Shown: positions 1-64,000 of the stretch, in pieces
Layout of the letters: the number at the start of each line of letters is the position of its first letter
Position numbering within the stretch: the stretch's first letter is position 1
DNA from: an uncultured Lachnospiraceae bacterium
GTDB taxonomy: Bacteria > Bacillota > Clostridia > Lachnospirales > Lachnospiraceae
NCBI GenBank assembly: GCA_947089905.1
Contig: CAMUMG010000001.1
Coordinates: 372,001-436,000, forward strand
Length of the DNA: 64,000 bases
Reading direction: 5' to 3'
Notes under the pieces: model-generated
What the model saw: the letters and a program-made list of their open reading frames with translations, nothing else
What the model was told of the DNA's origin: nothing
Databases searched by the model: none
Program-made: the position numbers and the translations under genes

Positions 1-163
1 CTAGAACAACATCTTTTCCTTCATTACGAAGATCGGTTAAAATTCGGATTAACTGCTCCATTTTTGTTAAATTGAGATCTCCTGTTGCTGTATGAGTTAA
101 GGAAGAAGAGCCAATTTTAATTACAATCCTTTTTTTCTTCTTTAGACACTCCCTAATCTGCAT
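1..163 (-). CDS. proB: Glutamate 5-kinase, N-terminal part (cut by window edge)
   Basis: First 54 codons of ProB, which phosphorylates L-glutamate with ATP as the first cytoplasmic step of proline synthesis. Reverse-strand translation gives RIVIKIGSSSLTH (substrate/phosphate-binding start of the amino-acid-kinase fold), then TGDLNLTKMEQLIRIL and RNEGKDVVL, the usual order in ProB. The ATG overlaps the stop of the upstream FAD-protein gene (TAATG), so the two are probably translationally coupled. The rest of the gene lies beyond position 1. The family call rests only on this short but characteristic N-terminus. Confidence 0.9.
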   Translation of the reverse strand, partial: MQIRECLKKKKRIVIKIGSSSLTHTATGDLNLTKMEQLIRILTDLRNEGKDVVL

Positions 164-1800
164 TATTTTATCCCCTTTTCCTTCGTATTTAATGGAGGTA
201 ATCTATGTTTTAAAATCGCTTCAAATATTTTTAATCCATCTACTGCAGCAGAAGTAATACCTCCTGCATATCCTGCTCCTTCTCCACAAGGATATAATCC
301 CTTTAAAGAAATACTTTGATAGGACTCATCTCTTACTATCCGAATTGGCGAAGATGTACGCATTTCAACTCCACTTAAAACTGCTTCCGCATCTGCAAAT
401 CCTGCAATCTTTTGATCAAATGCAGTAATTCCTTCTATAAGATCTAAAATTAGGAATTTTGGTAGACATTCTGATAAATCTGCCAGACGATAATTTCCTC
501 GAATCTGTGGTAAGATATGCCCTATTGTAACACTTCTTTTTCCTTCTAACAAGTCTCCAAATAATTGTACTGGAACAGCACCCTGTCCTGTCTTATAGGC
601 AAGTTCTTCCCATTTTCTTTGATAATACATCCCACACAGAGGAGTATTATTTTTCATTTCTTTCATAAAATCATCTGGTGTTACTGTCACTACTATTGCA
701 CTGTTTGCATTTTTTCCTTCACGGGCATGATTACTCATTCCATTAACCACAAGTCTGCCATTTTCAGAAGAAGCATTCACTACAAATCCTCCCGGACACA
801 TACAAAATGTATAAACCCCTCTTTTATCTGTACAGGTATGTGTTAATTTATAATCTGCTGGTGCAAGATCATAAAAAGCCGATTTATATTGCTGCCGGCT
901 GATCATTTCCTGATTATGTTCTATTCGTACCCCCACGGCAAATGATTTTGCTTCTATCTTAATCTTTGATTGATAGAGTTGTTCAAATGTATCTCTTGCA
1001 CTATGTCCAATAGCTAATATTAATGTATCACAAGGCAGTTCTTGCAATTCTTTTTTCTTTTCTACAACAATAGAAGAAACTGCATTATCTTTAACATGAA
1101 TTTCTGTTAACTTCGTTCCAAACTTTACTTCTCCACCTAATGAAAGAATATGTTCTCTCATATTTTTAACGATATTTTGAAGAAAATCTGTTCCGATATG
1201 TGGCTTATTGATATACAAAATTTCCTCTGGTGCACCGTGTTCTACAAATGTCTTTAACACTTCTTCGATTCTTCCAGATGAATCTTTTACCATTGTATTT
1301 AACTTGCCGTCTGAAAATGTTCCTGCTCCTCCTTCTCCAAATTGAACATTGGATTCTGGATTTAAAATTCCTGTTTTCCAAAAGGTTTGTACTGTCTTTA
1401 TTCTGTTTTCTACTGCTTCGCCTCGTTCTATTAAAATTGGTCTGTAACCACATTTTGCTAAATAATAGGCACAAAATAAACCTGCTGGACCACATCCTAC
1501 AATAACAGGACGATATTCCATAGGTCTATCTGCTTTTTTTTCATAATGATAGGAAGTATATTCTGCTTTTGTAATTGTCTTTTTTTTATTTTTCTGTAAA
1601 AACTGTGCTTCTTTTTTTATTGCTACATCTACGGTATAACTATAATAGATTTCCTCTTTTTTTCTTGCATCAATACTTTTTTTTCTTATAATAATTTCTA
1701 AGAGTTCTTCTGGTTGTTTTTTTAGTTTTTGTGCAACTGCAAACTGTAATTGTTCTTTTGTATGATGAAGCGGTAGCTTTAATTGGCTAATTCTAATCAT
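163..1800 (-). CDS. FAD-dependent dehydrogenase-like protein (COG2509 type)
   Basis: 545 residues. A lysine-rich N-terminal region (about 1-90, with the IRKKSIDARKK stretch typical of this family) precedes a Rossmann FAD-binding fold at about 95-130 (PVIVGCGPAGLFCAYYLAKC, then an acidic ERGE end). Further in are a GGAGTFSDGKL segment and a C-terminal FAD motif near 510-530 (LYPCGEGAGYAGGITSAAVD). The family is predicted to be a flavin oxidoreductase, but its substrate is unknown. It ends in TAATG overlap with proB, and a flavoprotein of another family lies 13 bp upstream. The proB link may mean only co-transcription. Family assignment is firm; function is not. Confidence 0.85.
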   Translation of the reverse strand: MIRISQLKLPLHHTKEQLQFAVAQKLKKQPEELLEIIIRKKSIDARKKEEIYYSYTVDVAIKKEAQFLQKNKKKTITKAEYTSYHYEKKADRPMEYRPVIVGCGPAGLFCAYYLAKCGYRPILIERGEAVENRIKTVQTFWKTGILNPESNVQFGEGGAGTFSDGKLNTMVKDSSGRIEEVLKTFVEHGAPEEILYINKPHIGTDFLQNIVKNMREHILSLGGEVKFGTKLTEIHVKDNAVSSIVVEKKKELQELPCDTLILAIGHSARDTFEQLYQSKIKIEAKSFAVGVRIEHNQEMISRQQYKSAFYDLAPADYKLTHTCTDKRGVYTFCMCPGGFVVNASSENGRLVVNGMSNHAREGKNANSAIVVTVTPDDFMKEMKNNTPLCGMYYQRKWEELAYKTGQGAVPVQLFGDLLEGKRSVTIGHILPQIRGNYRLADLSECLPKFLILDLIEGITAFDQKIAGFADAEAVLSGVEMRTSSPIRIVRDESYQSISLKGLYPCGEGAGYAGGITSAAVDGLKIFEAILKHRLPPLNTKEKGIK

Positions 1801-1812
1801 TACTTTCCTCCA

Positions 1813-3117
1813 TCAAACTGCATTTCCAGCAGTTTGCCCGCTTGTCCAAGCCCATTGTAAATTATAGCCTCCACAAGTTCCATCTACATCTAAAATTTCA
1901 CCTGCAAAATATAGACCTTCTACAATTTTAGATTCTAACGTTTCTTCTTTAACCTCACAAATATCAATTCCTCCTGCCATTACCTGTGCCTGTTCAAATC
2001 CATTTGTATCTGTAATGATTAAATGAAAGTGTTTTATCTGTTTTGCCAGTCTAAGAAGTTGCGTTTCCTTTATATCACTAACCGAACATTTTTCTTCTAT
2101 CTCACACCGTTTGAGTAAAACAAAATTAATCTTATTGTGTAATAATCCTACTAATGCCTCCTCTGCTGTTTTACTGCTGTTTTCCTTTCTTCCTCCAAAT
2201 CGTTTTTGTAATAACCTTACAAGTTGCTCCTCTTCTATTTTAGGTAAAAAATCAAGTTCTAAATAAACCGAAAGTCCATTAAAGAGGGCATTTCCTGCAA
2301 ATCGGCTCATCTGTAAAATAGGAATTCCGCTGATTCCATAAGAAGTAAATAAAAATTCTCCTTCCTCAAAAGTAATTGGTTTTTGTAAAGTAGGTTGTCC
2401 TACAAATAACGTCCCTTTAGCAAAAAAACGCACGCCAGCTAAACTATTTAAAAATTTTTCCTTTGCTCTCATCTGAGTTAAGGCAGGAATTGGCGAAACA
2501 ATCGTATGCCCTAATTCTTTTGCAAATTTTAATCCACTTCCATCTGAACCCTGTGCAGGAGATGCCATCCCACCAGCTGCCAAAATTACTTTTGGCGCAC
2601 GGTAAATTCTACACTCTCCCTCCTGTTGTATCCCTTTTGAAATTATTTTTTGATATCCCTTTTCCTCCTTTGTCAGTACATGTACAGTTTCAACTAAAAA
2701 TTCCCCTTTTTCTTTTTTTAGAGAACGAACTCGTTCTAAACAACGGATACTTCCTCCGGTTCTTAATACTTCCATACGAAGTACCTCTGCAATAGATATT
2801 GCTTGTTCTGAATTTGGATAATAATATCCGTCTCGCTCTTTTGGCAAAATTCCAAGTTCTGAAAAAAAGTCCACTGTTTCTTTCCAACCAAACTTTTTTA
2901 GCAGACGAAATGCCAAATCCTTTCCGCCTCCACGATAACAGTCTGGTGTTTGGAAATGGTTCGTATAGTTACACTTTCCATTTCCCGTTGCCAGTATCTT
3001 CTTACCTGAACGTTCTTTCTGGTCTAATATTAATGCGAAACGCCCTCTTCTTCCTGCTGCTACAGCCGCCATTAAACCAGATGCTCCACCTCCGATAATA
3101 ATTACATCGTATCCCAT
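1813..3117 (-). CDS. HI0933/YhiN-family flavoprotein
   Basis: About 434 residues. MGYDVIIIGGGASGLMAAVA is the dinucleotide-binding fold of FAD; GKKILATGNGKCNYTN and a C-terminal GEILDVDGTCGGYNLQWAW are signatures of the HI0933/YhiN (BaiN-like) group of NAD(P)/FAD oxidoreductases. Some relatives reduce steroid or bile-acid intermediates; the substrate here cannot be read from sequence. I place the start at 3117 because AGAGGAAAG lies a normal distance upstream; an ATG 8 codons earlier (3141) has no clear ribosome-binding site. It sits 12 bp before the COG2509 protein in the same direction. Confidence 0.85.
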   Translation of the reverse strand: MGYDVIIIGGGASGLMAAVAAGRRGRFALILDQKERSGKKILATGNGKCNYTNHFQTPDCYRGGGKDLAFRLLKKFGWKETVDFFSELGILPKERDGYYYPNSEQAISIAEVLRMEVLRTGGSIRCLERVRSLKKEKGEFLVETVHVLTKEEKGYQKIISKGIQQEGECRIYRAPKVILAAGGMASPAQGSDGSGLKFAKELGHTIVSPIPALTQMRAKEKFLNSLAGVRFFAKGTLFVGQPTLQKPITFEEGEFLFTSYGISGIPILQMSRFAGNALFNGLSVYLELDFLPKIEEEQLVRLLQKRFGGRKENSSKTAEEALVGLLHNKINFVLLKRCEIEEKCSVSDIKETQLLRLAKQIKHFHLIITDTNGFEQAQVMAGGIDICEVKEETLESKIVEGLYFAGEILDVDGTCGGYNLQWAWTSGQTAGNAV

Positions 3118-3150
3118 GAACTTTCCTCTCTTGCTTTTCATTGTTTGCTT

Positions 3151-3819
3151 CTAACTAGTGTAACTTTCCAATAATTCATATAATTCTTCGTTTGTTTTTA
3201 TTTTAATTCCCTGCATAAGTCGATTTCGTTCCGACTCTGGTAAGTCAACTGCTATAATTTGTGTATATTCATAAACAGTCTTTAAATCACTGTAATAAAC
3301 AATTACATAACCATCTTTTACTGCAACATAGTATTTAAAGTCTACTAAATCTTGATTGTAGCTTTTTCTAAGAACCAATTCATCCTTTGAAAATTTTATT
3401 AATTCATAAGCAAACAGTCCCTTCTCATATTCTGTAACAGGAATATCCTGCATATAGTCTGAAAGCTGTTTGATAATTTCTTCTCTTGTCAGTCCTGCTA
3501 AATCGGAAGTAACCATTCTCTCTTCTACTATCAATTCATTTTCTGGAAGTTTATAATTTTCAATTCGAAGTTTTGCCCCTGCTTGAACTACATCATAACC
3601 AGCTACATTTACAGATGTTGCTGGAGGATTTAAAGTATCTAAATCTGTACTCTTTGTTGTACCTATCTGTGTCAGTTGTTGAATCAGAGCATAATTATCT
3701 TCTTCTGACTTTGACTGCATCTGTTTTAATGCTTTTTGATAACTATAGTAATAACATAGAGTAAACATGGTACATAATCCAACAAAACACAATGTATAAC
3801 TTACCAGTCTCTTTCTCAT
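3151..3819 (-). CDS. Membrane-anchored protein with BofC-like C-terminal domain
   Basis: Begins MRKRLVSYTLCFVGLCTMF, a short basic stretch and one transmembrane segment, so the remaining ~190 residues should face outside. The C-terminal part (AVKDGYVIVYYSDLKTVYEY ... LPESERNRLMQGIKI ... ELYELLESYTS) resembles the BofC C-terminal domain; BofC regulates intercompartmental signalling during Bacillus sporulation. This is a resemblance read by eye, not a search result. The start at 3819 is preferred because GGAGG lies 5 nt upstream; longer forms begin at ATG 3831 or TTG 3894. It follows the SpoVB-like flippase, which fits a sporulation or envelope role. Confidence 0.6.
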   Translation of the reverse strand: MRKRLVSYTLCFVGLCTMFTLCYYYSYQKALKQMQSKSEEDNYALIQQLTQIGTTKSTDLDTLNPPATSVNVAGYDVVQAGAKLRIENYKLPENELIVEERMVTSDLAGLTREEIIKQLSDYMQDIPVTEYEKGLFAYELIKFSKDELVLRKSYNQDLVDFKYYVAVKDGYVIVYYSDLKTVYEYTQIIAVDLPESERNRLMQGIKIKTNEELYELLESYTS

Positions 3820-3917
3820 CCTGTCCTCCATTTCTTCCACTTTTATGGCATTTTCTTTTTTAAAAGTATGGACAATCTCTGGTAAATTATTCAAGGTTTC
3901 TATTGCTTCTTTCTATC

Positions 3918-5546
3918 TTAAATCAAATGAAGTCGTCTTAAAATTCGTGCAATCATTGCTCCTTTTGGCAGAGTTAAAATTTCTTCTTTTGTAACTACCT
4001 TTAATAATAAAATCAGAATAAAATAAATAAATATTGCTGATAAAAAGGAAAGGAAAAAGGAAATAAAGATAGAACGAAATACTACCTTCCCCATCTCATA
4101 AATAAAATAGGCGGCAGCTCCCATTATACCAGCGGCGACTGTTGGTAATATAAAAGTTTTTATAATTTCTTGTTTATATTGTGCAAATCTAGCTACAGAA
4201 ATCCAATTTAATGCACAAACTAATAAAGCAAAAGTAATATTTCCAATTAAGAGTCCATAGACTCCAAAGTCAAAGATCTCTAATAAAAGAAATAAAAGGA
4301 TCATATGAACCACTAATGAAATTGCCGAATGAATTACTGGCAATTTCATTTGATTTAATCCTTGCAATACTCCATTTGTTAGTGTAGATAATGCAAAAAC
4401 AACAATGGCTACTGAACCAAGTCGTAGTAAATTAACACTGAGTTCAAAATTTTCTCTATTAGTATAGATAAGTCGAATAATTGGATCTGCCAATACCCCC
4501 ATTCCAACTGCTGCTGGAATAGAAATTAACATGTTTAATTTGACAGAAGACGCAATTTTTGTTCGTACACCCTTCATATCATTTTGGGCAAAGTTATTAG
4601 AAAGTGTCGGAACAATCGCTGTTCCAAGTGCTGTTGCTAATGCAACTGGAAGATTGGTAAGTTGCCTATATTTATTTGAATAAACCCCATACAGAGCCGT
4701 TCGTTCCTCCCTTGTCATTCCTTGACTCGCCATTAGACTTCCAAACATTTTCATATCTACAAATCCGCTTAACTGATATACGGTTTGGCTTAATATAATT
4801 GGAATTACTGTAAGTAAAAATACCTTTAATGTATCAGAGGGAAGTTCTAAACAGTCTGTTCGATCTTTTCTCATCTGTCGTTTCATATGAGGATAATAAA
4901 CAATAAAAATAAAACCTAAAAAAAGAAAAGCTGCAACTGCACCTGTTAGGGTTCCTGCTGTACCACCTGCTGCACCATACGATGCAATATTTTCTGAAGC
5001 ATTATGTTCTTTCATTAAATAATATGCTGCAAAAATAGAAACAACCGCATTTACAATTTGCTCTAAAATTTGAGAAATAGCCGTTGGTAACATTGTATTT
5101 TTTCCCTGAAACAATCCTCTTAGTACTCCCATAATTGCGAATACAAAAATTGTGGGTGCTAATACTCGAAGTGGAATCTTAATATCATATTCTCCGCCAA
5201 ATCTTGCCCAAAATCCAGCTCCGACAAAAATAATAAGACAACCTCCCAGTCCTACAACAACTGCAACTCCCATAGCCGTGATAAATACTTGATAAGCGTT
5301 TCGATATTCTCTTCTCGCTTCTCTTGCGGAAACTAATTTTGAAACTGCAAGTGGAATACTATAGGAAGATAAAATTAATGCGAGATTATACAATTCATAT
5401 GCTGCTGTATAGCATCCCATACCTTCATCTCCAATAATACGTGTCATTGGAATTCGATAAAGCATACCTATAAATCGAACAATAATTGATGAAACAGCTA
5501 AGATTGTCCCTTGGATCAGATAATTATTTTTGTTGTTTCTTCCCAT
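3918..5546 (-). CDS. SpoVB/MurJ-type polysaccharide flippase family protein
   Basis: 542-residue multi-pass membrane protein with about 14 hydrophobic segments spread over its whole length. The N-terminus (YLIQGTILAVSSIIVRFIGM, LYRIPMTRIIGDEGMGCYTA) is typical of the SpoVB/YtgP branch of the MOP exporter superfamily, which moves lipid-linked cell-wall or spore-cortex precursors across the membrane. AGGAGGGC sits about 6 nt before the ATG. Several paralogues usually coexist in Clostridia, so I do not say whether this one is the sporulation SpoVB or the vegetative lipid II flippase. The DUF3048 lipoprotein gene is upstream and the BofC-like gene downstream. Confidence 0.85.
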   Translation of the reverse strand: MGRNNKNNYLIQGTILAVSSIIVRFIGMLYRIPMTRIIGDEGMGCYTAAYELYNLALILSSYSIPLAVSKLVSAREARREYRNAYQVFITAMGVAVVVGLGGCLIIFVGAGFWARFGGEYDIKIPLRVLAPTIFVFAIMGVLRGLFQGKNTMLPTAISQILEQIVNAVVSIFAAYYLMKEHNASENIASYGAAGGTAGTLTGAVAAFLFLGFIFIVYYPHMKRQMRKDRTDCLELPSDTLKVFLLTVIPIILSQTVYQLSGFVDMKMFGSLMASQGMTREERTALYGVYSNKYRQLTNLPVALATALGTAIVPTLSNNFAQNDMKGVRTKIASSVKLNMLISIPAAVGMGVLADPIIRLIYTNRENFELSVNLLRLGSVAIVVFALSTLTNGVLQGLNQMKLPVIHSAISLVVHMILLFLLLEIFDFGVYGLLIGNITFALLVCALNWISVARFAQYKQEIIKTFILPTVAAGIMGAAAYFIYEMGKVVFRSIFISFFLSFLSAIFIYFILILLLKVVTKEEILTLPKGAMIARILRRLHLI

Positions 5547-5605
5547 GAAGTCTGCCCTCCTGGTTTTTCTTATGTACCCTCCTGCAAGCCAGGTCTGTCC
5601 GCAGG

Positions 5606-6751
5606 TTATTCGAACTCAATCTTGGATGCTCGAAAATCTGGAAACACTGCAATATATGTTTTACCCGGATTTATTGCAAGTACTTCCTGTTTTTCATCAT
5701 AATAGCGCATGAAATAAGAGCTTTCTTTTTTAGTCCACTTGATTGGAACAGCTATTCCATTTGTAATATAATAGCCCTCTCCAGAAGTATTTTCTAAATC
5801 CATTGTTTGATATCCATTTTTATCAATGTCCCATTGCTTTACTATTTGAATAATAATATTTTTAAATTTTAGTGCCTGATCGGTATTATAATCTACATGT
5901 ACCTTTCCAAACTGATATCTAGTATATAATTTTGTTTCAGGATCGTACACAAGATAAGGCTGCATACCACTAGAAAACGGTAGAGTCACCTGATTTGCAG
6001 TCTGTCCACTTTGGAGTGTTTGTTCTTCATTATAAAAAGTAAACTGTCCTGTATACCCTTCTTTTCGTTCTGTACGATATTTTGCTTTTTCAACTGCTTT
6101 TTCAATTCCACTTAAACTTGCAAACGCATTATGAGGAGCTTTAATAGATTTATCCCGATAAAATGAACTAACTCCATAACCACTTAATCCATTTACTCTA
6201 TCCATTTTTAGTTTATCCATCTTTTTTGTTGCATATGTTGTCTGACCAAAATGTACAAAAATCGCATCATATTCACTTGCAATGCTGGCAAAATAATGTC
6301 TTGCACTTCTTACAGATCCTAATCGTTTTGCTGTCTTTGACTCTGGATCAATCGTCTGATAAATTGCCATCAATCTTGTAATTCCCGCTTCGACTAATAT
6401 TTCATATAAAATATCTGCATCTTGTGTTCCACTTTGAGGAGATGCTACCTTAATATTATTTAACATTACTGCATACGGACGCCTGTTTGCCACTTCTTTA
6501 GAAATCCATTCTCCTGTCAATACACTCTTTTCCATTCCCTCTGGTGCAGGATCAGGGGTTGGAGTTGGACTTAAAGTTGGGGTTGGAGAAAGAGTTGGTA
6601 TTAGAGTTGGAGTTAGTACTAGCTCTTCTCCAGAAATTTTTGTAATGATTACTTCTTGTTCTTGTTTTTTCTTTTTACATCCAAATAACACTGTTACAAG
6701 TAAAAGACATAATATTGTACAAGTAATCCAGTATCTTTTTTGACACTTCAT
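5606..6751 (-). CDS. DUF3048 (YerB-like) lipoprotein
   Basis: 381 residues. Lipoprotein signal peptide: hydrophobic ILCLLLVTVLFGC with Cys about residue 25 as the lipidation site, followed by KKKK. Residues ~45-70 are a Pro/Thr/Ser linker with repeats (TLSPTPTLSPTPTPDPAP), then the DUF3048 domain (NRRPYAVMLNNIKVASPQSG ... ILYEILVEAGITRLMAIYQ ... RLGSVRSARHYF ... FYRDKSIKAPHNAF). The function of YerB-like proteins is unknown. Expected on the outer face of the membrane. A GAGAGG motif lies about 15 nt upstream, rather far, so the start is less certain. A CCTGC/GCAGG hairpin without a U-tract follows the stop at 5581-5605. Confidence 0.88.
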   Translation of the reverse strand: MKCQKRYWITCTILCLLLVTVLFGCKKKKQEQEVIITKISGEELVLTPTLIPTLSPTPTLSPTPTPDPAPEGMEKSVLTGEWISKEVANRRPYAVMLNNIKVASPQSGTQDADILYEILVEAGITRLMAIYQTIDPESKTAKRLGSVRSARHYFASIASEYDAIFVHFGQTTYATKKMDKLKMDRVNGLSGYGVSSFYRDKSIKAPHNAFASLSGIEKAVEKAKYRTERKEGYTGQFTFYNEEQTLQSGQTANQVTLPFSSGMQPYLVYDPETKLYTRYQFGKVHVDYNTDQALKFKNIIIQIVKQWDIDKNGYQTMDLENTSGEGYYITNGIAVPIKWTKKESSYFMRYYDEKQEVLAINPGKTYIAVFPDFRASKIEFE

Positions 6752-6787
6752 CTTAAATGTTTCATTCCTCTCTTCATTTTAAGTCAA

Positions 6788-7282
6788 TTATCTACAAAGT
6801 CCTATTGACTGTAAAATTGCTTCTTGATGTTCTTCCATACATTTTTGTTCCTCTTCTTTTATGTGATCATATCCAAATAAATGTAGCATACTATGTGCCA
6901 CTAAAAAGCCAAGTTCTCTCTCTTTTGAATGTCCATATTCTTGTGCTTGACTGTCTACCTTTTCTACAGAAATCATAATATCCCCAAGTAAAAGTTCTCC
7001 TGTCTCTGGATGAAAACAGTCCTCTTGTTCCTCTAATTTATCAAAATCTGCTGCAATTTCATACTCGATCATTGGAAATGAAAGAACATCTGTCGGTTGA
7101 TTTATTCCTCTCTGCTGCAAATTTATCTCACAGATAGAAGAATTGTCTGTAAGAATTACTCCTATTTCTGCTTCATAGGGACATGCTTCATAATCCATTG
7201 CTGCTAAAATTACCGTTTTGATAAGAGTTTCATAATCAAAATTCCATGAAATATCTGTTTCCTTCTCAATTTGTATTGTCAT
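6788..7282 (-). CDS. ybeY: Endoribonuclease YbeY (16S rRNA maturation)
   Basis: 164 residues from the start at 7282. Contains the zinc-binding signature HSMLHLFGYDH (H-x3-H-x5-H) and the family stretches INLQQRGINQPTDVLSFP and LLGDIMISVE. YbeY is a cytoplasmic metal-dependent endoribonuclease needed for 16S rRNA 3' maturation and late 70S quality control. The start is set at MTIQIEKE because AGAGGAT lies 8 nt upstream; it overlaps the end of the upstream PgpH-like gene by 17 bp, which suggests coupling. The phoH-(HD)-ybeY order is the standard Firmicutes arrangement. Confidence 0.95.
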   Translation of the reverse strand: MTIQIEKETDISWNFDYETLIKTVILAAMDYEACPYEAEIGVILTDNSSICEINLQQRGINQPTDVLSFPMIEYEIAADFDKLEEQEDCFHPETGELLLGDIMISVEKVDSQAQEYGHSKERELGFLVAHSMLHLFGYDHIKEEEQKCMEEHQEAILQSIGLCR

Positions 7283-8213
7283 TTTCTTTATCCTCTTTTG
7301 CAAACTGCTCCATAAAAAGATGTTTTATCGTTAAAAATTCTCCTACCATCAAATTAGATTCATCTAAACTTCCCTTTTCTAGTCGAATTCGAAAAGTCTG
7401 TTCTATCACCATTTCCATTGTCCAGCCAGTTTTTTCGTTACTATATAAATAAGCAATGGAAGATAAAAAGGTATCTGCTAATAAAACAATAGCAGCTTCT
7501 TTCGAAGCGGGTTTGCTGTGTTTTAAATCTTGTTGTTTTAATAATTCAATCAATTCAGGAGGCAAATGATGTTCTTTTGCCAATCGAATTCCCTCTGAAA
7601 TCGTTTCTTCTTTCTGATTTGTAGTCAATCTTCCAATTTCATGATACCATCCTCCTGCCTGTGCAAGTTTTTCTTCTGCTTTGATTTCTAATGCTGCCAT
7701 TCTTGCAAGCTCTGAGGTCTGCTTTAAATGCTCAAAAAGCTTTGGAGCTTTTTCCTTTGCTTGTACTAATAAATCCGATGATGGAGAAATAGCTTCTTCT
7801 AAAGAAATATATGGATGTAGTTCTTCTTCTTTATCTTTTAAATTCAGTTTTTCAGTATCTTTTTTCATTAAACGTAATATTTTCCCTATTATATATGCTA
7901 CAATCAAAACAACCCAACAAAAAAAGAGCCAGAAAAAGGTTTCTTTCTTTCCTATTAATCTCCATTGAAGTTTATGACTTCCAAGAAAAATTGCAAAAAA
8001 GAATCCACTGGAAGCTATTACTGCATAGACTAACCCTATAACTGACTCTATTTGACTTAACACTAAGTAACAAAGTATAGTCATAATTGGTACAAGAAAG
8101 GATGCCATTGTTCCCGTTCCTGCACAAATTTGAGCTAATATAGTAGCTAGACAAACGCAAAAAATTGGAATTTCTGTACTGAATTTTCCCCTTTTTCCTT
8201 TCAACTGCTTCAT
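7266..8213 (-). CDS. Degenerate PgpH/YqfF-like 7TM-HD protein
   Basis: 315 residues: about four hydrophobic segments (15-32, 36-53, 56-78, 92-112), then a cytoplasmic HD-like region. It occupies the slot between phoH and ybeY where Firmicutes carry PgpH (YqfF), a c-di-AMP phosphodiesterase of about 700 residues. Retained HD landmarks are H162 (FEHLKQTSELA), H191 in WYHEIGRL, the EHHLP segment and D247 in AIVLLADTF. The HD pair is HE, the segment with the NPHDKLSP and SxxIIxxH landmarks is deleted, and the HHG motif has become QDLKH. The extracellular 7TMR-HDED domain is absent. Probably no phosphodiesterase activity; a structural or regulatory role is an inference. It ends inside ybeY. Confidence 0.7.
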   Translation of the reverse strand: MKQLKGKRGKFSTEIPIFCVCLATILAQICAGTGTMASFLVPIMTILCYLVLSQIESVIGLVYAVIASSGFFFAIFLGSHKLQWRLIGKKETFFWLFFCWVVLIVAYIIGKILRLMKKDTEKLNLKDKEEELHPYISLEEAISPSSDLLVQAKEKAPKLFEHLKQTSELARMAALEIKAEEKLAQAGGWYHEIGRLTTNQKEETISEGIRLAKEHHLPPELIELLKQQDLKHSKPASKEAAIVLLADTFLSSIAYLYSNEKTGWTMEMVIEQTFRIRLEKGSLDESNLMVGEFLTIKHLFMEQFAKEDKENDNTN

Positions 8214-8221
8214 CCTTCCTG

Positions 8222-9253
8222 TCAGCGTTTTTCTTTATGTGAACTATGTCTTATTTTTAAAACATTAGAAGAACGACTTTTTTCTTTTTTCAGTTCTTCT
8301 TTCTTTTCAAATTCATCATAAGCTTGTACAATTTTTTGTACTAGAGGATGACGTACAACGTCTTTGCTTGTAAAAAAAGAAAAGCCAATTTCATCTATTT
8401 TTCCAAGTACTTTCATTGCCACATCTAATCCAGAAACTTGTCCTGTTGGAAGGTCTTTTTGTGTTTGATCGCCAGTGATAATCACTTTAGAACCAAATCC
8501 AATTCTAGTTAAAAACATTTTCATCTGTGCTGGTGTTGTATTTTGTGCTTCATCCAAAATAATAAAGGCATTATCTAATGTTCTACCTCTCATATATGCT
8601 AATGGAGCTACCTCAATTAGTCCTTTTTCTGTATTTCTTGCAAAACTTTCTGGTCCCATAATCTGATATAGTGCATCATAAAGTGGACGTAAATATGGAT
8701 CGACCTTACTTTGTAAATCTCCTGGTAAAAATCCTAACTTCTCTCCAGCCTCAATGGCAGGTCTAGTTAAAATAATTCTTCCAACTTCATTATTTTTGAA
8801 AGCAGTAATTCCCATTGCCATTGCTAAATAAGTTTTTCCAGTTCCTGCAGGTCCTACTCCAAATACAATCATCTTCTCTCGGATCTGATCTACATAAGCC
8901 TTTTGTCCTAATGTTTTTGGTTTAATTGGTTTTCCATTGATTGTATGACAGATCAGATCTTTATCGATCTCTACTAACGCCTCTTCTTTATCATCAAATC
9001 CAAGAGAAAGTGCATAGCTGACATTTTGTTCTGTAATTGTATTTCCACGCTTTGAAAGAATTAATAACTGTGTCAGTACACTAGATGCTTTTATCACCTT
9101 TTCTTGTTCTCCAATAATTTTTACTTTCTCATCCCTGACAACTAATGTAACATTTAATGTTCGTTCAATTAATTTAGCATAGGCATCAAATTGTCCGAAA
9201 ATATTACGTTCATGCTCTAATGGGATTTGAATTACTGTTTCTGTAATACCCAT
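8222..9253 (-). CDS. phoH: PhoH-family ATPase
   Basis: 343 residues. Walker A is GVGPAGTGKTYLAMA (about 133-147), Walker B AFIILDEAQN, followed by MKMFLTRIGFGSKVIITGDQ, the hallmark PhoH block. The N-terminal ~100 residues resemble the KH-like region of PhoH. The C-terminal tail is very basic (KKEELKKEKSRSS). PhoH proteins are cytoplasmic ATPases thought to act in RNA metabolism, often beside ybeY. Here phoH sits between yqfD (20 bp upstream) and the degenerate PgpH-like gene (8 bp downstream), so co-transcription is likely. Confidence 0.93.
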   Translation of the reverse strand: MGITETVIQIPLEHERNIFGQFDAYAKLIERTLNVTLVVRDEKVKIIGEQEKVIKASSVLTQLLILSKRGNTITEQNVSYALSLGFDDKEEALVEIDKDLICHTINGKPIKPKTLGQKAYVDQIREKMIVFGVGPAGTGKTYLAMAMGITAFKNNEVGRIILTRPAIEAGEKLGFLPGDLQSKVDPYLRPLYDALYQIMGPESFARNTEKGLIEVAPLAYMRGRTLDNAFIILDEAQNTTPAQMKMFLTRIGFGSKVIITGDQTQKDLPTGQVSGLDVAMKVLGKIDEIGFSFFTSKDVVRHPLVQKIVQAYDEFEKKEELKKEKSRSSNVLKIRHSSHKEKR

Positions 9254-9273
9254 TTATATCGTTCCTCCAATAT

Positions 9274-10521
9274 TTATTCCTGTTGTTCATCGCTTTCTGT
9301 TTCAAACGATTGATCTATGGAATTAATTTCCTTATATATCCATGACTCTTCTTGCGTTCTTAAAATTCCTTCATTAATACAATAACCATCTTTTATTTTA
9401 CAATCTATTTCTTTTGATATAAACAAAACTCCTCTCTCTTTTTGCTCTTCCATAAACCGTAGTAATCGCTGTGTAGCTAACTTCTTTGCTTCTTGGTTTG
9501 TATAGGTTTGTTCTATTGATTCATATTCTCTTACAGTACGTACTTCGAAAAGAAATGGCAGATAAAATGATTCAGAAAGTCTTAATTGTTTTATCTCTGA
9601 TATTATATCACATTCCTTATAGGAATTACCAGAATTATATGAAAATATTTTATGATCCAAAAAAGAAAAAGATAAACTGCTTTTTTCTTTTCCGGTATAG
9701 GATTTTATAATATACTTTAATGAAAACTTATCTTTATATTTTATGTAAGTAGCCATTGTAATATCCGCATCAGCTACAACACTATACTGTCGTACCTCTG
9801 CCCCATCATCTCCATAAATATGGATTACTCCTGAAACAAGTACATCCCCCTTTTTTACTACATCTCCAACAGAAACTAATGGAGTTCCACTTCTTACTAC
9901 AATGGAGTGTATAATACCATCCTTTTGTGCAACAATATCTGCTGCGTCAAGAGAAGTTCCTAATTCTTCTTTCGCTGCTGCTGGCTGTGAGGTTTCTTTT
10001 AGTCTTACAAAAAGCATTGTTCCTTTCAATTCTACAGAAACCCATCCGATATCTGGATATTCTTTTCGAATCTGCGCTTCTAAATCAGGACAGTGAATAG
10101 ACTCGGTTGCACATCCAGCATATACCCCTTGTTCTTTTAAAAGTTGAAGTAATTGTTCTTTTGTATGTCGATAATCTCCTTCAAAACTAATATTCCATAA
10201 AAATTTTGACATAAGCCAGATGCTAGATAAAAATAGTACAACAGCAATCGCTAAAACCTTTCTTTTTCCAATATGCTGCATTAGAAAGGGAAATCCAAAC
10301 CGTTGTTGAATTCTTGGCTGAATACGACATTTTCTTGAAATTGCATGGAGTGTTTTATAATCTTTTAAACTAATAAAACACTCTACTCTTCCTTGTTTGA
10401 TTCCAATATTCCAAAGCAGAATATCATTGCTGTTACAAAGATTGAGAAAGCGTTCACTGGCAGTTCCATAAAGGCAGATATGTAAATAGCCGGCAAGCCA
10501 TCGTAAGAAGCGTTCTATCAT
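9274..10521 (-). CDS. yqfD: Sporulation protein YqfD
   Basis: 415 residues. The N-terminus (RFLRWLAGYLHICLYGTASE) and a single membrane segment near 95-112 (VLAIAVVLFLSSIWLMSKFL) followed by a large outward domain (ISFEGDYRHTKEQLLQLL, a POTRA-like start, and GDVVKKGDVLVSGVIHIYGD) match YqfD. In Bacillus the yqfC-yqfD genes are transcribed by the mother-cell factor SigE. The yqfC gene lies 40 bp upstream here, so the pairing supports the call. The molecular function of YqfD is unresolved. Confidence 0.92.
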   Translation of the reverse strand: MIERFLRWLAGYLHICLYGTASERFLNLCNSNDILLWNIGIKQGRVECFISLKDYKTLHAISRKCRIQPRIQQRFGFPFLMQHIGKRKVLAIAVVLFLSSIWLMSKFLWNISFEGDYRHTKEQLLQLLKEQGVYAGCATESIHCPDLEAQIRKEYPDIGWVSVELKGTMLFVRLKETSQPAAAKEELGTSLDAADIVAQKDGIIHSIVVRSGTPLVSVGDVVKKGDVLVSGVIHIYGDDGAEVRQYSVVADADITMATYIKYKDKFSLKYIIKSYTGKEKSSLSFSFLDHKIFSYNSGNSYKECDIISEIKQLRLSESFYLPFLFEVRTVREYESIEQTYTNQEAKKLATQRLLRFMEEQKERGVLFISKEIDCKIKDGYCINEGILRTQEESWIYKEINSIDQSFETESDEQQE

Positions 10522-10561
10522 AACACCGGTCCTTCCTGTAAGTTTACTTTAGCATACCGGC

Positions 10562-10933
10562 TTATAAATAAGAAATACTTTTTATTAAACCGGTGATTTT
10601 TAACTCTGCCTTTGAATAATAGGCGATTCGTAAATTCTTTCCCTCTACACAGACTGGACTTGGTTTTGCTAAAATCCGAATTTTTTCTTCGGTATATTCT
10701 AAAATTTTTCTATGATTTTCTACACATAAAATACTTCTACCATTCATTGTAATAAGAGGAACTCCTGCCATAACATCTGGTGGTAATAACATATGATCAG
10801 CAATTACTTCTAAATAAGAAATTCTCTCTTGCTTTCTTTTTTTTTCTTCTGTCTTTATATCATTATAAATTTTTTTATTTTGTATTTCTTTTTGTTTTTC
10901 ATGTCTTGGTTTCACGGTTTTATAACCCATCAT
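10562..10933 (-). CDS. yqfC: YabP/YqfC-family sporulation protein
   Basis: About 122-123 residues. The conserved domain begins near residue 38 (RISYLEVIADHMLLPPDVMA) and continues through GVPLITMNGRSILCVENHRK to the C-terminus, as in YqfC/YabP proteins of about 90-100 residues. The extra 35 N-terminal residues are lysine-rich (KKRKQER) and probably unstructured. The gene opens ATGATG; GGGAGGAA is only 2 nt from the first ATG and 5 nt from the second, so the second (10930) may be the true start. It is paired with yqfD downstream. Confidence 0.85.
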   Translation of the reverse strand: MMGYKTVKPRHEKQKEIQNKKIYNDIKTEEKKRKQERISYLEVIADHMLLPPDVMAGVPLITMNGRSILCVENHRKILEYTEEKIRILAKPSPVCVEGKNLRIAYYSKAELKITGLIKSISYL

Positions 10934-11011
10934 TTCCTCCCGTAAAGCCTTTCTTATCTGTTACTATATGCAGTCAGTTGTCTAAACTTGCATAAATTTC
11001 AAAAGTTGGAC

Positions 11012-11045
11012 AAACAAAAACCCCTGATCTATACGATCAAGGGCT
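11012..11045 (-). terminator. Intrinsic terminator of rpsU
   Basis: Read on the minus strand: CCCTTGATC, a five-base loop, GATCAGGGG, then TTTTTG. The nine-pair stem has one G-U pair. It starts about 15 bp after the rpsU stop, so it should end the short rpsU transcript before yqfC. Confidence 0.85.
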
Positions 11046-11057
11046 CTTTTGCATAAC

Positions 11058-11234
11058 TTATTTAAACTTCCGCTTACGAGCAGCCTCAGATTTTTTCTTA
11101 CGCTTTACGCTCGGCTTCTCATAATGCTCTCTCTTGCGGATCTCTTGCTGAATACCTGCTTTCGCACAGTTTCTTTTGAATCTGCGAAGAGCACTGTCTA
11201 AAGACTCGTTTTCTTTAACGATCACGTTTGACAT
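11058..11234 (-). CDS. rpsU: 30S ribosomal protein S21
   Basis: 58 residues: [20 protein letters not shown] ... [15 protein letters not shown], a full-length bS21 with the usual very basic tail. S21 joins the platform of the small subunit late in assembly. Start chosen at MSNV because it matches the family N-terminus. The ribosome-binding site (GGAGG) is unusually far, about 14 nt before the ATG. The gene has its own extended -10 promoter and terminator and is monocistronic. Confidence 0.97.
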
Positions 11235-11313
11235 AGTCTCACACCTAACCTCCCTCCAGTTGTGGATTGTGCCTAGACAACTGTTTGGGTATTTTTTGTA
11301 TAGCACTATAACG

Positions 11314-11341
11314 ATTATAGCATATATTTTTATTTCGTCAA
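11314..11341 (-). promoter_or_regulatory. Vegetative-type promoter of rpsU
   Basis: On the minus strand: TTGACG, 16 bp, TATAAT preceded by TGC (extended -10). The -10 lies about 80 bp upstream of the rpsU ATG, leaving a leader of roughly 70 nt that carries the GGAGGGAGG run. Confidence 0.8.
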
Positions 11342-11426
11342 CTCTTTTTTATGTATTTATAGAAATTTTTTCATTTTCTACCTTTCATTCTACTCGGTCT
11401 TTTTGTAATAAATACAGGAATAAAAC

Positions 11427-11455
11427 TTGACAAAATATTATGTTCTTTTTATGAT
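11427..11455 (+). promoter_or_regulatory. Vegetative-type promoter of the DUF3842 gene
   Basis: TTGACA, 17 bp, TATGAT: a near-consensus SigA-type promoter whose -10 ends 32 bp before the ATG at 11488. It is divergent from the rpsU promoter about 90 bp away. Confidence 0.82.
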
Positions 11456-11487
11456 GGTTCTATATTAAATCAAAGGAGGCAGTTTCT

Positions 11488-11916
11488 ATGGATTTAGTCG
11501 TAATAGATGGACAAGGCGGAAAAATGGGAAAGGCTATTATTGAGGAATTAAAGCGTGAGTTTCCACAACAAGAAATTCTTGCTATAGGAACAAACAGTAT
11601 TGCTACTTCTACTATGCTAAAAGCAGGAGCAGATTATGGCGCAACCGGAGAAAATCCTACTATAAAGGCTGCTAAAACTGCCGATGTGATTTTTGGCCCT
11701 GTCGGAATTGTAATTGCAGATTCTTTATATGGAGAAGTTACTTCTCATATGGCACAAGCTATTGGAAGTTCCTCTGCCTATAAAATTTTGCTTCCAGTCA
11801 ATCGATGTGGACATTTTATTGTTGGAGTGAAAGAACTTCCTCTTTCCGAATATGTCAAACTTTCTGTACAACATTTAAAAGAAAAATTCCTTTCACAGTC
11901 CTGTTTCAAAAACTAG
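11488..11916 (+). CDS. DUF3842 family protein
   Basis: 142 residues. Begins MDLVVIDGQGGKMGKAIIEE, a glycine-rich loop of Rossmann type, then LAIGTNSIATSTMLKAGADY and FGPVGIVIADSLYGEVTSHM. These match DUF3842, a small cytoplasmic family of unknown function found mainly in anaerobic Firmicutes. AAAGGAGG lies 9 nt before the ATG. Its last 24 bp overlap the 3' end of the convergent kinase-like gene, so the two transcripts may interfere. Confidence 0.85.
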   Translation: MDLVVIDGQGGKMGKAIIEELKREFPQQEILAIGTNSIATSTMLKAGADYGATGENPTIKAAKTADVIFGPVGIVIADSLYGEVTSHMAQAIGSSSAYKILLPVNRCGHFIVGVKELPLSEYVKLSVQHLKEKFLSQSCFKN

Positions 11917-12474
11917 ATCACAAATGGACTGAATTTGAAATGTATTAAAATAGGCTTCTTCCTTTGGAATCCACTCTTTTATAAATCGTTCTAGTTGTTT
12001 TTCTCCGTTTCTTTTTAGAATCCTCTTTTTTTGTTCTTCAAAAGAAACGGAAAGAAAAATACGAATGGAATATTTAGAAGGTAAAAAGTAAGGATGCAAA
12101 CTATATGCTCCTTCTAAAATTATATATTTAGCTCCTGTACTAATAATAGAGGAATTCTCTTCTAACTGTCCCTTTTTACAATCATAACGTTGACAACATA
12201 CTCTTTCTTTCCTCCAAATAGGTTCTAACACTTGAGAACGAAATCGCTCATAATCTATATTTCCGCCTACCTCCATCATTCGTTGTTTTGTCTTTTGTTC
12301 TGGTCGTAGAAAAAAATCATCTAAATGAAATAAATCTGCCTGTAAATATTCTTTTAGTTCTTTTGCTAATGTCGTTTTACCACTTGCACATCTTCCATCT
12401 ATCGCTAAAATGAAAGGATCCTCTTTTTTAGACTGTATTTTTAAAAAAATTTGTTCTTTTATTTTATCATACAT
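11893..12474 (-). CDS. Uridine-kinase-like P-loop NTPase
   Basis: 193 residues. Walker A is AIDGRCASGKTTLAKEL near the N-terminus; LFHLDDFFLRPEQKTKQR matches the HxDDFY region of the uridine kinase/phosphoribulokinase family, and YIILEGAYSLHPYF is the second conserved strand. It probably phosphorylates a small nucleoside- or sugar-like substrate, which cannot be specified. AGGAGA sits 7 nt before the ATG at 12474; an ATG at 12492 lies inside the end of the upstream ECF gene. The ECF S-component gene ends 10 bp upstream, hinting at uptake followed by phosphorylation, which is an inference. Confidence 0.75.
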   Translation of the reverse strand: MYDKIKEQIFLKIQSKKEDPFILAIDGRCASGKTTLAKELKEYLQADLFHLDDFFLRPEQKTKQRMMEVGGNIDYERFRSQVLEPIWRKERVCCQRYDCKKGQLEENSSIISTGAKYIILEGAYSLHPYFLPSKYSIRIFLSVSFEEQKKRILKRNGEKQLERFIKEWIPKEEAYFNTFQIQSICDLVFETGL

Positions 12475-12484
12475 AATGATTCTC

Positions 12485-13087
12485 CTATCCATTCGACTGT
12501 GAAATCTGTTGTTTAACTGTTGTTTCTGTTCGTTCTAATAAGTGGATTTTTTGTATTGCTCCTACTAAGACAGGAACAAAAATTAACTGTAACAATATAC
12601 CCGGCCATGTACGTAAAAATGCACTTCCAAAATAAGCAGCAATTCCATAAGAGTTCCCTTTTAATCCATATAAAATGATATTTGCAATTCCCATAACAAT
12701 ACGACCACTTAACATTGTAAGCAGTAAAGATATCAAAAGTGGCACTTTTTTTGCTTTTGCTACAAGCAATCCACTCACTATTCCATAAGATGCAAGTTCA
12801 AATGCCATTGAGATAGCAGATGGATAAAGTACAGGCATCCCATTAAAAAAGTGTGCTAAAAAAGGGACAATAAATCCACAAATAGCCCCATATCTTGCTC
12901 CACATAAAAAACCACATAAAAGAATTGGAAGGTGCATTGGAAGTAAGATTTCTCCTATTTTTCCCCCTGGTACTAATATTGAAACAATCCCCTGTAGTGG
13001 CAACATCAAAATAAATTTTGGCAAAATCACTCCAAGTGCTGCTAAAAGCCCTGCTAAAACCAAACGTAATGTTTCATTTTTTTTCAT
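12485..13087 (-). CDS. ECF transporter S component (substrate unknown)
   Basis: 200 residues with about six hydrophobic segments, including LRLVLAGLLAALGVILPKFI at the start and MHLPILLCGFLCGARYGAIC, typical of substrate-binding S components of energy-coupling-factor vitamin transporters. The tail (KIHLLERTETTVKQQ) is cytoplasmic. The shared EcfAAT module is not in this window. The pattern is reminiscent of PanT/ThiW-like S components, but I cannot name the vitamin. The gene follows a leader with its own promoter and a strong terminator hairpin, so expression is probably controlled by attenuation. Confidence 0.8.
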   Translation of the reverse strand: MKKNETLRLVLAGLLAALGVILPKFILMLPLQGIVSILVPGGKIGEILLPMHLPILLCGFLCGARYGAICGFIVPFLAHFFNGMPVLYPSAISMAFELASYGIVSGLLVAKAKKVPLLISLLLTMLSGRIVMGIANIILYGLKGNSYGIAAYFGSAFLRTWPGILLQLIFVPVLVGAIQKIHLLERTETTVKQQISQSNG

Positions 13088-13110
13088 AATTTTCTCCTTT
13101 TTTCTTTTTT

Positions 13111-13150
13111 AACAAAAAAATACCATGAAGATTAAATTACCTTCATGGTA
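13111..13150 (-). terminator. Terminator/attenuator hairpin in the ECF gene leader
   Basis: TACCATGAAG and CTTCATGGTA form a perfect 10-bp stem with a 10-nt loop, followed on the minus strand by a run of seven T. It lies between a promoter (13209-13238) and the ECF start (13087), so transcription into the transporter gene must read through it. It could also end transcription arriving from the secreted-protein gene upstream. No known riboswitch class was recognised in the leader. Confidence 0.75.
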
Positions 13151-13208
13151 AAATTTTTGTGTTTTCATTTCTTTGATCAAAAGCTATCTACAGATAGTTA
13201 TTGTCTAT

Positions 13209-13238
13209 AGTATATAATAAAGAAGGTTCATTCGTCAA
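13209..13238 (-). promoter_or_regulatory. Predicted promoter of the ECF gene leader
   Basis: On the minus strand: TTGACG, 18 bp, TATACT, just after the stop of the 13245-15173 gene. The predicted transcript carries a leader of about 115 nt with a small CTATC/GATAG hairpin and the terminator at 13111-13150. Confidence 0.65.
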
Positions 13239-13244
13239 GAAAAA

Positions 13245-15173
13245 TTATTTTAATAGCCAGGAATATAATTCATCTGACCATTCCCCATAAATTTTTACAT
13301 CATCGACTGTTTTATATGGTCTGATACAATATACAAATCTATCTTCTGTACCTTTTTGGGTATAAGTAAGAGAGGTCTTTGTTGTTGTACGATATGTTAT
13401 ATCGGAATCTGTAGATATATAATAATATATTGTCCCCGATTCCGCATCTTTTTCTGTATAATAACTATAACCCCCTGTTAAATTCTTTTTTAAAGAACTG
13501 CTCTTTGCATATTTTCTTATTCTAATTTCATATCCCGTTGCCTGACTGACTTTTTTCCATGACAGTTTCATTTTATTTTTAGTAAGTTTAGCACTAAAAT
13601 TAGTAACTGACTTTGGAATGATTTCAAATGTTTTAGTAATAGTACCGGAATATTTTCCCTTTCCAGTGATTTTAACTTTTGCTATTCCAATGTTTTTGTT
13701 ATCTGCAAAGGAAACTGTATAATTAGTATCCTTTTTTAATTTTTTCCCATTATAAGTTACAGTAACAGAAGGCTTAATTGCTTTCCCTGTATATTTTACA
13801 CTTTCAGAAGAAAGAGTTATAGAGGCATCTAGTAAGATATTGTTACTTGTTTTATTTACATCCAGTCTATATATCTGTGCAGTATTATTTTTACCTTCAG
13901 AATATGTCCAATAAACAAAACCATCCTGATACTTTAATTCTTCTGCACCATTCATTCGGGCATGCTGCATTGGAATACTATCTTTTAAAATTTTTCCATC
14001 CGATGAAATAATAGAATAATATGAATTGACAAAGTTATTATTATCCCATTTTTCCCACATCACAATGAGCTTATCTTTATCAATCACTGCCATTGCAGAA
14101 GCTCTAACTTCTGTATTATCTGTACTGTTTGTAAGCCACAAAATACCTGTATCTGTATAAGAATCCTCACCACTTGTTCCTGTACGTGAAGAAGCATTTA
14201 TAATAGATTCTCCTGTTTCAGAATCAATAATTTGAAGAAACATCTGCTGTTTTTCTTTCTTAAATGTTTCCTTCATGGATTTTGCTGACGATCCCACCAA
14301 TGCTATTCCTGTATCTAGTTCTCCTATACCTGTTAATCTTGCATTTGTAAAGTTATCGCCTATATTTCCATAGAAATGAAATGGTACTATTCCCATCGAA
14401 TAATGACCATTCATTACAGAATCTGACTTAAAGTTAATTTGAAAACCTCTTGCATAAGCATCTCCATGATCAGCAAAAATCACCTTTCCATTAGAGGTTG
14501 TAATTACAGCTTGATTGAAAGAATGACTGCAATAACTATCATAGTCTGTATTTTCTGTCATATCAGAAGTATTGACACAAAATACATCATTGGACTGATG
14601 ACCATTATACATTTCTCTTGCATAGGAACATATCAAAATATCTTCCTTAAATGTCATAACACAGTTTCCGGCATCAAAAGGAATTTTTGTATCCCATTCA
14701 TCGCCAGTTGTCTTATATTCACATTTTCCAATTTGTTTACCAGTAAAATCATATTGATAAATTGCAAATGTAACAATACCTCCCTTTCCCTTTTTATCAC
14801 TTTGTCCACAGGCAATATAGAAATTACCGTTTTTATCACAACATACGCCTCCAATTAATTCCATTGGTTTTTCTATTGTAATAGTATCTGTGATATTTAA
14901 ACTATCATCTGTATGTGATATATATACATTTTTATCATCTGTATATGCTATTGTATAAATATTATTGGGATCTATAAAATCACTAATCGGAGATACTTTA
15001 TTCCAATTCCAATTTTTCCCGTATTCATCATAACTTCCTGTATGTATTGTTGTTTCTAAAGATACTGAATTAACATCAAGAACCGCTGTTTCTAACTGTT
15101 CTTCTGCATAAGATATAACAGGTGCAAACATCATAAATATTAATAAAAATACTATCAATATTTTTCTTTTCAT
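13245..15173 (-). CDS. Large secreted protein: propeller-like region, Ig-like and FN3-like C-terminus
   Basis: 642 residues. Signal peptide: KRKILIVFLLIFMMFAPVIS with likely cleavage after SYA. Residues ~45-440 contain repeated short strands with many aromatic and DxD/GxG turns (IGGVCCDKNGNFYIACGQ, DGFVYWTYSEG), suggesting a beta-propeller. Residues ~450-520 form an Ig-like domain of the kind common in Lachnospiraceae surface proteins (YTGKAIKPSVTVTYNGKKL ... GKGKYSGTITKTFEI). The last 120 residues look like fibronectin type III (LTKNKMKLSWKKVSQATGYE). No sortase motif or membrane anchor is seen, so it is probably released or wall-associated. No enzyme motif recognised; ligand unknown. Confidence 0.7.
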   Translation of the reverse strand: MKRKILIVFLLIFMMFAPVISYAEEQLETAVLDVNSVSLETTIHTGSYDEYGKNWNWNKVSPISDFIDPNNIYTIAYTDDKNVYISHTDDSLNITDTITIEKPMELIGGVCCDKNGNFYIACGQSDKKGKGGIVTFAIYQYDFTGKQIGKCEYKTTGDEWDTKIPFDAGNCVMTFKEDILICSYAREMYNGHQSNDVFCVNTSDMTENTDYDSYCSHSFNQAVITTSNGKVIFADHGDAYARGFQINFKSDSVMNGHYSMGIVPFHFYGNIGDNFTNARLTGIGELDTGIALVGSSAKSMKETFKKEKQQMFLQIIDSETGESIINASSRTGTSGEDSYTDTGILWLTNSTDNTEVRASAMAVIDKDKLIVMWEKWDNNNFVNSYYSIISSDGKILKDSIPMQHARMNGAEELKYQDGFVYWTYSEGKNNTAQIYRLDVNKTSNNILLDASITLSSESVKYTGKAIKPSVTVTYNGKKLKKDTNYTVSFADNKNIGIAKVKITGKGKYSGTITKTFEIIPKSVTNFSAKLTKNKMKLSWKKVSQATGYEIRIRKYAKSSSLKKNLTGGYSYYTEKDAESGTIYYYISTDSDITYRTTTKTSLTYTQKGTEDRFVYCIRPYKTVDDVKIYGEWSDELYSWLLK

Positions 15174-15206
15174 TGTTAAACCCCCTTATACTTTGATAGT
15201 TTTTGT

Positions 15207-15240
15207 AAAGGAGAACAATTCCGAAGGATTGTTCTCCTTT
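15207..15240 (-). terminator. Hairpin after alaS
   Basis: AAAGGAGAACAATCC and GAATTGTTCTCCTTT pair around a TTCG tetraloop directly after the alaS stop. The stem is long and nearly perfect, but only a short T-run follows on the minus strand, so it may act as a terminator, an mRNA 3' stabiliser, or both. Confidence 0.65.
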
Positions 15241-15244
15241 TAAA

Positions 15245-17905
15245 TTAATTCGATAATTGATCTTCTAATACTTGTACTACCTGTGCGATTGCTTGATCAA
15301 TTCCATCTGGATTCTTTCCACCTGCCTGTGCTAAGTTTGGACGTCCGCCGCCTCCACCACCAACGATTGGTGCGATCTGTTTTAGTAAATTTCCAGCATG
15401 AGCCCCTTTTTCCACTGCTCCCTGTGTTGCCATTGCCATTAAATTTACTTTTCCATTCAAAGTAGAAATTAATAAAATGATACCTTCCCCTAAATTCTGC
15501 TTTAGTTGATCTCCTAAATTTCTAAGACCATTCATATCCACATCTGGTACTTTCGCAGCTAACACAGAAACTCCCTTTACTTCTTTTACCTGCTTCATCA
15601 CATCACCTAAAGACTGATTGGCAAGTTTTGCTTTTAATTTTTCATTTTCTATTTGTAATGTCTTTACTTCTTCTAATAATCCCTCAATCCTTTTGGATAA
15701 TGCTTCTGGCTCTGTCTTTGCTGTCTTTGCAGCCTCATTTAGTTTTTGTTCTATCATTTTATAGTATTGAAATACTCCATCACAAGTCAATGCTTCAATT
15801 CTTCTAACTCCAGCAGCAATACCTGATTCAGAAAGAATTTTAAATGTTGTAATTATTCCTGTTTTATCCACATGTGTACCACCACATAATTCTTTTGAAA
15901 AATTTCCCATTTCAACTACACGTACACTTGTCCCATATTTTTCCTGAAACAGTGCTTTTGCTCCTGATTTCTTTGCTTCTTCTAATTCCATTTCTTTTGT
16001 TACCACAGAAAGATTTTTTACAATCTCTTGATTTACAATTTCTTCTGTCTTTGCAATTTCTTCTGGAGTCATTGCCGAAAAATGGGTAAAATCAAATCGA
16101 AGGCGTTCAGGGGTTACTAAAGAACCTGCCTGTTCTACATGTGTTCCCAATACCTGACGAAGTGCTTCATGTAATAGATGAGTTGCACTGTGATTTTTAC
16201 ATACTGCCTGACGCTTTTCTTTGTCTACTATCAGTTTGACAGTATCCCCTACACAAAACATACCTTTTTCTACTATACCAATATGTGCAATTTTTTCGCC
16301 TTTGAGCTTTATAGTATCCACTACAGTAAATATTGCATCTTTTCCTTGTATTATACCAATATCTCCACTTTGTCCACCCATTGCTGCATAAAAAGGAGTT
16401 TCTTCTACAATAATTGTTGCTTGCTGTGAGGAAGGAATAATCTCATTGACTACTTCTTCTTCCGTTGTCAAAACTTTGATCACAGAAGTACCTTCTAGGC
16501 AGTCATAGCCGACAAATTTAGAGCTAATAGCAGGATCAATCATATCATAGACCGTAGCGTCTGCTCCCATATAGTTTGTCGTTTTGCGTGCAGTTCTTGC
16601 CTTTTTCTTCTGGATTTCCATTGCCTGATGAAATCCTTCCATGTCTATGCCAAATCCCTTTTCTGCCAAAACTTCCTCAGTTAAATCAACTGGAAAGCCA
16701 TAGGTATCATATAATTTAAAAGCATCTTCACCTGAAAGTTTTGTAATACCTTTTTTCTTACACTCTTTTTCCATTTCCGCTAAAATAGAAAGTCCTTGAT
16801 CGATATTTTTATTAAAGTTTTCTTCCTCTACTGTAAGAACCTTTAAAATATAATCTTTCTTTTCTTCTAACTCTGGATATCCGTCTTTACACTCTCGAAT
16901 AACTGTTTCACACAACTTTGCTAAAAATAATCCCTCAATTCCAAGAAGTCGTCCATGTCTTGCAGCACGGCGCAGCAAACGGCGCAGTATATAGCCCATT
17001 CCTTCATTAGAAGGCAAGATTCCATCTGAAGTCATAAATGTTACAGAACGAATGTGATCGGTAATCAGTCGAATAGATATATCTTTCTTTTCATCTGTTT
17101 CATAAGTAACATCTGCTAATCTACAAATTTCATCTCGAATTGCTTTCATGGTATCAATATCGAATACAGAATCCACATCCTGAACTACAACTGCAAGACG
17201 CTCTAATCCCATTCCAGTATCTATATTTTTTTGTTTCAGTTCTTCATAATGATGATTTCCATCACTTTCAAACTGAGTAAATACATTATTCCAGACTTCC
17301 ATATAGCGATCACAATCACAGCCTACTTTACAGTCCGGTTTTCCACAGCCATACCTTTCTCCTCTGTCATAATAAATTTCTGAACATGGACCACATGGAC
17401 CAGCCCCATGTTCCCAAAAATTATCACACTCTCCATTCTCATCTCGATAAAATTTTGTAATTCGTTCTGGAGCAACTCCAACCTCTTTTGTCCAAATCTC
17501 AAATGCTTCTTCATCTTCACAATAAATAGAAGGATATAATCTACTTGGATCTAATCCAATCGTTTCAGTAAGAAATTCCCAGGACCAATGGATCGCCTCT
17601 CTTTTAAAATAATCTCCAAAAGAAAAATTTCCAAGCATCTCAAAAAATGTCAAATGTCTTGCTGTTTTTCCTACATTATCAATATCGCCAGTACGAATAC
17701 ATTTTTGACAGGTAGTTACTCTACGTCTAGGAGGAATCTCCTGTCCTGTAAAATATGGCTTCATTGGTGCCATACCAGAATTAATCAGTAATAAACTTTT
17801 ATCATTTTGAGGAATTAAGGAAAAACTCTTTAGCTTTAAATGTCCTTTTCCTTCAAAAAACTCCAGATACATTCTTCTGAGTTCATTTACACCATATGGT
17901 TTCAC
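15245..17905 (-). CDS. alaS: Alanine--tRNA ligase
   Basis: 886 residues, full length. N-terminal class II catalytic core (LRRMYLEFFEGKGHLKLKS, the TTCQKCIRTGDIDNVGKTAR segment and HLTFFEMLGNFSFGDYFK), an editing domain with the zinc motif HSATHLLHEAL ... CGGTH, and a C-terminal C-Ala domain ending in the glycine-rich GGGGGGRPNLAQAGG. It charges tRNA-Ala and clears Ser- and Gly-tRNA-Ala. A consensus promoter lies 47-75 bp upstream, and no T-box structure fits in the 87-bp gap, so control by uncharged tRNA is not apparent. Confidence 0.98.
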   Translation of the reverse strand: MKPYGVNELRRMYLEFFEGKGHLKLKSFSLIPQNDKSLLLINSGMAPMKPYFTGQEIPPRRRVTTCQKCIRTGDIDNVGKTARHLTFFEMLGNFSFGDYFKREAIHWSWEFLTETIGLDPSRLYPSIYCEDEEAFEIWTKEVGVAPERITKFYRDENGECDNFWEHGAGPCGPCSEIYYDRGERYGCGKPDCKVGCDCDRYMEVWNNVFTQFESDGNHHYEELKQKNIDTGMGLERLAVVVQDVDSVFDIDTMKAIRDEICRLADVTYETDEKKDISIRLITDHIRSVTFMTSDGILPSNEGMGYILRRLLRRAARHGRLLGIEGLFLAKLCETVIRECKDGYPELEEKKDYILKVLTVEEENFNKNIDQGLSILAEMEKECKKKGITKLSGEDAFKLYDTYGFPVDLTEEVLAEKGFGIDMEGFHQAMEIQKKKARTARKTTNYMGADATVYDMIDPAISSKFVGYDCLEGTSVIKVLTTEEEVVNEIIPSSQQATIIVEETPFYAAMGGQSGDIGIIQGKDAIFTVVDTIKLKGEKIAHIGIVEKGMFCVGDTVKLIVDKEKRQAVCKNHSATHLLHEALRQVLGTHVEQAGSLVTPERLRFDFTHFSAMTPEEIAKTEEIVNQEIVKNLSVVTKEMELEEAKKSGAKALFQEKYGTSVRVVEMGNFSKELCGGTHVDKTGIITTFKILSESGIAAGVRRIEALTCDGVFQYYKMIEQKLNEAAKTAKTEPEALSKRIEGLLEEVKTLQIENEKLKAKLANQSLGDVMKQVKEVKGVSVLAAKVPDVDMNGLRNLGDQLKQNLGEGIILLISTLNGKVNLMAMATQGAVEKGAHAGNLLKQIAPIVGGGGGGRPNLAQAGGKNPDGIDQAIAQVVQVLEDQLSN

Positions 17906-17951
17906 TTTATCTTCCTGCCCCTTTCTTATTGTCTTAATTCTTTATTTAAAT

Positions 17952-17980
17952 ATTATAAATTTATGAAATAGGTTTGTCAA
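17952..17980 (-). promoter_or_regulatory. Consensus vegetative promoter of alaS
   Basis: On the minus strand: TTGACA, exactly 17 bp, TATAAT, a perfect SigA consensus. It predicts a leader of about 40 nt for alaS and strong constitutive expression. Confidence 0.9.
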
Positions 17981-17992
17981 TTTATTTATTTT

Positions 17993-18709
17993 TTACTTTC
18001 TATTCTCCCACTCCTTTGCAGGAATCCAATTTTCATAGGGAAACATATGAGAAAACAGACGAACCGCTTTTTCTTGAGAGGTATAACATTTTACTATCTG
18101 CATCTTTTTTTGAAACTCTTCTTCTGAAATAGATTCGATTTTTTGGTTGGTATTGTTTTCAAAAAAATTTTTTGAATAATACATACCAAAATAAAAAAGT
18201 TTTGTTTTTTCTTTTAAAGCTTTTGTCACAAACTTACTTATTTTTTTATGATGAATATGTCCATACTCCCCATCTGGATTATGTGTTACAATTTGTTTCC
18301 AATCTCTATAAGAAAGTAAAAAATTAATATCTTTTTGTATTCGTTTTTTATGTCCAAACCAACGACTTCGAATTCCAAACTGTTTATCTGGGTAATTTAA
18401 AATAAGTGGTACTGAACCTGTTAGAGTGACGGCCTTAATAAATTCCTGTTTTCTAGTATTGGATGTCCCATTTGTAAGGCATACTACAAAATATTTTTCT
18501 TTTAACAGATGTGATCCACCCCAAAAAGTTTCATCATCTGGGTGGGCTATAATCATAAGATGTTCTATCCCATCAAGTGGTAGAGAGTCTAATTGTTCCT
18601 TTGTGACTGGATGTCCCTTCGGATAACATAAAATTAAAAAAATTCCTGCCAGACATACTCCAAATATCACCAGACAAATCCATTTCTTTTTTCTGTTGTT
18701 TTTCTTCAC
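17993..18709 (-). CDS. Membrane-anchored PIG-L (LmbE-like) deacetylase
   Basis: 238 residues from a GTG start. Basic KKNNRKKK, then one membrane helix (WICLVIFGVCLAGIFLILCY), then a PIG-L domain beginning LMIIAHPDDETFWGGSHLL (zinc-binding AHPDDE at 55-60) with the later histidines in GEYGHIHHKKI. Such zinc enzymes remove acetyl groups from N-acetylglucosamine-type sugars on glycolipids, glycothiols or envelope glycans. The substrate here is unknown; the anchor suggests an outward-facing domain. AAGGAGG 6 nt before the GTG at 18709 fixes the start; an upstream ATG at 18892 would add an improbable 61-residue basic extension. It is divergent from the YfhO gene; the 188-bp gap is AT-rich and shows no promoter I would trust. 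Confidence 0.82.
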   Translation of the reverse strand: MKKNNRKKKWICLVIFGVCLAGIFLILCYPKGHPVTKEQLDSLPLDGIEHLMIIAHPDDETFWGGSHLLKEKYFVVCLTNGTSNTRKQEFIKAVTLTGSVPLILNYPDKQFGIRSRWFGHKKRIQKDINFLLSYRDWKQIVTHNPDGEYGHIHHKKISKFVTKALKEKTKLFYFGMYYSKNFFENNTNQKIESISEEEFQKKMQIVKCYTSQEKAVRLFSHMFPYENWIPAKEWENRK

Positions 18710-18897
18710 ACTTAACCTCCTTAAACTTTTATTATATATCTGTTTGTGGAAGCTTCCTTTGGGAAACCTGATAAATTTTCTAATGATTTTCTTAATAATT
18801 TCTATATTAAGAATTTTTTTCGTTTTTACCACGTAAATTTTAAAGAAATGTCTGTTACATTTGCCTATGAATTTATTTAGAAGGTGAGGCAACTAGA

Positions 18898-21519
18898 ATG
18901 ACTCGAAAACATACAGATATTTATTTTATATTATTATTAACTTCGGCCACTCTTATATTTGTAATATTACTTACGCATGGAAAATATTTATTTGGCTCTA
19001 ATGTAGATTGGATAAATCAACATAGTGTTCTTCCAGAGTATTTCCGAAATCAATTTTATGAAACAGGAACTTTATTTACAGAATTTGCACCACAGCTTGG
19101 TGCAGGTCAGAATCTTTTTCATTTTTCCTATTATGGATTATTTAGTCCTATTATTTTGCTGTCCTACCTTTTTCCAAAAGTCCCTATGACTGTTTATATT
19201 TCTTTTGTTTCTATGCTTTTAGCAGTTGTAAGTGGAATACTGTGCTATCTTTGGGTTCGGCATCATAAAATTTCAGCAAAAGCAGCATTCATAGCTTCAT
19301 TTTTATTTCAATTTTCTTCTGCTTTTCTCTATCACAGCCACAAACAGATCATGTTTGTGAATTATATGCCTTTTTTGTTGATTGCACTTTTTGGTGTCGA
19401 TCGCTTTTTTGAACGAAAAAAAAGTTCATTACTTATGGTTAGTATTTTTTTCATGATCCTGACCAGCTATTTTTTTAGTGTCGGTGGATTACTCGTAATC
19501 ACTGTATATGGTATTTATATGTATGCCCATATTAATGGAACAGCTCTTCGTTTACAAAGTCGTAAAAGACAACTTCAACAGTGGATTTATGCTGGACTTT
19601 CTTTTGCTCTTCGTCTTATTATTCCTGTCGGATGTGCTGCCTTTTTACTTTTGCCCTCCCTTGGCGGTATCCTTCAGGGACGAAGTAATGATTCCTCCTC
19701 TGCTTCTATATTTACACTATTTGTTCCAAAGTTTTCTTTAGAAAACTTATTATACAATCCTTATGGTGTTGGTTTGACAGCAATTTGTCTTCTTTCTATG
19801 TTATATTTATTTTATCGTAATCAGTCAGGAGATCGAATTTTTATTATACTTCTTATCACCCTATTTTCTATTCCTGCCGTTTTATATCTTTTAAACGGTG
19901 GACTATATTTGCGTGGTAAAGTATTTATTCCATTTCTTCCACTATTTTCTTTGATCACAGGATTTTATTTTTCCTATGCTGAACAGTCCCTTCCTGTGCT
20001 TCAAGGTAAAGAAAAAATACCTTTAATCATTTTTCTTATTTTGCTTCTTCTTTTCGATCGAAGTATTTTTTGGTTTGCTTTTATCGCAGAGTGTGCAATC
20101 GTTATTTTTTTCAGTCAATATGGTCATAAACGTCAAAACTTTTTTTGGTACTACTTTCCGTCTTGTCTTATTTGTTTTACTATCTGTCTTTTTGTTAATT
20201 TTAGTGATTCTTTAGTGACAAAAAAACAAAACGACGAAATTTACAGTATGGAAAAGCAAAAACTGCTTACAGAACTAACCAGTCAAATGAAAACTAATTT
20301 TAGTCGATTTAATGATTTTACCAATACAAAAGAATCCTGTAACTATATTCCTGATTCTAAACTTTGGCGTACCTCACTATACTCTTCTACTTATCATACT
20401 AATTATAATCAACTACATCATTCTTTTATTGGAAATGCCCAAAGCAGTACAAATCATATTACTTGTACAGACTCTAAAAATTTACTGTTTCAAACACTGA
20501 TGGGGGTTCGTTATGTAATCAGTGAAGATGGTTCTTTGGCAGGATATAAAGAAATTGCAGCACAGGGAAAATATCACCTCTATGAAAACCCTTCTGTTTT
20601 TCCTATTGCATGGGGATCTTCTTCTCTTATGAGCATGGAAGAATTTCTTACCCTTAACGATGCCCAAAAGCCAATGGCACTATTAGAGCGAATTATTATA
20701 TCAAAAATACCTGAAAGTAAGAAAACAATGCAAAATTACCAAAGTCCTTTAAAAAAAGAGTCCATTTCTCTTCCATTTCCACTCAATAATACAAAGACAG
20801 GTTATTTAGTTTCTACTGATAAACCATTTTCTCTCTCTTTGCCGCTTTCAAAACCGCTGAATGAACAACTTATGTTACTTTCCTTTTCTTTTTTTCACGA
20901 ACCAAAGGAACAAGATATTGTTATTTCTGCTAATAAAATTGTAAATCGTCTTACTAAAAAGAAATCGCTTTATCCAAACTTAAACTTCGACTTCGTATAT
21001 AGTATTTCAGAAAATATGCCAAACAGAAACTTAAATTTAGAATTTTCATCCGGTATATATGAATTTTCTTTTCCTGAGTTATATTCTCTTGATATTACTG
21101 ATATTAAGAAAGCAGCAGAAGCAGTTACTCCTCTTTATCTAACCACAAACATTCGATCAAATAGTGTCCTTTCTGGAACAATTATGATGGAACAAGATGG
21201 ATACTTTACAGCAAGTATTCCTTACGATTTAGGTTTTACTGCTTATGTAGATGGCAAAGAACAAGAAATAGAATTAGTAAACACTTGTTTTTTAGGATTT
21301 CCGCTTACTGTCGGAGAACATACAATCGAATTAGTATATCATGCTCCTTGGTTTACAGAGGGAAAACAAATTTCTTTTCTTTGTTTTTTTGTATTTATCA
21401 GTATCCTTTTTATAGAACATATTGTCTATCTTAAAAAACGCCGTATTCAAGAATCACAAATGCCTAATATTCCTGCTCCTCTACCACAACCTGTCTTTTC
21501 TTTAAAAATAGAGGAATAA
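18898..21519 (+). CDS. YfhO-family membrane protein
   Basis: 873 residues. Roughly a dozen hydrophobic segments occupy residues 1-430; VDWINQHSVLPEYFRNQFYE and LGAGQNLFHFSYYGLFSPII form the characteristic first outer loop of YfhO. The C-terminal ~400 residues are mostly soluble with one final helix (ISFLCFFVFISILFIEHIVY). YfhO-like proteins are predicted GT-C-fold glycosyltransferases; Bacillus YfhO is implicated in glycosylation of lipoteichoic acid. Acceptor and sugar here are unknown. It is divergent from the PIG-L deacetylase, suggesting a common envelope-glycan theme. It ends 6 bp from the convergent LRR gene with no terminator between. Confidence 0.85.
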   Translation: MTRKHTDIYFILLLTSATLIFVILLTHGKYLFGSNVDWINQHSVLPEYFRNQFYETGTLFTEFAPQLGAGQNLFHFSYYGLFSPIILLSYLFPKVPMTVYISFVSMLLAVVSGILCYLWVRHHKISAKAAFIASFLFQFSSAFLYHSHKQIMFVNYMPFLLIALFGVDRFFERKKSSLLMVSIFFMILTSYFFSVGGLLVITVYGIYMYAHINGTALRLQSRKRQLQQWIYAGLSFALRLIIPVGCAAFLLLPSLGGILQGRSNDSSSASIFTLFVPKFSLENLLYNPYGVGLTAICLLSMLYLFYRNQSGDRIFIILLITLFSIPAVLYLLNGGLYLRGKVFIPFLPLFSLITGFYFSYAEQSLPVLQGKEKIPLIIFLILLLLFDRSIFWFAFIAECAIVIFFSQYGHKRQNFFWYYFPSCLICFTICLFVNFSDSLVTKKQNDEIYSMEKQKLLTELTSQMKTNFSRFNDFTNTKESCNYIPDSKLWRTSLYSSTYHTNYNQLHHSFIGNAQSSTNHITCTDSKNLLFQTLMGVRYVISEDGSLAGYKEIAAQGKYHLYENPSVFPIAWGSSSLMSMEEFLTLNDAQKPMALLERIIISKIPESKKTMQNYQSPLKKESISLPFPLNNTKTGYLVSTDKPFSLSLPLSKPLNEQLMLLSFSFFHEPKEQDIVISANKIVNRLTKKKSLYPNLNFDFVYSISENMPNRNLNLEFSSGIYEFSFPELYSLDITDIKKAAEAVTPLYLTTNIRSNSVLSGTIMMEQDGYFTASIPYDLGFTAYVDGKEQEIELVNTCFLGFPLTVGEHTIELVYHAPWFTEGKQISFLCFFVFISILFIEHIVYLKKRRIQESQMPNIPAPLPQPVFSLKIEE

Positions 21520-21525
21520 AATAAG

Positions 21526-23409
21526 TTATTTAAAAATTATAACAGAATCTTTTAGTACACGATAATTATCAATGCTATTTCCTATACAATTAATTTCTTT
21601 TAATTCATTTAAAGAAGCTAATGGTGTGAGATCAGTAATATAATTATTTTGAATATCTAATTTTTGGAGCTTTGTTAAACTAGAAAGAGCATTGAGATCT
21701 GCCAACTTATTATCTGCAAGTGTTAAAATTTCTAAGTTTGGAAAATAAGACAAAATATCTAAATGTTTTGCTAATATAATAGTATCATAATCTACCATTG
21801 TAAATGGTCCATCATAGGCTATTTTAACATTTTCATAAAAGGTTGCCCCATCTAAATATAAGCTGGTTAAAGAAGGATTTTCTTTTAACTTAGACAGATC
21901 CAATGCTCCCTCTATTCCATTTAATCGAAGTGTTTTGATTGTTGGGATCAAAAAAACTGTTGTAATATCTTCATAATTAAAATTTCCTCTTAACTCTAAG
22001 GTTTCTAATGCAGATAATTTATTTAAAAATGAAAATTTATTAATATTTCCATAGAGATTACGCATTTTTAATGAGGTTAGGGAAGTTAATCCTGCAAAAT
22101 CAGTAGCAGATTCAACTTCACATGAACTAAGATTTAATTCCTCTAACTGTGTTAAAGAACGTAAAAATGAACTTTTCTTCATTCCAGAAATAGTAAGTTT
22201 CTTTAAAGAAGTAAGCTGTGTTAAATTTGGTTCACTACAAGCATAAGGTACTTCCAAAGAAAGCTCCGTCAGATTTGTTAAACTCTCAATTCCCTTTAAG
22301 TCCTGTAAATTACTAATATCCTCAAGTGTTAAACTGGTCAGATTTTTTAACTTTTTTAATTCATCTACATTTAGTAAATCTGCTTCTACAATAGATAAAT
22401 TTTTTAACTTTTGTAGACTACTTATAAAATTAATACTTCTTAAACTATCTGCTCCTATTTTTAATTCTGTTAAATCAGATAATATAGCAATCATAGAATA
22501 ATCTGTAATTTTATCACAAGATAAAATGGTTAGGCTCTGTAACTTTGGTAAACTTGCCAGTTCTTTTAATTCTGTTAAATTTCTTCCATTTGCAAGATTT
22601 AATATTTGAAGTCCTGAAAATTTTTGAAGTCCAGCCAACGTTTCTATTCCATAGGAAATTGCTAATTCTCTAAGCTGCTCTGGAGTATCTAAGGACTCTG
22701 CAAGTTCTTGTAAGTTATCCGCTTTGCAGGATAAGCCTATCAAAGAAAGTCCTTTTAATGCTCCTTTCGGCAAAGTTCCGTCTAGTTCTAACTTTTTTAA
22801 CCCAGAAAAATTTGTAAGTACAGAATAATCTAATACTACCTCTGAACGAGCAAACTCTAAATAATTTAATTTGGCATCTTGTTTTTCATAAGGATTTTCA
22901 AAACTATATCCTACTTTTACGATATCTTTTGTAGTAGTTAAAGTAATCCATTGAAATTGTTTTAATTCTTCCTCTGTAATTTTTTCCCTGCTTTTATGAA
23001 ATACTTCTTCTGCCATATCTGCAAAAATACCATTTATAACTGTCTCTGTTTTAACTATCATAGTTACTGAATTACTTTTGGCTCCCTGCTCTACCTGTTC
23101 CTTAAAATCTTTCTTTACTTTTGGCTTTATTAAACTGCTAAAGGAAATTAGTATAGCAATTAAAAAAATCACACCTGAAACGATTTTCTTTCCAATACTG
23201 TCTTTATTAGAATTTTCTTGCTGCTGTGGTGCTTCTTTTTGTGTTTTTTTTGTGGGCTGTCCCTGTGGATGTACCCATTGTATTCCTCCTGCATCTGTTT
23301 CGATTAAATATTGAAGTCCACAATAATCACAAACAGCAATAGAAGAATTTTCTTTTAGTACCCGCAAGGTTGCATTACAAGCGGGACACTTTAATTGTGT
23401 CAGTTTCAT
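21526..23409 (-). CDS. Zinc-ribbon / transmembrane / leucine-rich-repeat protein
   Basis: 627 residues. N-terminal zinc ribbon with paired cysteines (C8, C11, C27, C30: KCPACNATL ... VCDYCGLQY), a Gln/Lys-rich linker, a membrane helix at about 75-94 (IVSGVIFLIAILISFSSLI), and from ~180 to the end many LRRs of the form LxxLxxLxLxxx (LTELSLEVPYACS, LQKLDIQNNYITDLTPL). Topology should put the ribbon inside and the LRRs outside, so it could carry an external signal inward or scaffold a complex. The start has AGGAGG 7 nt upstream and lies 13 bp after rsgI, so it is probably part of the sigI-rsgI operon. I know of no characterised protein with this architecture. Confidence 0.8.
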   Translation of the reverse strand: MKLTQLKCPACNATLRVLKENSSIAVCDYCGLQYLIETDAGGIQWVHPQGQPTKKTQKEAPQQQENSNKDSIGKKIVSGVIFLIAILISFSSLIKPKVKKDFKEQVEQGAKSNSVTMIVKTETVINGIFADMAEEVFHKSREKITEEELKQFQWITLTTTKDIVKVGYSFENPYEKQDAKLNYLEFARSEVVLDYSVLTNFSGLKKLELDGTLPKGALKGLSLIGLSCKADNLQELAESLDTPEQLRELAISYGIETLAGLQKFSGLQILNLANGRNLTELKELASLPKLQSLTILSCDKITDYSMIAILSDLTELKIGADSLRSINFISSLQKLKNLSIVEADLLNVDELKKLKNLTSLTLEDISNLQDLKGIESLTNLTELSLEVPYACSEPNLTQLTSLKKLTISGMKKSSFLRSLTQLEELNLSSCEVESATDFAGLTSLTSLKMRNLYGNINKFSFLNKLSALETLELRGNFNYEDITTVFLIPTIKTLRLNGIEGALDLSKLKENPSLTSLYLDGATFYENVKIAYDGPFTMVDYDTIILAKHLDILSYFPNLEILTLADNKLADLNALSSLTKLQKLDIQNNYITDLTPLASLNELKEINCIGNSIDNYRVLKDSVIIFK

Positions 23410-23422
23410 AACTTTCCTCCTA

Positions 23423-24247
23423 CTATTCTATATGGTGTCCACTTCCATGATGATCTTTCCATAATTCTGGAGTTGGGGTTGGTTCTATTGATGGTTCTAT
23501 TGATGGTTTTATTGATGGTTCTATTGACGGTTCTAGTATTGTCATATCATTATCTGGTATATTATACTCTTCTAACTCTTCTTTTAATTGTATGATACTT
23601 TTATTACAGTTATCTTCTATAGATAAATTTGGATTCGCTGCTTTTAATTTGTTTAAATAGATATATTTTCCTGCTGTCACCTTAAACTCTTTCGCTGCTT
23701 TTAAAATATCTTCCTTAACAGTATAACATTCTAAATTTTCTTGTAACATTACATCAGATACTACCCGATGTAATTCCCATAACAAAATATTTTCATTCTT
23801 CTCTTTTTTTGCCCATACAGTTAAAACAATCAAAGGATTATTTTCTAAATATCCGTATTCCTTTTCTTTCTCTAATACTTCTGTTACTGCATCTATATAG
23901 TTTTTATACTTTATCTTTAATCCTCTAATACATTCATATCCCTCTTCATTCAGTGCTCGAACCTCTATTACACGATGTAGACGATTTAATACAATTTCAA
24001 CAGATGGATTTACATCTAAACTGATTACTGCTGCCTTTTGAACAAAAAAGAAACCAAATAATCCAATACAAATGATAGCAGCACATCCTATTGCTGCAAG
24101 TTTTAATTTCCAAGATGCTCTGTCTTTTAACAGCACTAAATCTCCTATCTGCCATCCTTCTCTTGCTCGGACAGTCTGAAATTTTCCACCTGCCAGTAAA
24201 ATTTGTGCATTTCCATCTGATATGTTTAAAACAATTCCTGTTTTCAC
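23423..24247 (-). CDS. rsgI: RsgI-type anti-sigma factor
   Basis: 274 residues from a GTG start behind GGAGGT. The cytoplasmic N-terminus (about 1-45, GIVLNISDGNAQILLAGGKF) is the RsgI anti-sigma domain that binds SigI; a membrane helix follows at 49-70 (LKLAAIGCAAIICIGLFGFF), then the conserved outer VISLDVNPSVEIVLNR. The tail is a low-complexity PSIEP repeat ending in His/Gly residues. In Clostridium thermocellum, RsgI tails often carry carbohydrate-binding domains; none is recognisable here, so the sensed signal is unclear. It follows sigI by 25 bp. Confidence 0.9.
   Translation of the reverse strand: MKTGIVLNISDGNAQILLAGGKFQTVRAREGWQIGDLVLLKDRASWKLKLAAIGCAAIICIGLFGFFFVQKAAVISLDVNPSVEIVLNRLHRVIEVRALNEEGYECIRGLKIKYKNYIDAVTEVLEKEKEYGYLENNPLIVLTVWAKKEKNENILLWELHRVVSDVMLQENLECYTVKEDILKAAKEFKVTAGKYIYLNKLKAANPNLSIEDNCNKSIIQLKEELEEYNIPDNDMTILEPSIEPSIKPSIEPSIEPTPTPELWKDHHGSGHHIE
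23480..23536 (-). repeat. 12-bp tandem repeat encoding PSIE units in rsgI
   Basis: About five imperfect copies of a 12-bp unit (ATTGATGGTTCT on the plus strand) encode PSIEPSIKPSIEPSIE in the RsgI tail. In-frame units of this kind can change number by slippage without breaking the gene. Confidence 0.8.
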
Positions 24248-24272
24248 TTTTTACCTCCATGCTGTAACATTT

Positions 24273-24947
24273 TTATGGAAGAAATGACTTGATGGAAGGA
24301 TAATCCCCTAATAAAATCAATGTCACAGCTACAATATATTTTCGATGTTTTTCAATAGTCTTTTCAGAAATACCTGCCATTTTTGCAAGCTGTGCTCTAG
24401 GCAATTTTTGATCTGTAAGAAAGTCCTGTTTCCATTTTTCATTTTCTATTAATAACCTTGCAAGGTAGTTACATTGTTGTCTGGAACGTTTCTGTTTTGG
24501 ACAAATAATGGATAATTCATTCCATGAAATTTTATAATTTTTAAGACTTTCTGTAAGACATAAAATTTCTTCCTTTAATGCCTCTTGTTCCCGATATCGA
24601 TTATATATACAAACTGCCTCTGATGTAGTCTGTATCTGTTCTTCCTCTTCCTTCTCAATCGGAAAGAGATGGGATTGATAGGCTTTTTGTTTTCGTAGTT
24701 CATCTACTAAACGATTTCGAATACATCTACTGGCAAAAGATAAAAAAGCACCTCTATTTTCTTCATATTGATAAATACAGTTTACAAATACCAACATTGC
24801 AATACTTTGAAGATCTTCATATTCTAAACCATGACCCAAAAATCCAGAAATCTGCTTTCTAATAAAGGGCAGATACTCTGTTAATAGCCGATCTCGCTCC
24901 TTCACATTCGTTTGTGCTTTCTGTATCTGATTTTCTAAATTTTTCAC
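24273..24947 (-). CDS. sigI: RNA polymerase sigma factor SigI
   Basis: 224 residues from a GTG start behind GGAGGAG. Region 2 is FIRKQISGFLGHGLEYEDLQ ... GAFLSFASRCIRNRLVDELR; the SigI C-terminal domain carries an HTH-like end (LPRAQLAKMAGISEKTIEKH). SigI factors respond to heat or envelope/polysaccharide cues and are held inactive by RsgI, encoded just downstream. The upstream 180-bp gap is shared with the divergent His/Cys-rich protein gene, a possible SigI target by position only. Confidence 0.92.
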   Translation of the reverse strand: MKNLENQIQKAQTNVKERDRLLTEYLPFIRKQISGFLGHGLEYEDLQSIAMLVFVNCIYQYEENRGAFLSFASRCIRNRLVDELRKQKAYQSHLFPIEKEEEEQIQTTSEAVCIYNRYREQEALKEEILCLTESLKNYKISWNELSIICPKQKRSRQQCNYLARLLIENEKWKQDFLTDQKLPRAQLAKMAGISEKTIEKHRKYIVAVTLILLGDYPSIKSFLP

Positions 24948-25131
24948 TCCTACTCCTCCAGATAAGAAAAATTTTTAAAAATTTTTTCTTACCCTATGAA
25001 ATCCGATTACTTCCTTCGTATTCTATTTATGTAAGAAACTTATCACAGCCAATTATATTATATCATATTTTTTATTGAAAGAACAGAGTGTTTGTTTCTT
25101 ACAAAATAAAAAGAAAGAAGGGATTTTAATC

Positions 25132-25521
25132 ATGATTCACAAAAAATTAGCTGCATCTTTATTTGCCTGTGCACTTATCTTCACTGTAGGGGGCAGTATT
25201 GCTGTACCTGCAGCTGCAAAGACTACAAAAACTGTAAAAACTACTGCCACAGCTCTTCCTCATTGTACGATAGAAGACTGTAATATCATGAAAGATCATT
25301 GGCATGATGGCGTTTGCTATGATGGTCATTTTCTGGATGACGGATGTGACTGGCATGTTGCCTGTGATGTAGACGGCTGCTATCTTACAACAGAACATGA
25401 ACATGATGGTATCATCTGTATGGGACATTGTGCTACAGATGGTCATTCTTGGCATACTACAAGTCATCATAGTTCAAGACGTGGACATTGTGGAAGTAGT
25501 AGAGGTCACGGCTGCCATTAA
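25132..25521 (+). CDS. Secreted His/Cys-rich repeat protein, putative metal-binding
   Basis: 129 residues. Signal peptide KKLAASLFACALIFTVGGS with likely cleavage near AVPAAA|K. After a Thr/Lys linker the mature part holds 10 Cys and 15 His in two degenerate repeats of about 31 residues: C-x4-C-x5-H-x-H-D-G ... G-H-x3-D-G-x2-W-H (CTIEDCNIMKDHWHDGVC and CDVDGCYLTTEHEHDGIIC), then a His/Ser/Gly tail ending GHGCH. The pattern suggests extracellular zinc or copper binding; this is inferred from composition. I do not recognise a named family. Start chosen at MIHKK, after AAGAAGGGATTTTAATC. Divergent from sigI; an IS-like repeat begins right after the stop. Confidence 0.75.
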   Translation: MIHKKLAASLFACALIFTVGGSIAVPAAAKTTKTVKTTATALPHCTIEDCNIMKDHWHDGVCYDGHFLDDGCDWHVACDVDGCYLTTEHEHDGIICMGHCATDGHSWHTTSHHSSRRGHCGSSRGHGCH

Positions 25522-25522
25522 G

Positions 25523-25640
25523 TTTAACAATTAACAGCAAGGATTCCCCTTCCTCTTAGGTAGGGGAGGAATTGCTAGGAACAAGTATATGAAGAATCCA
25601 CATCATTGTCTTGCTCTTAACTGTCGCAAGTGAATTGAAA
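25523..25640 (+). repeat. Dispersed structured repeat, copy A
   Basis: 118 bp directly after the His/Cys-rich gene, closely matching the reverse complement of 42922-43044. It contains an imperfect hairpin (GGATTCCCCTTCC ... GGGGAGGAATT) and a second one (AGGAACAAG ... CTTGCTCTT around an inner ATGA/TCAT pair). The first resembles the end hairpins of IS200/IS605-type elements, so it may be a MITE-like derivative. No transposase lies beside it. Confidence 0.8.
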
Positions 25641-25698
25641 CAAATTTTTTTCATAGTTTTTGTTTTCCTACATAGGATATAAAAAAAAGGAATTGCCT

Positions 25699-26214
25699 AT
25701 GCAGGAAAACACATCTATTGAATATGCTGCTAATGCTCCCTATCCTCCTGTCTGTGTTCATGAGCGTAATCCAAAATATGCTGCATGGATGTTAGATAAT
25801 GTTGGAGGACAGAGATCGGAAATGTCAGCGGTTTCATTATATTTTTATAATCGTCTCATAACAGAAGAATGTGGCAATGAGCTATCAGAAGCGTTTCACA
25901 AAATTAGTATTGTAGAAATGCACCATTTAGAAATTTTCGGAAAACTTGCCTGCCTACTAGGAGAAGATCCAAGACTTTGGACTATTTCAAGACGTTCGAA
26001 AGTTTACTGGAGTCCGGGATACAATCAATATCCAAAACACCTTCCTGTTTTATTAAAAAATGCACTCAATGCAGAACTGACAACGATTGAAAAATATGAA
26101 AATCAGACTGCACATATTCAAGATCCGGCAATTACAGCAATTTTACAGCGGATTATCTTAGATGAAAAACTACATGTTTCTATTTTAGAAAAGATGCTTG
26201 GTTGTTTAAAATAA
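25699..26214 (+). CDS. Ferritin-like diiron protein
   Basis: 171 residues from MQENTS. The four metal-ligand positions of a rubrerythrin/ferritin-like four-helix bundle are in order: E in GGQRSEMSAVSLYFYNR, E-x-x-H in VEMHHLEIFGKL, E in NALNAELTTIEKYE, and E-x-x-H in LDEKLHVSILEKM. It probably handles peroxide or iron in the cytoplasm. There is no C-terminal rubredoxin domain, so it is a 'short' member. Start has AAGGAATTGCCT just before ATG; an upstream ATG at 25660 adds 13 residues. A terminator follows the stop. Confidence 0.82.
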   Translation: MQENTSIEYAANAPYPPVCVHERNPKYAAWMLDNVGGQRSEMSAVSLYFYNRLITEECGNELSEAFHKISIVEMHHLEIFGKLACLLGEDPRLWTISRRSKVYWSPGYNQYPKHLPVLLKNALNAELTTIEKYENQTAHIQDPAITAILQRIILDEKLHVSILEKMLGCLK

Positions 26215-26223
26215 AGAACAGCA

Positions 26224-26256
26224 AAAAAGCTTGGAAGAAAAATCCAAGCTTTTTAT
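26224..26256. terminator. Bidirectional intrinsic terminator
   Basis: AAAAAGCTTGGA, a 7-nt loop, TCCAAGCTTTTT: a perfect stem with A-tract and T-tract on opposite sides. It ends the ferritin-like gene on the plus strand and tRNA-Glu on the minus strand. Confidence 0.9.
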
Positions 26257-26268
26257 TCTATCAAAAAA

Positions 26269-26340
26269 CAGCTCATAGCGGAATCGAACCGCTGTTTTCG
26301 CCGTGAGAGGGCGACGTCTTGACCGCTTGACCAATGAGCC
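26269..26340 (-). tRNA. tRNA-Glu (anticodon CTC)
   Basis: 72 nt. Acceptor GGCTCAT pairs with ATGAGCT (one G-T); D-arm TTGGTCAAGCGGTCAAGA; anticodon stem TCGCC/GGCGA around loop CTCTCAC, giving anticodon CTC for GAG codons; T-arm CAGCGGTTCGATTCCGCT. The CCA end is not encoded. It has its own promoter and terminator and stands alone rather than in a tRNA cluster. Confidence 0.93.
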
Positions 26341-26358
26341 TCATTAATTACAAGCACT

Positions 26359-26387
26359 ATCATACACCATCTCAGACAAAAATGCAA
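26359..26387 (-). promoter_or_regulatory. Promoter of tRNA-Glu
   Basis: On the minus strand: TTGCAT, 17 bp, TATGAT, ending 18 bp before the mature tRNA 5' end. Confidence 0.8.
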
Positions 26388-26439
26388 GCTTTTTTTCTAA
26401 TTTTTTTGTTTTTTTTAACTGTATATAATTTCATTTTAT

Positions 26440-29400
26440 TTACATCAAAAAATCCATAAAAGAAATCTGATTTGTTGCAGGCAGATCCCCCAGTAATCCT
26501 AATGCTTCCATAGTATCTACTACTGTTCCACTGACTTTACTACGAGTCTTAAAATCGTCCTTCGAAAGAAACTTTCCTGCTGCGGCAGCATCTACTACTT
26601 GATCTGCTGCTTTATCCCCCAATCCATCAATAGTAGAAAGTGCTGGCATTAATTTGCCTTCTATTACTTGAAAGGTATGCGCTTTTGCCTTATAAATATC
26701 AATAGGAAGAAATTCATATCCTCTTGCATACATCTCCTGTACGATTTTCATATCTTTTAAAGTATCTTCTTCCTTTTTAGAAAGTTTTACTGTTGAATCG
26801 TTCGAGGCAGCTCGCCGTTTAAATTCTGCCATATAAAACTCTAACTTTTCTCTTCCCTGACACATCAATTCATAATTAAATGCTGTCGCACGAATAGAAA
26901 AGTAAGCGGCATAATAGGCAAGTGGATAGTATACTTTAAAATAGGCAATTCGAAATGCCATCATAACATAGGCACAGGCATGTGCTTTCGGAAACATATA
27001 TTTAATTCGTTTACATGACCAAATATACCAATCTGGAACTTTATTTGCAGTCATTTCCTGTTCCATTTCTTCTGTTAGTCCTTTTCCTTTTCGAACACTT
27101 TCCATAATTTTAAAAGCATGTCCATTTTCTACTCCCATAGATATTAAATAAGTCATAATATCATCTCTGGTACAAATCGCAGTAGAAAGAGTACACTTTC
27201 CCTCTGCAATCAGAGTCTGTGTATTATTTAACCATACATCTGTTCCATGGGACAGTCCAGAAATACGAATCATATCAGAAAAACTCTTTGGTTTTGTATC
27301 TCGTAACATCTGCATGACAAAATCAGTTCCCAGTTCTGGTAACCCTAAACTTCCTAAGTCACATCCCCAAATATCTTCTGGTTTAATCCCAAGTGCTTGT
27401 GTTGACTCAAATAAAGATAATACTTTTGCATCATCCATACGGATCTGTTTGGCATCTATTCCCGTAATATCTTCCAACATACGAATCATCGTCGGATCAT
27501 CATGCCCTAAAATATCTAATTTTAACAAGTTATGATCAATCGAATGATAATCAAAATGTGTGGTGACTGTTTTGGTAGTCATATCATTTGCAGGATGTTG
27601 TACAGGAGTAAAGGAATAGATCTCCTCTCCATGAGGAAGAACAATAATTCCGCCCGGATGCTGCCCGGTGGTTCTTCGAACTCCAACACAGCCTTCTGCT
27701 ATCCGTGCTACTTCTGCTAGTCTCTTTTTTTGCTGATGTTCTTCATAATACCCTCTTACATAGCCAAAAGCTGTTTTATCTGCTAGTGTACCAATTGTTC
27801 CGGCTCGAAATGTATGTCCTTTTCCAAAAATAATTTCAGTATAATCATGAGCTTTACTCTGGTATTCTCCTGAAAAGTTCAAGTCAATATCTGGTTCTTT
27901 ATCTCCGTTAAATCCCAAAAATGTTTCAAATGGAATATTATGACCATCTTTACTTAAAAGTTTACCACAGACTGGACAGTTTCGATCTGGCATATCACAC
28001 CCAGAGCTTGCTGCATACTGTGTAACTGCCTCTGATTCAAAATCAGAATAAAAACAATTAGGGCAGTAATAATGCGGCGGTAAAGGATTAACTTCTGTTA
28101 TTCCCGCCATGGTTGCAGCAAAAGAAGAACCGACTGAACCACGAGAGCCTACTAAATATCCATCTTCATTCGATTTCCAAACTAACTTTTGGGCAATAAT
28201 ATACATCACTGCAAATCCATTAGTAATAATGGAATGTAATTCATGTTCTAATCTTTCTTCTACTTGTTTTGGCAATTTTTCTCCATACATCGAATGTGCC
28301 TTATTATAACAGATGGTTCGTAACGTCTGATCGGAATTTTCAATGACTGGCGGACATTTATCTGGTCGAACGGGAGAAATTTTTTCAATCATATCCGCAA
28401 TTTTATTTGTATTTGTGATAACAACTTCTCTTGCACGTTCCTCTCCGAGGTAAGAAAATTCTTCTAACATTTCTTCTGTTGTCCTAAGAAATAAAGGAGC
28501 CTGATGATCGGCATTATCAAATCCTTTGGAGAACATAATAATTCTACGATAAACCTCATCTTCTGGATTGAGAAAGTGTACATCACAAGTCGCCACAGTT
28601 AATTTTTTAAACTCATCTGAAAGAGCAATAATTTTTTTATTAATGTCAATCAGATCTTGACGTGAGCTAATATCATATTTATCACTTTCAATCATAAACT
28701 CATTATTTCCCAATGGCTGAATTTCAAAATAGTCATAAAATCTAGCTAGACGATCAATCTCTTCTTTTGACTCATTTCTTAAAAATGCCTGATAGAGTTC
28801 TCCCGCTTCGCATGCAGAACCAATTATTAACCCTTGCCTATATTGATTTAGCAAACTTTTTGGAATTCTTGGACGTCTTTGAAAATATTCCAGATGGGAA
28901 TATGATACTAACCGATATAAATTTACACGTCCTAAGTCGTTTTTACACAATATAATTGCATGATAAGTAGGCATCTTTTTAATAGCAGAAGCAGAGATTT
29001 CCTCTGTACTATTGATTTGAGAAAGTGTATAAACTCCTTTCTCTTTTAGCATCTGAATAAATTTTATATAAATTTCGGCTGTACATCCTGCATCATCCAC
29101 AGCACGATGATGATTTTCCAGAGAAACTCCTACTGCTTTTGCTACAGTATCCAATTTATATTTACTTAGATCCGGAAGTAAAACTCTTGCAAGACCTACG
29201 GTATCCACTACTGTAAAATCAGTTGCAATCTGCATAGCTTCTGCCTTTTTACTAATAAATCCAACATCAAAAGACGCATTATGAGCAACCAATACACAGC
29301 CTTTACAAAATTCTAAAAACTGAGGTAAAATTATTTCAATATTTGGATAGGAAAGAACCATTTCATCATTGATTCCAGTCAATTTCTCAATTTCAAATGG

Positions 29401-30915
29401 TATTGGAATTTCTGGATTCACAAAGGTAGAAAATTTTTCTGTCACTGTTCCATCTATTAACTTTACTGCTCCAATCTCAATAATTTTATCTTTTACTGGG
29501 CCAAAACCTGTAGTTTCAATATCAAATACGACACAAGGATCTTCTAAAGTCTGTCCTTTGTCATTCACAACAATTTCTTTCATATCATCTACTACATAAG
29601 CTTCCATTCCATAGATGATTTTAAACTCTTTTGCACGTTTCATTTTTTCTTCATCATCTTTATAATCTTTTGGATTTAGCGCATGAGAAGCTTCGGTAAA
29701 TGCCTGTACACATCCATGATCGGTGATTGCTACTGATGACATTCCCCAATTAAATGCTGTTTTTATCAAAACGGTAGGATCCACTACAGCATCCATATCG
29801 CTCATCATTGTATGTGCATGTAGTTCCACTCTCTTTAATGCAGAAGTATCTGTTCTCTTTTTTGTAAAATCATCAATCTTTTTGATACCTGTAATGGAAC
29901 CAATCGATATTTCTTTATCATAGTGATCTAATACTGCCATTCCTTTTACTTTTATAAACATTCCTTTTCGAAGGAATTCTCTTACTCTATCAATCTGATC
30001 CTTTTTTACAAAAATTTTTGCACTAATTGTATCTGTAAAATCGGTAATAGAAAAAATAACTAGAAATTTTTCATTTTTTAGTTCTCGTTCTTCATAGGAT
30101 AACATTTTTCCATGAACAATTACTTCGCCAACTTCATCTTGAATTTCCTGAATTGCTGTTGTTTCTCCTTCAAAAGTATGTCCATAAATAATATCTGGAT
30201 CATCTGGTAGACGTTTTTTATCTGAAAACTTTCCTTTTTCATATATTACTTTCTTTACGAAACCTTTTTCTGGATCTTTCTTCTCTAATTCTTTCTTTTC
30301 ATTGATATCTACAGATTTTTTACTCGCAACAGGATATGACAAATTTGTATCAGAAATATTTTCTTTTTCTTTCTCGTTTACTTTAACATATTCATATTCT
30401 GGAACTTCTATCTCTTCTTCTGGTTTATAAAATTCAGGTGTGACTTGTATTTCAAATCCAAACCGCTCCTGATACGTTTTTTCTAAATAATGCTTAATTT
30501 CTATTATTCTGCTTTGGCTGATAAAACTGTCCACAATTTTTAGATAGATGATATTTCCCTCAAAATTTATTTGGGCAGATTTTAAGATCTGATAGTCCAA
30601 TATACTTTGTTCCATAAGATCCATAAAAAAGCTTTCTTTATAAACTCCCCATAAACTTTCTGGATTATATTGAACAGAAAGTGTAAATACTTCTTTGAGC
30701 TGAATGGTACGTCTTGTCCTTAAAAAAAATTGTTTTTGTAATAAAACTTCCATTCTTTGTATCATACGTCGTTCAATTAAATGGTTACTTTTTATATGAA
30801 TTACCATTTCATTCATCTGCTTAGAAGTTGAAACTTTTTCTATTTCTACTTCTTTAAACAGATTTTTTAATACTTCATCCACTTTCAACGTATCAAAAAT
30901 GTCAAAAAAACGCAT
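26440..30915 (-). CDS. polC: DNA polymerase III alpha subunit, Gram-positive type (PolC)
   Basis: 1491 residues from MRFFDIFDTL. Order of domains: N-terminal region, OB-fold (about 230-340), PHP (ELHAHTMMSDMDAVVDP), inserted DEDD proofreading exonuclease (CVVFDIETTGFGPVKDKIIE ... CVLVAHNASFDVGF ... HHRAVDDAG), second PHP part, catalytic palm (EPDIDLNFSGEY), fingers, and helix-hairpin-helix end. PolC is the leading-strand replicase of low-GC Gram-positives. AGGAG lies 8 nt before the ATG at 30915; the start is only 4 bp after the ispG stop, so polC is read from the isoprenoid/envelope operon. Confidence 0.97.
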   Translation of the reverse strand: MRFFDIFDTLKVDEVLKNLFKEVEIEKVSTSKQMNEMVIHIKSNHLIERRMIQRMEVLLQKQFFLRTRRTIQLKEVFTLSVQYNPESLWGVYKESFFMDLMEQSILDYQILKSAQINFEGNIIYLKIVDSFISQSRIIEIKHYLEKTYQERFGFEIQVTPEFYKPEEEIEVPEYEYVKVNEKEKENISDTNLSYPVASKKSVDINEKKELEKKDPEKGFVKKVIYEKGKFSDKKRLPDDPDIIYGHTFEGETTAIQEIQDEVGEVIVHGKMLSYEERELKNEKFLVIFSITDFTDTISAKIFVKKDQIDRVREFLRKGMFIKVKGMAVLDHYDKEISIGSITGIKKIDDFTKKRTDTSALKRVELHAHTMMSDMDAVVDPTVLIKTAFNWGMSSVAITDHGCVQAFTEASHALNPKDYKDDEEKMKRAKEFKIIYGMEAYVVDDMKEIVVNDKGQTLEDPCVVFDIETTGFGPVKDKIIEIGAVKLIDGTVTEKFSTFVNPEIPIPFEIEKLTGINDEMVLSYPNIEIILPQFLEFCKGCVLVAHNASFDVGFISKKAEAMQIATDFTVVDTVGLARVLLPDLSKYKLDTVAKAVGVSLENHHRAVDDAGCTAEIYIKFIQMLKEKGVYTLSQINSTEEISASAIKKMPTYHAIILCKNDLGRVNLYRLVSYSHLEYFQRRPRIPKSLLNQYRQGLIIGSACEAGELYQAFLRNESKEEIDRLARFYDYFEIQPLGNNEFMIESDKYDISSRQDLIDINKKIIALSDEFKKLTVATCDVHFLNPEDEVYRRIIMFSKGFDNADHQAPLFLRTTEEMLEEFSYLGEERAREVVITNTNKIADMIEKISPVRPDKCPPVIENSDQTLRTICYNKAHSMYGEKLPKQVEERLEHELHSIITNGFAVMYIIAQKLVWKSNEDGYLVGSRGSVGSSFAATMAGITEVNPLPPHYYCPNCFYSDFESEAVTQYAASSGCDMPDRNCPVCGKLLSKDGHNIPFETFLGFNGDKEPDIDLNFSGEYQSKAHDYTEIIFGKGHTFRAGTIGTLADKTAFGYVRGYYEEHQQKKRLAEVARIAEGCVGVRRTTGQHPGGIIVLPHGEEIYSFTPVQHPANDMTTKTVTTHFDYHSIDHNLLKLDILGHDDPTMIRMLEDITGIDAKQIRMDDAKVLSLFESTQALGIKPEDIWGCDLGSLGLPELGTDFVMQMLRDTKPKSFSDMIRISGLSHGTDVWLNNTQTLIAEGKCTLSTAICTRDDIMTYLISMGVENGHAFKIMESVRKGKGLTEEMEQEMTANKVPDWYIWSCKRIKYMFPKAHACAYVMMAFRIAYFKVYYPLAYYAAYFSIRATAFNYELMCQGREKLEFYMAEFKRRAASNDSTVKLSKKEEDTLKDMKIVQEMYARGYEFLPIDIYKAKAHTFQVIEGKLMPALSTIDGLGDKAADQVVDAAAAGKFLSKDDFKTRSKVSGTVVDTMEALGLLGDLPATNQISFMDFLM

Positions 30916-30919
30916 TTTT

Positions 30920-31987
30920 TCAGCTCCTCTTTTTAGCATAAGCATCTAGTTCTTTTTTTAACTCTGATAATAGTACTTCTTCTGGAACTTTTCTTAAAAT
31001 CTCTCCTCTACAAAATAAAATTCCCTCGCCATTTCCTCCTGCGATTCCAAAATCAGCCTCTCTTGCCTCTCCTGGACCATTCACAGCACATCCCATCACT
31101 GCAATCTTTAATGGAAAATCATATTGCTCCACTAATTCTTCCGCCTGTTGCGCCAGACCAATTAAATCAATTTTAGTACGCCCACAAGTCGGACATGATA
31201 TCAATTCTACCCCTTTTCTTCTAAGTCCAAGTGTCTTTAAAATCAATTTAGCTGCTTTTACCTCCTCTATAGGAGATGCAGTTAAAGACACACGAATGGT
31301 ATCTCCAATTCCCTGATTTAAAATAAGTCCTAATCCAATGGAAGACTTTATAGTTCCTGCTAATTTTGTTCCTGCTTCGGTAATGCCAACATGTAGTGGA
31401 TAATTGGTTTCTTTTGCGATCAATTCATGTGCCTGTACACACATCATCACATTAGAAGATTTAATACTAATTACCAAATTGTCATATCCAAATTCTTCGA
31501 TTAGATGTACCTGTTCTATTGCACTTTCTACCAAACCTTCTGCTGTTACACCTTGATATTTTTCTAAAATTTCCTTTTTTAGAGAACCACTGTTGACACC
31601 TACCCTGATTGGAATATTTCTTTCTTTGGCTGTGTCTACTACTGCTTGTAACCGCTCTCTTGAACCAATATTTCCAGGGTTAATTCGAATCTTATCTGCC
31701 CCATGCTTCATTGCTGCAACTGCTAGACGATAATCAAAATGAATATCTGCTACAAGTGGAATATGAATCTTTTTTTTAATCTCTGAAAGACTTTCGGCTG
31801 CTTCCATGGTAGGAACTGCACATCGAATGATATCACATCCTGCTGTTTCTAACTCTAAAATCTGGGCCACTGTAGCAGTCGTATCCTCCGTTTTTGTATT
31901 TGTCATGGATTGAATTTTAATCTCACTTCCGCCTCCAATAGTGAGGGAACCGATCTGTATCTGTTTGGTCTGTTTTCGATCCATCAT
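30920..31987 (-). CDS. ispG: HMB-PP synthase (IspG/GcpE)
   Basis: 355 residues. The TIM-barrel part starts RKQTKQIQIGSLTIGGG ... IQSMTNTKTEDT; the C-terminal iron-sulfur part carries SCPTCGR and MGCAVNGPGEA, the cysteines of the [4Fe-4S] cluster. It converts methylerythritol cyclodiphosphate into HMB-PP, the penultimate step of the MEP isoprenoid pathway. AAGGAAG precedes ATGATG. With dxr and uppS in the same operon, isoprenoid supply and its undecaprenyl use are encoded together. Confidence 0.97.
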   Translation of the reverse strand: MMDRKQTKQIQIGSLTIGGGSEIKIQSMTNTKTEDTTATVAQILELETAGCDIIRCAVPTMEAAESLSEIKKKIHIPLVADIHFDYRLAVAAMKHGADKIRINPGNIGSRERLQAVVDTAKERNIPIRVGVNSGSLKKEILEKYQGVTAEGLVESAIEQVHLIEEFGYDNLVISIKSSNVMMCVQAHELIAKETNYPLHVGITEAGTKLAGTIKSSIGLGLILNQGIGDTIRVSLTASPIEEVKAAKLILKTLGLRRKGVELISCPTCGRTKIDLIGLAQQAEELVEQYDFPLKIAVMGCAVNGPGEAREADFGIAGGNGEGILFCRGEILRKVPEEVLLSELKKELDAYAKKRS

Positions 31988-32004
31988 TTCTTCCTTTCTA
32001 ATTC

Positions 32005-33297
32005 TTAAAAGAACAAATTTTTCAAATCATTATAAAAGATAAATACCATTAGCACCATTAGCATAACAAAACCTGCCATATGCACATAAGCCTCTTTTTC
32101 TCTGTCAATTGGCTTTCCACGTACTGCTTCAATCAATAGAAACAGTAATCTTCCCCCATCTAATGCTGGAATTGGAAGCAAATTCATCACTCCTAAATTA
32201 GCACTTAACAGTACACACCAATTAATTAATTGAATAATTAAATTGAGTGCTCCATACTTTTTAGAAGTGTCTACTACCTTGCCAATTTCACTTACAATTC
32301 GGACTGGTCCTCCTAAGTCACTGGTTGAAACTTTTCCCTGAAACATCATACCAAGGCTTTTAATAGTAGAAGAAATCCAATACTTTACTTCAAAAAAACT
32401 ATATTTTATAACATTTAATCCATTGGTTTTTTGAGAGTAGAGATTATAATTAAAACCTGTTGTATAATTTTGAATTACATTTGGAGTTACTTCAACAGAA
32501 TAATCCAGATTGTTTCTAATATAATTAATTGTAATAGCCGATCCATTTAACGGATTTTCATTAAAATAAAGTGCTAATTCCTTTCCACTTGCAATCGGTA
32601 CACCATTAATTGCGGTGATCACATCCCCCGCCTTAAATCCAGCTGCTTCTAATGCGCCTCCCTCTGCAATCTGTTCAATTTGTGCAGCTGTTTCATTTGA
32701 AACATACGTAAAGCCTAACTGGTAGAGTGCCATTTGTTCTACTACTAATTTTGTGCTGTACTTTTTTCCATCTCTTTTATAGTCAATTTCTAATTCATCT
32801 CCTGGCTGAATGGTATGAAAGTAATAATACATCTGAACTTCTCTTCCAAAATGAATTTTACTTCCATTGATCGAAGTGATGATATCTCCTGTTTGTAAAC
32901 CCGCCTTGGCAGCCGGCCCCTCTTCAGAGACATTTGTTATATAAGGAGAATCATATCCAATCAATCCAAGCATAATAAGGGATAATAAAAATGCAAGAAT
33001 AAAATTAAAAATAGGTCCTGCTGCAATTACTGAAATTCTTGCCCAAACTCCTTTACTATTAAATGCACCTTGATCACTGACCTCTTCGTCTTCTCCGAGC
33101 ATCATACATGAACCACCAATCGGAAAAAGTTTTAAGGAATATCTTGTTCCTCCCTTTACAAAACTAGCAAGTCTAGGTCCCATTCCCAGTGAAAACTCGG
33201 TTACTGTAATTCCATTCTTTTTCGCTAAGATAAAGTGCCCGAATTCATGAAAAATAATCACCAATCCAAATATTAAAATTGCTATAATGATATTCAT
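32005..33297 (-). CDS. rseP: Site-2 intramembrane zinc protease (RseP family)
   Basis: 430 residues. HEFGH at 17-21 in the first membrane helix is the zinc-binding HExxH; the second catalytic helix contains NLLPIPALDGGRLLF (N/D-G motif). Two PDZ-like domains lie between (VSEEGPAAKAGLQTGDIITS and IAEGGALEAAGFKAGDVITA). It cleaves membrane-embedded anti-sigma factors or remnant signal peptides. RsgI of this window is a membrane anti-sigma factor and could be a substrate, but that is an inference. Lies between dxr and ispG, as usual in Firmicutes. Confidence 0.94.
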   Translation of the reverse strand: MNIIIAILIFGLVIIFHEFGHFILAKKNGITVTEFSLGMGPRLASFVKGGTRYSLKLFPIGGSCMMLGEDEEVSDQGAFNSKGVWARISVIAAGPIFNFILAFLLSLIMLGLIGYDSPYITNVSEEGPAAKAGLQTGDIITSINGSKIHFGREVQMYYYFHTIQPGDELEIDYKRDGKKYSTKLVVEQMALYQLGFTYVSNETAAQIEQIAEGGALEAAGFKAGDVITAINGVPIASGKELALYFNENPLNGSAITINYIRNNLDYSVEVTPNVIQNYTTGFNYNLYSQKTNGLNVIKYSFFEVKYWISSTIKSLGMMFQGKVSTSDLGGPVRIVSEIGKVVDTSKKYGALNLIIQLINWCVLLSANLGVMNLLPIPALDGGRLLFLLIEAVRGKPIDREKEAYVHMAGFVMLMVLMVFIFYNDLKNLFF

Positions 33298-33317
33298 TTT
33301 ACATTACTCTCCATTTC

Positions 33318-34496
33318 TCAACTTATTTCTTGTGCATAGCGAGTTTTTGCTTCTATTTCTACCCACCCACGGGTTTCCGCTTCCGTATCAAGAATCTGAG
33401 AAAGAGAAGGATTCTCTATTCTATGATGTCTTCCCATAGCTGCTTCAATTAAATCAGTTATTGCTAAATATGGAATTTCTCTATTCAAAAACTTTTCCAC
33501 TGCACATTCATTAGCGGCATTATAGACAGTTGGCATACTTCCCTTTTGTTTTATCGCTTCATATGCTAAAGAAAGTCCCGGAAGTTCAGAAAAATTCGGT
33601 CGTTCAAAAGTAATTTTTCCTAATTCAAAAAAGTCAATTCGCTTTCCAGATAAAATAGTCCGTTCTGGATACGTAATAGCATATTGAATTGGAAGCCGCA
33701 TATCTGGTACTCCAAGTTGAGCAAGAACTGCCCCATCGATAAGTTCAACTGCTGAGTGAATAATACTTTCAGGTTGAATTACTACTTCAATCTGTTCTGG
33801 AGAAAGCCCAAACAGCCAGTGTGCTTCCATCACCTCTAATCCTTTATTTACCATAGTAGATGAATCAATCGTGATCTTTTTTCCCATAGACCAATTTGGA
33901 TGTTTTAATGCCTGTTCTACTGTAATATCTTTTAACTCCTCTCTTTTTTTGCCACGAAAAGGACCACCGGAAGCAGTTAATAAGATTTTACTGACTGCAT
34001 CTTGTATCTTTTGCTCTTTACATACAGCTTCTAAACATTGAAAAATTGCCGAATGTTCTGAATCAATAGGAAGTAATTTTACTCCATACTGTTTTGTCAT
34101 TGGCAAAATTAAATGTCCTGCTGTTACAAGTGTTTCCTTATTTGCAAGTGCAATATCTTTTCCTTTTTCTATTGCCTTCATTACAGGAATAATTCCAATC
34201 ATTCCAACTACAGCACTGATAACAATTTCTGCATCAGACTCTGCTGCACAGCTAATTAATCCATCCATTCCAGAATAAATTTCTACATTTAAATTTCTTT
34301 CCTTTAACTGTTTTGCTGCTTTAGCGTCAAAAACTCCTACTAAAGTAGGATGAAACTTTCGAATCTGTTGTTCTAATAAATCAATATTTTTATCTGCAGC
34401 TAAAGCTACTATCTGAATATCCTTCATTTCTTGTACTACTTGTAATGTTTGTGTACCAATCGATCCAGTAGAACCAAGAATAGCTATTTTTTTCAC
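33318..34496 (-). CDS. dxr: 1-deoxy-D-xylulose 5-phosphate reductoisomerase
   Basis: 392 residues. NADPH loop ILGSTGSIGTQTLQV at the start, ALANKETLVTAG, the substrate segment LPIDSEHSAIFQCL, and LTASGGPFRG. The enzyme rearranges and reduces DXP to methylerythritol phosphate, the first committed MEP-pathway step. The C-terminus contains the expected four-helix region. The gap to cdsA upstream is 32 bp. Confidence 0.96.
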   Translation of the reverse strand: MKKIAILGSTGSIGTQTLQVVQEMKDIQIVALAADKNIDLLEQQIRKFHPTLVGVFDAKAAKQLKERNLNVEIYSGMDGLISCAAESDAEIVISAVVGMIGIIPVMKAIEKGKDIALANKETLVTAGHLILPMTKQYGVKLLPIDSEHSAIFQCLEAVCKEQKIQDAVSKILLTASGGPFRGKKREELKDITVEQALKHPNWSMGKKITIDSSTMVNKGLEVMEAHWLFGLSPEQIEVVIQPESIIHSAVELIDGAVLAQLGVPDMRLPIQYAITYPERTILSGKRIDFFELGKITFERPNFSELPGLSLAYEAIKQKGSMPTVYNAANECAVEKFLNREIPYLAITDLIEAAMGRHHRIENPSLSQILDTEAETRGWVEIEAKTRYAQEIS

Positions 34497-34528
34497 TTTT
34501 AACCTCCTTGTAGTAGACTCTTAAACTA

Positions 34529-35332
34529 TCACACTAAAATCTGAGATAGGAAGTATACTACCGGAGCAGTAAAGATAATACTGTCAAAACGGTCTAAAAC
34601 TCCTCCATGTCCCGGAATTAAAGTTCCATAATCTTTTATCTCATGATTACGCTTAATCGCTGAGGCGGCTAAATCGCCCATCTGAGAAATGATAGAAGAA
34701 CATCCTCCAATTATGGTAAATGCTAATAGAGGATTCTTCATTTCTTTCATATGGTTTGAAAATACGAGTGCGAATAAAAATCCTAAAAACGCTGCTCCAA
34801 AAACTCCTGCAATACATCCTTGAGTTGACTTTTTTGGACTAAGTTTTGGTACAATTTTATGCTTTCCAAATTTTCTTCCAATCAGATAGGCAAAGGTATC
34901 GGAACCCCATGCTCCAATAAAAATCAGCCAAACTAAATATTCTCCTCCTTTTGCCATTCTAACTTGATAAATAAACATTAACATAACTGCTACATAATAA
35001 AAACCAAAATAGATCATCGTAATTTGTTCTGAACGATATTTTGGAAAACAGATGATATATGTGAACATCACTATTAATAAAAATATAATTCCTAGTCGAA
35101 AACAATATTCGTCTTTTTTTATATAGACTAATCCATCATAGATAAGACATGTTACATATCCAGCCATAGCAGGAAGTGATTTTTTCATACCAACTACTTG
35201 GTAAAGTTCTGTCATACCAATTAAAGAAATCAGTACAAGAATTCCAAACAATAATTCTCTACCGATAAGTAGAGATGCTGTAGTAATTATCATAAGCATG
35301 ACTGAACTGCGAAATCTAATCCAGAACATCAC
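34529..35332 (-). CDS. cdsA: Phosphatidate cytidylyltransferase
   Basis: 267 residues with about seven or eight hydrophobic segments. The C-terminal signature IPGHGGVLDRFDSIIFTAPV and the preceding GDLAASAIKRNHEIKDYG identify CdsA, which makes CDP-diacylglycerol from phosphatidic acid and CTP for all phospholipids. Its ATG overlaps the end of uppS by 4 bp, indicating translational coupling. Confidence 0.95.
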   Translation of the reverse strand: MMFWIRFRSSVMLMIITTASLLIGRELLFGILVLISLIGMTELYQVVGMKKSLPAMAGYVTCLIYDGLVYIKKDEYCFRLGIIFLLIVMFTYIICFPKYRSEQITMIYFGFYYVAVMLMFIYQVRMAKGGEYLVWLIFIGAWGSDTFAYLIGRKFGKHKIVPKLSPKKSTQGCIAGVFGAAFLGFLFALVFSNHMKEMKNPLLAFTIIGGCSSIISQMGDLAASAIKRNHEIKDYGTLIPGHGGVLDRFDSIIFTAPVVYFLSQILV

Positions 35333-36045
35333 ACGCCTCCAAATCTTCTTTCTCTTTTCCCATAATACTCAATTGCCTTTTCTAACTCTTTCTTATTGAA
35401 ATCTGGCCAGAGTACATCCGTAAAATAAAACTCTGAATACGCTGACTGCCAGAGTAAAAAGTTCGACAGTCTTTGTTCTCCACTTGTTCGGATAATAAGA
35501 TCCGGATCGGGAATCTCTGTTGAATCAAAAAATCTCTGAAAGCTCTCTGGTGTAATGTCATCTATTGTAAGAGTTCCATTTTGTACTGCTGCGACAGTCT
35601 TTTTTACTGCTCGTAAGATCTCATCTCTTCCTCCATAATTTAATGCTACTTGAAATTGTAATCCATCATAATCCTTTGTTTTCTCAGTCAGTTCTGCAAT
35701 CCGAAACTGTAAATCGTTATCTAAACGGGCAACATCCCCTAAAATTCGTACTCTCATATTATTCTTTTTACTTTTTTTTATACAGTCTTTTAAAAAATCT
35801 CTTAATAGCCCCATAAGAGTATCTATTTCTTCTTTTGGTCTTGACCAGTTTTCAGTAGAAAAGGCATAAACTGTAACATATTTCACGCCTAAATGATACG
35901 CATCTTCACAAAATTTTTCTACAGCTTTACTTCCCTGTTGATGTCCATAACTACGTGGCATATGTCGCTTTGCTGCCCAGCGACCATTTCCATCCATTAT
36001 CACTGCAATATGACATGGTATTATTTTTTTTGGAACTTCTTCCAT
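35329..36045 (-). CDS. uppS: Isoprenyl (undecaprenyl) diphosphate synthase
   Basis: 238 residues. IAVIMDGNGRWAAKRHMPRS carries the catalytic Asp and the diphosphate-binding NGRWA loop; TVYAFSTENWSRP, LIIRTSGEQRLSNFLLWQ and SEFYFTDVLWPDF complete the cis-prenyltransferase signature. It builds the C55 carrier lipid for peptidoglycan and other glycans. It is preceded by a hairpin after frr and coupled to cdsA downstream. Confidence 0.97.
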   Translation of the reverse strand: MEEVPKKIIPCHIAVIMDGNGRWAAKRHMPRSYGHQQGSKAVEKFCEDAYHLGVKYVTVYAFSTENWSRPKEEIDTLMGLLRDFLKDCIKKSKKNNMRVRILGDVARLDNDLQFRIAELTEKTKDYDGLQFQVALNYGGRDEILRAVKKTVAAVQNGTLTIDDITPESFQRFFDSTEIPDPDLIIRTSGEQRLSNFLLWQSAYSEFYFTDVLWPDFNKKELEKAIEYYGKRERRFGGV

Positions 36046-36078
36046 AAATTACCTCACTTTTGTTTTTGTCTAATAAAA

Positions 36079-36112
36079 TTGGAACGTATCAGATCTGTCC
36101 AACACGTTCCAA
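36079..36112 (-). terminator. Terminator/attenuator between frr and uppS
   Basis: On the minus strand: TTGGAACGT, 16-nt loop, ACGTTCCAA, then TTTTATT. A nine-pair perfect stem with a U-rich tail; it may reduce read-through from pyrH-frr into the uppS-cdsA-dxr genes. Confidence 0.75.
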
Positions 36113-36129
36113 AATGAATTCTTTCTGAA

Positions 36130-36684
36130 TTAAACAGTTAGAACTTCTTTTGATTTATCTTCCATAACCTTATCAACATCAGCAATATATTTATCTGTTA
36201 TTTTCTGAATTTCTTCCTCAATCTTATCTTGCTCGTCTTCAGAGATTTCATTATTCTTTGCTGCTTTTTTGATTACATCGTTTGCTTCTCTACGAATATT
36301 TCGAACTGCTACCTTTGCACCTTCTGCTTTCTTTTTTACATCCTTTACAAGTTCTTTTCTGCGTTCCTCTGTCAATTCCGGAAATACTAAACGAATCACT
36401 TTTCCGTCATTACTTGGAGTCAATCCCAAATCAGATGCCAAAATGGTTTTTTCAATTTCTTTAATCAATTTAGATTCCCATGGCTGAATTTGAATGATTC
36501 TTGCTTCTGGAACACTGATATTGGCAACGGATTGAAGTGGTGAAGGCTGTCCATAATAATCAACTCTTAACTTATCGAGTAAATGTGGATTTGCTCTGCC
36601 TGCACGAATTGAAGCATATTCCTCCTTTAAATTGTCTAATGACTTCTTCATCTTTTCTTCAAATGGAATAATTCTTTCGTTCAT
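36130..36684 (-). CDS. frr: Ribosome recycling factor
   Basis: 184 residues from MNERIIPFEEKMKKSLDNLK; SIRAGRANPHLLDKLRVDYY, NISVPEARIIQIQPWE and the basic helix KELVKDVKKKAEGAKVAVRN are characteristic. Together with EF-G it splits post-termination 70S ribosomes. AAAGGAGGTTTCGTT before the ATG fixes the start; the gene follows pyrH by 13 bp. Confidence 0.97.
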   Translation of the reverse strand: MNERIIPFEEKMKKSLDNLKEEYASIRAGRANPHLLDKLRVDYYGQPSPLQSVANISVPEARIIQIQPWESKLIKEIEKTILASDLGLTPSNDGKVIRLVFPELTEERRKELVKDVKKKAEGAKVAVRNIRREANDVIKKAAKNNEISEDEQDKIEEEIQKITDKYIADVDKVMEDKSKEVLTV

Positions 36685-36697
36685 AACGAAACCTCCT

Positions 36698-37405
36698 TTA
36701 TACAATTGTAACAACTGTTCCTGTAATCTGACCACTGCCATTTTTTACAATACTGTTCTCTTCATTCAGTGAAAATAAAAGTAATGGCATCTTGTTTTCC
36801 ATACACATCACTGTTGCTGTTCGATCTAAAATTTCTAATTTGCGGTTTAATACCTCTTCAAATGAAATCATATCAAATTTTTTAGCATCTGGATTTACTT
36901 TTGGATCACTATCATAAACCCCGTCTACTGCACGTGCCATTAAAATAATATCTGTTTCTAGCTCAACTGCCCGTAGTGCCGTTGCCGTATCCGTAGAGAA
37001 ATATGGATGTCCTGTACCTCCTGCCAAAAAGACTACTGTTCCTGTAGTCATTGCATGAACTGCTTTATCTTTAGAGAATAGTTCTGTCATTCCTGTACAG
37101 GCAAATGGAGTATAAATTTCAGTCTTCATTCCAAGTGAGCGAAAAATCTCTGATACATAAATACAATTCATCACGGTTGCTAACATTCCTATCTGATCTG
37201 CTTTTACACGATCAATCGTTTCAGAGCTTCTTCCTCTCCAAAAATTTCCTCCACCGATTACGATCGCTACTTCAATTTTCTCTTCTATGAGTTGTTTTAC
37301 CTGTTTTCCAACAGCAAGACATGTAGGTTCATCAAAGCCTGTCTTTTTTTCTGCTGCAAGTGCTTCTCCACTCAATTTCAACAGAACTCTTTTATACTTT
37401 TTCAT
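36698..37405 (-). CDS. pyrH: UMP kinase
   Basis: 235 residues. YKRVLLKLSGEALAAEKKTG at the start, VAIVIGGGNFWRGRSSE, and FLAGGTGHPYFSTDTATALR are signatures of the bacterial hexameric UMP kinase, an amino-acid-kinase fold enzyme unrelated to eukaryotic UMP/CMP kinase. It forms UDP from UMP for pyrimidine nucleotides. The pyrH-frr-uppS-cdsA order is widely conserved. Confidence 0.97.
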   Translation of the reverse strand: MKKYKRVLLKLSGEALAAEKKTGFDEPTCLAVGKQVKQLIEEKIEVAIVIGGGNFWRGRSSETIDRVKADQIGMLATVMNCIYVSEIFRSLGMKTEIYTPFACTGMTELFSKDKAVHAMTTGTVVFLAGGTGHPYFSTDTATALRAVELETDIILMARAVDGVYDSDPKVNPDAKKFDMISFEEVLNRKLEILDRTATVMCMENKMPLLLFSLNEENSIVKNGSGQITGTVVTIV

Positions 37406-37426
37406 ATTTCAATTAGAATTCCTTTC

Positions 37427-38146
37427 CTATTCAAAAATATTATCAATGTCAACAGAAGCATAACTAAAAGAACAATATCCCTCTACTACTGCCCCTGCAT
37501 CCATCTGAATGGACTTTGCTCTAATATTTCCTTTAATAATCGCTGTTGAATCTAAAAAAACAGAACCATTAATATCAATATTTCCTTTTACTGCTCCAGC
37601 AATAATTCCTGAAGTTCCTTTCATATCACCAATCACAACAGTACCAACACTGATCTTTATACTTCCTTCACTTTGAATGTTCCCCTGCAGCCTATCTGTA
37701 TCTACATAAATTTCTTTTGCTTTTAAATTCCCATTGACTATTCCCGAAATTGTTAAATTTCCAAAACATTCAATATCTCCGTAAACGCTTCCTAATACAT
37801 CTAGCGAACAATCACAAGAAATATTTCCAACAATTCTAGTCCCTTTTGTAATTACTGTTACTGTATCCTTTCCTGAAGAAACTAATTCTCTTCGTTCTAT
37901 ACGACGATTGTTCTCTTCTTCTTTTACCGACTTGAAGTCCTTTTCTTTTGGTAAAGGAGATAGAATTGGTTCGCTCTTTTTTTGTGAAGTCGTTTTTGCT
38001 GGTTCCTTTCCTTTTTGGGGAATCTCATAAACTTTTTCAGTTTGCTTGGCATTTTCTTTATTTTCTGGTTTGACTGGACTTTCTGCTCCATTTAGTAAAG
38101 CATATAATAGTTGATCATCAATTAATTTCTCATTCAACGCTTCCAA
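37427..38146 (-). CDS. Bactofilin (polymer-forming cytoskeletal protein)
   Basis: 239 residues. The first ~105 are Lys/Glu-rich and probably disordered (KQTEKVYEIPQKGKEPAKTT); the rest is a right-handed beta-helix with repeating GN/GD turns (GTRIVGNISCDCSLDVLGS, VYGDIECFGNLTISGIVNGN, GVVIGDMKG-like rungs) as in bactofilins. These form non-nucleotide filaments that localise wall-modifying enzymes or control shape. A promoter directly upstream and 21 bp to pyrH suggest it is the first gene of the pyrH-frr transcript. Its precise role is unknown. Confidence 0.88.
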   Translation of the reverse strand: MEALNEKLIDDQLLYALLNGAESPVKPENKENAKQTEKVYEIPQKGKEPAKTTSQKKSEPILSPLPKEKDFKSVKEEENNRRIERRELVSSGKDTVTVITKGTRIVGNISCDCSLDVLGSVYGDIECFGNLTISGIVNGNLKAKEIYVDTDRLQGNIQSEGSIKISVGTVVIGDMKGTSGIIAGAVKGNIDINGSVFLDSTAIIKGNIRAKSIQMDAGAVVEGYCSFSYASVDIDNIFE

Positions 38147-38182
38147 TTTTCCACCTCTTTAATTCTTTTCAGTTCTCATCCT

Positions 38183-38212
38183 ATCATATACCAAACAAAC
38201 CTGATTTGGCAA
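38183..38212 (-). promoter_or_regulatory. Promoter of the bactofilin-pyrH-frr genes
   Basis: On the minus strand: TTGCCA, 18 bp, TATGAT, about 37 bp upstream of the bactofilin ATG. Confidence 0.65.
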
Positions 38213-38223
38213 GTACTTTCATT

Positions 38224-39840
38224 TTATTTTTTACTTCCCCATACACAAACATTATTTCCAAGTGCAGTAAATGTCATTACTATTTTATGTACTCCTTCGG
38301 TTGCCTGTTTTAAAAAGTAACCTTTATACTCTACCCCATTAATTGTAATAGTCATCTCGGAAGTATTTTCTGTATAACTCCATGTTCCTGTTACATCACC
38401 AGAAACTGTTTTATCTTGATTAAGTGTAATATTTTGTGTTTTAATAATTCCAATCTGTTTCGTACCTGTTTTCTGATAATAAGCTTTCGGATTATGAATA
38501 ACCAATTCATACTCTCCTAAAAGCTGCTCCTCTTCATATCCTTCCTTTTCTAAAGTTTCCCCTGAATATTCATAAGGTGCTGAAATCAGCCATCCATCCT
38601 GATTGACAAAAAGCTGCTGAACACGTACTTCATGAGCTTCCTCAATTCCATTTTTTCCACCTGCAAAACGAGTATGATAAATTAAAAAGATCTTTCCATC
38701 ATCATCGACAAAAACAGAATTGTGTCCTTGTGCAACGTGTGTTTCAATATTTGCGGTAAATTTATAAGAAGACATAATACGAATCCCAATTTCAGAAAAT
38801 AGATTATTGACATTACTTTTATAAATAGCAGGATTACCAGTCTGATCTACATATGGTCCTGTAATTTTTTCAGAACGGAAAACTCTCATTTGATATCCAC
38901 CGCTTGCTGTCAATCCGCCGTAAGAAAGAAATAGATAATAATAATCCCCTACCTTTAAAATATATGGTCCTTCACCAGATACTTCAAAACCTCCAGCAAG
39001 TTTATATCCATAATACTGATCTGATTCATTTGGAACTGTAGTATAGGTAGTTGTATAATCACGCAGTCCTGTATTGGCATCTAGTTTTAACATATAAATT
39101 CCGCCAAACCAAGACCCAAATGTCATCCAAAGAGTGCCTTCATCATCATAAAGGACACAAGGATCGATTGCATTTAATTTTGTATTTTTAGTGGATTGAT
39201 ATCTTATTAAATCTGCTCCCTCTCCTAATACCTTATAGATATCTGTCTTTTCTGCAGGATGAGTTACTGTATTAAATCCGGAATAAACTACTGGACCAAC
39301 ATATTCATAAGGACCCTCTATATTATCTGCTGTTAAAAGTACAATTACAGAATTCCAGTCATTACCATTCACACTCATATACATACAATATTTTTTCATA
39401 GCTTCATTATAAATTACATCAGGAGCCCATAAATTTCCCTTTACCTCTGGATTGGAATCTGTTTTTGCATAAGATTCCCATGGCTCTTGAAAGATTTCTT
39501 TATATTTACTGTTGATATTGGTCTGAAATGTTTCCCACTGCATTAAATCTTTACTTTTTGCCCATGCCATATGTGAACCAAAAATATAATAGGTATCTTC
39601 TACCTTAATAACTGATGGATCGTGTACACTCACTCTTTTATACCTTACATCTGCCTTTTCTACTGGAGCTTTTGTTGCACTTGGCTGCGGTTGTGTAGTC
39701 GATTCTGCAGGTGTCACTTGCACTTGTGTAGTAGGAGTAGGTTCTGTTGGTGTCTGTTCTTTTTCTTCCTTTTTACATCCTGTCACTACACTGGCTGCCA
39801 CAATAGCTGTCATTAAAAACGTAATCCATTTTTTCTTCAT
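38224..39840 (-). CDS. Family 43 glycoside hydrolase lipoprotein, probable endo-1,5-alpha-L-arabinanase
   Basis: 538 residues. Lipoprotein signal ending VAASVVTGC|KKEE, a Thr/Pro/Gln linker, then a five-bladed propeller: VSVHDPSVIKVEDTYYIFGS (catalytic base Asp), GNLWAPDVIYNEAMKKYCMY, AIDPCVLYDDEGTLWMTFGS (modulating Asp) and FEVSGEGPYILKVGDYYYLF (acid Glu). The last ~110 residues (from LLGEYELVIHNPKAYYQ) look like the C-terminal beta domain of extracellular endo-arabinanases. It would cut pectic arabinan at the cell surface. Own promoter at 39895-39923. Substrate is inferred from domain layout. Confidence 0.85.
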   Translation of the reverse strand: MKKKWITFLMTAIVAASVVTGCKKEEKEQTPTEPTPTTQVQVTPAESTTQPQPSATKAPVEKADVRYKRVSVHDPSVIKVEDTYYIFGSHMAWAKSKDLMQWETFQTNINSKYKEIFQEPWESYAKTDSNPEVKGNLWAPDVIYNEAMKKYCMYMSVNGNDWNSVIVLLTADNIEGPYEYVGPVVYSGFNTVTHPAEKTDIYKVLGEGADLIRYQSTKNTKLNAIDPCVLYDDEGTLWMTFGSWFGGIYMLKLDANTGLRDYTTTYTTVPNESDQYYGYKLAGGFEVSGEGPYILKVGDYYYLFLSYGGLTASGGYQMRVFRSEKITGPYVDQTGNPAIYKSNVNNLFSEIGIRIMSSYKFTANIETHVAQGHNSVFVDDDGKIFLIYHTRFAGGKNGIEEAHEVRVQQLFVNQDGWLISAPYEYSGETLEKEGYEEEQLLGEYELVIHNPKAYYQKTGTKQIGIIKTQNITLNQDKTVSGDVTGTWSYTENTSEMTITINGVEYKGYFLKQATEGVHKIVMTFTALGNNVCVWGSKK

Positions 39841-39894
39841 GATTCCCTCTCTTCTGCTTTTCTATCAGCCAAATTATTTTTTATTTTCCATTTT

Positions 39895-39923
39895 ATTATA
39901 ATATAGAATCTTTCTCGACGCAA
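39895..39923 (-). promoter_or_regulatory. Promoter of the GH43 lipoprotein gene
   Basis: On the minus strand: TTGCGT, 17 bp, TATAAT, about 55 bp upstream of the ATG at 39840. No operator repeat was recognised beside it. Confidence 0.7.
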
Positions 39924-39958
39924 GCTTTTAAGAAAAAGTTTTCATATCATAAAATTTC

Positions 39959-39987
39959 TTTACATTTTCATATATATGCGATAAAAT
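39959..39987 (+). promoter_or_regulatory. Promoter of the methyltransferase-GNAT island
   Basis: TTTACA, 17 bp, TAAAAT, ending 27 bp before the ATG at 40015; back-to-back with the GH43 promoter. Confidence 0.65.
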
Positions 39988-40014
39988 GACTATAAAAAAA
40001 TAATGGTGGTTTTT

Positions 40015-40797
40015 ATGAAAACAATAAATCAATATAAAGTTGTGCAAAACCAATATAAGACAGCCAATAACCTTAATACCAGAATTTCTATTCATAAAAA
40101 ATATTCTACTAATAAATTAGGTTTTAATAATTGGATATTTTCTCATTATAATATTTCTCCTAATACCAAAATACTAGAACTTGGATGTGGTACAGGTGAC
40201 ATATGGAAATCAAAATCACATTTACTAGATAAAAGTATTGAATTACTTTTGACTGATTTTTCAGAGAATATGGTTTCTCTTGTAAAAGATACTTTTAAAA
40301 AAGAAGAAAATATTTTTTGTGAGATAATAAATATTGAAAATATCCCTTATAATGATAATTATTTTGATAGAGTTATTGCAAATATGATGTTATATCATGT
40401 TTCTGATTTAGATAAGGCATTATCTGAAGTAAAACGTGTATTAACAAAAGATGGATATTTCTATTGTGCCACTTATGGGGAAAATGGAATCATACCATTT
40501 ATTGCAGGTTTAGTAAAAGAATATGGCATCACAGACACTACAAATAAAAATTTTACATTACAAAATGGATATGAAATTTTAAAGAAATATTTTTCAAATA
40601 TACAAAGATTAAATTATGAAGATTCTCTTGCTGTTACAAATATAGAAGATATATTAGATTATATTTATTCTTTAACAAATATGTCTTCTATTACTACACT
40701 TGGAAGAAAAATGTTGAAAGAAATATTAGAAAAAGAAATGATAAATGGTGTCTTAAATATACCAAAGGAATATGGAATGTTTATTTGTAAGAAATAA
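40015..40797 (+). CDS. Class I SAM-dependent methyltransferase
   Basis: 260 residues. Motif I is KILELGCGTGDIW (about 53-64), followed by LLTDFSENMVSLV (acidic end of beta 2), IENIPYNDNYFDRVIANMML and the post-motif LSEVKRVLTKDGYFYC, the layout of small-molecule methyltransferases. The substrate is unknown. GGTGG 5 nt before ATG 40015 sets the start; 40003 is a possible longer form. Codon use is markedly richer in ATA, AAA and TTA than in neighbouring genes. Together with its lone plus-strand position between minus-strand operons, this suggests acquisition by transfer along with the next gene (33 bp away). Confidence 0.82.
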   Translation: MKTINQYKVVQNQYKTANNLNTRISIHKKYSTNKLGFNNWIFSHYNISPNTKILELGCGTGDIWKSKSHLLDKSIELLLTDFSENMVSLVKDTFKKEENIFCEIINIENIPYNDNYFDRVIANMMLYHVSDLDKALSEVKRVLTKDGYFYCATYGENGIIPFIAGLVKEYGITDTTNKNFTLQNGYEILKKYFSNIQRLNYEDSLAVTNIEDILDYIYSLTNMSSITTLGRKMLKEILEKEMINGVLNIPKEYGMFICKK

Positions 40798-40830
40798 TAA
40801 AGTGATAATACAGAAGTGAGGACTTTATTT

Positions 40831-41886
40831 ATGAATTATGAAATTAGAACATTATCTGTAAGAGAATTACCGATTCTTTCACAGTTATTCGATTATAAAG
40901 ATTTCGACAATATGATAGACGAAAATACTTATTATATTGAAAATGGTATGTTAGATATATTTGTGTTGTTTTGTGAGAATAAGCTAATAGGAGAGCTTCA
41001 TGTTCAATACAAAGGAGAAGATGAAACAATGTCTGTCTATGGTAGACGTGTCTATCTGTTCGCATTTCGTATTCATAAAGACTTTCAGGGTTTAGGACTT
41101 GGAAAATATTTGTTAAGAAGTGTTATTCATATACTGACAGAGCAAGGATATTCTGAGTTTACAATAGGGGTTGAAGATGATAATGCACGTGCTATTCATA
41201 TTTACAATACTTTTGGATTCCATGAATTTATAGCAAGAAAATATGAGGAATATCAAGGTGGTGGATATGAGTACAATTTATATTTAAAACGCATAAACCT
41301 TCAACGTGATTTTATCTTTATTATTGGGGCAAGTGGCATTGGAAAATCCACTTTAACAAGAGGACTTTTTCAACATTATCGCAGTGCCTATATAGAACAA
41401 AGTCAAGCTCCTGAATTTAATAGTTTTGATGGAAATGAAGATATCAGTGGTATTATGGAAGAAGAAATTTGCTGGCAGTGGGTTGTTTCCTCTTTGATGT
41501 GTTATCATAAACTAGGGATTAAAAATATCATTTCTGATGATTTTGATGATTTGAGAACAAGAGATATTCCTGAAGTCTTTAAGGGTTATAATTATATTAC
41601 AATAAAACTGATATGCAGCGATTATAAACAAAATTATGAACAGATGAAAAACCGTGGCAATGGATTAATTGACTTTGAATTATTGAAAAAGTTGTCTGAA
41701 AAAATAAATCTTCGTTCTCCTCTTATCAATGAATTTGTAATTGATGTTGCCAAAAAATCTCCTAAACAGGTACTAAACGAGGCTATCAATTTAATTGATC
41801 ATGCACAAACTCAGTTTGACTATAACTATAAGAAACCGTCGAAAGATTTATTTTATTCGTGGGTTTTCGCAAATCAGTTAAGATAG
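40831..41886 (+). CDS. GNAT N-acetyltransferase fused to a P-loop kinase-like domain
   Basis: 351 residues. Residues 1-155 are a GNAT domain with acetyl-CoA loop FQGLGLGKYLLR (85-96) and the beta-bulge region VEDDNARAIHIYNTFGF. Residues ~160-330 form a second domain starting DFIFIIGASGIGKSTLTRGL, a Walker A (GASGIGKST, 166-174), with IISDDFDDLRTRDI as a possible acidic second motif. It could acetylate one small molecule and phosphorylate the same or another. Start chosen at ATG 40831 with GTGAGG 9 nt upstream; GTG 40816 is the alternative. AT-rich codon use as in the methyltransferase. I do not recognise this fusion as a named family. Confidence 0.75.
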   Translation: MNYEIRTLSVRELPILSQLFDYKDFDNMIDENTYYIENGMLDIFVLFCENKLIGELHVQYKGEDETMSVYGRRVYLFAFRIHKDFQGLGLGKYLLRSVIHILTEQGYSEFTIGVEDDNARAIHIYNTFGFHEFIARKYEEYQGGGYEYNLYLKRINLQRDFIFIIGASGIGKSTLTRGLFQHYRSAYIEQSQAPEFNSFDGNEDISGIMEEEICWQWVVSSLMCYHKLGIKNIISDDFDDLRTRDIPEVFKGYNYITIKLICSDYKQNYEQMKNRGNGLIDFELLKKLSEKINLRSPLINEFVIDVAKKSPKQVLNEAINLIDHAQTQFDYNYKKPSKDLFYSWVFANQLR

Positions 41887-41899
41887 TAGAATATAAAAG

Positions 41900-41966
41900 G
41901 AGCTGTCGCACTAAGAATTGAATATACTATTATATCCTATTTTCTTAATGTGGCAGCTCTTTTTTT
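41900..41966. terminator. Long hairpin terminator between the island and tsf
   Basis: Arms 41900-41917 and 41942-41959 (GAGCTGTCGCACTAAGAA against TTCTTAATGTGGCAGCTC) form an 18-pair stem with three wobble or mismatched positions. Seven T follow on the plus strand and CTTTTATA on the minus strand, so it can terminate both the GNAT-fusion gene and tsf. Confidence 0.82.
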
Positions 41967-41967
41967 C

Positions 41968-42900
41968 TTACATACCCATCTGTTTTGCAACTTCTTCTGC
42001 AAAATTCTCTTCTTTTTTCTCTAATCCTTCGCCTGTTTCAAAACGTACAAATTTCTTGATCTTTAGATCGATATCATTCTCTTTTGCTACGCTGTCTACA
42101 TACTGCTGAACTGTTAAATCTCCATCTTTTACATAGATTTGATCTTCTAAACAGATCTCTTTTAACTCTTTATTTAAACGTCCTTCAATCATCTTTTCAA
42201 TAATATTCTCTGGTTTCTTCTGATTTGCAGGATCATTCATCGTTTGTACTTTTAAAATCTCTTTTTCATGTACAATAAACTCTGCTGGAACTTCTTCTCT
42301 GTTTTTATACTTAGGATTCATTGCAGCAATCTGCATTGCAACATTTTTTGCACATTCTTTCACTTCTTCATTATAAACAGGACTTTCCATCTCTACTAAA
42401 ATACCAATTCTTCCGTCGCCATGAATATAGGATTGTACAAAACCGTTTTCAGATACTATTTTCTCAAATCTTCTGATCTTCATATTTTCTCCAATGATCG
42501 AAATTTGAGAAGATAATTCTTCTTTTACTTTCTTAGCAGGATCTTTAATCCAAGCTTCTTCCAAAAATGCTTCAATATCAGTATTAGAAGTTACTGCTGC
42601 CTGTGCTGCTACTTCAGCAACAAAAGTACGGAATTTTTCGTTCTTTGCAACAAAATCTGTTTCGGAGTTCACCTCTACGATTGCTGCCACTTTACCGTCT
42701 TCACTGATATTTACATCACAAATTCCTTCTGCTGCAATTCTTCCAGCTTTCTTTTCTGCTGCAGCAAGTCCCTTTTCTCTTAAAAATTCTACTGCTTTAT
42801 CCATATCTCCGTCGGTTGCAGTCAATGCCTTTTTACAATCCATCATACCTGCACCGGTCATTTCTCTTAATTCTTTTACCATCCCTGTTGTAATAGCCAT
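41968..42900 (-). CDS. tsf: Elongation factor Ts
   Basis: 310 residues from MAITTGMVKELREMTGAGMM, with DCKKALTATDGDMDKAVEFL (UBA-like N-domain) and VAAIVEVNSETDFVAKNEKF (core). It is the nucleotide-exchange factor of EF-Tu. TGGAGG lies 9 nt upstream of ATG 42900; an upstream in-frame start at 42957 is inside the dispersed repeat and is rejected. Unlike the common tight rpsB-tsf pair, 221 bp, a terminator and a repeat copy separate them. Confidence 0.97.
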   Translation of the reverse strand: MAITTGMVKELREMTGAGMMDCKKALTATDGDMDKAVEFLREKGLAAAEKKAGRIAAEGICDVNISEDGKVAAIVEVNSETDFVAKNEKFRTFVAEVAAQAAVTSNTDIEAFLEEAWIKDPAKKVKEELSSQISIIGENMKIRRFEKIVSENGFVQSYIHGDGRIGILVEMESPVYNEEVKECAKNVAMQIAAMNPKYKNREEVPAEFIVHEKEILKVQTMNDPANQKKPENIIEKMIEGRLNKELKEICLEDQIYVKDGDLTVQQYVDSVAKENDIDLKIKKFVRFETGEGLEKKEENFAEEVAKQMGM

Positions 42901-42921
42901 TTGTTTTTCCTCCATACTTAA

Positions 42922-43044
42922 TTTCAATCCACTTGTGGCAGTTAAGAACAAGACCATGATGTGGATTTCTTCATATACTTGTTCCTAGCAATTCATTCCT
43001 CCCCCACCTAAGAGGAAGGGGAATCCTTGCTGTGAATTGTTAAA
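42922..43044 (-). repeat. Dispersed structured repeat, copy B
   Basis: 123 bp; its minus-strand reading closely matches 25523-25640 along the full length, with a 4-bp insertion (an extra AATG next to GGAGGAAT), one extra A, and a few substitutions. Both hairpins are kept, and the AGGAACAAG/CTTGTTCTT stem is better paired than in copy A. It lies between the rpsB terminator and tsf and ends about 22 bp before the tsf start codon. Confidence 0.82.
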
Positions 43045-43049
43045 ATATA

Positions 43050-43094
43050 ATATAAAAAATACTCCAGCCTAATAAAGCAAATCAGGCTGAAGCA
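43050..43094 (-). terminator. Intrinsic terminator after rpsB
   Basis: On the minus strand: CTTCAGCCT, 13-nt loop, AGGCTGGAG, then a T-rich tail (GTATTTTTTATA). The nine-pair stem has one wobble pair. It stands between rpsB and tsf, so tsf needs read-through or its own promoter. Confidence 0.82.
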
Positions 43095-43121
43095 TCTTTT
43101 CTATCTCAAAACATTTTTAAC

Positions 43122-43877
43122 TTATGCTTCTTGTGCTTCTACAGATTCTTCTGCTAAAATCTCCTCTTCTACAGCTTCTGGATCTGTCATCTGAACTCCC
43201 TGGTTTGCCTCAATTACAGCATCTGCCATTTTTGCAACAATCAATTTTACGGCACGAATTGCATCATCATTTCCAGGAATCACATAGTCAAGTTCTTCTG
43301 GATCGCAGTTTGTATCTGCAATTCCGATTAATGGGATATCAAGAATATGTGCCTCTTGAACACAAATTCTTTCTTTTTTCGGATCTACTACAAAAATTGC
43401 ATCTGGAATAGACTTCATTTCTTTAATACCACCCAGATTCTTTTCAAGTTTTTCCCATTCCTTTTTTAATGCCATAACTTCCTTTTTTGGAAGCACTTCA
43501 AATGTGCCGTCTTCCGACATTTTTTCGATTTCTTTTAAACGGTCAACTCTGGAACGAATTGTTTTAAAATTCGTCAGCATACCACCTAACCATCTTTCAT
43601 TTACATAAAACATTCCGCAGCGTTCCGCTTCTGTACGTACAGAGTCCTGTGCCTGCTTCTTTGTTCCTACAAATAAGATCTTGCCGCCTTCTGCTACAAT
43701 ATCCTTAATTGCATTATAAGCTTCATCTACTTTAACTACAGATTTTTGTAAGTCAATGATATAAATACCATTTCTTTCTGTATAGATGTACTCTGACATT
43801 TTTGGATTCCACCGTTTTGTCAAATGACCAAAATGTACACCCGCTTCTAATAACTGCTTCATTGATATTACACTCAT
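43122..43877 (-). CDS. rpsB: 30S ribosomal protein S2
   Basis: 251 residues: [20 protein letters not shown] (first uS2 signature), [20 protein letters not shown], and the second signature around [20 protein letters not shown]. The acidic C-terminal tail ([15 protein letters not shown]) is normal. S2 is among the last proteins to join the 30S platform. GGAGGG lies 7 nt before the ATG, next to a segment predicted to pair in the leader pseudoknot, so synthesis may be autoregulated. Confidence 0.97.
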
Positions 43878-43993
43878 GATTTTCCCTCCGTTTGGTTATC
43901 TCTTCCGTATCGGCATATCGAAAGTAACCGATTTCTAATCCTTTTTCTTTAGTCTTTAGCACCAAACTTTCAGACCGATACGTGCTTTTTAAC
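43878..43993 (-). ncRNA. Predicted structured rpsB mRNA leader with pseudoknot
   Basis: About 115 nt from the predicted transcription start to the ATG. On the RNA strand, CGUAUCGG (43982-43975) is complementary to CCGAUACG (43913-43906), and GUUUGGU (43967-43961) to ACCAAAC (43896-43890). The order 1-2-1'-2' is that of a pseudoknot, and the last segment abuts the GGAGGG ribosome-binding site (about 43887-43882). Such a fold could close the start site when S2 binds. Structure by complementarity only. Confidence 0.6.
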
Positions 43994-43999
43994 GTTACA

Positions 44000-44027
44000 A
44001 TCATATCATAGATATTTCTGAAATGCA
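44000..44027 (-). promoter_or_regulatory. Promoter of rpsB
   Basis: On the minus strand: TTGCAT, 17 bp, TATGAT (44022-44027 and 44000-44005 in plus coordinates). It is just downstream of the MltG-like gene and provides rpsB with a start separate from the flagellar operon. Confidence 0.8.
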
Positions 44028-44053
44028 AGTATAAATTTTCTTTTCTATATTAT

Positions 44054-44650
44054 CTAATCTTCAGGTTCTAACCAAGGTTGTTCTGTAACAATCTTTTCTG
44101 CAATCGTTTTATAATCTGAACCACGTGGAACTTTATAGGTATTTATCCGAATTCGATTTGCATATCCATTGTCTACTAAATACTTATCGAATTCTTGTGC
44201 ATTGGATATCAATCCCTTCTCTTTTACTAACTCTGCAACCTGATCAGAATTCATTCCTGGGGAAATGGTAAAATAAATATAGTCGTCATCTGAAACCGAA
44301 TCCTGTGGCTGTTCTGTCACGCTTGGTATTTTGGTCGGTTCTAAATCAGGTGATGGTGTTATTTCTGAAGGTTTTATACTAACAGAAGGTTTTGTATCTT
44401 CTGGTTCTTTTATTGATGTTGGGGTAGGATCTGGCGTCACGCTTGGAGAGTTTGGATCTTTATGAAGCTTATCCAACAAACCGCCTTCTGGATCTTGAGG
44501 TGCCTGTGAGATTTCAACCATTCCCAATTTTTTCGCCTGTGCAATAATTTCTTCTTCTGTCATAGAATTTTTAGTTCCTAGGAGGGTATACATTAAAGCG
44601 GTTAATATTATACCAATGCCAAGTCCTCTCATATAGTATTTTAATTTCAT
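44054..44650 (-). CDS. Membrane protein with MltG/YceG-like C-terminal segment
   Basis: 198 residues. An N-terminal anchor (MRGLGIGIILTALMYTLLG) is followed by a long Pro/Ser/Thr/Glu linker (DPTPTSIKEPEDTKPSVSIK, about 60-115) and a ~70-residue domain FTISPGMNSDQVAELVKEKG ... IRINTYKVPRGSDYKTIAEK. This resembles the LysM-like lead-in of MltG lytic transglycosylases, without the catalytic domain. It could bind peptidoglycan outside the membrane. It is the last gene of the flagellar operon before rpsB; a role in flagellar passage through the wall is a guess. Confidence 0.65.
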   Translation of the reverse strand: MKLKYYMRGLGIGIILTALMYTLLGTKNSMTEEEIIAQAKKLGMVEISQAPQDPEGGLLDKLHKDPNSPSVTPDPTPTSIKEPEDTKPSVSIKPSEITPSPDLEPTKIPSVTEQPQDSVSDDDYIYFTISPGMNSDQVAELVKEKGLISNAQEFDKYLVDNGYANRIRINTYKVPRGSDYKTIAEKIVTEQPWLEPED

Positions 44651-44667
44651 TCCATCCTCCTACAAAA

Positions 44668-45372
44668 TTAACCATAAAGATCAATAAACAATTTTACTTC
44701 TCCCTGTCCTACCGATAACCGTCGTGAAATTTCTCGAATAGAAAAATTTCTTTCATGAAGTTCCAAAATCTGTCTTTTTATATTTTCTGGTAACTCTTCT
44801 TCATCATTTTCATCTTGTAAATTTGTATCGATTACTTCTATCTTTTCGGTAACAGGAGGAACTGTAATAGGTTTTAGTGAAGGTTCAGGAGCTATTTTAA
44901 TATTCTCTTTTATAGGTTCTGTCTTTGTTCCCATTACCTTCATTTTCGCGTTTCTCAATTCCATAATCTTGTCAATGAAGCTTTGATTTTCTTTACGTAG
45001 CACTTCCATACGATTTAGAGTGCTTTTCATTTCTTCTTCTTTCTTCATCATCATATCATAAAGAAAAACCACCTCTTCATGACTACTTTCTATCTTTGTA
45101 AGAAGCTGTTCTCCAAATTCATTGATAGCAAGTATTTTTTCATTTGTCAAACGCTCTAATTCTTCTTTGGTATCCTCTATACAAGCAGAAGAAATTTCCT
45201 CCATTGTCTGTTGTGCCTGTGGTTTAAATTCAGAAAGAAGTTCTTCTATCTTCTCCCTTTTTTCCTCAGGTGTAAGTTCAATTAAATCTTTATTCTTTTT
45301 ATCTACTAAAAAAAAACTAATAATAATTAAAATTGCTCCGCCAGCTAATACTGCGATATCAAAACCCGTCAT
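44668..45372 (-). CDS. DUF6115 protein: membrane anchor, coiled coil, C-terminal HTH-like end
   Basis: About 234 residues. One N-terminal membrane helix (FDIAVLAGGAILIIISFFLV), then a highly charged helical region to about 150 that is probably a coiled coil (EELERLTNEKILAINEFGEQ), a Pro/Glu linker, and an HTH-like end NIKRQILELHERNFSIREIS RRLSVGQGEV. DUF6115 genes are typical of flagellar loci of Clostridia; function unknown. The start at 45372 is chosen because AAAGGTG lies 6 nt upstream; GTG 45381 is the alternative. Confidence 0.78.
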   Translation of the reverse strand: MTGFDIAVLAGGAILIIISFFLVDKKNKDLIELTPEEKREKIEELLSEFKPQAQQTMEEISSACIEDTKEELERLTNEKILAINEFGEQLLTKIESSHEEVVFLYDMMMKKEEEMKSTLNRMEVLRKENQSFIDKIMELRNAKMKVMGTKTEPIKENIKIAPEPSLKPITVPPVTEKIEVIDTNLQDENDEEELPENIKRQILELHERNFSIREISRRLSVGQGEVKLFIDLYG

Positions 45373-45399
45373 ATCTATCACCTTTATTGCTCTTTTTTT

Positions 45400-45720
45400 C
45401 TAGATCCGAATATCAAATTCTGTTGTTGAGCTCTGTTGTTTGTCGTCTGCTTCTTTTTTTGAATTCTTTCCTTTTTTCTTTCTATCTTTAGAATATAGAA
45501 AACCATTATTTCCTTTTTCTTTTGCATCATATCGATACTGTTTATTTTCTGTTTCTTTTGTTGGTATGGTCTGTCGATCTTTATGAATGGTTTCTGTCTG
45601 CATCCGATCACTGAGCTGAATTTGTTCATGTAGTGGTCGCTGGGTTTCTGTTGACCGCTGTATAGAAGCTTCTTGTGACTTTGGTGCCATTGTAATAACT
45701 TCAATCGGTGTAATTGCCAT
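45400..45720 (-). CDS. Small hydrophilic flagellar-operon protein
   Basis: 106 residues, MAITPIEVITMAPKSQEASI then Gln/Lys/Arg-rich sequence (KDRKKKGKNSKKEADDKQ). Proteins starting MAIxPI(D/E) of similar length commonly sit between FapA and DUF6115 genes in clostridial flagellar operons; their function is unknown. GGGGGAGGGAGAAATTT before the ATG supports translation. No membrane segment or known motif. An overlapping frame (45384-45704) lacks such a start site. Confidence 0.65.
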   Translation of the reverse strand: MAITPIEVITMAPKSQEASIQRSTETQRPLHEQIQLSDRMQTETIHKDRQTIPTKETENKQYRYDAKEKGNNGFLYSKDRKKKGKNSKKEADDKQQSSTTEFDIRI

Positions 45721-45746
45721 AAATTTCTCCCTCCCCCAATACCTGA

Positions 45747-47342
45747 TTAATATGTTTCCATTCGAATATCAGCTCCACCTTTAACAAGACGACAATGTTT
45801 TAAAGGTTTACGAATAAAGGAAATTACACTAGAAATAATAACTTTACATCCTGGATAAATCGTATCTTGTATTTTAATACAGCCTCCTCTATTTTCTTCT
45901 AACTCTGTTCCTATTTTTTTATACCTTTGATTTAAAGAAGCTAGTTTTTCCTCTTTTATTTTCTTTTCTGCTGTAGCATTTTTTAGATACTGAACCTTAT
46001 CTAAAGAGAGCCTTTCTCCATTCTTTAAACGTCTTGCATACACCATAACATTTTGGTTTATCTTTTCTAACTCTGACTGAAGTTCTGCAATCTCTTTTTC
46101 CATTCCTCGGTATTCTTCTAAAATATTAGGATCTGTTCCCACTTCTAAAACCGTTGTTGTTCCCATTGTAGAACCAGCCGTTTTTGCACAGATCATTGTA
46201 GTAGATCGTAATTCTCCACCCGAAATAAAACCTTTTTTTCCTGATGCAATAATATCCCCTCTAGCAGAAACATGGCTGTGCATAATCGCATCCGTTGAAA
46301 TATATCCACCCGCTGTCACTTCTGCACTTTCTATAAACTTTGAAACAATATTGCTTCCTGCAAATAACTTGCCTCGGTTCATTCCTGAAATTCCACGTTT
46401 TAAAATAATCTGTCCACCTGCTTCTAAAACGGCTCCCTCTACAACTCCATTTACAATAATATCGCCTTTGGCACGTACTGTAAATCCAGTTCTGACATTT
46501 CCTTTAACTGCTACATTTCCATCATAGGAAATATCTCCTGTTGAGGAATCAACATCTGCTGGAACTTCATAGATATCAGATACAAATACTTGATCATCTA
46601 TCAAACTGACATGTCCATCAACATCTGAGTAAATTTTTGTTCGATCTTCACTTGCAGAAATATTTCGTCCGAATTTTAAAATTTTATTTGTTACTTTTTG
46701 TGGTCTTATTACTGTACCACAAACATCAATTCCCGGTTTTCCCTGTACAGCAGGAGTTAATTGAGCAAGCAATTCTCCTTTTGAAACATGACAAATATTA
46801 TCTAGCTGATGAAAATCAACGCTACCATCCGTATTTGTTTTAGGCTTCATAGTAAGATCAGTATTAAAAAAATATTGAATAGAAGCATCCGATCCTTCTA
46901 CAGGATCTAATGCTACTGCCAATATATAATCTTTACAGTAACTAGGTGATTCTAAAAAGGAATCTAGGGCTTCTTCCTGTAATCCATATTTAATTCCCGC
47001 ATGAATCATATCATTTACGATCTCTTCCCTCGTCATACGTTTTCCCTGATTCGATGCTGGATAAAATCTCCCAACTGCCTTTCTCCGATTAAAATCAATT
47101 TCGATTTTTAACATTTCATCTTCTGGCATAAATTTTCCACTTGTAATCAAAATTTCTACTGATTTTTCTAGGGAATTGATTGCATCTAAAACTACTTTTT
47201 TATTATAATCTATCTTTTTTGCTCCTAAATACTCATCCACTTCTGCAAACTGGAGTGGTTCACCCCCCTCAGGAGGAATTAATACTAAATAAACTCCATT
47301 GGACTTTATATTTAAACGAAAATACCCATTCTGTGCTGCCAT
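45747..47342 (-). CDS. FapA-family (DUF342) polymer-like protein
   Basis: 531 residues. The middle part (about 180-400) is a right-handed beta-helix with short repeats (VAVKGNVRTGFTVRAKGDII, VNGVVEGAVLEAGGQIILKR, GISGMNRGKLFAGSNIVSKF), like bactofilins but of the FapA type. The N-terminal ~170 residues form the FapA domain and the C-terminus a coiled coil (EYRGMEKEIAELQSELEKI). FapA proteins in flagellar operons probably form assemblies affecting polarity or motility; mechanism unknown. Position after sigD is the usual one in Lachnospiraceae. Confidence 0.85.
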   Translation of the reverse strand: MAAQNGYFRLNIKSNGVYLVLIPPEGGEPLQFAEVDEYLGAKKIDYNKKVVLDAINSLEKSVEILITSGKFMPEDEMLKIEIDFNRRKAVGRFYPASNQGKRMTREEIVNDMIHAGIKYGLQEEALDSFLESPSYCKDYILAVALDPVEGSDASIQYFFNTDLTMKPKTNTDGSVDFHQLDNICHVSKGELLAQLTPAVQGKPGIDVCGTVIRPQKVTNKILKFGRNISASEDRTKIYSDVDGHVSLIDDQVFVSDIYEVPADVDSSTGDISYDGNVAVKGNVRTGFTVRAKGDIIVNGVVEGAVLEAGGQIILKRGISGMNRGKLFAGSNIVSKFIESAEVTAGGYISTDAIMHSHVSARGDIIASGKKGFISGGELRSTTMICAKTAGSTMGTTTVLEVGTDPNILEEYRGMEKEIAELQSELEKINQNVMVYARRLKNGERLSLDKVQYLKNATAEKKIKEEKLASLNQRYKKIGTELEENRGGCIKIQDTIYPGCKVIISSVISFIRKPLKHCRLVKGGADIRMETY

Positions 47343-47366
47343 TCAATTACCCCCTGTGTTTTTGCC

Positions 47367-48131
47367 TTACTGTCCCATAAAAATATCTATATTAGATCCT
47401 AATTTTTTTCTCATTTTTTGAAGTGCTTTTGTATGAAGTTGAGAAATCCTTGATTCTGAAACTTCTAACGCCACACTTATTTCTTTTAACGTCAAATCTT
47501 CATAATAATATAATAAAATCACTTTTTTCTCTTTTTCTGTCAACCCCTGAAGGGCATCCATTAAAATTCTTTTTAATTCTTCTTTTTCTATTACACGTTC
47601 TGGCTGTGCATAATCCTCACTACTTTGAGCTTCTACTTTTCCTTCTCCCTGTTCCATATATTCATCCAGGGAAACTAAGTTGGAAATTTTCATTTGGTTC
47701 TGCCAATTTTCTAATTCATCTGTTGAAATTTCTAATTCTTGTGCCAATTCTTTATCTGTTGCAGAACGCCCTGATATCGTTTCTAATTTTTGATAAGCAG
47801 CATCAATCTTTTTTTGTCTTTGTCGAAGTGTTCTAGGAAGCCAATCCATCTTTCTGATTTGATCTAAAATAGCCCCACGGATACGTAATGACGCATAAGT
47901 TTCAAATTTTACACCCTTCTCACAATCAAATTTATCAATCGCATCAATTAAACCAAAGATTCCATAACCGACCAAATCATCATATTCAACATTATAGCCC
48001 AAATAAATACTAAGTCTTCCTGCTACAATTTTGACCAGATTTGCATATTCCATAATAATCTGTTCTCTGAGTTCGGGCGTATGTTTCTTGCTATACTCAT
48101 CCCAAAGCTTTTGCTTCTCTTCTTCGTTCAT
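47367..48131 (-). CDS. sigD: Motility sigma factor (SigD/FliA, sigma-28 family)
   Basis: 254 residues. Region 2 LSIYLGYNVEYDDLVGYGIF GLIDAIDKFD-type core with FETYASLRIRGAILDQIRKM, region 3 SATDKELAQELEISTDELEN, and region 4 HTH DLTLKEISVALEVSESRISQ. It directs RNA polymerase to late flagellar and chemotaxis genes. I found no convincing TAAA-N15-GCCGATAA promoter inside this operon, so its targets (flagellin, motor, receptors) probably lie elsewhere. Being inside the fla/che operon couples its supply to hook-basal-body gene expression. Confidence 0.94.
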   Translation of the reverse strand: MNEEEKQKLWDEYSKKHTPELREQIIMEYANLVKIVAGRLSIYLGYNVEYDDLVGYGIFGLIDAIDKFDCEKGVKFETYASLRIRGAILDQIRKMDWLPRTLRQRQKKIDAAYQKLETISGRSATDKELAQELEISTDELENWQNQMKISNLVSLDEYMEQGEGKVEAQSSEDYAQPERVIEKEELKRILMDALQGLTEKEKKVILLYYYEDLTLKEISVALEVSESRISQLHTKALQKMRKKLGSNIDIFMGQ

Positions 48132-48206
48132 AGCCTTCTCTCCACTCTTTTTCTAACTGCATTGCACAGGACAGATCTTCACTCCTTTGAAGTCTATACA
48201 TATGCG

Positions 48207-48500
48207 TTACTCTTTTTCTTCGATTTTGGAAGCTTTATCTTCAAAGTTTTCTTGAGAATCCTCTTTTTCTTCCTCTACCTTTCTTTCCTCTTGTCGTGCT
48301 AATTCTTTTGCTGCATTTTCTGCTTGTGCATTAATTTTACTAACAATATGTCCTGCAATTTTTCCTATTATAAAAAATACGATCAATACTACTAATATAA
48401 TCTCTAGCATTGTCAGTAAACCTACACCATTTACTAAACAGCAAATACAAGCAGTTACTCCAGCTACTAGCATAATAATGGTTGGTATACTTTTTTCCAT
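48207..48500 (-). CDS. Small membrane protein between cheD and sigD
   Basis: 97 residues. Two membrane helices (IIMLVAGVTACICCLVNGVG and MLEIILVVLIVFFIIGKIAG) precede a strongly charged cytoplasmic tail (ARQEERKVEEEKEDSQENFE). Small proteins of this build are common between cheD and sigD in Clostridia; no function is known. It has no recognisable domain. The start at 48500 has AGGAGG 8 nt upstream. Confidence 0.72.
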   Translation of the reverse strand: MEKSIPTIIMLVAGVTACICCLVNGVGLLTMLEIILVVLIVFFIIGKIAGHIVSKINAQAENAAKELARQEERKVEEEKEDSQENFEDKASKIEEKE

Positions 48501-48526
48501 TGTCTAACCCTCCTATGTAAAATTTT

Positions 48527-49012
48527 TTAAAGGGTCTTACTTGGTTTACCAACCGATTTAATCAAAAGTTCCGCTGTTTCAGGATTAAATTCAATGGTAC
48601 GTCCATAATTTAGTCCTGTATCTTCTGCGAGAATCGGAATTCGTAACCGTTTTAACTTTTCTTTTACTGCCTCTACATTTCTATCGCCAATACGAAGCAT
48701 ATCATTGTTGCTATTAAATGCAAACATCTGTGCTCCGCCTGCAATTTTAGAAACTAAAGATGCCCTAGAAGCCCCTGCTTTTATTAAATATTTTATTAAT
48801 TCATCGATTCCTGTATCTGCAAACTTAGCCATATTTTCATTATTTTTTATTTTTGTACTGTCAGGTAGCATGATATGAACCATACCACTGATTTTCCTAA
48901 CCGGATCGTAAACGACTACTCCCACACAAGAACCTAATCCAAGGGTAGTGATACAATCTGGTGGAAGGCAGATATTTAAATCTGCCATACCAACCTTAAC
49001 CATCTTTCCCAT
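48527..49012 (-). CDS. cheD: Chemoreceptor glutamine deamidase CheD
   Basis: 161 residues. Catalytic Cys29 in LGLGSCVGVVVYDP, His46 in GMVHIMLPDS, and the conserved Thr/Ser-rich KIAGGAQMFAFNSNNDMLRI. CheD deamidates receptor glutamines and, in Bacillus-type systems, binds CheC to raise its CheY-P phosphatase activity. cheC lies directly upstream (8 bp), consistent with that complex. GGTGG lies 4 nt before the ATG. Confidence 0.95.
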   Translation of the reverse strand: MGKMVKVGMADLNICLPPDCITTLGLGSCVGVVVYDPVRKISGMVHIMLPDSTKIKNNENMAKFADTGIDELIKYLIKAGASRASLVSKIAGGAQMFAFNSNNDMLRIGDRNVEAVKEKLKRLRIPILAEDTGLNYGRTIEFNPETAELLIKSVGKPSKTL

Positions 49013-49020
49013 TCGACCAC

Positions 49021-49635
49021 CTACAATCCCAAAGAGCCAAGGATAATATTATAGGATTCAAGAGTCGGTATGAGAATAAAATATCCGTTTACCTGCGTCC
49101 CCTTATCCCCAAACTCGGTTTGAATTAACAATGCCTTGTCACTGACTTTACCAAACTCAATTGCTGGAACACTTAAAATTGCACCTGCCATATCGATTGA
49201 CATATATGGAACACTTGAAGTTACTGTCATATTGGTTAGTGTAGAAAGTGAAGACAAATATGCACCTGCAATAATATTTCCAATTTCCTGAAGTGCAGAA
49301 AGTTCCATTTCAGAAAAATCTTCTGCCCCTGCTGCTCCCCCCATCAATAAATTGACGATTTCATGTGCAGAAGACTTATCTAAAACAAACATCATCATCC
49401 CCTCAATACTGCCTTCTAAGGTCAATAAAATTCCAACAACTAAATTTTCTGCTCCACCGATCACTTCTGCAAGTTCTTTAAACTCAAGTAAATCTACTTT
49501 TGGTACTTGCATATCTATTTTTAGATTCAGCATTTTAGATAGTGCAGTTGTTGCATTTCCTGCACCAATATTTCCAATCTCTCGCAGAACATCAAACTGT
49601 AAGGCATTCATTTGATAAATATCTACATCTGCCAT
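49021..49635 (-). CDS. cheC: CheY-P phosphatase CheC
   Basis: 204 residues from MADVDIYQMN. Both phosphatase motifs of the CheC/CheX/FliY family are present (REIGNIGAGNATTALSKM and QEIGNIIAGAYLSSLSTL), each with the Glu and Asn that hydrolyse CheY phosphate. It adapts the response together with CheD. GGAGG 6 nt before ATG 49635 decides the start over one at 49662. Confidence 0.95.
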   Translation of the reverse strand: MADVDIYQMNALQFDVLREIGNIGAGNATTALSKMLNLKIDMQVPKVDLLEFKELAEVIGGAENLVVGILLTLEGSIEGMMMFVLDKSSAHEIVNLLMGGAAGAEDFSEMELSALQEIGNIIAGAYLSSLSTLTNMTVTSSVPYMSIDMAGAILSVPAIEFGKVSDKALLIQTEFGDKGTQVNGYFILIPTLESYNIILGSLGL

Positions 49636-49665
49636 TTTTATCCTCCTACAAAAACAGGACATTTT

Positions 49666-50136
49666 TTATTGTATTGTGTCCCTTTCCATAATTACTTCTG
49701 CAATATTTAATACAGTAATTAAACCATCTCCATGTTTTCCAACCCCAGAAAGATATTGAGCACGTACCTCGGAATCATTATTACTTACTTTATCAATATC
49801 TTCTTCTGTTAATGTCACTACTTCTTTTACTTCATCAACGATAATTCCAATTGCAGATTGAGCTTCTAACTTAATAATTAAAATACGAGTTGCATTTGTA
49901 ATTTCATCTGCTCTCAAACCAAATTTTAATCGTAAGCTCATGACTGGAATAATCTCACCACGAATATTAATAATTCCTTTAAAATAATTCTGTGCTTTTG
50001 GTACTCTTGTAATTCTCTGCATCCGTACAATATTCTCTACATATTGAATATCAATACCAAATTGTTCATTCCCAATTTTTACAACAATATACTGTCTGCT
50101 GTTTATTACTTGTTGATTCTTTGTATTTTCTTCCAT
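49666..50136 (-). CDS. cheW: Chemotaxis coupling protein CheW
   Basis: 156 residues. SH3-like CheW fold with RQYIVVKIGNEQFGIDIQYV, FKGIINIRGEIIPVMSLRLK and GIIVDEVKEVVTLTEEDID. It links receptors to the P5 domain of CheA. It follows cheA by 14 bp. Confidence 0.96.
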   Translation of the reverse strand: MEENTKNQQVINSRQYIVVKIGNEQFGIDIQYVENIVRMQRITRVPKAQNYFKGIINIRGEIIPVMSLRLKFGLRADEITNATRILIIKLEAQSAIGIIVDEVKEVVTLTEEDIDKVSNNDSEVRAQYLSGVGKHGDGLITVLNIAEVIMERDTIQ

Positions 50137-50150
50137 CTCGTTAAGCCCCC

Positions 50151-52742
50151 TTATACTAAAGTATTTACATCGAGAATTAACGCAATTTCACCATCTCCCA
50201 AAATGGTTGCACCGCTAATCATCTTAACGTTATTTATGTATTTTCCAATGGACTTAATTACAATCTCAAGCTGTCCAATTAAGTTATCCACTACAAGCCC
50301 TGCAAGTTTATCTCCCTTCTTTACAATAACAACGGTAAGTTCTTGGGCATCTTCTTTGACATCTTCTACATCTAAAATGGTACTTAAACGAATTAATGGA
50401 ATAACTGAGCCACGTAAATGAATAACTTCTTTTGTCTGAACATGTTTAATATCTTTTAATTCAACACTTTCAATTGTTTCAATACTTCCTAACGGAATAG
50501 CATATTTTTCACTTCCAAGTTCCACCATGAGAGCTTGAATAATCGCTAATGTAAGAGGTAAACGAATGATAAAATTACTGCCCTCTCCCAGTGCAGTTCT
50601 TGTTTCAATATTACCGCCTAAATTTTCAATACTAGTCTTTACAACATCTAATCCGACACCTCTTCCAGAAACATCTGTAATAACTTCTGAGGTAGAAAAA
50701 CTTGGTCGGAATAAAAGTTCAACAATTTCCTTATCTGTCATTCCCTCTGCTTGTTCCTCGGTAATTGTTCCTCTTTCTATTGCTTTATTTCGAACCTTTT
50801 CGACATTAATTCCGCAACCGTCATCTCTTACTTCAATAACTACATTATTTCCTTCCTGATAAGCGTCTAAAAAGATAGAACCAACTTCTGGCTTTCCAAG
50901 ACGAACTCTCTCTTCATTCGATTCCAGACCATGATCAGCAGCATTTCGAAGTAAGTGCATTAATGGATCACCAATTTCATCAATGACAGTACGATCTAAT
51001 TCTGTATCTTCACCTGTCATATATAATTCCATTTTTTTATTTAACTTTTTACTTAAATCTCGAATCATACGAGGAAATCGATTCACAACACTTTCAATAG
51101 GAACCATTCGAACTTTCATCACAGACTGGTGCATATCTGTTGTAATTCTCTCTAAATATTCAATCTGTTCATTAAATCCTTGATTAGCTGTTGCACCTTC
51201 CGAATTAGCCATAGACACTAATCCATTCTTTGCAATAATTAACTCACTGACAATATTCATTAAATCGTCTAATTTTTCAATATCTACACGAACAGAACGA
51301 TTTACAACTGGCTTCGACTGTTGTTTTCCATTTGTCGCAGTAGAAGCACGTTTTCCTACTGCCTGTTTTGCAGGTGCTGCCTGAACTGCCGCTGCACTTT
51401 GTTGAGAAGTTAAATTATTCGATGTTTGTGTTGTTGTTGTAGTTTCCGTAGTATTTTGGACTTGTGGTGTCTGTACCTTTTCTTCTGTCTTGTGCTCTGA
51501 TTCTGGCATATCTAATTTTACAAGATAAGCTGCCTTTATTTCTGAAACATTTAAAATAACCGTTTTTACATGTTCTAACTCTTCTTTTGTCAATAAAACC
51601 ATAGAAAAATCATAAGCAAATTTTTCATCTTCAATATCTTGTACTTCTGGTTGAGAGCGAATAATATCACCTATTTCATCTAAAGCCTTAAAGACAAGAA
51701 ATGCCCTTGCTGCTTTTAATAAGCAATTCTCTTGAACATAAACAGTGATTCCAAAAGCATTCATACCATTCTCATATGCTTTTATTACTGCCTTTTTTTC
51801 ATGTTCTGCTAAAGGTAATTCTTTATATCCGTTTGTTCCTTCTATCTGAGAAGCAGAAGTTTCTGACTGTATAGTTGCCTTTTCATCTTCTTTTGCTGTT
51901 CCCATACCTTCTTTTAAAAGACGGTTTAAATCCTTTATAATTGGCTCATTATCATCGGTTCCTTCATCTCCAAGGTTAATGATATTATCTAAATATTTTT
52001 CTAAAGCATCTAAACCACGAAATAAGACATCGACCAACTCTGCTTTTACTGTCATTTTTCCATTACGGATTTCAGAAAAAAGATTTTCCATATCATGGGT
52101 TAATCGCTGCATACGCTTATATCCCATCGTGCCTGCCATTCCTTTTAGAGAATGTGCTGCACGGAAAATCTCATTAATCGTATCTACATTATCTGGTTCT
52201 TTTTCTAAAACTAAAAGTTGTTCATTGAGCGATTGTAAATGTTCTTTTGTTTCATCAATAAAAATTCCTAAGTATTGGCTGACATCCATCCTATCGCACC
52301 CCCAAAGTTTTTTACTCTTTCTACTAAATCTACTAAATACTATACTCTTTAAAATATAGTCTAAATCTTTTATAATTTGCTCGTTATCATCGGTTCCTTC
52401 ATCTTTAAAATTAATGATATTATCTAAATACTTTTCTAATGAATCTAAAACACGAAATAAAACATTAATCCACCCTATGTTTATTGTGATTTTTTCCATG
52501 CAATGAATTCTATTGCAGATCTCCCAAAAAATCTCATGTATCTTTCGCATTAATCGATACATCCGCTTATAACCCATCACATGTGTCATTCCTGTTAAAG
52601 AATGTGCTATCCTAAAAATTTCGTTAAAAGCGTCTGCATTATCTAGTTCTTTTTCTAAGATGAGCAGTTGTTCTTTGAACGATTGTAATTCTTCTTGTGC
52701 TTTATCGATAAAAATATTCCAATATTTATCTAAGAAATCCAT
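50151..52742 (-). CDS. cheA: Chemotaxis histidine kinase CheA with an extra N-terminal HPt domain
   Basis: 863 residues. Residues 1-151 are an additional HPt/P1 unit with His47 in RIAHSLTGMTHVMGYKR. The normal CheA starts at M152 (52289): P1 with His197 in RAAHSLKGMAGTMGYKRM, P2 (about 330-420), a Gln/Thr/Ala linker, dimerisation P3 (VDIEKLDDLMNIVSELIIAK), ATPase P4 (HLLRNAADHGLES, VRDDGCGINVEKV, DVSGRGVGLDVVKTS) and CheW-like P5. GGGGGTG lies 7 nt before codon 152, so a 712-residue CheA may also be made. In the extra unit the conserved Lys of HSLKG is Thr, so it may accept phosphate poorly. It auto-phosphorylates and feeds CheY and CheB. Confidence 0.9.
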   Translation of the reverse strand: MDFLDKYWNIFIDKAQEELQSFKEQLLILEKELDNADAFNEIFRIAHSLTGMTHVMGYKRMYRLMRKIHEIFWEICNRIHCMEKITINIGWINVLFRVLDSLEKYLDNIINFKDEGTDDNEQIIKDLDYILKSIVFSRFSRKSKKLWGCDRMDVSQYLGIFIDETKEHLQSLNEQLLVLEKEPDNVDTINEIFRAAHSLKGMAGTMGYKRMQRLTHDMENLFSEIRNGKMTVKAELVDVLFRGLDALEKYLDNIINLGDEGTDDNEPIIKDLNRLLKEGMGTAKEDEKATIQSETSASQIEGTNGYKELPLAEHEKKAVIKAYENGMNAFGITVYVQENCLLKAARAFLVFKALDEIGDIIRSQPEVQDIEDEKFAYDFSMVLLTKEELEHVKTVILNVSEIKAAYLVKLDMPESEHKTEEKVQTPQVQNTTETTTTTQTSNNLTSQQSAAAVQAAPAKQAVGKRASTATNGKQQSKPVVNRSVRVDIEKLDDLMNIVSELIIAKNGLVSMANSEGATANQGFNEQIEYLERITTDMHQSVMKVRMVPIESVVNRFPRMIRDLSKKLNKKMELYMTGEDTELDRTVIDEIGDPLMHLLRNAADHGLESNEERVRLGKPEVGSIFLDAYQEGNNVVIEVRDDGCGINVEKVRNKAIERGTITEEQAEGMTDKEIVELLFRPSFSTSEVITDVSGRGVGLDVVKTSIENLGGNIETRTALGEGSNFIIRLPLTLAIIQALMVELGSEKYAIPLGSIETIESVELKDIKHVQTKEVIHLRGSVIPLIRLSTILDVEDVKEDAQELTVVIVKKGDKLAGLVVDNLIGQLEIVIKSIGKYINNVKMISGATILGDGEIALILDVNTLV

Positions 52743-53219
52743 ACCCTATCGTGTTACTATATTCTTTAAAATATCATCTAAATCCTTTATAATTTGCTCG
52801 TTATTATCGATTCCTTCATCTTTAAAAATATAGTCTAAATATTTTATAATTTGCTCGTTATCATCAGTTCCTTTATCTTTCAGGTTAATAATATTATCTA
52901 AATATTTTTCCAAAGCATCTAAACTACGAAATAAGACTTTAATCCACTCCATTTTTATTGTCATTTTTTCAATGCGAATATTTCTACTGCCATAACAGAT
53001 CTCAAAAAAAAGCTCATGTATCTTTCGCATTAATTTATACATCCGTTTATAACCTATCACATGTGTCATTCCTGTTAAAGAATGTGCTATCTTAAAAATT
53101 TCGTAAAGGGCATCTTCATTATCTAGTTCTTTTTCTAAGATGAGCAGTTGTTCTTTGAACGATTGTAATTCTTCTTGTGTTTCATCGATAAAATTATCCA
53201 AATATTGGATTATATCCAT
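52287..53219 (-). repeat. Tandem duplication of the CheA HPt-coding segment
   Basis: Two head-to-tail units of about 450-475 bp (53219-52746 and 52742-52290) lie before the regular cheA start. They are nearly identical over long stretches in their first ~250 bp and more diverged from the HPt of cheA itself. CGATAGG precedes the ATG of the second unit and the native cheA ATG, marking likely duplication junctions. The order of events (copying from cheA, then a more recent second copying) is inferred from the degree of divergence. Confidence 0.8.
52746..53219 (-). CDS. Free-standing HPt (CheA P1-like) protein
   Basis: 157 residues: a single CheA-P1-like helical domain with His46 in KIAHSLTGMTHVIGYKRMYK, then a C-terminal region that repeats a ~20-residue unit (KDKGTDDNEQIIKYLDYI, then KDEGIDNNEQIIKDLDDI). 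It keeps the phosphoacceptor histidine but, like the next unit, has Thr in place of Lys in HSLKG. It may take phosphate from CheA or dock to CheY/CheB as a buffer; untested. GGAG lies 7 nt before its ATG, which is 1 bp after the cheB stop. It ends 3 bp before the next unit. Confidence 0.78.
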   Translation of the reverse strand: MDIIQYLDNFIDETQEELQSFKEQLLILEKELDNEDALYEIFKIAHSLTGMTHVIGYKRMYKLMRKIHELFFEICYGSRNIRIEKMTIKMEWIKVLFRSLDALEKYLDNIINLKDKGTDDNEQIIKYLDYIFKDEGIDNNEQIIKDLDDILKNIVTR

Positions 53220-53220
53220 A

Positions 53221-54345
53221 TTATTGTACTCCTACATTTTTTGTAATCGCTGCCGCTACGTCTTCTAAAGGTTCTACTTGATCTACTAAACCAGCCTCTG
53301 CAACGACTTTTGGCATTCCATATACTGTAGATGTAGCTTCATTTTGTGCAATAACATAAATATTACGCTTTTCATTTAATTGCTTAATTCCGAGTGTTCC
53401 ATCGCCTCCCATTCCAGTTAGAACAACGCAGGTAATATCGTCAAAGTCCGTATTTACAAGAGATTCATACATAATATCAGCACAAGGACGCAGTCCATTA
53501 CGAGGTGGTTCATCCGATAAAGCAATTTGATATTTTCCTCCTTTTCTTATAAGTCGCATCTGATTTCCACCCGGAGCAATATATACTGTTCCCTTTTCAA
53601 TAATATCTCCATGAGCAGCTTCTTTTACTTTAATTTGACTTAATTCATCCAACCGTTGTGCTAAAGAATTTGTAAATCCCTTTGGCATATGTTGTACTAA
53701 CAACATAGGAGCGTCTAAATTTTTTGGAAGTTTTGGAATAACCTGTTGAAGTGCTCTTGGTCCACCTGTAGAACAAGCAAGTGCAACTAACTTTTTGGCT
53801 TCTTTATTTACTGACTTATGTTCTTTTCTTACTACTTTTGCAGATACAATCTCCTGTAATGCCTTTGCAGCAGAAAATCCAATCTGTTTTGAATCTGTCT
53901 TTTTTATTGGAGCTTTTGTTGGATTAATATCAAGATTTGTTGCAACAGCAACCGTTTCCAAAATTTTCTGACGAAAGATCTCGTTTCTAGCCTCTATAAA
54001 ACTCTCTGGTTTGGTCACAAAATCAAAAGCACCTAACTCCAAACATTGGATTGTCTCTTTTGCTCCTTCTTTTGCAAGCGTACTTACAATAATGATTTTC
54101 TGCTTTAAATGAATTTTATTTAACTGCTCTAAAAACTGAATTCCATTCATCTTTGGCATATTGATATCTAAAATAATTGTATCATATTTTCTCGGATTAA
54201 GAGTTACTAAATCAAATGCCTCCAAACCATTCATTGCCAGATCTGCTACACATAATCTCTCATCACTTTTTATTATATCAGAAATAAGCCTTCTCATAAG
54301 TGCAGAATCATCAACTATTAAAATATTTTTCTTTTTTATTACCAT
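53221..54345 (-). CDS. cheB: Chemotaxis methylesterase CheB
   Basis: 374 residues. Receiver domain with phosphoacceptor Asp60 (YDTIILDINMPKMNG) and acidic pair DD (IVDDSALMRRL); linker at ~130-185; methylesterase domain with the catalytic Ser in LACSTGGPRALQQV, His in LVQHMPKGFTNSL and Asp in LTGMGGDGTLGI. It removes methyl groups from receptors and can deamidate them. No cheR is seen in the window. TAGGAGG precedes the ATG. Confidence 0.96.
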   Translation of the reverse strand: MVIKKKNILIVDDSALMRRLISDIIKSDERLCVADLAMNGLEAFDLVTLNPRKYDTIILDINMPKMNGIQFLEQLNKIHLKQKIIIVSTLAKEGAKETIQCLELGAFDFVTKPESFIEARNEIFRQKILETVAVATNLDINPTKAPIKKTDSKQIGFSAAKALQEIVSAKVVRKEHKSVNKEAKKLVALACSTGGPRALQQVIPKLPKNLDAPMLLVQHMPKGFTNSLAQRLDELSQIKVKEAAHGDIIEKGTVYIAPGGNQMRLIRKGGKYQIALSDEPPRNGLRPCADIMYESLVNTDFDDITCVVLTGMGGDGTLGIKQLNEKRNIYVIAQNEATSTVYGMPKVVAEAGLVDQVEPLEDVAAAITKNVGVQ

Positions 54346-54369
54346 GTGAGCCTCCTATTTTGACTTATT

Positions 54370-55257
54370 CTAATTTTTTCGACTTCGGTGTATATTAAAC
54401 AATTCAGTAAATAATTTAGATAGTCCTTTTTTTTCTTCTGGAATTATTACTTCTTCTCCTAATAAAACGGCTGCCAGTTTTGCAAGATCCTTCGAGGCTG
54501 GAGCTGTCGGATAAAGTATCGATACTGGTTTTTGTTGAATAATTGCTTTCGACATATAAGAATCTTTTTTAATCCCTCCAAGGTACTGTAAATCAATGCT
54601 CAAAAATTTATTTGCTACTACATTGATCTTCTCATAAATTTCTTTTCCCTCTTGTTCGGAATGAATTTGATTCGCTATCATTTTTATTTTCGTTTCTTTG
54701 ACAGAAAATTCTTTTTGATAATTTAGTGTTTTTAAAAGAGCATAGGCATCTGTAATAGAAGTTGGTTCTGGAGTTGCAACTAAAAGTACCTCTGCACTGG
54801 AAATTACAAATTCCAATACAGAATCTGTAATGCCAGCCCCTGTATCCACTATGATGATATCTGCTAATTCATCTAACTCTAATAATCTTTGAATTAAATA
54901 AATAATTTGATCTCTGGTCAATTTGGTCAATTCTTGAATTCCCGAACCACCAGAAATAAAACTTACATTTTCAACTCCGGGCGTTACAATATCTTTAATA
55001 TCCTTCCCTCGAAACATTAAATCTGCTAAATTATATTGGGGTCGAATTCCCATCATTACTTCAATATTTGCAAGCCCAAAGTCTGCATCAAAAATTACCA
55101 CTCGTTTCCCTAATTTGGAAAATTGAATTGCGAGATTAATGGATGTGCTTGATTTTCCTACACCTCCCTTTCCACTCGTAACAGTTAATACTCTAGCAAA
55201 CTTTTTAGATTCTTCTTGCTGTTTAACCAACTTTCTCAATTTTCCTGCCTGGTCCAT
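54370..55257 (-). CDS. flhG: MinD-like ATPase FlhG (YlxH)
   Basis: 295 residues. Deviant Walker A TSGKGGVGKSSTSINLA (about 27-43), switch I region FDADFGLANIEVMMG, and IIIVDTGAGITDSVLEFV. FlhG controls flagellar number and placement by acting on FlhF and on the switch proteins FliM/FliY. The N-terminal DQAGKLRKLVKQQ helix is the FlhF-activating motif. Its ATG follows the flhF stop directly (TAGATG), so translation is coupled. Confidence 0.95.
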   Translation of the reverse strand: MDQAGKLRKLVKQQEESKKFARVLTVTSGKGGVGKSSTSINLAIQFSKLGKRVVIFDADFGLANIEVMMGIRPQYNLADLMFRGKDIKDIVTPGVENVSFISGGSGIQELTKLTRDQIIYLIQRLLELDELADIIIVDTGAGITDSVLEFVISSAEVLLVATPEPTSITDAYALLKTLNYQKEFSVKETKIKMIANQIHSEQEGKEIYEKINVVANKFLSIDLQYLGGIKKDSYMSKAIIQQKPVSILYPTAPASKDLAKLAAVLLGEEVIIPEEKKGLSKLFTELFNIHRSRKN

Positions 55258-56457
55258 CTATTCATTTCCTCCCAAGATTTGTTTTGCAATACTTTGAGGG
55301 TTGATCTGTTCGATGTCATCCGGCACATTTTGTCCAAATGCCGCATAAGATAAGGGTGCTCCTGTCAACATTCGAATATTAAAAATATTTCCGATACTTC
55401 CCGTTTCATCGAGCTTAGTAAAAATCAACCGATAATTCGTTATCTCAGAATAAACCTCAGTAATCCGAATTAAATCACGGTATTTTGTTGTTGCACTTAA
55501 CACAAGATAAACTTCTCGTTCCTCTTCTGGAATTTTACATATTAAACGCTCTAAGTCATCTCTTTGTTCTCGATTTTTGTGGGAACGTCCTGCGGTATCT
55601 ACCAATACAATATCATAATCTGAAAATTTCTCTATCACATCTTGGAGTTCTTCTTCTGAATAAATAATGTGTAATGGTAAATCTAATATATTTGCATAAG
55701 TTCGTAATTGTTCTACCGCCGCAATTCGATACGTATCTGCAGTTACAAGTGCAACCTTTAATTTTTGTTTCATTTTGAGATTCGAAGCAATTTTAGCAAT
55801 TGTTGTTGTCTTTCCCACTCCAGTTGAACCGATAAAAAATACAAATTTCCTTTTTCCTTCTTGTGCTTCAATAGTCATTGGACGTCCCAATTTTAAGATT
55901 ATTTTTTGATAAACACTTGATAATACTTGATCAACTGGAGCATCCTTTTTCAGCTTTCCTTCAATATCTCCAATAATTTGATTTGCATATTGCTCATCTA
56001 CTTCATTTGTTACCATTTGGGTATAGAGTAATTGAAGGAACGGAAGATTAGGTTGTTCTTCCGTTTCTTTTACTTCCTTTTCCTTAGAAACTTCTTTTCC
56101 GTCTTGATTTTGAGTCAGTTGTTTTTCTAAAATTGACTGCAAATTATTTAAACGAGTTTCAATCGCAGAAGTATCCTTTTTTTCTTCTTCCTGTGTTATT
56201 TCTACCTCAACAGGCTTTGGAGTATCATAAATAATTTGAGGATTCTCTTTGATTGGCTCTTTTCGTTTTTCATCACTGTAATTTTTTCCCTCATCTACTG
56301 CTGCTGTCACTTCTACGACAGGCTTACGAAAAAGACGATAAATTCCACGGGGAGTAATTGTTTTAATATTCATTACTACCGCATTTTTCCCTAACTCATC
56401 TCTTGCTTGAATAATGGCCTCGGTTTCTGTTCTTGCCTGAAACTTTTTTATAATCAT
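55258..56457 (-). CDS. flhF: Flagellar assembly GTPase FlhF
   Basis: 399 residues. N-terminal basic segment (MIIKKFQARTETEAIIQARD), a variable acidic linker (KPVEVEITQEEEKKDTS), and the SRP-type NG domain: G1 FFIGSTGVGKTTTIAKIASN, G3 DIVLVDTAGRSHKN, G4 LIFTKLDETGSIGN. It marks the site of flagellar assembly at the membrane and is a relative of Ffh and FtsY. It starts 1 bp after flhA. Confidence 0.95.
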   Translation of the reverse strand: MIIKKFQARTETEAIIQARDELGKNAVVMNIKTITPRGIYRLFRKPVVEVTAAVDEGKNYSDEKRKEPIKENPQIIYDTPKPVEVEITQEEEKKDTSAIETRLNNLQSILEKQLTQNQDGKEVSKEKEVKETEEQPNLPFLQLLYTQMVTNEVDEQYANQIIGDIEGKLKKDAPVDQVLSSVYQKIILKLGRPMTIEAQEGKRKFVFFIGSTGVGKTTTIAKIASNLKMKQKLKVALVTADTYRIAAVEQLRTYANILDLPLHIIYSEEELQDVIEKFSDYDIVLVDTAGRSHKNREQRDDLERLICKIPEEEREVYLVLSATTKYRDLIRITEVYSEITNYRLIFTKLDETGSIGNIFNIRMLTGAPLSYAAFGQNVPDDIEQINPQSIAKQILGGNE

Positions 56458-56458
56458 T

Positions 56459-58492
56459 TTATGCTGTCACCATCCCAACTGACTGTAACTCTACATCTGA
56501 CTCAATTTCATTATAGGAAATTACAATTAAATCATGAAAGTAATCTTTAGAAAGCTTTTTAAAATACATTCGTACAATTGGAGAAGTTATAATAATAGGA
56601 TTTTTACCCAATTCTTCTAATTTTCCAACCTCACTTTGTACAGATTTCATGATATTTTGTGTTCTGGCAGGATCCATTGCCAGATATACTCCCTGTTCAG
56701 TCTGTTTTACTGTTCCCATAATCTCTTGTTCAATCTTTGGATCTAATGTTACAACACTTGTTGTTTCATTAGCAGGAAAATATTTGCTTGATATTGCACG
56801 TTTTAAACTTTGTCTTACATACTCTGTCAATACATCTGTATCCCTTGTTGTTGCTGCATAATCTGCTAAGGTTTCAAAAATAGTTACTAAATCTCGTATC
56901 GAAATTCCCTCTCTCAAAAGATTTTGTAATACTTTTTGGATTTCACCTACATTTAACAGTTTTGGTACTAATTCTGAAATTAAAGTCTGATTTGCTTCTT
57001 GTATATTGTTGATTAAATTTTGAACATCCTGTCTGGTTAAAAGTTCGTCTAAGTGCTGACGAATAATTTCTGTTAAATGTGTAGCAATAATGGAAGGAGG
57101 ATCGACAACAGTATATCCAAATGACTCTGCACGTTCTCTTTGACCTTCTGTAATCCAGATTGCTGGAAGATGGAAGGAAGGTTCAAATGTTGGAATTCCT
57201 GTAATCTCTTCCTCTACATATCCCGGATTCATCGCCATATAGTGATCGAATAAAATTTCTCCTTCACTAACTGAAATTCCTTTAATCTTAATAACATATT
57301 GATTTGGATTTAGCTGAATATTATCTCTTAAACGGATCGTAGGTACAATACATCCTAATTCTACTGCAATTTGACGTCTAATTAAAACAACACGATCTAA
57401 AAGATCTCCTCCCTGATTTGCGTCTGCTAGTGGAATAATTCCATATCCAAATTCCAATTCTATTGCATCGACCTGTAAAAGAGAAACTGCACTTTCTGGT
57501 CTTCGAATTTCCTCGGCATTTGTTTCTTCGGCAGTTGCTTCTTCTTCTATGTGTTGTACATTTACCTTCTTTGCAATCGTAGAACCAACTACAATAAAAA
57601 CCGTTCCATATACAGTAAAAACTAAAAATGGAAGTGGTGTCGCTATTCCCAAGAATATCATACTGCCACCTACCATATATAAAACCTTTGGAATAGAAAA
57701 TAACTGTTTTACTAAAATATCACCAATATCGGCTTCTTTCGAAACTTTTGTTACTAAAATACCAGTTGCAAGAGAAATCATTAAAGATGGAATCTGACTT
57801 ACCAGACCATCACCAATTGTGAGTAAAGCATACTCTTGAAAAGCATCTGCTGCTGCTAAACCATCTCTAGTCATTCCCATTACTACTCCACCAATAATAT
57901 TGACCAGTGTAATAATAAGACCTGCAACTGCATCTCCCTTTACATACTTTGTAGCACCATCCATTGAACCAAAAAATGCAGATTCATCTTGAATTTTTTC
58001 TCTGCGTTGCTTTGCCTGTTCATCTGTTATCGCACCTGTATTTAAATCGGCATCAATTGCCATTTGTTTTCCTGGCATTGCATCCAGAGTAAATCTTGCT
58101 GTAACTTCTGCTACACGATCAGAACCTTTATTGATTACCATAAATTGAACTAAAATTAGAATAATAAATACAATTACACCAACAACAATATTGCCAGCAC
58201 CTACAAATTGACCGAATTGACGAACAATTTCTCCTGGATCCCCTGTTGTTAATATCAATCTTGTCGATGATACATTTAAGGAAATTCGAAAAACAGTGGT
58301 AAACAATAAGATCATTGGGAAAGTAGACATATTTAGAACTTCCTGCGAAAACAGAGCGTTAAACAAGACAATCATTGCAACTGAAATGTTTAATGCAAGA
58401 AGAAAATCCAGTATGGTATTATTCATCGGCACAATCAAGAAAACGATTGCGGCTAAAATATAAATACCAATAAAAAAATCACCTTTTTTCAT
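56459..58492 (-). CDS. flhA: Flagellar export gate protein FlhA
   Basis: 677 residues. Eight membrane helices in the first ~320 (IAAIVFLIVPMNNTILDFLL onward), including the proton-coupling FHIPEP region (ARFTLDAMPGKQMAIDADLN), then the cytoplasmic nonameric-ring domain (about 340-677) that docks chaperone-substrate complexes. Part of the type III export apparatus with FlhB and FliP/Q/R. AAAGGAGG lies before the ATG. Confidence 0.96.
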   Translation of the reverse strand: MKKGDFFIGIYILAAIVFLIVPMNNTILDFLLALNISVAMIVLFNALFSQEVLNMSTFPMILLFTTVFRISLNVSSTRLILTTGDPGEIVRQFGQFVGAGNIVVGVIVFIILILVQFMVINKGSDRVAEVTARFTLDAMPGKQMAIDADLNTGAITDEQAKQRREKIQDESAFFGSMDGATKYVKGDAVAGLIITLVNIIGGVVMGMTRDGLAAADAFQEYALLTIGDGLVSQIPSLMISLATGILVTKVSKEADIGDILVKQLFSIPKVLYMVGGSMIFLGIATPLPFLVFTVYGTVFIVVGSTIAKKVNVQHIEEEATAEETNAEEIRRPESAVSLLQVDAIELEFGYGIIPLADANQGGDLLDRVVLIRRQIAVELGCIVPTIRLRDNIQLNPNQYVIKIKGISVSEGEILFDHYMAMNPGYVEEEITGIPTFEPSFHLPAIWITEGQRERAESFGYTVVDPPSIIATHLTEIIRQHLDELLTRQDVQNLINNIQEANQTLISELVPKLLNVGEIQKVLQNLLREGISIRDLVTIFETLADYAATTRDTDVLTEYVRQSLKRAISSKYFPANETTSVVTLDPKIEQEIMGTVKQTEQGVYLAMDPARTQNIMKSVQSEVGKLEELGKNPIIITSPIVRMYFKKLSKDYFHDLIVISYNEIESDVELQSVGMVTA

Positions 58493-58523
58493 TTGTACTT
58501 TCCTCCTTTCCTGTTCCCTATTT

Positions 58524-59684
58524 TTAACTTACTTTATTTTTTAAACTGTAGACATATGCCAAAACTTCTGCTGCCATCTGATAGAGTTCTGGCGGAATCT
58601 CTTGTTCCAGATCGACATTGTAATATAACATTCTTGCCAATGGCTTATTTTCTACAACTGGAACTTGATTTTCTTTTGCTACTTCCTTTATTTTCTGTGC
58701 CAATAAATCTGCTCCCTTTGCTACTAAAATTGGAGCATCTGATTTTTCTTTATCATAAAGCAGTGCACAAGCAAAATGGGTCGGGTTAGTAATGACAACA
58801 TCTGCTTCAGGCAGCCGCTGCATCATACGTCGTCGGGAAGCCTCTCTCATCCTCTGACGAATCTTTCCTTTTATTTGTGGATCTCCCTCAGAATTCTTAT
58901 ATTCGTCCTTAATTTCTTGTTTTGTCATTTTCATATCATTATGAAATTTATGTTTTTGATAAAAGTAATCAGCTACACCAATCACTAAAAAAACCAAACT
59001 AATTTTCATTCCAAGATCAATGACAATAGAACCAATTGTTATAATCGCTCCTGTTAGATTCATACCATAAAAAGTGCTAAGTAAAGCAATCTGATCTTTT
59101 AAGGTATTATAGACTAAAATAATAATAACCAAAATTTTGGCAATAGATTTAACTAACTCGATTAATTTTTCACCTGAAATAATCTTTTTAAAACCACTGA
59201 TTGGATTGAGTTTACTAAATTTCGGTCGTAATGGCTTACTGGTCGGTTTCCATTTTACCTGATAAATATTTAAAATAACTGCAACCAAAATACCTGCTAC
59301 TAAAATAGGAAGTACAATAGTTAAAATTTTTAATAAGTATCTTTTTATTAAATTTGAAACTAAAATAGAACTAAATTCCTCAACTGCATATGTAGAAATT
59401 ATACCATATGTCTGTTCAAAAACACCGATGAAATTATTTCCTATACTTCCAGCAAAGGATCTCAATATCAAAAATAAAGTCAAAAGTGCAGCGGCATTTA
59501 GTAACTCCTGACTTTTTGCTACCTGTCCCTCTTTTCTTGCATCACTTAACTTTTTGGGAGTTGGTTCTTCTGTTTTTTCTCCTCCCTTTCCTTCTTTTGC
59601 AAAAAATTGAAGTAAAAGCGGCAGTCTATTCTCTTCTTTTGTTCTATTTTCTTCGATATGGATGATATGTGGCTGTATTTTCAT
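58524..59684 (-). CDS. flhB: Flagellar export switch protein FlhB
   Basis: 386 residues. After a 35-residue N-terminal extension (KIQPHIIHIEENRTKEENRL) comes the usual EEPTPKKLSDARKEGQVAKS start, four membrane helices, and the cytoplasmic domain with the self-cleaving NPTHFACALLYDKEK. Cleavage at N|PTH switches export from rod/hook to filament substrates. The extension is longer than in most homologues; AUG with GGAGG upstream supports it. Confidence 0.95.
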   Translation of the reverse strand: MKIQPHIIHIEENRTKEENRLPLLLQFFAKEGKGGEKTEEPTPKKLSDARKEGQVAKSQELLNAAALLTLFLILRSFAGSIGNNFIGVFEQTYGIISTYAVEEFSSILVSNLIKRYLLKILTIVLPILVAGILVAVILNIYQVKWKPTSKPLRPKFSKLNPISGFKKIISGEKLIELVKSIAKILVIIILVYNTLKDQIALLSTFYGMNLTGAIITIGSIVIDLGMKISLVFLVIGVADYFYQKHKFHNDMKMTKQEIKDEYKNSEGDPQIKGKIRQRMREASRRRMMQRLPEADVVITNPTHFACALLYDKEKSDAPILVAKGADLLAQKIKEVAKENQVPVVENKPLARMLYYNVDLEQEIPPELYQMAAEVLAYVYSLKNKVS

Positions 59685-59715
59685 ATTTAGCCTCCATGCT
59701 ATGACTTCTTTTAGG

Positions 59716-60483
59716 CTATCTTAAATAACTTACTGCCCTTTTCATCATTTCTACTGTTTCTTCTAAAATAAAATCCGTTACATATGGTAGCATTCCGATC
59801 ATAAAAATAAGGACTGTCAATCCTACCAAGACTTTTAATTGTAAACCAATCACAAACATATTCATTTGTGGTGCTACTTTTGCTAAGATCCCAAGTACAA
59901 TATTTATAATTAAAATTGTAGCAAACATTGGTAGGATAATCCGAAATCCAAGAATAAAAAAATCTTTTAAAAAATCTAGCATAGATATATAAATTTCTGA
60001 ATTAATAATGGTGGTACCGACAGGAATCAACTGGAAAGAATCACATATTGCTCTTAATACAATATGGTGCATATCTGTTACTAAAAACATTAAAGTAACT
60101 GCATAGGTATAAAAATTTGCTGTAATTGTAACTTGATTATTGGTAAGTGGATCAAATTCTGTTACCATTGAGAATCCAATTTCCATATCCATCAAACGTC
60201 CAGAGAAGGAAAGAATCTGGAAACTAATATTTGCAAAAAATCCCATGATAAGTCCAGCTAATACCTCTTTTCCTATTAATACAGTATACTCCACACTTGT
60301 AGAATAGGAAAGTGGTTCATAAGGCAATATCTCAAATAAAAGAAAAGATAACAGCATCGCAAACAATAATTTTACCCGTTGCGGAATATTTCTAAGGTTA
60401 AAAATTGGTGCAGTATAAAGAAATGCAGTAATTCTCGCTAAAATACAAAGGTAAAATTCAAACTGTTCTACGGTAAATGTCAT
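59716..60483 (-). CDS. fliR: Flagellar export gate protein FliR
   Basis: 255 residues, about six membrane helices: FTVEQFEFYLCILARITAFL, MDMEIGFSMVTEFDPLTNNQ (conserved central loop) and LKVLVGLTVLIFMIGMLPYV. FliR joins FliP and FliQ in the helical export-gate core. Follows fliQ by 27 bp. Confidence 0.94.
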   Translation of the reverse strand: MTFTVEQFEFYLCILARITAFLYTAPIFNLRNIPQRVKLLFAMLLSFLLFEILPYEPLSYSTSVEYTVLIGKEVLAGLIMGFFANISFQILSFSGRLMDMEIGFSMVTEFDPLTNNQVTITANFYTYAVTLMFLVTDMHHIVLRAICDSFQLIPVGTTIINSEIYISMLDFLKDFFILGFRIILPMFATILIINIVLGILAKVAPQMNMFVIGLQLKVLVGLTVLIFMIGMLPYVTDFILEETVEMMKRAVSYLR

Positions 60484-60510
60484 GAAAACACAGTCCCTTC
60501 TGCCATTATT

Positions 60511-60783
60511 TTATCCTCGGATATAAAACTCAAAGTTTAATGCCAGATATTCAAAAAACTGAACTACTGATCGCAAAATCCAATTCCCAAATAGCATCAA
60601 TATCAAAAAAATTCCAATAAACTTTGGAACAAAAGTTAATGTCTGTTCCTGAATTGAAGTTACTGTCTGCAAAATACTTACTATTAATCCAATTACTAAA
60701 GAAACCAACAACATAGGTGCTGATACTTTAATAATTAAAAGTAATGTCTGCCGCAGTAATCCGATTAATATATCCTCATTCAT
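60511..60783 (-). CDS. fliQ: Flagellar export gate protein FliQ
   Basis: 90 residues from MNEDILIGLLRQTLLLIIKV, two helices joined by LQTVTSIQEQTLTFVPK. Start fixed by GGGGGAG 5 nt upstream of ATG 60783; a longer in-frame form would overlap fliP by 49 bp. FliQ packs around FliP/FliR in the gate. Confidence 0.95.
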   Translation of the reverse strand: MNEDILIGLLRQTLLLIIKVSAPMLLVSLVIGLIVSILQTVTSIQEQTLTFVPKFIGIFLILMLFGNWILRSVVQFFEYLALNFEFYIRG

Positions 60784-60794
60784 CTTCACTCCCC

Positions 60795-61709
60795 CTAATA
60801 GAGCGTAAATGTTTTTACTACCTGCCCAATAATCAAATTCCATCCATCTGCCATAATGAATAAAAGAATTTTAAATGGCATAGAAATTGTTGTAGGAGGA
60901 AGCATCATCATACCCATTGACATCAGGGTAGAAGCTACTACCATATCAATCACAATAAATGGAATATAAATTAAAAAGCCAATAATAAATGCAGTTCTTA
61001 ATTCATTAATAATAAATGCAGGAATCAATACAGTTGTTGGAATATCATCTCTTGTCTGAATATCATCAGAAGAAATACCTGCAACCTCTAAAAAGAGATT
61101 TAGATCCTTTTCGCTTCTGGAATTATCCATCTGGGTAAATATAAAATCCCGAATACAATTTTCGGCATTTTTAAATGCCTCTTCTTGTGTAATCTCTCCT
61201 GCTGTTAAAGGTTCAACTGCATCACTATTAATCTTCATAAAAGTTGGAGACATAATAAATAACGTTAAAAACAACGCCAAACCAACCATAACCTGATTGG
61301 GTGGTGTTGTTTGAGTACCAATCGCCGTTCTTAAAAAATGCAGGGAAACGATGATCCTAGTAAAAGAAGTCACCATAATCAAAATCGATGGAGCTAACGT
61401 AATCACTGTCAGCAATAGCAGCATCTTCAAAGTAGCTGCAAGAGAATCTTCCTCTCCTGTTGATATACTAAATTGATAATTTCCGATGTTGCCTGTCAAA
61501 TTGTTATTGCCATTTGAATCATTCTCTGTAGGATTCGTCTGTTTATCGCTTTCTCCGGCTGTGCTACCCTCCGTACTTGTCACTCCTGTGCCTGTTGCCT
61601 TGACCAAAACACAAGTACGACAGACAAAAGTCAATATACTGATCGTTATAAAGAGAAAACAAAATCCCCATAACTTTCTTATTCTAATTTTACGCTTTCT
61701 CTGCTGCAT
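60795..61709 (-). CDS. fliP: Flagellar export gate protein FliP
   Basis: 304 residues. N-terminal signal-like segment (LWGFCFLFITISILTFVCR), then an unusual ~50-residue Gly/Ser/Thr/Asn-rich stretch (STEGSTAGESDKQTNPTEND), and the FliP core: TVITLAPSILIMVTSFTRII, LRTAIGTQTTPPNQVMVGLA, PFIVIDMVVASTLMSMGMMM. Start chosen at ATG 61709 with AAAGG upstream; TTG 61718 is possible. The long linker after the signal is an oddity. Confidence 0.94.
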   Translation of the reverse strand: MQQRKRKIRIRKLWGFCFLFITISILTFVCRTCVLVKATGTGVTSTEGSTAGESDKQTNPTENDSNGNNNLTGNIGNYQFSISTGEEDSLAATLKMLLLLTVITLAPSILIMVTSFTRIIVSLHFLRTAIGTQTTPPNQVMVGLALFLTLFIMSPTFMKINSDAVEPLTAGEITQEEAFKNAENCIRDFIFTQMDNSRSEKDLNLFLEVAGISSDDIQTRDDIPTTVLIPAFIINELRTAFIIGFLIYIPFIVIDMVVASTLMSMGMMMLPPTTISMPFKILLFIMADGWNLIIGQVVKTFTLY

Positions 61710-61754
61710 GAATATCAACCTTTTCTGTTGTTGTTCTATATTTAGTTTCTATTT

Positions 61755-62168
61755 TTAGGATTCTTTGTCTTTTTCTTCCTTTTTATTTTGTTTTGCAGAA
61801 AATACTGCAAATACTTCTGCAAAACCCACCTGTTTTTTTTCTTCTTCAATATTTAAAATAATTTCTTCTTCTGATAATTCTATCAGTTTTGTCACAGAAT
61901 CTTTTGTGATAGCAATGACAAGATATCTTGTTCCTGTTTTAATTAATTGTAGATTCTTTCCGGGAGCTACAGAACATACTTCAATTATTCTAAAGTTTCC
62001 ATTCTTTTGTCTACCCATTTGTTTTTTTCCGATAAACTTTGTAACAAAATAACTTGCTGCGATCATAATAACACAAAGAATAAGAATTCCGGCCAGTTCC
62101 AGCCAATCAGAAAAGCCGGAACTACCCGAAACAAGGAATCCTCTGTTTAAAAGATACGATTGCATCAT
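61755..62168 (-). CDS. fliO: FliO-like flagellar protein
   Basis: 137 residues. One membrane helix (LELAGILILCVIMIAASYFV) followed by a small basic/beta region (GNFRIIEVCSVAPGKNLQLI, TRYLVIAITKDSVTKLIEL) typical of FliO, which helps FliP complex assembly. The C-terminus is charged. Its start overlaps the cheY stop (ATGATG across the TGA), so it is coupled to cheY. Confidence 0.85.
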   Translation of the reverse strand: MMQSYLLNRGFLVSGSSGFSDWLELAGILILCVIMIAASYFVTKFIGKKQMGRQKNGNFRIIEVCSVAPGKNLQLIKTGTRYLVIAITKDSVTKLIELSEEEIILNIEEEKKQVGFAEVFAVFSAKQNKKEEKDKES

Positions 62169-62527
62169 CCAACAGCCTTTTTTACTGCCTCTAAAACACG
62201 ATCTGCCTGAAATGGTTTTACAATAAAATCCTTTGCTCCAGACTGAATAGACTCAATTACCATTGCCTGTTGCCCCATAGCAGAACACATAATAACAACT
62301 GCTGAAGGATCTGTTTGTTTAATCTTTTTGAGTGCATCAATTCCACTCATCTCAGGCATTGTAATATCCATCATAACTAAATCTGGCTTTGTTTCATTAT
62401 ACTTTTCTACTGCCTTTAGACCATTCTCCGCTTCTCCTGCGATGTTGTAGCCATTCTTTGTTAAAATATCCTTAATCATCATTCTCATAAAAGCTGCGTC
62501 ATCACAAATTAATATACTCTTTGCCAT
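62165..62527 (-). CDS. cheY: Chemotaxis response regulator CheY
   Basis: 120 residues, a lone receiver domain: acidic pair Asp9/Asp10 in LICDDAAFMRMMI, phosphoacceptor Asp54 in LVMMDITMPEMSG, and Lys in DFIVKPFQADRV. CheA-P phosphorylates it; CheC and FliY remove phosphate; CheY-P acts on the switch proteins FliM/FliY, encoded just upstream. Confidence 0.96.
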   Translation of the reverse strand: MAKSILICDDAAFMRMMIKDILTKNGYNIAGEAENGLKAVEKYNETKPDLVMMDITMPEMSGIDALKKIKQTDPSAVVIMCSAMGQQAMVIESIQSGAKDFIVKPFQADRVLEAVKKAVG

Positions 62528-62581
62528 ATTGATTTCTCCTATCCTTTTTTATAATAATATGTTTGATACATGGATGCTCGA

Positions 62582-63769
62582 TTACTTAATGATTTCCGTC
62601 ACACGGATACCAAAAGCATCTTCAATTACTACTACTTCTCCTTTAGCCACATATTTTCCATTGACTAAAACATCTATTGGCTCACCTGCCAGATGGTTTA
62701 ATTCTATAATAGTTCCGGGTGCAAAGTCAAGAATCTCTTTAATTGACTTTGTCGTTCGTCCAAGTTCTGCAGTAACCTCTAACGGCACATCTAACAGTAA
62801 ATCAATATTTTCTGTTTGAAGCAGTGGACTGGAATTTATGGTAAATGGCTGGAACTGTACTGGTGAAATATTTACATCCTGTTGTGGTGGCATCATATAA
62901 GGCATTGCCTGTTGACCTTGATATGGCATTTGTTGCATTGGTGGCACCTGCTGCATTGGCGGCATCTGTGGTTGACCCATTGGCATACCACTAGGTGGCA
63001 TAGAAGCTTGTGGCGGTGGTGGGGTCTGTGCTGGTGGCGGAGTTGATGGGTTTTGTTCTTGGTTTATATTGTTTGTAGCTGGCTGATCAAATCCACTGTA
63101 TTTCATAAACTGATGATAAAGATCCTTTGCAAATTCAATCGGATATAGCTGCATCAATTCACTATCTACTAAATTTCCTATTTCCATACGGAAAGCTACT
63201 TTTACAAATCGACTCTTTAAAAAGGTTGAGATTTCTCCTCCGTCTATATCATCTGTCAAATCGACTAAATTTGCATTTGGTGGACTAATATCCACTTTTT
63301 TCTCCAACATTGATGAAATAGATGTGGCAGCCGATCCCATCATCTGATTCATTGCCTCACTAATTGCACTTAAATGAATTTCTGTCAATTCTCCATCAAT
63401 ATTAGAGCCATCATTTCCCATCATGAGATCGGTAATAATCTTTACATCTCTTTCTTTTAAAACTAAAATATTATTTCCATCTAATCCTTCTTGATAGGAA
63501 ATTTGTATAAATACACATGGTCTGTCATACTGCATTGACAATTCATCCCATGTACAGTATGTAACAACAGGTGTTGTAATATTAACTCTTTGATTGACCA
63601 GAGAAAATAATGTAGTTGCTGCTGTTCCCATACTTATATTGGAAATCTCTCCAATCGCGTCTTTTTCGGCATCTGTTAGTTCTTCCTCTAAATTAGTGTC
63701 AGTATTTGCCGAAGCTGCATCATTTAAGAGAGCATTTATCTCTTCCTGTGATAGCATACTACCATCCAT
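62582..63769 (-). CDS. fliY: Flagellar switch/CheY-P phosphatase FliY (FliN-like)
   Basis: 395 residues. Start [11 protein letters not shown] resembles the CheY-P-binding segment. Residues ~30-220 form a CheC-like phosphatase domain ([20 protein letters not shown] and [20 protein letters not shown]). Residues ~225-300 are a Pro/Gln/Met linker ([20 protein letters not shown]). The end is the FliN/SpoA domain ([20 protein letters not shown] ... [19 protein letters not shown]). It combines switch-ring and CheY-P removal roles. The long PQM linker is notable. GAGGAG lies 9-10 nt before the ATG. Confidence 0.95.
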
Positions 63770-63775
63770 ATCCAG

Positions 63776-64000
63776 TTACTCCTCCTCTCTGATAATTGTC
63801 GATACCTTAACTGCATAAGCATCCGAAGACGAGCCTGGCAATGCAGTAAACTTTTTAATGTTTCCAACATATACATTCAATTCGTCACTCACTTTAGAAT
63901 CTAATTTAATAATATCTCCCTTTTGCATATTAATTAAATCATTTAAAGAGATACTACTTCTTCCAAGTACCACTCGAATTGGAATTCTTGCTTTTGCAAT
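63776..64000 (-). CDS. fliM: Flagellar motor switch protein FliM, C-terminal part (cut by window edge)
   Basis: The frame is open to position 64000 and reads IAKARIPIRVVLGRSSISLN, then DLINMQKGDIIKLDSK, VYVGNIKKFTALPG and a final IIREEE. This is the SpoA-like C-terminal domain of FliM, the switch-ring protein that binds CheY-P. The N-terminal part is outside the window. fliY starts 7 bp downstream. Confidence 0.88.
   Translation of the reverse strand: MAKARIPIRVVLGRSSISLNDLINMQKGDIIKLDSKVSDELNVYVGNIKKFTALPGSSSDAYAVKVSTIIREEE

Follow-up and report, generated by a model that had tools for sequence, protein, structure and literature searches.

A small secreted cysteine/histidine repeat protein as the predicted output of a SigI-RsgI module in a member of the Lachnospiraceae

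In the stretch of 64,000 nucleotides analysed here ('the window'), which comes from an uncultured Lachnospiraceae bacterium, a short gene for a secreted protein rich in histidine and cysteine (P0001) lies divergent from a sigI gene. This raises two questions: whether the neighbouring sigma factor controls the gene and what its product does at the cell surface. A sequence-only reading had found no named family for the protein, suggested a metal scavenger or sensor and proposed the gene as a candidate for SigI control. The features of the locus are collected in Table 1.

Table 1. Features of the P0001 locus (window positions)
Feature	Position	Strand	Remarks
LRR protein gene	21526-23409	-	13 nt 3' of rsgI, likely same operon
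rsgI, anti-sigma factor, 274 aa	23423-24247	-	RsgI_N, TM, RsgI_M, Pro-rich linker, His-bearing tail
RsgI extracellular C-terminus DHHGSGHHIE	23426-23455	-	putative sensor tail
RsgI Pro-rich EPSIEPSIKPSIEPSIEPTPTPE linker	about 23475-23533	-	before the His tail; like a wall-spanning spacer
RsgI D-V-N-P-S, residues 78-82	24002-24016	-	expected autocleavage site, between N and P
sigI, divergent SigI, 224 aa	24273-24947	-	TIGR02895, Sigma70_r2, SigI tree
SigI-type promoter ACCCTATGAAATCCGATTACTTCCTTCGTA	24991-25020	+	faces the secreted gene; -35 side ACCCTATGAAA 24991-25001; -10 CGTA 25017-25020
P0001, secreted His/Cys repeat protein, 129 aa	25132-25521	+	includes stop codon
P0001 signal peptide, residues 1-29	25132-25218	+	cleavage after PAAA; from translation
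P0001 repeat 1	25258-25356	+	C-x4-C-x5-HxHDG-x2-Y-x-GH...DGCDWH
P0001 repeat 2	25357-25455	+	C-x4-C-x5-HxHDG...GH...DGHSWH
P0001 His-rich C-terminal tail TTSHHSSRRGHCGSSRGHGCH	25456-25518	+	from translation
Ferritin-like/Mn-catalase-like/rubrerythrin-like protein gene	25696-26214	+	about 175 bp 3' of the secreted gene; Pfam Rubrerythrin and Mn_catalase above cut-off

The secreted protein and its repeat family

The reading frame is exact (ATG at 25132, stop at 25519-25521) and a GAAGG ribosome-binding site lies directly 5' of it. An antisense ORF of 103 aa (25159-25470) is found opposite the gene; the conserved frame is the sense one. The signal peptide, judged by eye, consists of HKK, a hydrophobic core and VPAAA followed by K. 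Neither a lipobox nor an LPXTG motif is present in P0001. The full-length protein contains 11 Cys and 16 His, and the 10 Cys and 15 His counted earlier for a 129-residue exported protein are those of its mature part. The two repeats described at that time were recovered, with a spacing of 33 residues instead of about 31: C-x4-C-x5-H-x-H-D-G occupies residues 45-60 and 78-93, and D-G-x2-W-H ends each repeat. When the mature protein was shuffled 100,000 times, one copy of the motif arose in 22 cases and two copies in none.

As the sequence-only reading had supposed, no named family could be attributed: there was no match in Pfam, PHROGs or PDB, none above cut-off in NCBIfam, and tblastn gave no match to phages. 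A single-sequence search of the genome contigs with P0001 was also empty and, at the level of the phylum, few genomes have the family (3 of 398 by a repeat profile). Searches anchored on SigI and RsgI were therefore used. In the host family, whole-genome searches put the number of genomes with related secreted repeat proteins at up to 20 of 397; the weakest cases among them are doubtful.

P0001 belongs to an unnamed repeat family. Its strong homologues carry between one and about twelve repeats of the form C-x4-C-x4,6-H-x-H-[DNS]-G-x2-Y-x-[GA]-[HY], often with HGHGHG directly behind the signal peptide, and most of those in the SigI clade described below also have a His-rich tail. The conserved positions are residues of ligand type: C5, C10, H16 and H18 are invariant across 22 aligned family repeats, as is G20 among the 10 repeats from the SigI clade. 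For the repeat gene, congeners in Diplocloster give a dN/dS of 0.24 and those in Hungatella one of 0.18, compared with 0.10 for SigI. These ratios indicate that the homologues evolve under purifying selection and argue that the P0001 gene is neither spurious nor decaying, the suspicion to which a lack of homologues would have led.

Most homologues in the wider family have no adjoining sigma factor. One of them, with five repeats (L034), is flanked on one side by a BlaI/CopY-like repressor and on the other by a BlaR1-like sensor protease, an example of the same family beside a different regulator.

Metallothioneins carry CxC/CxxC arrays and the pneumococcal histidine-triad proteins HxxHxH motifs. 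P0001 resembles both in its repeated short motifs rich in Cys or His, but C-x4-C-x5-H-x-HDG fits neither arrangement and there was no profile match. AF2 models a single repeat (pLDDT 74) with a beta-hairpin at HxH-DG-xxY, while the model of the whole protein is poor (pLDDT 50). A Foldseek search with the single-repeat model returned no solved relative and one meaningless match.

Linkage to SigI and RsgI

The best match of the window SigI is to TIGR02895 (spore_sigI; E = 1.7e-47 over residues 8-223, 162 bits against a cut-off of 185), and Sigma70_r2 is above cut-off; the protein is therefore treated as a divergent SigI. A SigI profile scan of 84,980 species gave 42 loci, and 43 SigIs were compared. 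In the tree, the window SigI falls within a clade of 15 (support 100/99) that contains an inner clade of 12 (97/92). This clade covers Lachnospiraceae, Oscillospiraceae, Anaerovoracaceae and a Treponema MAG, and shows three gene arrangements. Of the 15 clade loci, 10 have a repeat gene, whereas the 28 other SigI loci have none (p 1.6e-6). Within the 397 genomes of the host family, a divergent secreted protein of the repeat type is found at five of the six loci with the closest SigIs (the window included) and at 0 of 24 more distant ones (Fisher 4e-5); in both comparisons the loci are not phylogenetically independent.

The clade loci with repeat genes include those of Diplocloster, Hungatella, Bacilliculturomica, Oscillospiraceae and the Treponema MAG. 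In the last of these (L088) the repeat protein is a predicted lipoprotein with a lipobox-like AAMVGC and its gene lies 3' of rsgI; at another locus (L079) the repeat gene and sigI share one strand. Three loci (L080, L084 and L086) carry other small secreted proteins instead, two of which are rich in Cys and His.

Published SigI promoters have the form ACCCCC--AA-15N-CGAA in Bacillales and CCCYYAAA-13/14N-CGWA for sigma-I3 of C. thermocellum (PMC4711584), and the geometry of the window promoter agrees with these consensuses. The pattern ACCC[CT]-N20/21-CGTA faces the secreted gene at 10 of the 11 divergent clade loci, where dinucleotide shuffles would lead one to expect 0.015; since it was first spotted in the window and in L048, these two are not independent tests, and the remaining loci are. 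The eleventh divergent locus (L081) has a CCCC variant in place of ACCC. At L079 the promoter has moved strand with the relocated repeat gene, which it precedes, and a near-match is present at L088. About half of the loci have a matching promoter oriented towards sigI as well; none was found facing sigI in the window. Upstream of 13 repeat genes that do not adjoin sigI, the only match was an unconvincing one (L044, a GCCC form 265 nt upstream).

The window site is the single match to ACCCYAYG-N17/18-CGTA in the host genome of 3.06 Mb, and several relatives have one or two genomic matches, one of which is at the secreted-gene locus. Judged by this scarcity, SigI appears to act mainly, and perhaps solely, on the secreted gene. 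A promoter of SigI type upstream (-35 ACCC/CCC.. and -10 CGWA, with about 19-20 nt between them), as found here, is the mark of a SigI regulon member, and the predicted control of the P0001 gene by SigI is strongly supported. The earlier proposal of such control is backed by the conservation of the promoter and by the association of the repeat gene with a single SigI clade across genera and phyla.

The product of the adjoining rsgI gene was identified by its RsgI_M domain (4.1e-26, 92.6 bits; cut-off 25.3), its position beside sigI and its DVNPS motif, the RsgI_N match being marginal (24.4 bits against 25). The D, N, P and S of D-x-N-P-S are invariant among 10 aligned RsgI-like proteins. In C. 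thermocellum, the periplasmic domain of RsgI autocleaves, RseP then makes an intramembrane cut and a Clp protease completes the process (PMC12203970). By homology, autocleavage and RseP-type processing would be expected of the window RsgI.

The C-terminal end is rich in histidine in the clade: the median number of His in the last 60 residues of RsgI is 6, compared with 1 at other SigI loci (p 3e-6). Two motifs are shared by most clade RsgIs: one like AHxH, which precedes T-x-GKY, and H-[HC]-S-I-x-E-I, right before the tail. In the window RsgI the conserved histidines of both motifs (AHxH and H[HC]SI) are missing, and DHHGSGHHIE, with four tail His only, is what remains. In two spirochaete MAGs the anti-sigma partners of clade-related SigIs (L087, 1055-1360; L088, 2409-3056) have no D-x-N-P; that of L087 is only 101 aa long, with a C-terminal SGHGRHGRMMERRWW. 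These two proteins may be tail-only sensors.

As described earlier, P0001 is divergent from sigI, which is followed by rsgI and the LRR gene, all on the reverse strand. The idea of a sigI-rsgI-LRR operon stands as far as the gene order in the window is concerned; the relatives inspected showed no LRR gene next to sigI. The LRR protein has an N-terminal zinc-ribbon-like segment (CPxC..CDYC) and an apparent TM segment. On the other side, a strong hairpin (GCAAGGATTCCCC...GGGGAGGAATTGC, 25537-25580; regional fold z -2.4) lies 3' of the P0001 stop codon; it lacks the T-run typical of intrinsic terminators. The LRR and ferritin-like genes were set aside as parts of the module because they are not conserved. 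The name spore_sigI and a CotJC-like neighbour brought a spore-coat protein into consideration; this was rejected on the grounds of the signal peptide of P0001 and the lack of conservation of the neighbour.

Related modules with ECF sigma factors

The anti-sigma profile of the clade was run on 299 family genomes and matched 68. Among the best-scoring loci, a gene for an ECF sigma factor of about 160 aa is followed by one for an RsgI_M anti-sigma, and the product of the gene that precedes the sigma gene is small, secreted and rich either in Cys/His or in DGICD motifs. About 25 further operons of an ECF sigma and an RsgI-like anti-sigma were found, most of them with a partner of the DGICD type or otherwise rich in Cys and His. 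At two loci (L032 and L138) a P0001-type repeat protein is encoded by the first gene of the ECF-sigma and RsgI_M operon. A set of Lachnospiraceae loci (L143-L168) shows the order secreted DGICDxC or Cys/His-rich protein, ECF sigma, RsgI_M anti-sigma. At L163 the RsgI_M anti-sigma has no tail His, and a secreted partner was looked for at the locus and not found.

The ECF operons have a common promoter close to TGAAWGGATT-N11-ATCGTATTA directly before the secreted gene. With the strict form of this pattern, each of 25 such genomes gives 0 or 1 match, mostly at the module operon. In a comparison of 36 modules, secreted proteins with a larger fraction of His go with anti-sigma tails that have more His (rho 0.68; 0.71 for ECF modules only); the relationship is partly clade-structured, and these loci too are not phylogenetically independent. 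Among the modules compared, there was no correlation of secreted-protein His with the His of the sigma factor, with those of the anti-sigma core or with GC. Taken together, these loci represent a larger class of sigma/RsgI_M modules, each with a secreted partner of its own, that has apparently not been described before. We found no description in the literature of a His-tailed RsgI or of the secreted repeat family, although an earlier mention in papers on RsgI autocleavage is possible.

The probable ligand and what the module would mean

On balance, we think that P0001 is the output of a self-contained SigI-RsgI surface-response module, the ligand of which is probably a metal. RsgI would lie in the membrane, its extracellular RsgI_M self-cleaving at Asn-Pro and its His-bearing tail directed outward. 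The tail/RsgI_M region would sense the ligand, most likely a divalent transition metal, and this would lead to intramembrane proteolysis of RsgI and release of SigI. Free SigI would then transcribe the divergent gene from ACCCTA-N20-CGTA. The secreted repeats, with their Cys2-His2-rich sites, and the His-rich tail of P0001 would bind the same ligand at the surface, and its buffering or capture would close a feedback loop. The response may be to an excess or to a scarcity of the metal. Several observations weigh against this reading: the few tail histidines of the window RsgI and its lack of those conserved in the clade, the missing SigI-type promoter towards its sigI, the L163 locus, and the many wider homologues with neither a sigma factor nor a metal-transport gene next to them.

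A divalent metal is the most likely candidate for the putative ligand of both P0001 and RsgI. One homologue of the repeat family (L045) adjoins a Cd/Zn-type P-ATPase (TIGR01512 above cut-off), another (L138) adjoins a GDT1 cation/proton antiporter, and the Diplocloster repeat gene has cbiMNQO at some distance. Such neighbours are a minority, most repeat-family homologues being without them. The neighbours of these few homologues and the His-rich RsgI tails provide circumstantial support for the metal scavenger or sensor suggested earlier, and metal binding and metal sensing form the leading reading.

The RsgI-SigI system of B. subtilis is reportedly tied to cell-wall homeostasis, and a similar role could be proposed here: the tail would sense the state of the envelope and P0001 would be a wall-associated protective or structural protein, its histidines being incidental or related to pH. 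This would be in keeping with the likeness of the Pro-rich EPSI linker in the window RsgI to a wall-spanning spacer and with the BlaI/BlaR1-like genes on both sides of one homologue. However, it explains neither the specific enrichment of the tails in His nor the way in which this follows the His content of the partner, and a search for a wall-binding domain in the secreted protein found none. We regard an envelope-stress role as unlikely.

The position of the co-directional ferritin-like/Mn-catalase-like gene next to that of P0001, and the fact that an anaerobe exports a protein with 10 Cys, could suggest instead that the cysteines scavenge oxidants or electrophiles and that the ferritin-like protein takes part in the same response. 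This is improbable: the ferritin-like gene has its own upstream region, with the hairpin intervening, and is not beside the module in inspected relatives (Diplocloster has an esterase and cbi genes, Hungatella an ABC-F-type ATPase), and the repeat His are conserved to the same degree as the Cys. A bacteriocin-type antimicrobial or competition peptide is more improbable still, for P0001 is indeed small, exported and Cys-rich, but membership of BLB8/JUQZ-1 was rejected (NF053514, 17 bits against a cut-off of 40, a match to residues 4-53 that is mostly signal peptide) and immunity, exporter and maturation genes are absent beside the P0001 gene and its homologues.

The proposed module shares with the SigI-RsgI systems of C. 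thermocellum and B. subtilis a SigI-type sigma factor, an RsgI_M domain with D-x-N-P-S, the sigI-rsgI pair and the A/CCC...CGWA promoter geometry. In C. thermocellum, the RsgIs end in carbohydrate-binding modules and control cellulosome genes, whereas the window RsgI has a short His-bearing tail and the sole genomic match to its promoter motif precedes one small secreted His/Cys protein. In metal systems of the CnrH-CnrYX type, an ECF sigma factor is controlled by a membrane anti-sigma and an exported protein rich in metal ligands. The likeness to these is one of working only. The module differs from them in its Gram-positive host, in its self-cleaving RsgI_M anti-sigma and in that the secreted protein is, in most copies, encoded by the target gene and is not a membrane-bound co-sensor.

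The recurrence of protein, promoter and regulator together in distant bacteria points to an undescribed surface sensing-and-binding module. More tentatively, there may be a widespread class of such modules in gut Clostridia, present also in a Treponema MAG, in which a His-tailed, self-cleaving RsgI_M protein and a SigI or ECF sigma factor would have essentially a single target, their own secreted ligand binder rich in Cys, His and Asp. Tail and effector would bind the same metal and co-evolve, and the type of sigma factor would have been swapped while sensor and effector were kept.

SigI-RsgI systems are known for the sensing of polysaccharides and of the state of the envelope. The present work names an unclassified repeat family and predicts its promoter base by base. 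If the proposal is true, the self-cleaving anti-sigma machinery would have been recruited in common gut bacteria for the sensing of metal ions at the surface, with one dedicated secreted output, and its ECF version, found here in roughly 25 Lachnospiraceae genera, would be a common and so far unnoticed surface-response system of the gut.
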